Shown: positions 1-33,122 of the stretch, one piece after another
Position numbering within the stretch: position 1 is the first letter of the stretch
Layout: each line of letters starts with the position of its first letter
DNA from: an uncultured Bacteroidia bacterium
GTDB taxonomy: Bacteria > Bacteroidota > Bacteroidia > Bacteroidales > UBA932
Length of the DNA: 33,122 nucleotides
NCBI GenBank assembly: GCA_902779765.1
Contig: CACZCQ010000020.1
Location: 1 to 33,122, forward strand
Direction: 5' to 3'
Notes under the pieces: generated by a model
What the model saw: the letters and a program-made list of their open reading frames with translations, nothing else
What the model was told of the DNA's origin: nothing
Databases searched by the model: none
Program-made: the position numbers and the translations under genes

Positions 1-1
1 C

Positions 2-553
2 ATGACCATAAACGATTCGTGGGGTTTCCGCAAGAAAGACAAGGATTTCAAGTCTTTCCAGACAATCCTGAACATGTTCGTGGACTGCCTGTCCAAAGGA
101 GGCAACCTGCTCCTGGACATAGGTCCCCGCGCGGATGGAACCATTCCCGCCGAAGAAGCCGAGGTGCTCAGGAAACTTGGAAGCTGGATATCCCGCCACG
201 AGGAGGCCGTCTACCAGACCCGCGCCGGCATACCAGCAGGCCATGTCCAGGGCTTCACGACCCTGAACAGGACAGGTGACATACTTTATGTATATATGCC
301 ATATGCTCCCGTGGAATCACTTGAAGTCCAGGGCCTCAAGAGCAGGATAAAGAAAGTGAGGGTGGTCGGTTCAGACGCCACCCTCGACTGGAAACTTTAC
401 AATGATATCGATTGGAGCGAAGTTCCGGGAGTTTACTTCATAAATGTACCGGAATCGGTCCTTGACCGGAATATGACAGTACTTGCCCTTGAGCTTGAGG
501 AACCCCTAAAGCTTTACAGGGGCAGCGGGAATGTCATCAGCTTCAACGAATAA
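2..553 (+). CDS. Alpha-L-fucosidase (GH29), C-terminal part, 5' truncated by window
   Basis: Exo-glycosidase that would release L-fucose from host or plant glycans. Only the last ~183 residues lie in the window, so the first visible ATG is probably internal. The segment begins with the GH29 stretch around NDSWGF, continues through the typical helix with LSKGGNLLLDIGPRADGTIP (where family members have 'K.GNLLLN.GP..DG.IP'), then SWISRHEEAVYQTR, the usual end of the catalytic barrel. Residues ~95-183 form a small beta-rich C-terminal domain. The signal peptide and the catalytic nucleophile Asp lie upstream, outside the window. The stop is 5 bp from the stop of the convergent PspC gene, with no terminator hairpin between them. 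GH29 is a confident call; substrate linkage cannot be told. Confidence 0.9.
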   Translation: MTINDSWGFRKKDKDFKSFQTILNMFVDCLSKGGNLLLDIGPRADGTIPAEEAEVLRKLGSWISRHEEAVYQTRAGIPAGHVQGFTTLNRTGDILYVYMPYAPVESLEVQGLKSRIKKVRVVGSDATLDWKLYNDIDWSEVPGVYFINVPESVLDRNMTVLALELEEPLKLYRGSGNVISFNE

Positions 554-558
554 ACCCG

Positions 559-1611
559 CTACAACACTCCCTTGAACAGCATCATGGCTCCCATTACGGC
601 CAGGACCGTAATGGCTATCAGCCATATTACGAACAGGCAGAGTCCAGGATGCCATTTCGGCGCTTTCAGGTTGAAGATAAGCATCACTCCACCGTATATC
701 ATACCGATGAACGGCAGTACGACCGCCACCGCCAGCGCGATTACGAACGGCGGATATGACAGCAGGTCGAGAACCGTGTAGGCATTCTCGGCGATATCCT
801 CTATGACACGGTTCAGGAAGAACGAATTAGAGAAGAAACTTCCGTCAAACAGCAGGAAACCGAGGGTGACCACTCCGGCTACTCCGGCGATCAGCATTAT
901 TATTCCGAAACAGACTTCGAAAACCCTCCATATTCCCGGCCAGAAATCGGAATGGACCACCCTTTCCGCGGTCTCGCCCATCTCCTGCACCGAGCTCATC
1001 ACCCTGGCGCTGATAGCGTCCACCGTACCTTTCTCGCCATGAAGCTCATCTCTCTGGCTCACCGTCTTCGCCTCCGGCATGCAGATCCAGAGCACGAAGT
1101 AAACAAGAGGAGCCAGGCACTCAGGGATTCCAAACCATACCCTGCCGAAGAATACTCCCAATCCGACAAGGGTAAGCACGACGAAAATAAGGCGCAGCAA
1201 GGTGGCATCGATCCCGAAATAGGCTCCAAGACCGCTGCAAACTCCGGCGATCTTTCCATTGGCCGTGTCGCGGTACAACTTCTTCCTGACCTTCTCTTCC
1301 TTCCTTTCCGCCTTCGGCCCTTCAGGGTCAGCCTTGTCCGGATTCCCGGTATCCTCTTCTATCGCCTCAGGCCTGCCGAGCGTAGCCATCACGGACTCGA
1401 CCATCGGCAGGGTCACGACACCGCCCTGGCCTGCCTTTTCGAGAAGCAGCTCAGACATCCTTTCCTCAATGCCTTCCATAACTTCGGCACCGCTCTCCAC
1501 CTTCGAATAGAAAGAGCCCAGTTCATCGAGATACTTGCGTGCTGCCGAGCAGGCATCGTCCTCCAGGCTGAATACATAACCTCCTATGCTGACATGTTCT
1601 ACCGGTTTCAT
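559..1611 (-). CDS. PspC-domain membrane protein, long paralogue
   Basis: Predicted inner-membrane protein of 350 residues. Residues ~1-90 are a Bacteroidetes-type N-terminal domain starting VSIGGYVFSLEDDA and ending VMATLGRP. A charged linker (~90-110) leads to a PspC domain (~112-180) with KLYRDTANGKIAGVCSGLGAYFGIDATLLRL and a hydrophobic hairpin. The C-terminal half adds a charged segment and about three further membrane helices (~230-260, ~285-310, ~320-348) that the 209-residue paralogue in the same cassette lacks. It is the last gene of the leftward cassette and starts 2 bp after the padR stop, so co-transcription and translational coupling are likely. PspC proteins in proteobacteria take part in membrane-stress sensing; a similar role here is inference. 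Confidence 0.88.
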   Translation of the reverse strand: MKPVEHVSIGGYVFSLEDDACSAARKYLDELGSFYSKVESGAEVMEGIEERMSELLLEKAGQGGVVTLPMVESVMATLGRPEAIEEDTGNPDKADPEGPKAERKEEKVRKKLYRDTANGKIAGVCSGLGAYFGIDATLLRLIFVVLTLVGLGVFFGRVWFGIPECLAPLVYFVLWICMPEAKTVSQRDELHGEKGTVDAISARVMSSVQEMGETAERVVHSDFWPGIWRVFEVCFGIIMLIAGVAGVVTLGFLLFDGSFFSNSFFLNRVIEDIAENAYTVLDLLSYPPFVIALAVAVVLPFIGMIYGGVMLIFNLKAPKWHPGLCLFVIWLIAITVLAVMGAMMLFKGVL

Positions 1612-1613
1612 AT

Positions 1614-1946
1614 CTATCGTTCTTTAATGGTCTTTATCGTATCGACTATCTCCTGCCAGGCGGCATCCATCTCACCAAGCTGCTGGCGTCCCTTCTCGGT
1701 GATGCAGTAATACTTCCTGGGAGGTCCCTGGGTGGATTCTTCCCATCTGTACGAAAGCAATCCCTGGTTCTTCTGACGTATCAGCAGAGGGTACACCGTG
1801 CCTTCGACTACTATCATATTGGCGGATTTCAACTCATCCAGGATGGAGGAAGCATATGCCTCCTTCTTGTCCAGGATACTCAGGATGCAGTATTCCAGCA
1901 CCCCTTTGCGCATCTGCGAGCGCACGTTTTCTGCACTGTTTTCCAT
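1614..1946 (-). CDS. PadR-family transcriptional regulator
   Basis: A 110-residue winged-helix DNA-binding protein. The PadR pattern is clear: KGVLEYCILSILDKKEAYASSILDEL (helices 1-2), a recognition region ending VVEGTVYPLLIRQKNQGLL, then the wing SYRWEESTQGPPRKYYCITEKG and a C-terminal dimerisation helix. It is a short subfamily-2 type with one C-terminal helix. It lies between two PspC-like genes, 9 bp after the upstream one and 2 bp before the downstream one. PadR repressors often control the operon they sit in; here the targets would be the two membrane proteins, which is inference. No clear inverted-repeat operator was found near the promoter at 2619-2650. Confidence 0.93.
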   Translation of the reverse strand: MENSAENVRSQMRKGVLEYCILSILDKKEAYASSILDELKSANMIVVEGTVYPLLIRQKNQGLLSYRWEESTQGPPRKYYCITEKGRQQLGEMDAAWQEIVDTIKTIKER

Positions 1947-1955
1947 GGCCTGCCG

Positions 1956-2585
1956 TTATTTTGTGTATTCCCTGAACTTTGCCATATTCTCTGCGGTCGG
2001 CTCCAGTCCACGCATCTCGCATTTCTGCGCCGGTGTCTTGGCAAGCGGAACCACGATCCACAGGACCAGGTAAACTAGAAGGCCTGAGCCCCAGAGCAGG
2101 AGCGCAAGCAGGATAATGATCCTTACTATGGTGACGTCTATATTCAGGAAGGCGCCAAGGCCGGAGCAGACACCACCGATGGTTTTGTTGTCTGGATCCC
2201 TGTACAGACGCTTCCCGGCGTTACCCTTGTCTCCTGAATAGGATAGATCCGGCCCCTGGGTATTCCCGGTCCCCTGCTGGTTATCCTGTGTCCGGGATGC
2301 TCCGGGAGAATCAGGTTCCGGAGATCCGTCGGGCATTCCCAGTTGGCATACCACCCTGTTCACGATGTCGAAATCAATCACCCTGTAAGCGGCACCTCCG
2401 ATTGCCTGGTCGAAGAGTTCGGCAATGCGGTTCTCCAGATCGGACATCACCTCATCTCCCGCGGACTGGCTGTCCTTGCTCAAACGGGACTTGAAATGAT
2501 CGAAGTATGAGGAAAGCCTTGCGTAAGCGTCCTCATCGAGGGAAAAGCTCCTCCCTCCGATACTTGCATTGACTACTTTTTTCAT
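1956..2585 (-). CDS. PspC-domain membrane protein, short paralogue
   Basis: A 209-residue protein heading the leftward cassette. Its N-terminal domain (ASIGGRSFSLDEDAYARL ... VVCQLGMPDG) is clearly homologous to that of the long paralogue downstream. A Pro/Gly/Gln-rich linker (~90-125) leads to a PspC domain at ~125-190 with KRLYRDPDNKTIGGVCSGLGAFLNIDVTIVR and two hydrophobic segments, ending VLWIVVPLAKTPAQK. The start at 2585 sits 33 nt below a good -7 promoter box on the minus strand. It likely resides in the inner membrane. Its small size and position first in the cassette suggest it is the ancestral-type copy; the long one looks like a duplicate that gained membrane segments (inference). 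Confidence 0.87.
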   Translation of the reverse strand: MKKVVNASIGGRSFSLDEDAYARLSSYFDHFKSRLSKDSQSAGDEVMSDLENRIAELFDQAIGGAAYRVIDFDIVNRVVCQLGMPDGSPEPDSPGASRTQDNQQGTGNTQGPDLSYSGDKGNAGKRLYRDPDNKTIGGVCSGLGAFLNIDVTIVRIIILLALLLWGSGLLVYLVLWIVVPLAKTPAQKCEMRGLEPTAENMAKFREYTK

Positions 2586-2618
2586 AATATTCTTGGTTTA
2601 ACAATTATTTTTCCATTG

Positions 2619-2650
2619 CAAAGATATAAATAATTTTGAATACCTTGCAA
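2619..2650 (-). promoter_or_regulatory. Promoter of the pspC-padR-pspC cassette
   Basis: On the minus strand a TATCTTTG box (2626-2619) fits the Bacteroidetes -7 consensus TAnnTTTG exactly. A TTG at 2650-2648 lies 21 nt upstream, the usual -33 distance. The start codon is 33 nt downstream of the box. The intergenic region is AT-rich, in contrast to the genes around it. Confidence 0.65.
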
Positions 2651-2682
2651 CACAAAGTACTAATTTCTTTAAAAAAAATGTA

Positions 2683-2690
2683 TATTTTTG
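2683..2690 (+). promoter_or_regulatory. Candidate -7 box for the GH92 gene
   Basis: TATTTTTG matches TAnnTTTG, 37 nt before the GH92 start. No clear TTG/TTTG was found at the -33 distance, so activity may need an activator. It lies in the shared divergent gap 2586-2727. Confidence 0.4.
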
Positions 2691-2727
2691 TAAAAAGACC
2701 CTTTGAAATCAATCAAACTGGCATAAA

Positions 2728-4971
2728 ATGAACAGATTCTTCACCCTTCTTCTTTGCGGGACCATGCTTCTTGCAGCCTCATGTTCCACAAAGGAAACCA
2801 GTACCCTCGATCCGGTGGACTATGTCAATCCTCTGACAGGAACGGCTTCGACCTATGAGCTGTCCACCGGGAACACCTATCCGGCCATCGCCCTGCCCTG
2901 GGGCATGCATTTCTGGACCCCCCAGACAGGACGGAACGGCAACGGCTGGACATACACTTACTCGGCGACCAAGATACGCGGCCTCAAGCAGACCCACCAG
3001 CCCAGCCCCTGGATCAATGACTACGGCTCATTCTCCCTTATGCCCGTGACAACCGGTCCCGTTTATGACGAGGAAGGACGTCAGAGCTGGTTCTCCCACA
3101 AGGCTGAAACGGTGAAGCCTTATTATTATAAGGTCTACCTTGCCGAGCATGATGTCGTGGCGGAACTTACCCCTACCGAGAGGGCGGCGGCTTTCAGGCT
3201 CACATATCCCCAGAAGGACACTTCATATCTCGTCGTGGACGCATACAAGGGGGGCTTCGTGGAGATCGACAAGGAGAGGAATGCCATCATTGGATATTCG
3301 ACCGCCAACCACGGCGGAGTCACCGAGGATTTCCACAACTGGTTCGTAGTGATCTGCGACACGCCTTTCGAGACGGCAGTCATTGACGGACAGTATGCCA
3401 TGGTTGGTTTCAAGACGTCCAAAGGCCAGCAGGTAAACCTCGGAGTAGCATCTTCGTTCATCAGTGCCAATCAGGCGGAAATCAATCTCGGGGAACTTAA
3501 AGCCAAGTCTTTCGACGACATCAAGGAAGCCGGCCGCGCACGCTGGAACGAGGTACTGGGAAGGATCAAGGTCGAAGACGACAACATCGACAACCTCAGG
3601 ACATTCTATTCCTGCCTCTACAGGTCCGTGCTCTTCCCCCGCGACCTCTCCGAAATCAACGCCAAGGGCGAGAGGGTCCATTACAGTCCGTTCAACGGAG
3701 AGGTATGCAAGGGTTATCTGTTCGGCGACACCGGTTTCTGGGATACTTTCAGGAGCCTGTTCCCCCTGCTCGACCTGGTCTATCCCGACCAGGAAGCCAA
3801 GATGCAGGAAGGTCTGGTGAATACCTGGCTGGAGAGCGGTTTCCTGCCCGAATGGGCCAGCCCCGGTCACAGGAACTGCATGGTTGGGAACAACTCGGCT
3901 TCGGTCGTTGCCGGCGCCTACATAAAAGGCTTGCGAGGCTATGATGCCGAAGAGCTCTGGAAGGCCGTCACACACGGCGCCCACGCAGTACATCCGACCG
4001 TCAGGTCCACAGGAAGGCTCGGATGGGAATACTACGACAGCCTGGGCTACGTCCCTTGCAATGTCGGAATCAACGAGAACGCCGCAAGGACTCTTGAATA
4101 TGCCTACGACGACTGGTGCATCTACACCTTCGGCAAGGCGCTCGGCAAGAGTGAGGAAGAACTTGCTCCTTTCGCCAAGGCGGCCATGAACTACCGCAAC
4201 CTTTACGACCCCGAGTACAAGCTTATGGTCGGAAGGAACGCCGACGGGACTTTCGAAAGACCTTTCAGCCCGCTCAAATGGGGAGGCAATTTCACTGAAG
4301 GCAACAGCCTCCACTACACCTGGAGCGTATTCCACGACCCTCAGGGCCTGATCGACCTGATGGGCGGGGATGACGAATATGTCGCAATGCTGGACAGCGT
4401 GTTCACCATCCCTCCCCTCTTCGACGACAGCTATTACGGCTTCCCCATCCACGAGATCCGCGAGATGCAGGTGATGAACATGGGCAACTATGCCCACGGC
4501 AACCAGCCCATCCAGCACATGCTCTACATGTACGACTGGGGCGGTCAGCCCTGGAAGACCCAGCAGCACGTCAGGGAGGTCATGGACAAGTTCTACAACT
4601 CCAACTTCGACGGATACTGCGGCGACGAGGACAACGGACAGACCTCCGCCTGGTACGTATTCTCAGCCCTCGGCTTCTACCCCGTGTGCCCATCCAGCGA
4701 CGAGTATGCCATCGGCACCCCGCTGTTCAAGAAGGCCACCGTATCCCTGCCTAACGGGAAGCAGATAGTCCTGGAGGCTCCCGAAAACAGCGCGAGCAAC
4801 TTCTACATCGACGGAATCAAGCTGGACGGCAAGGAGTGGGGCAAGGATTACTTCAAGCACGGCGACCTTTCGGACGGCGCACGGATCGTCTACAGGATGT
4901 CATCCGAACCGAATACCAAGCGTGGCACCGATCCTGAAGACAGGCCGTATTCATTCTCAAAATCAAAATAG
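2728..4971 (+). CDS. GH92 alpha-1,2-mannosidase lipoprotein
   Basis: Calcium-dependent exo-acting alpha-mannosidase family that trims N-glycan mannose. The 747-residue protein starts with a lipoprotein signal (LLAASC, lipid Cys19), so it is probably membrane-anchored in the periplasm or on the surface. The N-terminal beta-sandwich begins at DYVNPLTGT, the usual first motif of mature GH92 enzymes. The (alpha/alpha)6 domain carries GYLFGDTGFWDTFRSLFPL near residue 335, AHGNQPIQHMLYMYDWGGQPWKT near 587-608 and GDEDNGQTSAWYVFSALGFYPV near 632-653, all family hallmarks. The length is normal for the family. The neighbours (GH29 upstream, a propeller lipoprotein 4 bp downstream) fit host-glycan use, although no SusC/SusD pair is in the window. 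Linkage preference is not provable from sequence alone. Confidence 0.95.
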   Translation: MNRFFTLLLCGTMLLAASCSTKETSTLDPVDYVNPLTGTASTYELSTGNTYPAIALPWGMHFWTPQTGRNGNGWTYTYSATKIRGLKQTHQPSPWINDYGSFSLMPVTTGPVYDEEGRQSWFSHKAETVKPYYYKVYLAEHDVVAELTPTERAAAFRLTYPQKDTSYLVVDAYKGGFVEIDKERNAIIGYSTANHGGVTEDFHNWFVVICDTPFETAVIDGQYAMVGFKTSKGQQVNLGVASSFISANQAEINLGELKAKSFDDIKEAGRARWNEVLGRIKVEDDNIDNLRTFYSCLYRSVLFPRDLSEINAKGERVHYSPFNGEVCKGYLFGDTGFWDTFRSLFPLLDLVYPDQEAKMQEGLVNTWLESGFLPEWASPGHRNCMVGNNSASVVAGAYIKGLRGYDAEELWKAVTHGAHAVHPTVRSTGRLGWEYYDSLGYVPCNVGINENAARTLEYAYDDWCIYTFGKALGKSEEELAPFAKAAMNYRNLYDPEYKLMVGRNADGTFERPFSPLKWGGNFTEGNSLHYTWSVFHDPQGLIDLMGGDDEYVAMLDSVFTIPPLFDDSYYGFPIHEIREMQVMNMGNYAHGNQPIQHMLYMYDWGGQPWKTQQHVREVMDKFYNSNFDGYCGDEDNGQTSAWYVFSALGFYPVCPSSDEYAIGTPLFKKATVSLPNGKQIVLEAPENSASNFYIDGIKLDGKEWGKDYFKHGDLSDGARIVYRMSSEPNTKRGTDPEDRPYSFSKSK

Positions 4972-4975
4972 GAAT

Positions 4976-6247
4976 ATGAACCGGCTTGCTGCGATAACAG
5001 CAGGATTGGTCGCTGTATTTTCCGTATTCACCGGATGCGATGAACAGCCCCCGCCTTTCCCTACCGTGGGCGAGCCCTATGCTATCACTTCCGGTCCCCG
5101 TGACCACCTGCTGGCCAATTACTTCGGTATAAACGCCTGGAGCCCGGACAACAGGTACGTCGGTGTCCTGGAAGTGAACTTCACCGGAAGGCTGGCCGAG
5201 CAGACCGATACCGCGGTTGTGGCTCTTGTCGATCTGAAGGACAACAACAAACTGATTTCGATATCAAAGACCGTGTGCTGGAATTTCCAGGAAGCGGCGA
5301 TGTTCCATTGGCTCCCCGACGGAACCTGCCTGTTCAACGATTGCAGGGACGGCCGCTTCGTAACGGTCATCCTGGATTGGAGAACCGGCAGGGAGCGTAT
5401 AATCCCGGTACCTGTCAGCGCTGTCGATCCTTCAGGAGAATGGGCTGTCAGCATCAACTACGCCCGCCTGCGGCTCTGCAGGCCGGACTACGGATATGCA
5501 GGCGACGGGCAGGATGCACGAGCGGATGAGATATGGCCGGAAGATGACGGCCTGTGGCTTGTAAACCTCAGGACCGGTGAACGGAAGCTTATCCTTTCGG
5601 TTGCCCAGGCCCGTTCCTTGATGCCGGAGATCACCGGTGAAGACGGGCTTGCATATTTCTGCCATACCATAATCAGTCCGAACGCCAAAAGGATATTCTT
5701 CCTGGCCCGCACTGTGGAGGATTTCAGCGGACAGATTGAAAGACGGGGCCATATCTACAGTTGGGACACCGTGTCTCTCACCATTAATACAGACGGGACC
5801 GACCTGAGACGTTGTTTCCCTGTCGGATGGAAAGGATCCCATTTCAACTGGAAGGATGACGAGACTCTGGCAGTGACCGCTTGTTGGGACGGCGGCTCAT
5901 GCTGGAGCCACACCATTTTCAAAGTCGGTGAAGAAGAGAAGGTACGCCACCTGGCGCCTGGAATACTGGACTGGGACGGTCACTGCGTATTCTCCCCCGA
6001 CGGGCGGTTCATCAGCACTGAAGGTTATTGGAACAGTGACGGATACCGTTCCTGGGTCCTCCTGAGGTTGGAAGATGAGGCTATCCTGCCGCTCGGCCGG
6101 TTCTTCGTACCGGACAGGTATAAAGAGCAGTATTCCCGCTGCGATCTCCACGCAAGGTGGAGAAGCGACGGGAAACAACTAGCTTTCAATTCAGTCCACG
6201 AAGGTTCCAGGCAGGTCTACCTCCGTGACGTGGAGTGGGATCGCTGA
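4976..6247 (+). CDS. TolB-like beta-propeller lipoprotein, function unknown
   Basis: A 423-residue protein. The start at 4976 is preferred over an in-frame ATG at 4922 because it gives a lipoprotein signal (VFSVFTGC, Cys21) and lies 4 bp after the GH92 stop. The mature part shows repeated propeller-like segments: SPDNRYVGVLEV, LVNLRTGERKLIL, FSPDGRFISTEGYW and, at the end, DLHARWRSDGKQLAFNSVHEG. That last motif resembles TolB/WD40-like PD40 repeats and oligogalacturonate-lyase-like propellers common in Bacteroidetes. No catalytic residues can be assigned. Tight coupling to the GH92 mannosidase suggests a glycan-related role (inference). Its stop is 1 bp from the stop of the convergent fumarase gene. 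Confidence 0.75.
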   Translation: MNRLAAITAGLVAVFSVFTGCDEQPPPFPTVGEPYAITSGPRDHLLANYFGINAWSPDNRYVGVLEVNFTGRLAEQTDTAVVALVDLKDNNKLISISKTVCWNFQEAAMFHWLPDGTCLFNDCRDGRFVTVILDWRTGRERIIPVPVSAVDPSGEWAVSINYARLRLCRPDYGYAGDGQDARADEIWPEDDGLWLVNLRTGERKLILSVAQARSLMPEITGEDGLAYFCHTIISPNAKRIFFLARTVEDFSGQIERRGHIYSWDTVSLTINTDGTDLRRCFPVGWKGSHFNWKDDETLAVTACWDGGSCWSHTIFKVGEEEKVRHLAPGILDWDGHCVFSPDGRFISTEGYWNSDGYRSWVLLRLEDEAILPLGRFFVPDRYKEQYSRCDLHARWRSDGKQLAFNSVHEGSRQVYLRDVEWDR

Positions 6248-6248
6248 T

Positions 6249-7883
6249 TTACAGTCCGAGCTTCTTGAAGAAATCGTTACCCTTGTCATCGACGAGGATG
6301 AAGGCCGGGAAGTCCTCAACACGGATCTTCCAGATGGCCTCCATACCGAGTTCAGGGTATTCCACGCACTCGATGCTACGGATGCTGCTCTGTGAAAGTA
6401 CCGCAGCCACGCCGCCTATGGTACCGAGGTAGAAACCTCCATGCTTGAGGCAGGCATCGGTTACGACTTTCGAGCGATTGCCCTTTGCTATCATCACAAG
6501 GGAAGCACCGTGATCCTGGAATTCATCCACGTAGGGATCCATACGGTTGGCGGTAGTGGGGCCCATGCTTCCGCAAGGATAGCCTTCCGGAGTCTTGGCC
6601 GGCCCGGCGTAGAGGATAGGATGATCCTTGAAGTAGCCGGGCATTTCCTCTCCGGCATCCAGACGGGCCTTCAGTTTGGCGTGAGCGATGTCACGGGCCA
6701 CTATGATGGTGCCGTTGAGGTTGACCCTGGTGCCGACAGGATATTTGGTAAGTTCGGCACGCACGGAATCGATACCCTTGTCCAGGTCTATGACGATACC
6801 CTTGGGACCCTCACCGGGACGACGGTATTCCTCAGGGATGAGTTCCGAAGGGTTTGAATCCATCTTCTCGATCCAGACTCCGTCAGCGTTGATCTTGCTC
6901 TTGATGTTACGGTCGGCAGAGCAGCTGACGCCCATGCCGATCGGGCAGCTGGCTCCGTGGCGCGGAAGGCGGATGACCCTGATATCGTGGGCTAGATACT
7001 TACCTCCGAACTGGGCTCCGAGGCCGATCTTCTGAGCCTCGACGAGGAGTTTCTGCTCCAGGTCGATGTCACGGAATGCACGGCCGGTCTCATCCCCCGT
7101 CGTAGGAAGCGCATCGTAGTACTTGATGCTGGCGAGCTTGACTGTCAACAGGTTCTTCTCAGCCGAGGTACCTCCGATTACGAAGGCGATATGGTAAGGC
7201 GGGCAGGCCGCGGTGCCGAGGGAACGCATCTTCTCCACGAGGAAAGGAAGGAGAGTCCCTTCATTCTGGATAGTGGCCTTCGTCATCGGGTAGAAATACG
7301 TCTTGTTGGCCGATCCGCCACCTTTGGCGACCATGATGAAACGGTACTCGGATCCCCTTACGGCCTCGATGTCAATCTGGGCGGGAAGGTTGCACTTGGT
7401 ATTGACCTCGTCATACATGTTCAAGGGAGCGTTCTGGCTGTATCGGAGATTCTCCTGAGTGTAAGTGTTGAAAACACCGAGGCTCAAAGCTTCCTCGTCC
7501 TCGAAATCAGTCCAGACTCCCTGGCCCTTTTCGCCATGGATGATGGCTGTACCGGTGTCCTGGCAGAACGGAAGGACTCCCTTCACGGAGGTCTCAGCGT
7601 TACGCAGGAACTGAAGGGCGACGTATTTGTCATTCTCGGACGCCTCGGGATCGGCAAGGATAGCCGCAACCTGTTCGTTATGCGACCTTCTGAGCATGAA
7701 CTGGCAATCGTGGAAACTCTGCTGCGCCACCAGCGTAAGCGCTTCGGGAGAAACCTCGAGAATCGCCTTCCCGTCAGCAAACTCAGTGGTTTTCACCAGT
7801 TTCTCCGATCCTGGAATCTTGTAGTACTCTGTGGTGTCCGGTCCCAACTGGAACATCGGAGCGTATTTAAACTTTGAACACAT
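6249..7883 (-). CDS. Fumarate hydratase, class I (Fe-S type)
   Basis: Interconverts fumarate and L-malate, in anaerobic Bacteroidales mainly in the reductive branch that feeds fumarate reductase. The 544-residue length matches the single-polypeptide FumA/FumB type. Visible hallmarks are [19 protein letters not shown] (cluster Cys in the N-terminal domain), [39 protein letters not shown] and, in the C-terminal beta domain, [25 protein letters not shown]. The three cysteine motifs expected to bind the oxygen-sensitive [4Fe-4S] cluster are all present. It lies 38 bp after the plug-domain lipoprotein and may be transcribed with it; no separate TAnnTTTG promoter was seen. Confidence 0.96.
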
Positions 7884-7921
7884 TATGATACACTTATTAG
7901 TCTGGATAATATCAATTACAT

Positions 7922-8446
7922 CTATCGGTTTTGCTTCCGGCCAGCTTTCTTTGCCTCCCTCTTGGCCTTTTGGGCTTCCTTTTCCGCCTTTTTCTGCTCG
8001 AAGCTCCCCTTGGTCGTTATCAATACGACCCCATTGGCACCCTGCACCCCATAGATGGAGGTACTTCCGTCCTTGAGGACTTCTACGGATTGGATGTCCA
8101 TCGGGTTGATGGTGTTGATGTCCGTACAGGGAGTGTTGTCCACGAGGACCAGGGCCTCAGTGGGAGAATTGATGGAACTCTTGCCCCGGATCTGGATCGT
8201 ACCGTTCGGATTGACTTCCAGTCCGGCAACGCGGCCTCTCAAATACTCCGCAATGCTGGTGTAGGACGAAATGACCGTTTCATCGACCTGGACCTTATCG
8301 ATGGCGTAACCAATATTCTGGCGTGTCATGGTTCCATATCCGACGTTGACTTCTTCGTCCATCCGGGAGGTAACTTGCGTTTGATTGGCCGGGCCACAGG
8401 CGCAGATAGCGACGAGGCTCACAAGGGGAATGATGAACTTTTTCAT
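7922..8446 (-). CDS. Stand-alone TonB-receptor plug-domain lipoprotein
   Basis: A 174-residue protein. The start at 8446 is chosen because it yields a lipoprotein signal ([17 protein letters not shown], Cys17); an upstream in-frame ATG at 8518 would overlap prfB. After a short linker, residues ~35-150 form a SusC-type plug: [83 protein letters not shown]. The beta-barrel that normally follows is absent. Instead there is a ~25-residue Lys/Glu/Ala-rich, probably helical tail. It is not an obvious truncation, since it has its own signal and a clean stop. The role is unknown; it could bind barrel proteins or act in the periplasm (inference). Confidence 0.8.
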
Positions 8447-8460
8447 TATGGTACCGCTTA

Positions 8461-8476
8461 TACTATAAATATAGTA
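8461..8476. repeat. AT-rich inverted repeat upstream of the plug gene
   Basis: TACTATA and TATAGTA are perfect 7-bp arms separated by AA, 15 bp above the plug-gene start codon and 25 bp below the prfB stop. No T-run follows on either strand, so a terminator is unlikely. An operator or a chance AT palindrome are the alternatives. Confidence 0.35.
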
Positions 8477-8501
8477 ATTATTCTTTAAAGGTGCATCAAA
8501 G

Positions 8502-9675
8502 TCAGTCAATGTCTTCAACAGGAGCAGAGGGTCCGCCGGAGCCTTCCTGCATAAGGTAGCGGCGCATGAACTCGTTCAAGTCGCCGTCCAGGACGCCCTG
8601 GGTGTCCGCGGTCTTGAAACCGGTCCGCAGGTCGTTAACCATCTTGTAAGGATGGAGGACATAGGAACGGATCTGGGAACCCCATTCTATCCTCTTCTTC
8701 TGCCCTTCAAGCTTGTCCCTCTCCTCCTGCCTCTTCTTCATGGCAAGGTCATAGAGCCTTGAACGGAGGAGAAGCAAGGCCTTGGCCCTGTTCTTGGGCT
8801 GGTCGCGGGTCTCGGTGTTCTCAATCAGGATCTCTTCCTCCTTGCCGGTGTCAGGATCCTGGTACATGTAACGGAGACGGACTCCGGACTCCACCTTGTT
8901 GACATTCTGCCCGCCGTGGCCTCCTGCCCTGAAAGTATCCCATGAAAGGCGGGACGGATCCACGTTCACCTCGATCGTATCGTCGACCAGAGGATAGACG
9001 AACACGGAAGAGAAAGTGGTCTGGCGCTTGCCCTGGGCGTTGAACGGAGAGATGCGGACGAGACGGTGTACACCGTTCTCGGCCTTCAGGTAGCCGTAGG
9101 CATAATCCCCGTCAAACTCTATGGTGACGGATTTCACCCCGGCTTCATCCCCGTCCTGTATATCGGTTACGGCCGTCTTGTAGCCGTTCCTTTCTCCCCA
9201 GCGGAGATACATCCTCATCAGCATCGCGCTCCAGTCGTTGGCCTCCGTACCTCCGGCACCGGAGTTTATGGTCAGGATGGCCCCGAGGCTGTCGCCTTCC
9301 GAGCCGAGCATGTTCTTCATCTCAAGGGCCTCGATATCCTTGTCTGCCAGGGAATATGCCTCTTCAAGTTCGAGTACCTCAGGAGTGGACGCTGTCTCGT
9401 CCGGGCCGTCACCCAGGCTGTCCTTAGCGAACTCGTAAAGGACATCCACATCCTCGGTTTCGGTATAGGCCTTGTCAAAGCCTGAAACCCAGGATTTAAT
9501 TCCATTGAGATTCTTCATGAAGGCCTCTGCGGCCTTGGGGTCGTTCCAGAAATCGGGCGATTCGGTTTTCTTTTGGAGCGCTGCTACCTGTTCCCGTTTT
9601 CCGGGGATGTCAAAGACACCTCCCCAACGTCTCCAACCGCTGATGCAGAGCTTCTATGCTATCCTTTGATATCAT
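8502..9675 (-). CDS. prfB: Peptide chain release factor 2, expressed by programmed +1 frameshift
   Basis: Releases nascent chains at UGA and UAA. The gene is read in two frames. The zero frame starts at the ATG at 9675 (MISKDSIEALHQRLETLGR CL) and meets an in-frame TGA at 9612-9610. A +1 shift at CTT TGA C gives DIPGKREQVAALQ..., then the main frame down to 8502, about 390 residues in all. The main part has the SPF anticodon-like motif (RISPFNAQGK) and the GGQ catalytic motif (GGHGGQNVNKVE). The shift is the classical RF2 autoregulation: low RF2 favours frameshifting. An annotation starting at the internal ATG 9518 would lose the first ~52 residues. The gene lies 11 bp after the S41 protease stop, probably in one transcript. 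Confidence 0.95.
9609..9625 (-). other. Programmed +1 frameshift site of prfB
   Basis: Minus strand: GGGGAGG (9625-9619), TGT spacer, CTT (9615-9613), TGA (9612-9610), C (9609). The slippery CUU, the poor-context UGA-C stop and an SD-like stimulator ending 3 nt before CUU reproduce the arrangement known from E. coli prfB. Confidence 0.93.
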
Positions 9676-9686
9676 CGCTCTCCATT

Positions 9687-11225
9687 TTAATCGTTAACGA
9701 AAACTGACGGCAGATCGGTCTTGACCAGCATGCCCCTCGGCATACCGTGGTCGAGGAGGATCGTCTCCATGCCGCTAGAGGCACGGGTGGCAGGGGCGGT
9801 AGACTTGGGATAGAGCTTGCCCGCGGCGGTAAGGGCCGCCTTCAGCATCGTCTCGTTCTCGTCTCCGAGCTGGTATCCGTCCATAGGGTTGTCACGGGAG
9901 TCGATATTGACAGGTATTCCGTCAGGCTGGGCGGCATTGTGACCGTTCTTGTCTGCAAACTTGCTGACCATCACGTAGATCCCCCACTTGGTGATCTTCG
10001 AATAATCAACACCTGAATTCTTTCCGTAAAGATCCTCGGGCGACATCATCAGACCGGCGCAGTACTTGCCGTATGTCTGCTTTCCTACAAGGGTGATATC
10101 CATGTAGGGGCCAAGGCCTACGATGAGACCTTCGGAAGCAGAAGCCGAACCTCCGGTCACGATAGCATAGAGCTTGGTGATACCGGGATTGGCATCGGCA
10201 ATGTCCTGGCTGATATTCTGGGAGGCCATCTCGTGCTTTGTCGAGAAGTAGGTATTGGTATCATATCCCTGCTCCTTCCATGCGTTCGCCAGGATGGAAT
10301 TATAAACCTCGGTCTGGAACACATCCTTTGCGGCAACATTGGCCGGAGGAGCTATCAGGGATGCAAGCAGGCACTCGGTGAAGGTATATCCACCGCCGTT
10401 GTACCTGAGATCAAGGATCAGTTCCTTGATGCCATCGGCCTTGAACTGCCTGAACACGTCAGGCAGGGTATTGGAAGACTTCAGGTCGAATGAACTGTAG
10501 GCCAGGTAGCCGACCTTTTTGCCTTTGAGCTCGAAGGTCTTGGCGACCAGTACCGGGTCCTCCCATTCCTTGTCGGCAGTCATCGTCACATTCTTTTCGA
10601 TGGGGCCGAGATAACCGTCTGAAGTAAGATGCGAGATACCGAGAGTCACTTTCTCGGCGTTGAATGCATCATAGATATTCGAGGATGTGATATCCTTGCC
10701 GTCGATGGACATGATAATGTCGCCTCTCTTCAGACCGGCCTTGTGCGCGGGCTTGTCCTTGTTGACATAGCAGACAATCAGGAAATAGGTCCCTTCCTTA
10801 TTGGTGATACTTCCGGCTTGCAACTCGTATCCGAAGGAAAGGCCGAGTCCCTGGACAGAACTGGTCATGGCCTCCAGACTGTTGGTCATGCTCGTCCAAT
10901 GGTCGACTTCCTTGTTGTTCTGACGGTAACGGATCTTGTTTACCACGCTTATGGGGTTGAAACAAGTGTCGGGATTGAACCTTTTGAGGTCATTGGCTAT
11001 TTCGGAATTCCAGAGATAGTATGTACCAAGGAGGTTCTGGGCAAAAACGTCAGCCTGCCGGATCTCCTCCGAAGGTTTCTTCGCGGTTTCCTGGGGCGGT
11101 TGGGGCTGATTGGGTTGCTCATTCTGTCCGTTTTCAGGAGTAGGCTGGACCTCGACAGGACCGCATGCGGGCGATGCCATCATGACGGCTGCAAGTGCCA
11201 GATATAAAAAACGTCTTGCTTTCAT
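9687..11225 (-). CDS. S41-family (C-terminal processing type) peptidase lipoprotein with PDZ domain
   Basis: A 512-residue predicted serine protease. The start at 11225 gives a lipoprotein signal (MMASPAC, Cys21); the longer frame to 11258 has no signal at its N-terminus. A Gln/Pro-rich spacer follows the lipid anchor. A PDZ-like domain occupies roughly residues 125-210 (AGLKRGDIIMSIDGKDI). The S41 domain includes LILDLRYNGGGYTF, VTGGSASASEGLI with the probable nucleophile Ser360, and GKQTYGK with the general-base Lys387; this Ser/Lys spacing matches tail-specific proteases. It heads a leftward run with prfB. Bacteroidetes have many such lipoprotein S41 enzymes; the substrate is unknown. Confidence 0.9.
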   Translation of the reverse strand: MKARRFLYLALAAVMMASPACGPVEVQPTPENGQNEQPNQPQPPQETAKKPSEEIRQADVFAQNLLGTYYLWNSEIANDLKRFNPDTCFNPISVVNKIRYRQNNKEVDHWTSMTNSLEAMTSSVQGLGLSFGYELQAGSITNKEGTYFLIVCYVNKDKPAHKAGLKRGDIIMSIDGKDITSSNIYDAFNAEKVTLGISHLTSDGYLGPIEKNVTMTADKEWEDPVLVAKTFELKGKKVGYLAYSSFDLKSSNTLPDVFRQFKADGIKELILDLRYNGGGYTFTECLLASLIAPPANVAAKDVFQTEVYNSILANAWKEQGYDTNTYFSTKHEMASQNISQDIADANPGITKLYAIVTGGSASASEGLIVGLGPYMDITLVGKQTYGKYCAGLMMSPEDLYGKNSGVDYSKITKWGIYVMVSKFADKNGHNAAQPDGIPVNIDSRDNPMDGYQLGDENETMLKAALTAAGKLYPKSTAPATRASSGMETILLDHGMPRGMLVKTDLPSVFVND

Positions 11226-11246
11226 TTCAATCAATTGTGTATCGTG

Positions 11247-11254
11247 CAAATTTA
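11247..11254 (-). promoter_or_regulatory. Candidate -7 box for the S41 protease gene
   Basis: TAAATTTG on the minus strand matches TAnnTTTG, 21 nt before the start codon. No good -33 element was seen. It lies in the 62-bp divergent gap shared with murI. Confidence 0.4.
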
Positions 11255-11275
11255 ACAATTATTCGGGAATATGAG

Positions 11276-11283
11276 TATATTTG
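11276..11283 (+). promoter_or_regulatory. -7 box of murI, placed for a leaderless transcript
   Basis: TATATTTG matches TAnnTTTG. Only 4 nt separate its final G from the murI ATG at 11288, so a start site at the usual distance would fall on or next to the start codon. Confidence 0.5.
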
Positions 11284-11287
11284 TGGT

Positions 11288-12046
11288 ATGATCGGCATCT
11301 TCGACTCCGGTTCAGGCGGATTGTCCGTATTGCGGGAGATAATAAAGCTCCTCCCGCGGGAGAGATATGTCTATTATGCCGACAACGCTTTCTGCCCGTA
11401 CGGGGAAAAATCCCCTGAATTCATAAGGGAGCGCGGAAGGGTCATCACCGACATCCTTCTCGGCAAGGGCGCAGACATTATCGTCGTCGCTTGCAACACC
11501 GCCACAGCCGCAGCCATATCCACTCTGCGAAAAGAATACCAAAACAAATTCATAGGCATGGAGCCCGCCGTAAAGCCGGCGGCTCTCAGTTCCGAGAGCG
11601 GAGTGATCGGGGTCCTTGCCACGGCAGGAACCCTGAAAGGCTCCAAGTATCTTACCACCAAAGGCCTGTACGAAGATAACGTAAAGATCGTGGAACACAT
11701 AGGGAAAGGATTCGTCGAGCTGGTGGAGGCCGGTCTCCTGGATGGTCCTGAAACCGAGGCGACCGTTCGAAGGAGCCTCCGGCCCTTGCTCAAGGCAGGA
11801 GCGGACAGGATCGTACTCGGCTGCACCCACTACCCTTTCCTGAAGGAAGTGATCAGCAGGATCTCCGGTCCTGATGTGCAGGTCATAGATCCGGCCCCAG
11901 CTGTGGCCAGGCATCTGCTCGACGTAATGACAGAAGACGGTCTCATCCGCGAAGACGGGTCCGAACCGTTCCCGGATGTCGAATTGCTCGCTTCGGGAGA
12001 CGTCTCCTCCGCCAGGAAGATATTCGAAACATTCATAGCAGGATAA
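11288..12046 (+). CDS. murI: Glutamate racemase
   Basis: Makes D-glutamate from L-glutamate for peptidoglycan in the cytoplasm. The 252-residue protein starts MIGIFDSGSGGLSVLREI, the universal N-terminal motif of MurI, which fixes the start at 11288 and excludes the longer frame to 11195. The two catalytic cysteines are in VVACNTATA (Cys69) and LGCTHYPFL (Cys179). Other family blocks (YYADNAFCPYGEKS, GVLATAGTLKG) are intact. pncB follows 11 bp downstream, giving a likely two-gene operon. The promoter box lies immediately before the ATG. Confidence 0.97.
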   Translation: MIGIFDSGSGGLSVLREIIKLLPRERYVYYADNAFCPYGEKSPEFIRERGRVITDILLGKGADIIVVACNTATAAAISTLRKEYQNKFIGMEPAVKPAALSSESGVIGVLATAGTLKGSKYLTTKGLYEDNVKIVEHIGKGFVELVEAGLLDGPETEATVRRSLRPLLKAGADRIVLGCTHYPFLKEVISRISGPDVQVIDPAPAVARHLLDVMTEDGLIREDGSEPFPDVELLASGDVSSARKIFETFIAG

Positions 12047-12057
12047 TAATACACGAT

Positions 12058-13545
12058 ATGCTCAATTACTCGTATTGCTCGGACAAGTACCAGTACACCA
12101 TGGGAAAGTCTTTTTTTGAAACCGGAAGGAAAGACGAAATCGCGGTTTTCAACATGTTCTACAGGGTCGCCCCCGAAAACAACAACTGGGCGGTATGCAG
12201 CGGCACCGAAGAGGTGATCGAATGCGTCCTCAACCTGGGCAAGGCAGATCCTGATTTCTTCGAGAGGTTCCTCCCCGGAGAAGGTTATGCGGAGTTCCGC
12301 AAGTACCTGTCAACCATGAAATTCACCGGGAACGTATATGCAATGCGCGAGGGCGAGATCGTATTCCCCAACCAGCCCATCATAACGGTTGAAGCGCCCC
12401 TCATCGAGGCACAGGTCCTGGAAACCCCGATGCTCTGCATAATGAACCACCAGATGGCCGTCGCCACCAAGGCCTCCAGGGTCTGCAGGGCGACAAACCG
12501 TCCGGTCAGCGAATTTGGATCCAGGAGGGCTCACGGTCCCTGGGCCGCAACCTATGGTGCCAAGGCTGCTATCATCGCCGGCTGTGCAAGTACGTCGAAC
12601 GTCCTGACCGGAGTGATGAACGGAGTCCCTTCGACCGGAACCATGGCACACAGCTTCGTCACCTCCTATGGCAGTTCCGTGGAGGGTGAGCACAGGGCTT
12701 TCGTGGATTACTGCAAGACCCACATGGGAGAGAACCTGATCCTCCTGATCGACACTTACGACACTTTGAAGTGCGGTGTCCTGAATGCGATACGTTCCTT
12801 CAGGGAATGCGGCATCGATGACGACTACGCCCCCGGATACGGGATACGTCTCGACAGTGGTGACCTCGCCTACCTTTCCCAGAAAGTCCGCAAGGCTCTC
12901 GACGCCCACGGAATGAAGAAGTGCAAGATATTCGCAACCAATTCCCTGGACGAATACCTGATCTCCGACCTTGAGAAGCAGGGAGCCTGCATCGACTCAT
13001 ACGGAGTCGGTGACGCAATCGCCACCAGCAAGGCCGCCCCTTGCTTCGGCAATGTCTACAAGCTGGTCCAGATCGACGGCGAGCCGGTGCTCAAGCGTTC
13101 AGAAGACACCATCAAACTGATCAATCCCGGTTTCCAGATCACATACAGGATCATCAAGACCGATCCCGACAACGGAGAGATATACAAAGCCGACGTGACC
13201 TGCCTGCGCGGGGATTCGATTGCGAGGAAGATCGAGGCGGGTGAAGAATTCACGATATTCGCAGAGGCCGACAGGTTCAAGCACAAGACGTTCGAGGCTG
13301 GATCATATACCTGGAGAACCCTTCAGCTTCAGGTCGTAAAGGATGGTAAGGACTGCTCGGAGAAGCATACGCTGATGGAGAAGAAGGCCTTCTTCAATGA
13401 TACCCTGGCTCACTTCAGCCCTTCGGAAAGGCGTCTCATCAACCCGCATTACTACAAGGTCGACATTTCCGAGGACCTCTACGACAAGAAGATATCGATG
13501 CTCGAGCGGATCAATCAGGAGATCGCCGCTTTCCGCATCGATTAG
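12058..13545 (+). CDS. pncB: Nicotinate phosphoribosyltransferase
   Basis: Joins nicotinate to PRPP to give nicotinate mononucleotide in NAD salvage. The 495-residue length and motifs fit the long bacterial type: NYSYCSDKYQYTMGKSFFE at the N-terminus, FGSRRAHGPWAATYGAKAA, GTMAHSFVTSYG (containing the His that is phosphorylated in the family), LIDTYDTLKCGV, GIRLDSGDLAYLS and FATNSLDEYLI. It lies 11 bp after murI. The PRPP synthase prs is in the same window in another transcription unit. The stop is followed within 12 bp by the first palindromic element of the convergent gap. Confidence 0.95.
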   Translation: MLNYSYCSDKYQYTMGKSFFETGRKDEIAVFNMFYRVAPENNNWAVCSGTEEVIECVLNLGKADPDFFERFLPGEGYAEFRKYLSTMKFTGNVYAMREGEIVFPNQPIITVEAPLIEAQVLETPMLCIMNHQMAVATKASRVCRATNRPVSEFGSRRAHGPWAATYGAKAAIIAGCASTSNVLTGVMNGVPSTGTMAHSFVTSYGSSVEGEHRAFVDYCKTHMGENLILLIDTYDTLKCGVLNAIRSFRECGIDDDYAPGYGIRLDSGDLAYLSQKVRKALDAHGMKKCKIFATNSLDEYLISDLEKQGACIDSYGVGDAIATSKAAPCFGNVYKLVQIDGEPVLKRSEDTIKLINPGFQITYRIIKTDPDNGEIYKADVTCLRGDSIARKIEAGEEFTIFAEADRFKHKTFEAGSYTWRTLQLQVVKDGKDCSEKHTLMEKKAFFNDTLAHFSPSERRLINPHYYKVDISEDLYDKKISMLERINQEIAAFRID

Positions 13546-13557
13546 CCTTCGTAGCTC

Positions 13558-13689
13558 TTGTTCCAACCCTGCTATACCGAAACCCTTCGGGCATAAATGC
13601 CCTCGTCCCACCACCGGACAAGCCGGCGGTCCCCCCGTTCACGTGGCCACGGGCGGCCACGGGTTTCTTGCATAGCAGGATTGGAACAA
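13558..13689. repeat. Palindromic, multi-hairpin element A (repeat or structured RNA)
   Basis: A 132-bp unit closed by 18-bp inverted arms, 13558-13575 and 13672-13689, with one mismatch that becomes a G.U pair in RNA. A second stem follows inside (GAAACCC 13579-13585 with GGGTTTC 13661-13667). That stem encloses three local hairpins: GGGCA/TGCCC (13589-13602), ACC-CCGG/CCGG-GGT (13610-13630) and GTGGCC/GGCCAC (13643-13660). The predicted fold is a cloverleaf-like four-way junction. Open frames here are short and unconvincing. It could be a non-autonomous palindromic repeat (MITE/REP type) or a structured RNA; the sequence alone cannot decide. Confidence 0.6.
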
Positions 13690-13697
13690 CGGCAACT

Positions 13698-13859
13698 GTG
13701 TACCATTAGACCTCCGGGGGCTTGGCCCCCCTCGGCCAAGGGAAGAGGGATGGGGCCCACTGAATACGAGTTATTGCGGCAGCAATGACGAAGTAGGCAG
13801 TGGGAGGGTACGAAGTGGAGCGAAGCGGAACGGAGCCCCCCGGAGGTCCAAAGGTACAC
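13698..13859. repeat. Palindromic, multi-hairpin element B (repeat or structured RNA)
   Basis: A 162-bp unit 8 bp after element A. Outer arms GTGTACC (13698-13704) and GGTACAC (13853-13859) are followed, after a small internal loop, by a 14-bp GC-rich stem, 13709-13722 with 13834-13848, having one bulged C. Inside are a hairpin TTGGCC/GGCCAA (13722-13739) and a long arm CCCACTG/CAGTGGG (13756-13762/13798-13804) that carries an ATTGC/GCAAT hairpin at 13773-13786. A purine-rich stretch at 13811-13833 is not clearly paired. No convincing gene is inside. Same interpretation as element A, but sequence and stem layout differ, so it is a separate unit. Confidence 0.6.
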
Positions 13860-13901
13860 GGGAGGATGCTGCTAGAATCTATATTCCTGGTACCTGGTAT
13901 T

Positions 13902-14807
13902 CTAAAGGATAGCGACGAGGCGCTCGAGCCAGTAGGCGTCGATGCGGTCGAAGGTGGAGAGTTCGGTGCTGTCGATGTCCAGGACTCCGGTGACTTCACC
14001 GGAACCGGAATGCATGGGAACGACTATCTCTGAACGGGAAAGCGACGAACATGCTATGTGCCCCGGGAATTCCTCCACGTCCGGAACGACTATCGTACGG
14101 TCCTCCTTCCATGCAGTACCGCATACTCCCTTCCCGAAACCTATACGCATGCATGCTACAGGGCCCTGGAAAGGCCCAAGGACAAGCTGTGAGTCCTTGA
14201 CCAGATAGAAACCCGTCCAGAAGAAACCCATCTTCTCTTTCAGGAGAGCCGCCGTGTTCGAGAGCCTTGCTACTACGTCCGTCTCATCCAGGAGCAACGC
14301 CTTGAGGTCCCGGACCAACCGGGGATATCGGAATATCTTCAGGGGCAGGTGGCAATACCCGTCGGGATTCTTGACCAGGTAATCCTGATGCCTTGCGTCT
14401 GCGGCATAGAAATTCCGGAGAGGTTCGAGTTCCACCGCCAGCGGTCCTCCAAACTCCGCCTGGACCTCGTCGAAAACTGTCCGGATTGTCTCCAGCTCGC
14501 CCGGATCGGTATAATAAACACCTGTACGATAGCGGGTTCCGCAGTCTTCTCCCTGCTTGTTCACGCTCAGCGGGTCGATCGCCACGAAATAATCCCGTAC
14601 CAGTTCCGCCAGTGAAATCACCGACGGGTCGTAGACCACTTTGACGGTCTCGGCGTATCCGGTCGTATCGGTGTAGACCTGCTCATAGGTCGGTGAAGGA
14701 GTGTCTCCGTTGGCGAAACCCACCTCGGTATCGACCACACCCTCGATGTTGCTGAAATAGTGCTCTGCTCCCCAGAAGCAGCCGCCGGCAAGGTAGACCT
14801 CTTTCAT
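13902..14807 (-). CDS. msrA: MsrA - free methionine-(R)-sulfoxide reductase (GAF) fusion
   Basis: A 301-residue fusion of two repair enzymes. Residues 1-~160 are peptide methionine-(S)-sulfoxide reductase A, with catalytic Cys10 in GGCFWGAEHYF and the motifs GYAETVKVVYDP and RYRTGVYY. Residues ~165-301 are a GAF-fold free methionine-(R)-sulfoxide reductase (fRMsr/MsrC type): MGFFWTGFYLV, LVLGPFQGPVACMRI, GVCGTA, GHIACSS and GVLDIDST. The three fRMsr cysteines are Cys219, Cys229 and Cys253, with the same 10- and 24-residue spacing as Cys84/94/118 of E. coli fRMsr. The frame is uninterrupted. The start overlaps the xseB stop by 4 bp (ATGA), so the gene ends the xseA-xseB operon. Confidence 0.9.
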   Translation of the reverse strand: MKEVYLAGGCFWGAEHYFSNIEGVVDTEVGFANGDTPSPTYEQVYTDTTGYAETVKVVYDPSVISLAELVRDYFVAIDPLSVNKQGEDCGTRYRTGVYYTDPGELETIRTVFDEVQAEFGGPLAVELEPLRNFYAADARHQDYLVKNPDGYCHLPLKIFRYPRLVRDLKALLLDETDVVARLSNTAALLKEKMGFFWTGFYLVKDSQLVLGPFQGPVACMRIGFGKGVCGTAWKEDRTIVVPDVEEFPGHIACSSLSRSEIVVPMHSGSGEVTGVLDIDSTELSTFDRIDAYWLERLVAIL

Positions 14808-14992
14808 TTCCCTTCCTCCTTGTCAATTGATTCACGGACTGAGCGCAGGTAGTTCCTGCACTGCTCTATCAAGGTCTTCGACCTTCCGACAAGTGATCCT
14901 ATGTCGTCAAGGCTTGTCGCCGGGTCCTCGACCTTGGCTGCGATGTCCTCGAGTTCGGCCATCGCCTTGGCGTAATCGAACTTTTCTTCCAT
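14804..14992 (-). CDS. xseB: Exodeoxyribonuclease VII small subunit
   Basis: A 62-residue helical protein that binds the large subunit to form exonuclease VII, which degrades single-stranded DNA. The start at 14992 gives MEEKFDYAKAMAELEDIAAKVE, the typical XseB opening with the conserved YxxAxxELExI..lE pattern; the longer frame to 15130 merely overlaps xseA. A second helix around SLVGRSKTLIEQCRNYL completes the usual helical hairpin. It begins 1 bp after the xseA stop and overlaps msrA by 4 bp, so the three genes are translationally coupled. Confidence 0.9.
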   Translation of the reverse strand: MEEKFDYAKAMAELEDIAAKVEDPATSLDDIGSLVGRSKTLIEQCRNYLRSVRESIDKEEGK

Positions 14993-14993
14993 A

Positions 14994-16184
14994 TCAATTA
15001 TCTTTTGAATCAACCTCAGTGACGTCTCCCTTGACGGTACCGTCAGCAAACATAACCTGTATCCTGTCTCCGACCCGTACTCCCGAGGCGGAGCCCAGCT
15101 TGACTCCCCTTCCGTCCAGGGCCAGGACATAACCCTTCTCCAGTATATTCCGTGGATCCGCCGAAGCTATCTTTGTCTCCAATAGTTCTACCCTGTGGAT
15201 GGCATCGGAGACACGGGTTTCCGCTGCGTGCCCTATACCCTTCCAGATAAGGTCAAGCCTGGAGAACAATGCCGAAAACCTCGAGGAAAACGCAAGCCGC
15301 AGCCTTGTCTCCACGGACGATATCCTCTGGTCCTCAGCCATGAAACAATCCAGGAAGAGATCGGCCAGGGCGGTAGGTGTCTTGACGAAGGTATTGGCCA
15401 CCATATCCGCCACGTGGTAGTCCTTGTCATGCCCGATGGCAGTGAACACGGGAACCGGACAGCGGGCTATGGCTGCAGCCAGGAAATAGTCGTCGAAACA
15501 CGCCAGGTCCAGGTCAGAACCGCCTCCCCTCATGATCAGGACGGCATCGAAGTCCTGTGCGGAAGATTCTATCTGCTCCAGTGCGATGACCATGGAATCC
15601 GCAGCCTGCTCCCCTTGCATCAGAGCCTCGAAGAACCGGACATCGAAGACATATCCATATTCATTGCCCTGCAGGTGATGGAGGAAATCGCCGAGTCCGG
15701 CTGCTCCCGGAGCGGAAATGACGGCAAGTGAATATGGCAGCGAAGGCAGGGAAAGCTCCTTCTGCAGGTCCATCAGGCCTTCTTCCTCCAGCCTTGCGAT
15801 GGTGAGACGTTTCTGCTTCTCTGCCGCGCCAAGGGTGAATTCAGGGTCGACTTCATCTATGTTGAGCGACAGTCCGTAGACCGGATGGTAGTTGACCTGT
15901 GCCCTGACGAGGACCTCCATCCCTACATCCAGTGACGAACCGGTCACGCTCTTGAAATACTGGTCGACCATGTTCCAGACAGAAGCCCAGATGGTGCCGC
16001 GGACCTTGGCCACGACTACTCCGTTTTCCGTCTGCGAGAGGTCCAGGTAGCAATGTCCGTTCTGCTTCCTGCTCATCCCGCTGACCTCCGCCTTCACCCA
16101 TACCCTGCCGGGGAAAACATCCTCGACACAGGTCTTCAGAAGGTCGGCCAATTCGGCCAGTTCGATGTATTCCTTTTCCATCAT
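14994..16184 (-). CDS. xseA: Exodeoxyribonuclease VII large subunit
   Basis: Catalytic subunit of exonuclease VII. The 396-residue protein has an N-terminal OB-fold (~8-100: VWVKAEVSGMSRKQNGHCYLDLSQ), then the nuclease domain with LAVISAPGAAGLGDFLHHL, VLIMRGGGSDLDLACFDD and FTAIGHDKDYHVADMVANTFVKTPTALADL, all conserved in XseA. Length is somewhat below the ~450 of E. coli, with a short C-terminal coiled region. Two consecutive ATG codons (16184 and 16181) follow a TTG at 16187; 16184 is chosen. A TAATTTTG box at 16213-16206 is a plausible minus-strand promoter in the gap shared with engB. xseB follows directly. Confidence 0.94.
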   Translation of the reverse strand: MMEKEYIELAELADLLKTCVEDVFPGRVWVKAEVSGMSRKQNGHCYLDLSQTENGVVVAKVRGTIWASVWNMVDQYFKSVTGSSLDVGMEVLVRAQVNYHPVYGLSLNIDEVDPEFTLGAAEKQKRLTIARLEEEGLMDLQKELSLPSLPYSLAVISAPGAAGLGDFLHHLQGNEYGYVFDVRFFEALMQGEQAADSMVIALEQIESSAQDFDAVLIMRGGGSDLDLACFDDYFLAAAIARCPVPVFTAIGHDKDYHVADMVANTFVKTPTALADLFLDCFMAEDQRISSVETRLRLAFSSRFSALFSRLDLIWKGIGHAAETRVSDAIHRVELLETKIASADPRNILEKGYVLALDGRGVKLGSASGVRVGDRIQVMFADGTVKGDVTEVDSKDN

Positions 16185-16205
16185 CAATCTACCGGAACTC
16201 TCTTA

Positions 16206-16213
16206 CAAAATTA
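16206..16213 (-). promoter_or_regulatory. Candidate -7 box for xseA-xseB-msrA
   Basis: TAATTTTG on the minus strand fits TAnnTTTG, 21 nt above the xseA ATG at 16184. No -33 element is obvious. The same octamer also lies upstream of the ATPase gene at 32351-32358, in each case 20 bp from a divergent TATCTTTG box. Confidence 0.4.
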
Positions 16214-16225
16214 ACAAAATTCCAC

Positions 16226-16233
16226 TATCTTTG
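16226..16233 (+). promoter_or_regulatory. -7 box of engB, placed for a leaderless transcript
   Basis: TATCTTTG is a perfect TAnnTTTG box with only 4 nt between its final G and the engB ATG at 16238, as at murI. The stretch ACAAAATTAA-N11-TATCTTTGCA is shared with the rpsU promoter. Confidence 0.55.
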
Positions 16234-16237
16234 CATT

Positions 16238-16825
16238 ATGAGGATCACCGAAGCAAAATTTGCCGGCAGTTGTACCAGGGCCTCGAACAAACCCTCCCGC
16301 AAGCTGCCCGAATTCGCGTTCATTGGACGTTCGAATGTAGGCAAGTCATCGCTGATCAACATGCTCTGCGGCAACCGCAGGCTCGCCAAGACCTCTGCCA
16401 CCCCCGGCAAGACAAAGCTGATCAATCACTTCCTTATCAATGACAACTGGTATCTGGTGGACCTTCCCGGATACGGTTTCGCCAAGATTTCCAAGGAAGC
16501 GAGGGAAGAGCTCCGGTCGATGATCAACGACTATATCCGGAATTCCGAAGAGATGGTCCTCCTTTTCGTTCTCGTGGACTCCAGGCATGATATCCAGAAG
16601 ATCGACCAGGAGTTCCTGGCCGGGCTCGGCGAGAACGGTATCCCCTTCGCAATCATTTTCACTAAAGGCGACAAACTTGGACCGAACGCCCTCAAGGCGC
16701 AGGTGGAGAGGGACAAGGCAATCCTCTCGGAGCAGTGGGAAGAGCTTCCCCCGATGTTCGTCTCGAGTGCGGAGACGGGTGCGGGCAAGGAAGAGATACT
16801 GGAATATATTGAAAAGTATTTATAA
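16238..16825 (+). CDS. engB: Ribosome biogenesis GTP-binding protein YihA/EngB
   Basis: An essential TRAFAC-class GTPase that helps large-subunit ribosome assembly. The 195-residue length is typical. G1 is GRSNVGKSSLINML (~30-43), the G2 region is ATPGKT, G3 is DLPGYGFAK, G4 is TKGDKLGP and G5 is SSAETGAGKEE. The start MRITEAKFAGSC is about as long as in other EngB proteins. It heads a seven-gene rightward run (engB, prs, small membrane protein, der, LysE-type, PASTA, RluA-family) in which two ribosome-assembly GTPases sit together. The -7 box ends 4 nt before the ATG, so the mRNA may be leaderless. Confidence 0.96.
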   Translation: MRITEAKFAGSCTRASNKPSRKLPEFAFIGRSNVGKSSLINMLCGNRRLAKTSATPGKTKLINHFLINDNWYLVDLPGYGFAKISKEAREELRSMINDYIRNSEEMVLLFVLVDSRHDIQKIDQEFLAGLGENGIPFAIIFTKGDKLGPNALKAQVERDKAILSEQWEELPPMFVSSAETGAGKEEILEYIEKYL

Positions 16826-16848
16826 CTACTTAATGCTATAACCAGACC

Positions 16849-17820
16849 ATGTATATGGAACACAGAATGGAATTGTTCGCATGCAGAGCCTCCAGGGACT
16901 TCGCGTGCAAGGTCGTTGAAGAGTTGAACCGTATCGGGGCGGACTGCGGTGAGAAGTACCACCTCGGAGCATCGGAGGTCACTCAGTTCAGCGATGGGGA
17001 ATTCGTACCTTCTTTCACTGACAGCGTGAGAGGAGCTACCGTGTTTATCCTGCAGTCCACGTTCCCTCCTACAGAGAACCTGATGGAACTCCTTCTGACG
17101 ATCGACGCAGCCAAGAGGGCGTCTGCCGACAAGGTCATCGCCGTAATGCCTTACTTCGGCTGGGCCCGCCAGGACCGCAAGGACAAGCCCAGGGTCTCGA
17201 TCGGGGCGAAGCTTGTAGCCAACCTGCTTACCGCCGCCGGAGTCGACCGCATCATGACCTGCGACCTCCATGCGGACCAGATCCAGGGATTCTTCGACCG
17301 CCCGGTCGACCATATCTATGCGAGCAAGGTCTTCATTCCATATCTCAAGTCACTGAACATCGAGAACCTCGCCATCGCCGCCCCAGACATGGGAGGCGCC
17401 AAGAGGGCGAACGCCTATGCTAAGGAACTCGCGTGCCCGGTCATCATATGCCACAAATCCCGCGAAAGGGCTAATGTGGTCGGATCGATGACGGCCATCG
17501 GTGACGTCGAGGGGAAGAACATAGTTATAGTGGATGACATGATCGATACCGCAGGGACACTGACGAAGGCCGCCGACCTGCTCATGAGCAAGGGAGCCGC
17601 CAGCGTCCGTGCCTGCGCTACACACGCAGTCCTGTCAGGACCCGCATACGAAAGGATAAACAACTCCGCCCTCAAGGAAGTGTTCGTTACCGATACGATT
17701 CCTCTCCGTGGTGACGCGGACAAGAGCAAGATACAGGTCGTCTCGATGACATCGACCTTCGCGTCCATCATCAGGAAGGTCTACCATTACGAACCTATCA
17801 GCACCGAGTTCATCTTCTGA
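16849..17820 (+). CDS. prs: Ribose-phosphate pyrophosphokinase (PRPP synthase)
   Basis: Makes PRPP from ribose 5-phosphate and ATP for purine, pyrimidine, NAD and His/Trp synthesis. 323 residues. Visible blocks are FSDGEFVPSF, FILQSTFPPTENLMELLLTIDAAKRASADKV, MPYFGWARQDRKDKPRVSIGAKLVANLL, TCDLHADQIQGFF and the PRPP-binding loop IVIVDDMIDTAGTL. ATG codons at 16849, 16855 and 16867 are all possible starts; the first is used. It lies 23 bp after engB. PRPP is the co-substrate of pncB, encoded 3 kb upstream in a different unit. Confidence 0.96.
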   Translation: MYMEHRMELFACRASRDFACKVVEELNRIGADCGEKYHLGASEVTQFSDGEFVPSFTDSVRGATVFILQSTFPPTENLMELLLTIDAAKRASADKVIAVMPYFGWARQDRKDKPRVSIGAKLVANLLTAAGVDRIMTCDLHADQIQGFFDRPVDHIYASKVFIPYLKSLNIENLAIAAPDMGGAKRANAYAKELACPVIICHKSRERANVVGSMTAIGDVEGKNIVIVDDMIDTAGTLTKAADLLMSKGAASVRACATHAVLSGPAYERINNSALKEVFVTDTIPLRGDADKSKIQVVSMTSTFASIIRKVYHYEPISTEFIF

Positions 17821-17824
17821 CGTG

Positions 17825-18076
17825 ATGAAGACCCTTCTTGCATCCATACTCCTGCTTGCCATCGCCATCGCACTGATGTGCGTGGGGATAATCGTCAAGG
17901 GGAAATTCCCCGAAACGGAGGTCAGCAGGAACGAGAACATGCGCAGGATGGGGATAAAATGCGCCAAGGAAGAGGAGATGGAGATGCTGAGAAAGGGCAG
18001 GAGGGGCAAGGACGGCAAGTCCTGCTCCGGCAACTATAGCGACGCCTGCATAGGCTGCGGTTTATACAAAGGATAA
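17825..18076 (+). CDS. Small membrane protein with C-terminal cysteine cluster, unknown function
   Basis: An 83-residue protein. The ATG at 17825 is preferred over a GTG at 17822. Residues 3-24 are one hydrophobic segment ([21 protein letters not shown]), followed by [27 protein letters not shown] and a basic region. The end has Cys67, Cys75 and Cys78 (C-x7-C-x2-C) plus Cys46 earlier, so it could bind metal or form disulfides. Similar small proteins with a GKFP...N..M...GI.C pattern occur in Bacteroidetes (recalled, not searched). It sits 4 bp after prs and 5 bp before der, clearly in the operon. No function can be assigned. Confidence 0.75.
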
Positions 18077-18081
18077 AGAAT

Positions 18082-19392
18082 ATGAGTCTAGTAGCCATAG
18101 TCGGCCGGCCGAATGTCGGCAAATCGACACTGTTCAACAGACTGGTAGGCATGCGCCAGGCCATCGTCGACGAGACCGCCGGCGTAACCAGGGACCGCCA
18201 TTACGGCAAGTGCGAATGGAACGGCAGGGAATTCTCCGTCGTGGACACCGGCGGATGGACGACCAATTCGGACGATGTGTTCGAGGAGGCCATCCGCAAG
18301 CAGGTGGTGATTGCCGTGGAGGAGTCCGACCTGGTGCTGTTCATGGTCGAGGCCGCGACAGGTATAACCGACTACGATTCCGAGATCGCTGACCTGCTCC
18401 GCAAAAGTGGGAAGCCCGTGGTACTGTGCGTCAACAAGGTAGATTCGAGTGAGAAGATGTACGACGCATACCAGTTCTATTCACTCGGACTCGGCGAGGT
18501 ATGGTCCATCTCTGCGGCCAACGGAAGCGGCACGGGCGACCTTCTGGACGAAGTCTTAAGGCAACTTCCCGAGAATTCGTCCACCGATGATGACGACCGT
18601 CCAGAACTGCCCCACATCGCAATAGTCGGAAAGCCCAATGTCGGGAAATCCTCCCTGACCAACGCCCTCCTGGGTGAGGAAAGGAATATCGTCACCCCTG
18701 TCGCAGGTACTACCCGTGACTCGATCTCGACCTACTACAACAAGTTCGGACACGAATTCATGCTTGTGGATACGGCCGGAATGAGGAGGAAGACCAAGGT
18801 CAACGAGGACCTCGAGTTCTACTCGGTGATGAGGGCGATCAGGGCAATAGAAAGGGCCGACGTATGCATCCTGATGATCGATGCCAACGCAGGCATGGAA
18901 GCCCAGGACATGAGCATATTCAACCTCATCGTCCGCAACAGGAAGGGCTGCGTGATAGTGGTGAACAAATGGGACCTGTTCATCAAGGACAACAACACCT
19001 TGAGGGACTACGAGAATTCCCTGAGGAAACGCCTTGCCCCATTCGACGACGTGCCCATCATCTTCACCTCCGTTATCAAGAAGCAGAGGATCCTGGATGT
19101 GCTCAACGCTGCAGCCCACGTATTCGACAACTACTCACGGAAGATTCCGACCGCCAGGCTGAACGAAGCCCTGCTCCCGATAATCGAGGATTATCCCCCG
19201 CCCGCCTGGAAGGGGAAGTATGTAAAGATCAAGTACATAACCCAGCTCCCTACGAAGTTCCCGGCTTTTGCGTTCTTCTGCAATCTGCCGCAGTATGTCA
19301 AGGCACCTTACAAACGGTTCCTTGAGAACAAGCTTCGGGAGCATTTCGACCTCCTGGGCTGTCCGGTCCAGATATTCATGAGGGCGAAATAA
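18082..19392 (+). CDS. der: Ribosome biogenesis GTPase Der (EngA)
   Basis: A double-G-domain GTPase needed for 50S assembly. 436 residues. First G domain: GRPNVGKST (8-16), DTGG, NKVD near 119. Second G domain: GKPNVGKSS near 184, [15 protein letters not shown] near 295. The C-terminal KH-like domain follows, with [16 protein letters not shown] and the final [19 protein letters not shown] type ending typical of Der (here [19 protein letters not shown]). All switch motifs are intact. It starts 5 bp after the small membrane protein and is followed by the LysE-type gene after 14 bp. Confidence 0.97.
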
Positions 19393-19406
19393 ATCCCGGA
19401 CCGGTC

Positions 19407-20039
19407 ATGACGCTCGAAATACTGAAAGCCTTCATCATCGGAATCTGTGCCTCGGTCCCAATCGGTCCGGTGGCCATCCTGGTGCTGCAGAAGACTCTCA
19501 GCTACGGGCATAAGGCCGGCTTCGCCACAGGATTGGGTGCGACCACGGTCGACACCACATATGCGACAGTATCGATATTCGCCCTCGCATTCGCCCAGAA
19601 CTTACTGGAGACTTACGAAACTGCGATACTCCTGATCGGAGGCCTGATTATTGTTGCCTTGGGTTGGTCGATGGCATTCAAAGATCCTTTCCGGAAACTG
19701 AAGTCTTCCGATGAAGACAGGGATGCTTCGATAAAGGATTATCTCCAGGCAGTCGCCACCGCGCTGTCCAATCCCGGGGCGATCCTGGTAATGTTCGCCC
19801 TGTTCGCATTCTTCGGGATGAATACGGATGAAAAGGGGTTCAGGATATTCCCCCTGATCCTGGCGGTGGCCGCCGGATCGATGACATACTGGTTCACCTT
19901 CACCTATCTCTTCGGGAAATGGAGGAAAGCCTTCGATTTCAAGGCGATGATCTGGATGAACAGGATTGCGGGAATGGTCGTAATGATAATTGGTATTGCG
20001 CTTCTTGGAGAGGGCGCATATGAAATAATCTTCAAGTAA
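19407..20039 (+). CDS. LysE/RhtB-family transporter
   Basis: A 210-residue inner-membrane protein of the LysE translocator superfamily, which exports amino acids or similar small solutes. Hydrophobic segments are visible at about 4-24 (with the family motif SVPIGPVAILVLQKTLSYG), 38-62, 68-88, 112-140, 147-170 and 185-205, consistent with six helices. The GFATGLGATTVDTTYA stretch matches the conserved second-helix region. The substrate is not predictable. Its TAA stop overlaps the ATG of the PASTA gene by one base, so coupled translation is likely. Confidence 0.88.
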   Translation: MTLEILKAFIIGICASVPIGPVAILVLQKTLSYGHKAGFATGLGATTVDTTYATVSIFALAFAQNLLETYETAILLIGGLIIVALGWSMAFKDPFRKLKSSDEDRDASIKDYLQAVATALSNPGAILVMFALFAFFGMNTDEKGFRIFPLILAVAAGSMTYWFTFTYLFGKWRKAFDFKAMIWMNRIAGMVVMIIGIALLGEGAYEIIFK

Positions 20040-20803
20040 TGAAAGGAAACTGGATAGTAAAGAACCTTCTCTGGGCATTCATATTCTTTGCCGCGCTTCT
20101 GATCGCGGCAACCGTATTCCTCAATGTCGTGACGCATCACGGACAGACGATCGAGGTCCCCGACCTTACCAGCATGAGCGTCGACCAGGCCCGCCGGGAA
20201 GCCTCTAGGAAAAACCTGAGGGTGGAGGTAATCGATTCCATCTTCGTAAGGAGGATGGAGAAGGGAGCGGTCTACAGCCAGAACCCCAAGGCAGGGACGC
20301 AGGTAAAGAGAGGACGCCGGATAATGCTGACCATCAATGCAATGAATGCGAAGAAGATCAGCATGCCCAACCTTGTCGGGTATTCTATGCGTCAGGCCAA
20401 GGCCGAACTGAATTCCCGAGGCCTGGCTCTCGGCAAATTAATCTATGTCAATGACATAGCCACCAACAATGTCCTCCGGCAGTTCTACCGGAACAGGGAG
20501 ATCCGTCCCGGGAGGATGATCGAAACCGGTTCCGAGATCGACCTGCAGGTCGGACTCAATCCATCCGACAACGTTACATATGTCCCCAATGTCAAGGGCA
20601 TGAAGTATCTGAGGGCGGTTGATGCTATACATGACAATTCCCTCAATATCGGAAGGATCGTCTTCGACAAGACAGTGAAGAATTACACCGATTCGCTCAA
20701 CGCCGTCGTCTACAAGCAGACTCCTGCAGCATCCAAGAGTCCCCTCCTGATGGGATCGGATGTCACGATCAATCTCTCCCTCGACATCAAGGAGAATTAC
20801 TAG
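20039..20803 (+). CDS. PASTA-domain membrane protein
   Basis: A 254-residue protein with a short cytoplasmic N-terminus, one membrane helix (~10-32) and three periplasmic PASTA repeats at about 38-104, 108-178 and 184-250. Typical repeat starts are IEVPDLTSMSVDQARREA, ISMPNLVGYSMRQAKAEL and TYVPNVKGMKYLRAVDAI; repeats 1 and 3 have VYSQNPKAGTQVKRGRR- and VVYKQTPAAS-type ends. PASTA modules bind muropeptides or act in cell-wall sensing in other bacteria. No kinase or transpeptidase domain is attached. It is followed with no gap by the RluA-family gene, a pairing seen in other Bacteroidetes (recalled). Confidence 0.9.
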   Translation: MKGNWIVKNLLWAFIFFAALLIAATVFLNVVTHHGQTIEVPDLTSMSVDQARREASRKNLRVEVIDSIFVRRMEKGAVYSQNPKAGTQVKRGRRIMLTINAMNAKKISMPNLVGYSMRQAKAELNSRGLALGKLIYVNDIATNNVLRQFYRNREIRPGRMIETGSEIDLQVGLNPSDNVTYVPNVKGMKYLRAVDAIHDNSLNIGRIVFDKTVKNYTDSLNAVVYKQTPAASKSPLLMGSDVTINLSLDIKENY

Positions 20804-21853
20804 GTGGATACTGAAAGACTGTACAACGAGCCGGAAGAGGCCGTGGAGGACGAAGAGCAGGGAATGTTCGAGCATTTCCGGCTGAACGTCGATCCAGGAC
20901 AGACTCCCATGCGCGTGGACAAGTTCATGGCCACGCATCTGGAGGACACGTCCAGGCACAGGGTACAGTGCGCCATAAAGGAAGGATACGTCAGAGTGGG
21001 TGACAAGGTGGCCAAGGCCAACCTTATAGTGCGCCCGGGAGATGTGATCCGGTTCATGATGCCATACCGCAGGCGCGGCACGGAGATACTTCCCGAAGAC
21101 ATACCCCTCGACATAGTCTATGAAGACGACGACCTGCTGGTGGTCAACAAACCTGCCGGAATGGTCGTCCATCCGGGCCACGGCAACTACAACGGGACCC
21201 TCATCAATGCCCTCGCCTTCCATCTCGGGATTTCCCAGGGACCTGATGCAGAGGATGAACGGATGGGAATACTCGTCCACAGGATCGATAAGGACACCTC
21301 CGGACTCCTGGTAGTGGCCAAGAACGACGAGACACAGATGGACCTGGCCAGGCAGTTTTTCGAGCACAGCATCGAGAGGTTGTACGTGGCTGTGGTCTGG
21401 GGCAACATACAGGAAGATGAAGGGACGATAGACGGAGCCATCGGGCGCGATCCCAACGACAGGCTCCGTTTCAAGGTCTATCCCGAGGACGACGAAAGGG
21501 CGAAGCACGCCGTCACGCACTACAAGGTCCTGGAGAGATTCGGTTATGTCACAGTGGTCCAGTGCAGGCTTGAGACCGGAAGGACCCACCAGATAAGGGT
21601 CCACATGAGTCATATCGGGCATCCTCTGTTCAATGACGCCCGTTACGGCGGCTCCGAAATCCGGAAAGGAACCATCTACGCCAAGTACCGCCAGTTCATA
21701 GAGAACTGTTTCGAGTTGTGTCCAAGGCAGGCCCTCCATGCGAAGACCCTGGGATTCATCCATCCAAAGAGCGGTGAGATGATCCGGTTCGACTCCCGGC
21801 TCCCGGATGACATGACCGCCTTGATCGAAAAATGGCGTGGTTACGTGAAGTAA
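20804..21853 (+). CDS. rluD: RluA-family rRNA pseudouridine synthase, likely RluD-type
   Basis: Converts specific uridines of 23S rRNA to pseudouridine. The frame opens with a GTG at 20804 directly after the PASTA stop; an ATG further in (MFEHFRLNVDPGQTPMRVDKF) would also keep the whole fold. An S4 RNA-binding domain spans ~37-95 (MRVDKFMATHLEDTSRHRVQCAIKEGYVRV). The catalytic domain includes LVVNKPAGMVVHPGHGNYNGTL and HRIDKDTSGLLVVAKN, with catalytic Asp at about residue 162, then GRTHQIRVHMSHIGHPLFND. The extra acidic N-terminus (YNEPEEAVEDEEQ) is not part of the core. RluD versus RluC is decided only by overall likeness. The last codons form part of a terminator stem. Confidence 0.9.
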   Translation: MDTERLYNEPEEAVEDEEQGMFEHFRLNVDPGQTPMRVDKFMATHLEDTSRHRVQCAIKEGYVRVGDKVAKANLIVRPGDVIRFMMPYRRRGTEILPEDIPLDIVYEDDDLLVVNKPAGMVVHPGHGNYNGTLINALAFHLGISQGPDAEDERMGILVHRIDKDTSGLLVVAKNDETQMDLARQFFEHSIERLYVAVVWGNIQEDEGTIDGAIGRDPNDRLRFKVYPEDDERAKHAVTHYKVLERFGYVTVVQCRLETGRTHQIRVHMSHIGHPLFNDARYGGSEIRKGTIYAKYRQFIENCFELCPRQALHAKTLGFIHPKSGEMIRFDSRLPDDMTALIEKWRGYVK

Positions 21854-21872
21854 CCGCGCCATTGTCTTTTTT
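21831..21872 (+). terminator. Intrinsic terminator overlapping the rluD stop codon
   Basis: AATGGCGTGGTTAC (21831-21844), a GTGAA loop, then GTAACCGCGCCATT (21850-21863) make a 14-bp stem with one G.T pair, followed by TTTTTT at 21867-21872. The stem includes the last codons and stop of rluD. It closes the engB-to-rluD run before the convergent outer-membrane gene. Confidence 0.85.
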
Positions 21873-21883
21873 CACTACGGGAA

Positions 21884-24800
21884 CTACATCATCGGAGGAC
21901 GTCCGCCGCCGAATCCGCCGGGGCCACCGGGGCCGCCGAATCCGCCGCCTTCGGGGCCGCGTCCGCCGCCCATACGCATTCCGCCTCTACCGTTCCTTCC
22001 ACCGAAGGTTCCGAAACGGTAGGTAAGGGCTACGATGATATAGCGTCCGAGAGTATTGCTCCAACTCTCGGTGATAACTCCGTTGCTTTCCCTGACGCCG
22101 ATGTTCCTGGCCTGGTCGAGAAGGTCATAAGCCCTCAAAGCGAGAGTCGCCCTGTTCTTGAACAGGAGCTTCTGGATGTCAAGATTTACCAGGAAGGTGG
22201 GCTCTATGTCAGTGGTGTAATTGATGTACCACGTGTAGGAGGCATCAGTCTTGAATCTGAATCCTGCAGGCATGTCCCAGAGGACCGAACCATTGACGCT
22301 GTTTGTCCAGGTTTCCGTGTTGTTGGCACCGGCGATCGTAGAAGGCTTGCCTTCATTCACGGAATATGTTATGTGGCTATAGCGGCCGTTCGCTCCGGCG
22401 ACCAACTCGATCGCATCGCTACGGTAGGTCAGCCTGAGAGTCTGGTTGAACGAGAAATTGCGGGTGATGTTCTCCTTGAATATAGAAGCCTTGGCAGGAT
22501 CCGGGAAATCAGCAAGGAACTCCTTGTACTTGGTAAAGGCCCCGTCTTCGTCACGGTACTTGTCCATGTTGATCGCCAATCCGGCATCAGTGTACGAAGT
22601 GGACTGGGCGTAATTGGAGTTGGTCATCGAGAAGACCGAGAAATTGGATTTCGCAATCGGGGAGTTGAAGAATATCCTGATTCCTCCATTGTAGGAATTG
22701 GGACCGTTGTAAGGTATGGAATACGACCTGTTCTTCTCATCCTTGATTACACCTGTAACAATGGGATTCTGAACCATTCCACCATTGAGGTTGATGTTGA
22801 AGGACGTGAACGTCTGCCTGTTCGTCATCCTGAACTCCGTGTTGATGTTATGGTTGAAATAAGGGATCAGTCCAGGGTTACCGCTGGAAACCGACATCGG
22901 GTTCGAATTGTCAGGAACACGCATGAGCTGGGTGGTCGACGGCTGCTGGGACCGGCCGTGGTAGAAGATCCGCATATTGGTGGTCTCACCCATGTCATAC
23001 CAGAACATCGCAGAAGGAGCGATGTTTATGACCGTCGTGTCATATACTTCCTTGTTGGTCTCGTTATGGGTCTTGTTGGGCATGACGGAAAAGCCCAGCT
23101 GGGCATGGATCTTATCCTTCTGGTACTGGAGGTCCAAACCGGCCGACTGGTTGTCATTCCTGTTCAGGATCCGGCTGGAATAGGTCTCGTTCCTGGATTC
23201 ACCATTAGGATCATAGATAAGGGATTTGTTTCCTATCACATTGGATCCGCTGTCATAAGCGTCTTTCTGGGAAGAATTCTTGTTCCAGGAATAGCTGTAG
23301 TTCGCAGAAGCATAGAAGCCGTTGCCGAGAGGCTCCGTGTAGACCAGTCTTCCTGTCAGTGAAGCGTTCTTGGATATCTGGTCGATTCTCTGGTTGACAA
23401 TGTCCTGCGCATCCCCGGTCCTTGAATTCCAACTGTTGGTAAGGGACTGGTTGAAGCCATCCATCTGATTCTGGCTGATATTATAGTTGGCGTTGAAGGA
23501 CAGGGTTCTGCCAGGCATTCCAAGTCTCTGACGGAAAAGGAAGAAACCATTCGTCTGCCAGTTTTTGTTATCTCCGGTATTGTTGGAGAATCCGTTGCTG
23601 GAAGATGTCAGATCATTGCTGCCATTGAATCTCTCAGTCGAGAAATCGGAGGTCTGGAGATAGTTGCCGGTTCCAAAGTTGACCTGGGGCTGGAAGAGAA
23701 TCGAAGTGTTCTCGGAGAACTTATGCTCCAAGCGCATTCCAAACCTGTGCCCATAAGACCTGGTGCTGTTCACTCCGGGAGTGTCCACTCCGTTCCGGGT
23801 TATCATATAGTCCCCATTATTGAAGGACCTGTCGGTCTGAACGCTTCTCTGAAGCACATCCCGCTTGGACTGGTTGTAGACATAGTTCCCTCCGACATTC
23901 ATCCTGTCCTCGAAAAGGTTCCATGCACCATTCAAACCGGACATCAAGGAAGTATTGATACCGCTTCCTCCGCCGAAGCCTCCGCCACCACCGAAGCCTC
24001 CGCGCATTCCGCCTCCCATGCCGCCCATCATACCACCCATCATTCCGCCGGAGATGTCGTTGGAACCACGGTTATTGGTGTTGTTGGCGTTGAAGATGAA
24101 ACTGATATTGCTTTTCTCGGTGAAACGCCCGACGAACGCGCCTGACTGATAACGGAAATCATCGTTTGTCGCCAAGGAGCTGGTGGTCTTGGGAAGATCT
24201 TTTCCGGCACCGGCCGAAAAGTTACCCATCAGGCCGTTCATCATACCCCTCTTTACGCTCAGGTCGATAATCTGCTCCTCATTTCCATCATCTATGCCGG
24301 TAAACTCTGCCTGTTCCGATTTTTTCCTGACAACCTTTATCTTCTCAACTATCTTCGCAGGAAGATTCTGGGTGGCAATCTGCGGATCATCCAGGAAGAA
24401 CGTCTTTCCTCCAATCGTAATCTTGGAGATGCTCTCCCCGTTGGCAGTCACTGTTCCGTCTTCGGAGACCTCTATACCGGGAAGCTTCTTGAGGAGATCG
24501 ATAAGCATGTCGTTCTCAGTGGTCTTGAACGATGACGCATTGTATTCAACCGTGTCTTTCTTGATGATGATAGGATTACCGACCGCAGATACGCTTGCCG
24601 CATCCAGTGTCTGCTTGTCCTCCTCCATCTTCAAGGTCCCGAGGTCGATATTACCCTTGACCTCGATTTCCTTGGAGAATTCCTTGTAACCCAGGAGTTC
24701 CGCCTTGATCGTATATTTTCCGTTGGATACTTTCTCGATAGCGACCTTGCCTTCCGCAGTACTGAGGGCGTACTTGTAGGGCTTGGTACTCCCAGCCTTG

Positions 24801-24943
24801 TACACCGAGACAGTGGCGAAGGGTACCGGTTCTCCGTTCTCGTCCTGGAGGAGGGCCCTGACAGTACCCGAATTCTGCGCTAAAGCCAGGGAAAACATCG
24901 ACATCACGCCGATCAGGATTGCAAATAATCTTCTAAAAAACAT
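21884..24943 (-). CDS. Outer-membrane beta-barrel receptor with Gly/Met-rich insert and tail
   Basis: A 1019-residue TonB-receptor-like protein. A signal peptide (~1-22, cut near LALAQ) is followed by a carboxypeptidase-regulatory-like domain (~27-105: GTVRALLQDENGEPVPFATV), then a plug-like domain (~115-215: FKTTENDMLIDLLKKLPGIEV, TIGGKTFFLDDPQIATQNLPA). The rest is a large barrel of the OMP_b-brl_3 type. Residues ~296-330 are a Gly/Met/Phe-rich insert, and ~978-1019 form a Gly/Arg/Met/Pro-rich tail after the last barrel strand (YIIVALTYRFGTF). No SusD partner is nearby, so it is probably not a classical glycan importer. The ligand is unknown. Confidence 0.85.
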   Translation of the reverse strand: MFFRRLFAILIGVMSMFSLALAQNSGTVRALLQDENGEPVPFATVSVYKAGSTKPYKYALSTAEGKVAIEKVSNGKYTIKAELLGYKEFSKEIEVKGNIDLGTLKMEEDKQTLDAASVSAVGNPIIIKKDTVEYNASSFKTTENDMLIDLLKKLPGIEVSEDGTVTANGESISKITIGGKTFFLDDPQIATQNLPAKIVEKIKVVRKKSEQAEFTGIDDGNEEQIIDLSVKRGMMNGLMGNFSAGAGKDLPKTTSSLATNDDFRYQSGAFVGRFTEKSNISFIFNANNTNNRGSNDISGGMMGGMMGGMGGGMRGGFGGGGGFGGGSGINTSLMSGLNGAWNLFEDRMNVGGNYVYNQSKRDVLQRSVQTDRSFNNGDYMITRNGVDTPGVNSTRSYGHRFGMRLEHKFSENTSILFQPQVNFGTGNYLQTSDFSTERFNGSNDLTSSSNGFSNNTGDNKNWQTNGFFLFRQRLGMPGRTLSFNANYNISQNQMDGFNQSLTNSWNSRTGDAQDIVNQRIDQISKNASLTGRLVYTEPLGNGFYASANYSYSWNKNSSQKDAYDSGSNVIGNKSLIYDPNGESRNETYSSRILNRNDNQSAGLDLQYQKDKIHAQLGFSVMPNKTHNETNKEVYDTTVINIAPSAMFWYDMGETTNMRIFYHGRSQQPSTTQLMRVPDNSNPMSVSSGNPGLIPYFNHNINTEFRMTNRQTFTSFNINLNGGMVQNPIVTGVIKDEKNRSYSIPYNGPNSYNGGIRIFFNSPIAKSNFSVFSMTNSNYAQSTSYTDAGLAINMDKYRDEDGAFTKYKEFLADFPDPAKASIFKENITRNFSFNQTLRLTYRSDAIELVAGANGRYSHITYSVNEGKPSTIAGANNTETWTNSVNGSVLWDMPAGFRFKTDASYTWYINYTTDIEPTFLVNLDIQKLLFKNRATLALRAYDLLDQARNIGVRESNGVITESWSNTLGRYIIVALTYRFGTFGGRNGRGGMRMGGGRGPEGGGFGGPGGPGGFGGGRPPMM

Positions 24944-25000
24944 AAAACAATTGATTCAAACACTAGTTTGACAGATTAAGCCTGACACGGTTTAATCCTA

Positions 25001-25035
25001 TTATATAAAATAAGTAAACTTTAACGGTTTACTTA
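25001..25035 (-). terminator. Intrinsic terminator at the ruvC 3' end
   Basis: On the minus strand TAAGTAAAC (25035-25027), a 7-nt loop and GTTTACTTA (25019-25011) form a perfect 9-bp stem followed by TTTTATATAA. The stem contains the ruvC stop codon. The stem is AT-rich, so efficiency is uncertain. The rest of the gap 24944-25010 is AT-rich; its only promoter-like match is TAGTGTTTG (one base too long) above the outer-membrane gene. Confidence 0.6.
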
Positions 25036-25580
25036 ACCCTGCCCGGATTGGCCTGGATGAATTTCTCCCAGCTGGAGGCGGACTTTACTTTGGCGAGGGG
25101 GCTGGATGTACTGTAATAATGGCAGAGAGCGATAGCCAGGGCATCGGTAGCATCCAGATGTTCGGCCTTTATCTCTATTCCCAGTGTCTTCCTGATCATC
25201 ATGCTCACCTGCTCCTTGGATGCGGCTCCGTTCCCGGTAATTGCCTGCTTCGCCTCGCGGGGGGCATATTCATGCACCTCCGAAATGCCATTCTCCATGG
25301 CGGCGATCATAGCGGCACCCTGGGCTCGGCCGAGCTTGAGGACGACTTGGGCATTCTTGCCGTAGAAGGGAGATTCCAATGCCATCTCGGTGCCGTGATA
25401 TGTCTTGCACACCTCACTGATGGTCTCGTAGATCTGGCGGAGCTTGGAATATGCATCCTTCTCCTTGCGGATGTCCAGGACTCCCATGTCCACGAAAACA
25501 GGCTTTCCCTCCACAACATCGATTACCCCGAAACCAAGCAGGTTGGTTCCGGGGTCGATGCCTATGATGGTACGGCTCAT
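25029..25580 (-). CDS. ruvC: Crossover junction endodeoxyribonuclease RuvC
   Basis: Resolves Holliday junctions in recombination repair. 183 residues. The RNase H-like core has the first catalytic Asp in IIGIDPGTNLLGFGV, the Glu in MALESPFYGKNAQVVLKLGRAQGA and the C-terminal acidic pair in EHLDATDALAIALCHYYS. YAPREAKQAITGNGAASKEQVSMM is another family block. Its ATG overlaps the serS stop by 4 bp (ATGA), indicating coupled translation. It is the last gene of its run. Confidence 0.96.
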   Translation of the reverse strand: MSRTIIGIDPGTNLLGFGVIDVVEGKPVFVDMGVLDIRKEKDAYSKLRQIYETISEVCKTYHGTEMALESPFYGKNAQVVLKLGRAQGAAMIAAMENGISEVHEYAPREAKQAITGNGAASKEQVSMMIRKTLGIEIKAEHLDATDALAIALCHYYSTSSPLAKVKSASSWEKFIQANPGRVK

Positions 25581-26845
25581 ATCCTGTCGAATCCCGTGTA
25601 AGGACGAAGTACCTCCGGGATTACGATGCCGTCCTCAGTCTCGTTGTCCTCGAGAAGGGCGGCGACAACGCGCGGCAGTGCAAGCGAGCTGCCGTTAAGG
25701 GTGTGGCAGAGCTGGATCTTGCCGTTCTCGTCACGGTAACGCAGGTGAAGCCTGTTGGCCTGGAACGTCTCGAAGTTGGATACCGATGATATCTCGAGCC
25801 AACGTCCCTGGGCAGCTGACCAGAGTTCGAAATCGTAGGTGATGGCGGACGTGAAGCTGAGGTCACCGCCGCAAAGGCGGAGGATCCTGTACTTCAGGCC
25901 GAGGCTGTTCACAAGCTTCTCGACATGTGCCACCATCTCGTCCAGTGCAGCATAGGAGTTCTCAGGCTTCTCTACCCTGACAATCTCGACCTTGTCGAAC
26001 TGGTGCAGACGGTTGAGTCCCCTTACATCCTTTCCATAGGAACCGGCCTCGCGGCGGAAGCAGGGGGTATAGGCCGTCATCTTCTGAGGGACCTCCTCGT
26101 TCTCGAGAATGACGTCCCTGAATATATTGGTGACAGGAACCTCGGCTGTGGGGACGAGATAGAAGTCATCAAGGCCGACATGGTACATCTGGGCTTCCTT
26201 GTCGGGAAGCTGTCCGGTACCGAAGCCGGATGCTGCGTTGACTACCACGGGAGGCTCAACCTCCTTGTAGCCGGCAGCCGTATTGAAATCCAGGAAATAG
26301 TTGATGAGGGCCCTCTGGAGCTTCGCACCCTTTCCCTTGTATACGGGGAAGCCGGCTCCGGTGAGCTTGACACCAAGGTCGAAGTCGATCAGGTCATACT
26401 TCCTGGCAAGTTCCCAATGAGGAAGGGCATCCTGGGGAAGATGGACCTCAGGGCCGCCTTCCTTGACTATCTGGTTGTCCTCGGCTCCCTTTCCGGGAAT
26501 AACGAGGTCACACGGGATATTGGGCAGGAGCACGATCGTGTCGTCAAGCTCCTTGTTGTTGGTCTCAGCCTTGTCAAGGAGTTCGTTCGACCTTGCCTTC
26601 ATGGCAGTGACTTCCCTCTTGACTTCCTCGGCCTCTTCCCTGCGGCCTTCCTTCATGAGGCCTCCGATCTTTGCGGAGAGCTGTTTCTGGCTCGCGAGAA
26701 GGGCATCGCTTTCAGTCTGGAGCGCCCTTCTGTTGGCGTCCAGTTCCAGGACCTTGGCCACGATTACCCTGGCGTCGAAATTCTTGACCGCCAGCTTGTC
26801 GATCACGCGCTGCGGATCCTCGCGAAGCATCTTGATTGTCAGCAT
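25577..26845 (-). CDS. serS: Seryl-tRNA synthetase
   Basis: Class II synthetase that charges tRNA-Ser. The start at 26845 gives MLTIKMLREDPQRVIDKLAVKN, the standard SerRS beginning; the longer frame to 26890 runs into a terminator hairpin. 422 residues. The N-terminal helical arm lies at ~30-105. The catalytic core shows EVEPPVVVNAASGFGTGQLP, TAEVPVTNIFRD, motif 2 TPCFRREAGSYGKDVRGLNRLHQFDKVEIV and motif 3 NGSSLALPRVVAALLE. It is separated from rpmA by a terminator, so it needs either read-through or its own promoter; none was recognised in the 90-bp gap. Confidence 0.97.
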   Translation of the reverse strand: MLTIKMLREDPQRVIDKLAVKNFDARVIVAKVLELDANRRALQTESDALLASQKQLSAKIGGLMKEGRREEAEEVKREVTAMKARSNELLDKAETNNKELDDTIVLLPNIPCDLVIPGKGAEDNQIVKEGGPEVHLPQDALPHWELARKYDLIDFDLGVKLTGAGFPVYKGKGAKLQRALINYFLDFNTAAGYKEVEPPVVVNAASGFGTGQLPDKEAQMYHVGLDDFYLVPTAEVPVTNIFRDVILENEEVPQKMTAYTPCFRREAGSYGKDVRGLNRLHQFDKVEIVRVEKPENSYAALDEMVAHVEKLVNSLGLKYRILRLCGGDLSFTSAITYDFELWSAAQGRWLEISSVSNFETFQANRLHLRYRDENGKIQLCHTLNGSSLALPRVVAALLEDNETEDGIVIPEVLRPYTGFDRI

Positions 26846-26870
26846 ATGTATTCTTCTTAATTTTGGTCTA

Positions 26871-26916
26871 ATGAAAAAGGAGGACTGCACGATAAACTCG
26901 AAGCAAGTCCTCCTTT
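26871..26916 (-). terminator. Intrinsic terminator after rpmA
   Basis: On the minus strand AAAGGAGGACT (26916-26906) pairs perfectly with AGTCCTCCTTT (26886-26876), loop 19 nt, and the stem runs into TTTTTC. The 11-bp stem contains GGAGG/CCTCC. It lies 20 bp below the rpmA stop and above serS. Confidence 0.75.
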
Positions 26917-26935
26917 ATCTATCGGTCCTCCGAGC

Positions 26936-27196
26936 TTAGTTCTCAAAAGGGATGACGGAGACGTAGGATTTGTCTTCCCTCTTCTTCGTGAACTTCACGG
27001 TGCCGTCAACGAGGGCATAGAGAGTGTGGTCCTTACCCATTCCGACGTTCTTGTCAGGATTGTGCACGGTACCCCTCTGCCTTACGATGATGTTACCCGC
27101 CTTTACGACCTCACCGCCGAATTTCTTGAGTCCAAGCCTCTTGGAATGGGACTCACGACCGTTCTTGGAACTTGACTGTCCTTTCTTGTGTGCCAT
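26936..27196 (-). CDS. rpmA: Large ribosomal subunit protein bL27
   Basis: An 86-residue protein of the 50S subunit near the peptidyl-transferase centre. It begins [29 protein letters not shown], the usual bL27 start in Gram-negatives without a cleaved N-terminal extension, and continues with [32 protein letters not shown], which is nearly invariant in the family. It follows rplU after 20 bp, the standard gene order. Confidence 0.98.
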
Positions 27197-27216
27197 AATC
27201 TTTTACTCTTTAGAAA

Positions 27217-27528
27217 TTAAGCGATAGCGTCGATGCGGATCTTGGAAAGCTTCTGGCGATGGCCGTTGAGCTTCTGGAATCCCTTGCGACGGATTTTCTT
27301 GAAAACGAGCACCTTGTCAGCCTTTGCCTCGTCATCGAGAACGGTGGCCTTCACGACTGCGCCCTTAACATAAGGATTACCGAGCTGGATCTGCCCTTCA
27401 GTGTCAATCAACAGAACCTTGTCGAACTCCACGGAATCATCCTTGGCCGCTGCGAGGCGGTTGACGAAGATCTCGTTTCCGGCTTCAACCTTGAACTGCT
27501 GTCCTGCAATGTCAACAATTGCGTACAT
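27217..27528 (-). CDS. rplU: Large ribosomal subunit protein bL21
   Basis: A 103-residue 50S protein. The start at 27528 gives MYAIVDIAGQQFKVEAGNEI, matching the universal bL21 N-terminus; an in-frame extension to 27603 lies in the leader and is not part of the protein. The end GFQKLNGHRQKLSKIRIDAIA carries the conserved 'KRRKGyrkk.GHRQ..t.vkI' signature. A good promoter lies at 27615-27645, leaving a leader of about 80 nt. It is transcribed with rpmA. Confidence 0.98.
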   Translation of the reverse strand: MYAIVDIAGQQFKVEAGNEIFVNRLAAAKDDSVEFDKVLLIDTEGQIQLGNPYVKGAVVKATVLDDEAKADKVLVFKKIRRKGFQKLNGHRQKLSKIRIDAIA

Positions 27529-27608
27529 AAAAACAAAACTTTTATAAGTTTGAGCCTGAGGCGCGTACACGCTTGTGCCCGACTTCTGGAGCCCCTTGGC
27601 CATAAAAT
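27529..27608 (-). promoter_or_regulatory. 5' leader of the rplU-rpmA mRNA
   Basis: The predicted start site near 27608 leaves ~80 nt untranslated, much longer than the other leaders in the window. Small hairpins are possible: CCAT/ATGG, GCGT/ACGC, and AAACTT/AAGTTT just before the ATG. Ribosomal-protein leaders often mediate autoregulation; that is only a suggestion here. Confidence 0.3.
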
Positions 27609-27614
27609 GGACTG

Positions 27615-27645
27615 CAAAAATAGTAATTTCTGCGAATCAAGCAAA
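27615..27645 (-). promoter_or_regulatory. Promoter of rplU-rpmA
   Basis: On the minus strand TTTG (27645-27642), 19 nt, then TATTTTTG (27622-27615) match the Bacteroidetes -33/-7 consensus. The -33 element is only 14 bp from the xylA stop, with no terminator between, so xyl-operon transcripts may run into rplU. Confidence 0.7.
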
Positions 27646-27659
27646 ATATTTTCGCTCAA

Positions 27660-28982
27660 TTATTTGATGTACAGGTTCAACAGGGTCTCGTAGAGCTCCT
27701 GCTTTCCGGAAACCTGGGCGGGCTCGCCGTGACTCTTGGCATAGGCCACCAGTTCCTCGAGGGACATGGCTCCGTCCTCGAACAGCTTGCCTTCACCCGA
27801 GTCGAAGGAAGCGTAGCGCTCCTTGACCATGGCCGGAATCGGGGATTCCTCTACGATGGCGGCGGCAGCCAGCAGCGCCCTTGCCATGGCATCCATTCCA
27901 CAGATATGAGCGATGAATATATCTTCGGGATCCGTGGAATTCCTGCGGAGCTTAGCGTCGAAGTTGGAACCGCCGTTGCCGAGACCTCCGTTGCGGATGA
28001 TCTGCAGCATCGCCTGGGTCAGGTCGAACAGGTCCACCGGGAACTGGTCGGTATCCCATCCATTCTGGTAGTCTCCCCTGTTGGCGTCGATGGATCCAAG
28101 CATGCCGTTATCCACAGCCACTGCGAGTTCATGTTCGAAGGTGTGTCCGGCAAGTGTGGCATGGTTGACCTCGATATTGACCTTGAAGTCCTTGTCCAGA
28201 CCGTGTGCGCGCAGGAAACCGATCACGGTCTCCGTGTCCACGTCATACTGGTGCTTGGTCGGCTCCATAGGCTTCGGCTCGATGAGGAACGTACCCTTGA
28301 ATCCGTTGGCACGGGCATAGTCACGGGCGGCCTTGAGCATGTTCGCAAGATGGTCCTTTTCCCTCTGCATCTGGGTATTGAGGAGGCTGGTGTAGCCTTC
28401 GCGTCCGCCCCAGAACACGTAGTTGGTTCCGCCGAGCTTGATGGTGGCATCGATTGCGTTCTTTATCTGGACGGCCGCGCGGGCCACGACGTTGAAATCG
28501 GGGTTGGTCGCGGCACCGTTCATATACCTCTTGTGTCCGAATACGTTGGCCGTTCCCCAGAGGAGCTTGATGCCGGTCTGCTCTATCTTGACAAGGGCAT
28601 AATCGGTGATCTCCTTCATACGGGCCTCATATTCCTCGATGGTCGGAGCTTCCTCCACCAGGTCCACATCGTGGAAGCAGAAATACTTGATACCGAGCTT
28701 CTGCATTATCTCAAAGCCTGCGTCCATCTTGTCCTTCGCCCTCTGCATGGGATCCGCAGCCTGGTCCCAGCCATAGGTACGGGTCTGACCGCCGAACTGG
28801 TCGCCGCTCGCCTGTCCGAGCGTGTGCCACCAGGCCATCGCGAATTTCAGCCAGTCCTCCATCTTCTTGCCGAGGACCACCTTTTCGGGATCATAATAAT
28901 GGAATGCCATCGGATTCTTGCTTTCAGGTCCCTCGAAAGGGATTTTGCTGATTTGAGGGAAATATTCTTTTGCCATATTCAT
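27660..28982 (-). CDS. xylA: Xylose isomerase
   Basis: Converts D-xylose to D-xylulose with divalent metals. 440 residues, the class II (long) type. Diagnostic blocks are [46 protein letters not shown] (active-site His and Asp), [29 protein letters not shown] (metal-ligand Glu), [13 protein letters not shown] and [20 protein letters not shown] (metal-ligand Asps). ATG codons at 28982 and 28976 are both possible; family N-termini (MA.KEYFP) slightly favour 28976. It is 6 bp after xylB. This isomerase type is typical of Bacteroidetes and anaerobic fungi. Confidence 0.97.
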
Positions 28983-28988
28983 AAATGT

Positions 28989-30467
28989 TTAACCGTTAAT
29001 CGTTTTCAGGAGTTCAGTCTTCCATAGTCCATAGGCTTCGGCATATCTTGCCTCGTCCTTGGGTTCAACGACAGCCAGACGCTTGAGCGAAGCGAATGCC
29101 TCGTTGTTGTCCTTGTATATTCCGGCACCTATTCCGGCTCCCCTCGCCGCACCGGCAGCGCCGTCGGTGTCGAAGAGCTCTATCGTCGAACCGGTCACAC
29201 CGGCAAGGGTTTCCCGGAATATGGGACTCAGGAACATGTTCGCCAGACCGGCATGGATGATTCCGACCCTGGTCCCCATCCCTTCCATGATGTCAATACC
29301 GTACTTGAAAGAGAAAACTATTCCCTCCTGGACGGCACGTACGAGGTGTTTCCAGGTGTGGATGTTGAAATTCAGTCCGAACATCGTGCAGCCGGTCTCC
29401 CTGTTGCCAAGCATACGCTCGGCTCCGTTGCCGAAAGGCAGGACCCCCACGCCTTCGCTTCCGATCGGGATTTCAGCCGCCATTCGGTTCATCTCGTCAT
29501 ACATGACGCCCTGCGGTACGAAATTCCTCCTTACCCACGCGTTGGCTATTCCAGTTCCGTTAATGCACAGGAGGATACCCAGCTTGGGATCGTCCTTGGA
29601 ATGGTTCACATGGGCGAAGGTGTTCACGCGGGATTCCGGGTCATAATCAACTTTCCCGCTGACACCGTACACCACTCCGGAAGTACCAGCGGTAGCCGCG
29701 ATATCCCCAGGATTGAACACATTGAGCGACAATGCATTGTTAGGCTGGTCCCCGGCCCTGTAGGTAACGGGAATCCCTTTCTCGAGGCCGAGCTCGGCAG
29801 CGGCGGATGCGCTAAGCCTGCCCTGCTCGGAGAATGTTGGGACGATCCTCGGAATGATTCTTTCCTCAAAACCAAACCAGTCCATCAGGAAGGAAGCCGG
29901 ACGATTTTCCTTGAAATCCCAGAACATGCCTTCGGACAATCCTCCGACCGTAGTACATGCATCACCAGTCATCCTGAAGGCGATATAGTCTCCGGGAAGC
30001 ATTATCTTGTCTATCCTGTAGAATACCTCCGGCTCGTTTTCCTTCACCCAGGCCAGTTTGGCCGCAGTGAAATTGCCGGGGGAATTCAGCAGGTGGTCCA
30101 GGCATTTCTCCTCTCCGAGGGCCTTGAAAGCAGCATCTCCGTAGGGTACCGCCCTGGAGTCACACCAGATTATCGAATCACGCAGGAGATTGCCGTCCTT
30201 GTCGACACAGACCAGGCCGTGCATCTGGTAGGATATTCCTATGGCGGCAACCTTGTCCGGCCGTGCCTGTCCAAGCACGTCTGATGTGGCCAGCTTGAGA
30301 TTGTCCCACCATGACTGCGGATCCTGTTCCGCCCAACCGGCTTTCCTGGAAATTATCGTGTTCTCGTGTTTCGGATAGAAGGCGCTCGCCACACACTCTC
30401 CGCTCTCCACATCCACAAGGCTTGCCTTGACGGACGAACTGCCCACATCGTAACCTAAAAGATACAT
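28989..30467 (-). CDS. xylB: Xylulokinase (FGGY carbohydrate kinase)
   Basis: Phosphorylates D-xylulose to xylulose 5-phosphate. The start at 30467 gives MYLLGYDVGSSSVKASLVD, the FGGY N-terminal phosphate-binding motif; the longer frame to 30644 overlaps cobB. 492 residues. Other motifs are GISYQMHGLVCVD, IIWCDSRAVPYG, LPGDYIAFRMTG, TAGTSGVVYGVSG (C-terminal ATPase fold) and LPFGNGAERMLGN. It lies 4 bp after the sirtuin gene and 6 bp before xylA. The xylose transporter and a dedicated xylose regulator are not in the window. Confidence 0.95.
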   Translation of the reverse strand: MYLLGYDVGSSSVKASLVDVESGECVASAFYPKHENTIISRKAGWAEQDPQSWWDNLKLATSDVLGQARPDKVAAIGISYQMHGLVCVDKDGNLLRDSIIWCDSRAVPYGDAAFKALGEEKCLDHLLNSPGNFTAAKLAWVKENEPEVFYRIDKIMLPGDYIAFRMTGDACTTVGGLSEGMFWDFKENRPASFLMDWFGFEERIIPRIVPTFSEQGRLSASAAAELGLEKGIPVTYRAGDQPNNALSLNVFNPGDIAATAGTSGVVYGVSGKVDYDPESRVNTFAHVNHSKDDPKLGILLCINGTGIANAWVRRNFVPQGVMYDEMNRMAAEIPIGSEGVGVLPFGNGAERMLGNRETGCTMFGLNFNIHTWKHLVRAVQEGIVFSFKYGIDIMEGMGTRVGIIHAGLANMFLSPIFRETLAGVTGSTIELFDTDGAAGAARGAGIGAGIYKDNNEAFASLKRLAVVEPKDEARYAEAYGLWKTELLKTING

Positions 30468-30471
30468 ATTC

Positions 30472-31173
30472 CTACAGTTTGCTTTTGAAGATTTCCATTC
30501 CTTTCGTGGCCACTTCCCTGATATGGGTGATCCTTGGATCGTAGATGGCAACGTCTTCGGGATCGATAAGGTAAACCGGAACCCCGTTCCTGGCATAGCG
30601 GTACAGACCTGCCGCCGGGTAGACATTGAGAGATGTCCCGACAATCAGCATGATGTCTGCATCGGCCACGATGTCGATAGCCTTTTCGATGTTGGGCACA
30701 GCCTCCCCGAAGAAGACAATGTGCGGGCGGAGCTGGCTGCCGTTAGGGGCAAGGTCGCCCAGGTTGACCGGCTCGTATCCGACGTCGATCACTTCCTTTT
30801 CCGAATATGTACGGTCATATACCCCGTCCTCAGGGCGGACCTTGGTAGCCTCACCGTGAAGGTGGAGAACCCTGGTGCTGCCTGCACGCTCGTGGAGGTT
30901 GTCCACGTTCTGCGTGATGACCGTGACATCATAATCCTTCTCCAAACCGGCGATGGCCAGATGGGCGGCGTTCGGCTTTACTTCCGAGAGCTGTTTACGG
31001 AGTTGGTTGTAAAAGCTCAGGACAAGTTTCCGGTTGCGGTACCATCCGTCAATCGATGCGACTTCCTGGGGATCATATTCGCCCCACAAGCCACCCGAGC
31101 CACGGAATGTGCTGAGTCCGCTCTCAGCGCTCACACCGGCCCCGGTAAGGACAGCTATTTTCTTCTTTGACAT
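30472..31173 (-). CDS. cobB: NAD-dependent protein deacylase (Sir2 family), zinc-motif-less
   Basis: Removes acyl groups from lysines using NAD. 233 residues. NAD-binding motifs are GAGVSAESGLSTFRGSGGLW (11-30), ITQNVDNLHERAG (86-98) and the catalytic His106 in HLHGE, plus GTSLNVYPAAGL. Two departures stand out. The protein contains no cysteine at all, so the usual four-Cys zinc site is missing; a shorter segment (108-145) replaces it. In CobB/SIRT5 a YxxR pair selects acidic acyl groups; here it is Tyr55-Asn-Gln-Leu58, with Arg only at 59. Acyl preference may therefore differ. It starts directly after the ATPase stop and 4 bp before xylB. Confidence 0.9.
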   Translation of the reverse strand: MSKKKIAVLTGAGVSAESGLSTFRGSGGLWGEYDPQEVASIDGWYRNRKLVLSFYNQLRKQLSEVKPNAAHLAIAGLEKDYDVTVITQNVDNLHERAGSTRVLHLHGEATKVRPEDGVYDRTYSEKEVIDVGYEPVNLGDLAPNGSQLRPHIVFFGEAVPNIEKAIDIVADADIMLIVGTSLNVYPAAGLYRYARNGVPVYLIDPEDVAIYDPRITHIREVATKGMEIFKSKL

Positions 31174-32328
31174 TTAGTTCCGTTTAAAATATGTATTCTT
31201 AAGCCAGTATTCGAAGAGGGGATCGAAGATCACCGGACGTTCGTCATCCCCGACGAAAGTCAGGATCTCCTTCTTCATGAGGGCGTCCTTGAGCCTCCTG
31301 ACATTGGCAGATGAGTTCAAGGAATACTTCCGGATCACTTCCGCAGTGCTGAACTTGGTATAACCGTCGATGATAGCCCTCAGCAGGTTCACCTGGAATG
31401 TCGTCAGGTCGTTCATCGTAGCTACGAACCGTCCCCTATGGATCGACAGTATGGTCTCGAGGGCCTCCAGCAGCACCGGCTCCATGATATATCCCTTTGA
31501 TAGGGAGTCGCAAATCGATGTAAAGTGATTGATATAATACAGGTTGCATTTGAAAAGCCGGCATGCTCCGCTGATCAGGTCCCTGTCGATAACCTTGCCG
31601 CTTGCAAGGAAACCCTTGATGATATGCTCGACAATCTCCCTTTCATCCACCTTGCTCAGTTTGAGCCTTTCCACCCTGCGGTAGAAGAAGTGACGTTTGA
31701 CGAATATATCCTGCATCGCATTATACTGCGACCCGAGGAATATGTAGGAGAATGATTTGATGCCGGATACCCGCATCTCATCCATCACCTCTTCCATCAT
31801 CTTGAACAACTTTTCGCCGTCATCGGCCAGGTCCAGGTTCTGGAACTCGTCGATGATCATGAACATCTTCTCGCCGGTTTCGCTTGAGATCAGGTAAGGC
31901 AGCCTGAGGACTGCCTTGAAATCGGCATCGTCAAGGTCCCAGTTGGTGGACAAAATGGTGTCGGAACTGGAGAAAGCACTCCGGTCGAAGACGAAATGTG
32001 TCCCGGAAAGGTATTTGGCGACGACCTGGGAATACTCGTCAGGAGTGGAAGCAACGAGCCGGATAACGGCGGCTCCGAGGCGCTTGATGAACACTTCCCC
32101 GCTACGGATGTCAAGGGCGGTGATATCACCTGTCGTGAATCGTACACCGGAAACCCTGAGCCTCGTCAGGACCTGGTGGACTATGGATTTCTTGCCGGTC
32201 CCGTAAGGTTCCCATATTACCACGTTTTCGTTCTGGGTCAGCAGGTTGCCAAGGATCGTACAGTCTTCCTTGCGGCCTATGAAACGCTGGCCTGTCACAT
32301 ACTTGTTGTACAAAAACGGGCTGTCCAT
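31174..32328 (-). CDS. AAA/STAND-like ATPase with C-terminal winged helix, unknown function
   Basis: A 384-residue cytoplasmic P-loop protein resembling the archaeal-ATPase/AAA_22 group. GQRFIGRKED (14-22) is the usual motif before the core. The Walker A region is EPYGTGKKS (40-48), with a doubled Lys and no Gly at the first position. Walker B is MFMIIDEFQNL (~153-163). A sensor-like SYIFLGSQYNAM and an arginine-rich RHFFYRRVERLKLS follow. The end (KFSTAEVIRKYSLNSSANVRRLKDAL) is a winged helix, and FDPLFEYWLKNTYF closes the protein as in related ATPases. Close homologues are common in Bacteroidetes (recalled). It heads the cobB-xylB-xylA run. The role is unknown. Confidence 0.8.
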   Translation of the reverse strand: MDSPFLYNKYVTGQRFIGRKEDCTILGNLLTQNENVVIWEPYGTGKKSIVHQVLTRLRVSGVRFTTGDITALDIRSGEVFIKRLGAAVIRLVASTPDEYSQVVAKYLSGTHFVFDRSAFSSSDTILSTNWDLDDADFKAVLRLPYLISSETGEKMFMIIDEFQNLDLADDGEKLFKMMEEVMDEMRVSGIKSFSYIFLGSQYNAMQDIFVKRHFFYRRVERLKLSKVDEREIVEHIIKGFLASGKVIDRDLISGACRLFKCNLYYINHFTSICDSLSKGYIMEPVLLEALETILSIHRGRFVATMNDLTTFQVNLLRAIIDGYTKFSTAEVIRKYSLNSSANVRRLKDALMKKEILTFVGDDERPVIFDPLFEYWLKNTYFKRN

Positions 32329-32344
32329 CGAAATAACATTTTTG

Positions 32345-32378
32345 TTTTGACAAAATTAAGAATTTTTTCATATCTTTG
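32345..32378 (+). promoter_or_regulatory. Promoter of rpsU
   Basis: TTTTG (32345-32349), then 21 nt, then TATCTTTG (32371-32378) is an excellent -33/-7 pair. The leader is about 32 nt. Confidence 0.75.
32351..32358 (-). promoter_or_regulatory. Candidate -7 box for the ATPase-cobB-xylB-xylA run
   Basis: TAATTTTG on the minus strand fits TAnnTTTG, 22 nt before the ATPase start. It overlaps the edge of the -33 region of the rpsU promoter, so the two promoters may compete. Confidence 0.4.
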
Positions 32379-32394
32379 CACCCGCTTTGAGAAA

Positions 32395-32405
32395 AAGGAG
32401 GTGGT
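32395..32405 (+). promoter_or_regulatory. Extended Shine-Dalgarno sequence of rpsU
   Basis: AAGGAGGTGGT can pair over 11 nt with the 3' end of 16S rRNA, with one G.U. It ends 9 nt before the rpsU ATG. No other gene in the window has a comparable site before its start codon. Confidence 0.8.
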
Positions 32406-32414
32406 AAATTAGTT

Positions 32415-32609
32415 ATGATCATAGTTCCGATTAAGGAAGGCGAAAACATCGAGAGAGCCCTCAAGAAATTCAAGAGGAAATTCGAGAAGACCGGTGCTAT
32501 CCGCGAGATGCGCGCCCGCAAGAACTTCGAGAAGCCCTCAGTGAAGAAGAGAGCTGCCAGGATGAAGGCCATCTATGTACAGCATCTCCAACTTCTGGAC
32601 GAGCAGTAA
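32415..32609 (+). CDS. rpsU: Small ribosomal subunit protein bS21
   Basis: A 64-residue 30S protein near the 3' end of 16S rRNA. MIIVPIKEGENIERALKKFKRKFEKTGAIREMRARKNFEKPSVKKRAARMKA is the standard bS21 sequence with basic helices. In Bacteroidia bS21, with bS18 and bS6, helps hide the anti-SD sequence (established for Flavobacterium). The strong SD in front of this gene therefore suggests autoregulation: ribosomes lacking bS21 would prefer this mRNA. It stands alone between its own promoter and a strong terminator. Confidence 0.97.
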   Translation: MIIVPIKEGENIERALKKFKRKFEKTGAIREMRARKNFEKPSVKKRAARMKAIYVQHLQLLDEQ

Positions 32610-32632
32610 TTGACCAGTTCAATTAAGAGTTT

Positions 32633-32674
32633 AAACAGTATCCCCTGTCGTCAATGACAGGGGATACTTGTTTT
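32633..32674 (+). terminator. Intrinsic terminator of rpsU
   Basis: AGTATCCCCTGTC (32637-32649), a 6-nt loop and GACAGGGGATACT (32656-32668) form a perfect 13-bp stem, followed by TGTTTT. The stem can extend by four more A-T/C-G pairs (AAAC/GTTT) past a bulged T. Confidence 0.9.
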
Positions 32675-32677
32675 CAC

Positions 32678-32708
32678 TTGCTCTTTCATATGTTATTGAC
32701 TATCTTTA
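32678..32708 (+). promoter_or_regulatory. Promoter of the BACON lipoprotein gene
   Basis: TTG (32678-32680), 20 nt, then TATCTTTA (32701-32708), one base off TAnnTTTG, 22 nt before the start codon. Confidence 0.5.
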
Positions 32709-32730
32709 CGCATAATATCGATCAATTCTA

Positions 32731-33122
32731 ATGAAAAGAGCTCACCTTCTCGCCGCCATCGGCGCAATCCTGTTTTTAGTCGTATCCTGCCAGAAAACCC
32801 CCACAGCCGAAGTGTCCATCAGTCAGAACAGCAGCTACGATCCTAGGACCGCCACCATCACCTTCTCGAACGGTGAGCAGGGGGTCTCGGAGACCGTGAA
32901 CGTGATTCAGTCGCAGCAGGACGCAATCATTCCAGGGGAACTGGAATATGAGCTCTTCTACGAGGCCCAGACATTCACGCTCCCCATCTCGGCCAATGTG
33001 GACTACACGGTCTCCCTCGACGGAGGCGACTGGATCAAGTCCCTCGGAACCAGGGGGCTCAGCAGCAAGCAATACCAGTTCTCCATTGCAGAGAACACCG
33101 GCAAGACCCCGAGGGAAGCCGT
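32731..33122 (+). CDS. BACON-domain lipoprotein, 3' truncated by window
   Basis: The frame starts MKRAHLLAAIGAILFLVVSC, a lipoprotein signal with lipid Cys20, and stays open to the window end (130 codons seen). Residues ~36-66 (DPRTATITFSNGEQGVSETVNVIQSQQ) look like only the second half of a BACON module. A second module then starts at ~72 (YELFYEAQTFTLPISANVDYTVSLDGGDWI). BACON domains bind glycans or mucin and often begin surface hydrolases or adhesins in Bacteroidetes. What follows, possibly a catalytic domain, is outside the window. The two lines of evidence, signal and repeat pattern, agree well. Confidence 0.8.
   Translation, partial: MKRAHLLAAIGAILFLVVSCQKTPTAEVSISQNSSYDPRTATITFSNGEQGVSETVNVIQSQQDAIIPGELEYELFYEAQTFTLPISANVDYTVSLDGGDWIKSLGTRGLSSKQYQFSIAENTGKTPREA

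What the first reader, a model, noticed from the sequence alone, without database searches (positions are those of the whole stretch)
13558..13689. Cloverleaf-like palindromic element A after pncB
An 18-bp outer stem whose only mismatch is RNA-compatible (G.U), a second coaxial stem and three hairpins are far beyond chance for 132 bp. No coding frame is credible and no T-run marks a terminator. It sits between convergent genes, where non-autonomous repeats tend to settle, yet the wobble mismatch hints at selection on RNA.
Basis: seen in the sequence. Interest (0 to 1): 0.7.

Follow-up and report, generated by a model that had tools for sequence, protein, structure and literature searches.

The report
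Dispersed cloverleaf repeat with rewritable stem
The palindromic element is one copy of a small dispersed DNA repeat of gut Bacteroidales whose folded core keeps its sequence while its long outer stem has a different sequence at most locations yet stays self-complementary, so the stem seems to be kept as a structure and not as a sequence.

Summary
In detail: 13558-13689 holds an 18-bp outer stem, an inner stem and hairpins (fold z about -6 to -7). It is not a lone RNA gene. It belongs to a family of dispersed elements (no Rfam match) in a large Bacteroidales genus: 24 of 36 same-genus genomes have a core match at E<=1e-3, against 0 of 24 from other families. A covariance model found a second own-genome copy and copies in 4 other-genus genomes. 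In 111 collected elements the core is conserved and the 15-32 bp outer stem is mostly locus-specific but about 94% complementary. Seven copies in one genome share 95% of the core and 38% of the stem. The core carries a covarying H-type pseudoknot. At 9 of 17 comparable sites the core is inverted between species; in a GH92 gene the element is in frame in both orientations. Stem mismatches show no G.U excess on the core strand, so the 'wobble hints at RNA' argument fails. Best reading: a non-autonomous mobile palindrome whose arms are kept complementary, and whose core is flipped, by replication template switching. What moves it is unknown.

The parts
13558..13689 (+). Element A, whole (outer stem to outer stem)
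   Evidence: Inverted arms; folds; covariance-model match 13572-13675, 77.1 bits (A is one of the 23 model rows)
13558..13575 (+). Left arm of the outer, locus-specific stem
   Evidence: hypervariable in the family
13672..13689 (+). Right arm of the outer stem (one mismatch, C13567.A13680)
13579..13585 (+). Inner stem 5' strand GAAACCC, pairs with 13661-13667
   Evidence: fold; AAAC/GTTT base semi-conserved in the family
13661..13667 (+). Inner stem 3' strand GGGTTTC
   Evidence: fold
13589..13602 (+). Hairpin 1 GGGCAT..ATGCCC
   Evidence: sequence; fold
13611..13629 (+). Hairpin 2 (CC.CCGG..CCGG.GG)
   Evidence: sequence; fold
13634..13653 (+). Pseudoknot stem S1: CCCGT 13634-13638 with ACGGG 13649-13653
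   Evidence: covariation counted on 70 distinct family sequences
13642..13661 (+). Pseudoknot stem S2: CGTGGCC 13642-13648 with GGCCACG 13655-13661 (crosses S1)
   Evidence: covariation
13698..13859 (-). Element B, remote member of the same family on the other strand, 8 nt from A, with its own 23-bp outer stem
   Evidence: inverted arms; folds; model match 13848-13709 on the - strand, E 5.5e-4 in an 8-source search; related pair at G000:C5:6144-6443 with different stems
12058..13545 (+). pncB, nicotinate phosphoribosyltransferase (left neighbour)
   Evidence: Pfam NAPRTase_N and NAPRTase_C
13902..14807 (-). MsrA + GAF domain protein (right neighbour, convergent)
   Evidence: Pfam PMSR and GAF

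Best explanation
Element A is a copy of a non-autonomous, dispersed palindromic element (mostly about 105-140 bp) of one large gut Bacteroidales genus. The conserved part is a core with short hairpins and an H-type pseudoknot. The core sits in a 15-32 bp outer stem that in most genomes has almost no conserved sequence. Shown: dispersal, empty sites, locus-specific stems, near-perfect complementarity, core inversion at fixed sites, covariation in the pseudoknot. Inferred: after (or during) insertion the two arms are held complementary mainly by DNA replication template switching within the palindrome, which copies one arm onto the other and inverts the spacer; that explains multi-base compensated changes and core flips without selection on the stem sequence. 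Also inferred: the folded core, as RNA or single-stranded DNA, is what an unidentified enzyme recognises for mobilisation. In the window the element probably has no host function beyond filling a convergent gene junction.
For: Copies: 24 of 36 same-genus genomes with E<=1e-3 against 0 of 24 from other families (counted from its table); 32 matches at E<=0.01 in G016; second own-genome copy at C7:142868-142973 between mnmG and ruvA, 65.5 bits, not among the 23 model rows. Empty sites: at the pncB/msrA junction only 16-17 nt lie between the stops in G167 and G175. Stem: 2641 of 2800 ungapped arm columns complementary in 111 elements, 57 further columns gapped; all four Watson-Crick pairs occur at each of positions 1-26 in 67 selected elements. 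G016: core 95% against stem 38% identity among 7 copies, while 10 of 12 orthologous pairs keep 68% or more of the left arm, e.g. 21/22 and 22/22 for G016/G083. Flips: 9 of 17 site groups with an occupied pair at >=75% flank identity, 3 of 9 at >=85%; read base by base. Compensated burst: four double changes in 19 bp at the L058 site (read by eye). Pseudoknot: 58 cells changed on both sides against 9.4 in shuffles, covariation score 0.244 against 0.108 (0 of 500 reach it), slid controls 0.016-0.094. Template switching as a cause of arm homogenisation and spacer inversion is published (PMC8604942, abstract and the spacer-inversion section read; PMC8794818, abstract and start of the introduction read).
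Against: No mobilising enzyme was found: 0 of 29 Y1-transposase loci carry any of three core patterns; other transposase families were not tried. No insertion was caught in the act; some 'empty' sites look like later losses (G235 against its 97% relative G320, with G017 sharing the element). Published spacer inversions are 2-5 bp, here the spacer is mostly 57-95 nt. In-place change does not obviously explain why near-identical cores have unrelated stems in one genome. Not all stems are free: G013 copies share a stem, some G027 copies and an AGTGG..GTAAGTTTGG group have related stems. The pseudoknot covariation is also what a selected RNA would show.
Confidence: 0.58

Rival explanations
1. Stem made at insertion: each insertion writes a new outer stem, either as an inverted copy of target DNA (snap-back synthesis primed by the AAAC/GTTT base) or from another template.
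For: In G016 cores are 95% alike but stems near random, while 10 of 12 orthologous pairs keep most of the arm in place. In the GH92 gene the outermost 7-10 bp of the stem (CGTTTCCGGC) is coding sequence also seen in empty relatives and is repeated inverted on the far side, with downstream codons kept (read by eye).
Against: A systematic comparison of arms with empty junctions gave no clear match: lowest uncorrected p 0.010 (rnfC, where the outer arm overlaps native codons), next 0.013 (L234/L212); the GH92 pairs scored p 0.11 to 0.72 there. A weak shared consensus in the stems (G-rich positions 15-24 of the left arm) argues that part of the stem travels with the element.
Confidence: 0.25
2. 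A transcribed structured RNA (3'-UTR element or small RNA) under selection at gene ends.
For: Covarying pseudoknot and strong folds; 28 of 104 elements lie between tandem and 22 of 104 between convergent open frames.
Against: Stem mismatches are not biased to G.U on the core strand (38 G.U, 63 A.C); the core flips strand at fixed sites, which would swap the RNA for its complement; matches run from 0 to 32 among 14 genomes of the genus; presence at a given junction is sporadic; no T-run (0 of 111).
Confidence: 0.12
3. A classical MITE moved by an ordinary DDE transposase.
For: Size, inverted arms, dispersal, no gene of its own.
Against: In most genomes the arms differ from locus to locus, so they cannot be transposase-recognised terminal repeats; no consistent direct target duplication was seen, though few sites were read and by eye only. 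DDE transposases were not searched for.
Confidence: 0.05

Closest known systems
Rickettsia palindromic elements (RPE)
   Same: Repeats of about 150 bp dispersed between and inside genes, often in frame (PMC10969869, passages read); here in frame in a GH92 gene.
   Different: No RPE sequence was compared. That RPE families share sequence over their length is recalled; here the outer stem mostly does not, and the core inverts.
Mitochondrial repetitive hairpin / double-hairpin elements
   Same: Small hairpin-forming repeats without known enzyme.
   Different: In the sponge elements stems are conserved and loops vary (PMC2800124, passages read); here it is largely the reverse.
Quasipalindrome / short-range template-switch mutation
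   Same: Arm homogenisation and spacer inversion (PMC8604942; PMC8794818).
   Different: A mutation process, in that yeast study with 2-5 bp spacers, not a dispersed element family; here the inverted spacer is mostly 57-95 nt.
REP/BIME with RAYT (Y1) transposases (recalled)
   Same: Small extragenic palindromes.
   Different: 0 of 29 Y1-domain loci from 12 genomes contain an element core.
AAV/parvovirus terminal hairpins (recalled, no call)
   Same: T-shaped palindromes with two orientations of the inner part.
   Different: Resemblance only; no evidence of a terminal-resolution enzyme here.

Membership tests
MITE | Short, dispersed, without own transposase gene | tested here: met
   111 elements with arms of 15-32 nt (5th to 95th percentile) around a short core; dispersal
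MITE | Terminal inverted repeats of shared sequence | tested here: not met
   Arms near random between copies with 95% identical cores in G016; exception: G013 copies share a stem
MITE | Autonomous element with the same ends | not tested
   Only the Y1 transposase family was searched
MITE | Direct target-site duplication | tested here: inconclusive
   Few occupied/empty pairs read by eye; no consistent duplication
REP/RAYT | Association with Y1 transposase gene | tested here: not met
   0 of 29 Y1 loci carry a core
RPE | In-frame insertion in protein genes | tested here: met
   Seven loci with the whole element and one with a shortened one are open through it, in both core orientations
RPE | Sequence homology to Rickettsia elements | not tested
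   No RPE sequence was fetched
Intrinsic terminator | T-run after the stem | tested here: not met
   0 of 111
Known Rfam family | Match at gathering score | tested here: not met
   0 matches in the window; none up to E 5 in 13500-13900
Structured RNA | Covariation in the proposed structure | tested here: met
   Pseudoknot; relatedness of rows and the DNA-level alternative limit what it proves
Structured RNA | Transcription | not testable with these tools
   No expression data

The most novel reading that the evidence does not exclude
A new kind of bacterial mobile element: a pseudoknotted core that carries no fixed ends and acquires a freshly written, locus-specific complementary stem at each insertion, then keeps it by palindrome copying and flips its core, acting in at least one exported enzyme family as an in-frame invertible peptide cassette. 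Its mobilisation would depend on the fold and not on terminal sequence.
Probability: 0.25. Interest if true: 0.85.

Novelty: new variant of a known kind. Interest (0 to 1): 0.6.

Why it matters
Compensatory changes are usually taken as proof of a selected RNA. This family offers about a hundred natural stems with all base pairs exchanged, no G.U excess on the core strand and core inversions, so it can test how far replication alone keeps stems perfect. It also raises an open question: how an element without conserved ends moves. The GH92 case shows a repeat that adds an invertible segment of some 40 residues behind a signal peptide.

Tried and rejected
(1) Unique syntenic RNA: rejected, many copies. 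(2) Own-genome BLAST gave no full second copy of A; the covariance model did, so the BLAST result was a false negative. (3) Whole stem as inverted target duplication: I first favoured it from the rnfC site, then withdrew it, because a loose stem consensus makes rnfC's GGCAGGGGACAAAGGTAA look like element sequence and one search shows no general match of arms to empty junctions. (4) Gradual drift alone: 10 of 12 orthologous pairs change little; but L176/L177 keep 13 of 24 positions per arm at about 91% flank identity and L341/L253 14 of 28 and 15 of 30 at about 85% (flank values entered by me). (5) Y1 transposase link: not found. (6) Rfam at lax threshold: seven matches up to E 5 in four loci, far below gathering; one (MIR8622, 28 bits against 197) overlaps the element in L012. 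(7) Paper searches for such an element listed nothing that describes it by title or abstract start; 'not in print' is limited to those searches of that open-licence library. (8) Selections: the 111 elements come from one regular expression plus an arm score of 9 or more and include orthologues; searches use 67 of 111 after dropping listed orthologues and arms or cores outside a length range; 143 raw pseudoknot hits gave 74 distinct sequences, of which 4 were dropped (2 unlike the element, 2 real members from L086 and L199 that failed my filter). One search used 9 of the 19 sites prepared, one search used 10 of 11. One search's listing was cut; one search recounted the whole set. 'Inside a longer open frame' (42 of 104) counts stop-to-stop frames of 120 codons or more and is an upper bound for real genes. 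L217/L220 counts as a flip but looks like recombination between paralogous genes. In the whole-genome searches with 200-400 genomes only 2-3 candidates per genome were scored, so missing orthologues there mean little.

Full report
What is there. The window stretch 13558-13689 folds as described. It lies between convergent pncB and msrA-GAF. Beside it, 13698-13859 holds a second palindromic element (B) on the other strand. The host is a Bacteroidales species: the closest named records by the MsrA-GAF protein are mostly metagenome bins from ruminant stomachs labelled Bacteroidales or Bacteroidia (best 80 of 102 kept). The genus name is not given by any tool; Cryptobacteroides is my guess from recall.

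A family, not a single locus. A DNA search with A found core matches at E<=1e-3 in 24 of 36 same-genus genomes and in 0 of 24 genomes from other families of the order, where the best value was 0.02. Up to 32 matches at E<=0.01 were seen in one nearly complete genome, G016. BLAST found no full second copy in the own genome. A covariance model from 23 elements found one, at C7:142868-142973 between mnmG and ruvA, with a long stem of its own (fold z -8.96). It also gave weak matches to B and to the opposed pair at C5:6144-6443 (E 8e-5 to 2e-3). At order scale 5 of 247 genomes matched at E<=0.001: the own genome, one other genus of the same family and three other families; the one other same-genus genome drawn (G253) and a second genus of the family (G622) were negative (strict filters). 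Rfam has nothing at its thresholds nor up to E 5 at the element.

The stem is kept as a structure. I collected 111 distinct elements from the fetched loci, orthologues included. The median arm is 26 nt; 2641 of 2800 ungapped columns are complementary, with 57 gapped columns besides; 15 elements have perfect arms of 18 bp or more. In 67 selected elements each position from 1 to 26 out from the core shows all four Watson-Crick pairs, positions 1-5 with a strong C/A bias. Within G016, seven copies share on average 95% of the core but 38% of stem positions 6-22 (gapped 0.56; shuffled expectation 0.45, sd 0.07). Stems are not wholly random: the left arm is G-rich at positions 15-24. There are exceptions: G013 copies share a stem, some G027 copies have related stems, and an AGTGG..GTAAGTTTGG group recurs. 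At the same site in related species 10 of 12 pairs keep 68% or more of the left arm, for example 21/22 and 22/22 between G016 and G083; two pairs do not, e.g. L176/L177 with 13 of 24 at about 91% flank identity. Between G016 and G083 the L058 site shows four compensated changes in 19 bp.

The core flips. The core lies inverted between species while the arms stay, as read directly for G016/G083 at two sites and for G017/G320/G235 in one gene; two other G016/G083 sites (L055, L058) keep the orientation. Counted over all fetched loci, 9 of 17 site groups with an occupied pair contain a flip at >=75% flank identity, and 3 of 9 at >=85%. One of these (L217/L220) looks like recombination between paralogues. 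At the window's own junction, G212 and G185 carry the element with cores in opposite orientations and a stem unlike A's, and G167 and G175 are empty with 16-17 nt between the stop codons (named counterparts).

In-frame insertion. In a glycoside hydrolase family 92 gene (Pfam tested on one locus, L012) the element sits just behind the signal peptide. The frame is open in seven loci with the whole element, in both core orientations, and in one locus with a shortened element; two empty relatives show the plain junction. The outer 7-10 bp of the stem there is native coding sequence, repeated inverted on the far side (read by eye).

A pseudoknot in the core. The 3' half of the core can form CCCGT/ACGGG crossing CGTGGCC/GGCCACG. 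On 70 distinct sequences 93.1% of cells pair; 58 cells have both sides changed against 9.4 in shuffles; the covariation score is 0.244 against 0.108 (0 of 500 shuffles) and 0.016-0.094 when slid. Two other measures do not exceed the shuffles: pairs with a change on both sides (6; 99 of 500 reach it) and further pair types (14; 348 of 500). One pair of the second stem is mostly mismatched (42 of 70). Outside that pair, wobble against A.C is 14 against 8, too few to name the active strand. The pairs are also inverted repeats in DNA, so DNA-level copying could maintain them too.

RNA or DNA. If the outer stem were kept by selection on an RNA read from the core strand, G.U should exceed A.C. The tally is 38 G.U, 63 A.C and 58 other. 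The mismatch in A itself is C.A on the core strand. The excess of 63 over 38 is a G.U excess on the opposite strand; it is modest and the rows are not independent, but it is a mild point for an RNA of that strand. Core flips make a fixed sense strand unlikely. I therefore place stem maintenance at the DNA level. Template switching between inverted repeats is reported to homogenise arms and invert spacers in yeast (PMC8604942) and to create and repair RNA stems (PMC8794818). The published spacers are much shorter than here.

What does not fit. If arms change only in place and slowly, near-identical cores should not have unrelated stems. If stems are copied from the target, empty sites should contain them; a test over the empty junctions gave at best p 0.010 uncorrected (rnfC, where the arm overlaps native codons) and 0.013 (L234/L212), and the GH92 pairs did not stand out. 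Some empty sites are likely secondary losses, since G235 lacks an element that its 97% relative G320 and the more distant G017 share. No transposase was linked: 0 of 29 Y1 loci carry a core, and other families were not tried. I therefore leave the insertion step open between a stem rewritten at insertion and a stem rewritten in bursts afterwards.

Verdict. The unusual part is the reversal of the pattern reported for sponge hairpin repeats: here the inner region is conserved and the stem is free.

Noticed in passing
window 13698-13859; G000:C5:6144-6443 (L009): A second element B on the other strand right beside A, and a similar opposed pair elsewhere in the genome, each with its own outer stem and related cores.
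   Followed up: partly
L353 downstream of its element; L219 junction: Another palindromic repeat with a different core (ATGCCACCC..GGCCAGGGGGTGCC) and again a locus-specific outer stem of 20-25 bp, so the stem pattern may be wider in this genus.
   Followed up: no
L012, L205, L207, L216, L217, L220, L224, L215: GH92-type genes with an in-frame element after the signal peptide, core in either orientation, i.e. an exported enzyme with an invertible segment.
   Followed up: partly
L118, left of the element: Three tandem copies of a unit of about 19 nt whose end is the outer arm of the element.
   Followed up: no
L361: An element whose core is interrupted by extra structured sequence (nested insertion?).
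   Followed up: no
L042 (G013:C2 start): Three copies of an element in tandem with a period of about 305 nt at a contig start; G013's elements share a conserved stem, unlike most other genomes.
   Followed up: no
L089, rnfC-rnfD junction: A different repeat (GTCATTCTGAAC...) sits where other species carry the element.
   Followed up: no
L191 (G083:C61 end): A contig of a draft genome ends inside an element, as if the palindrome broke the assembly; copy numbers in drafts may be too low.
   Followed up: no
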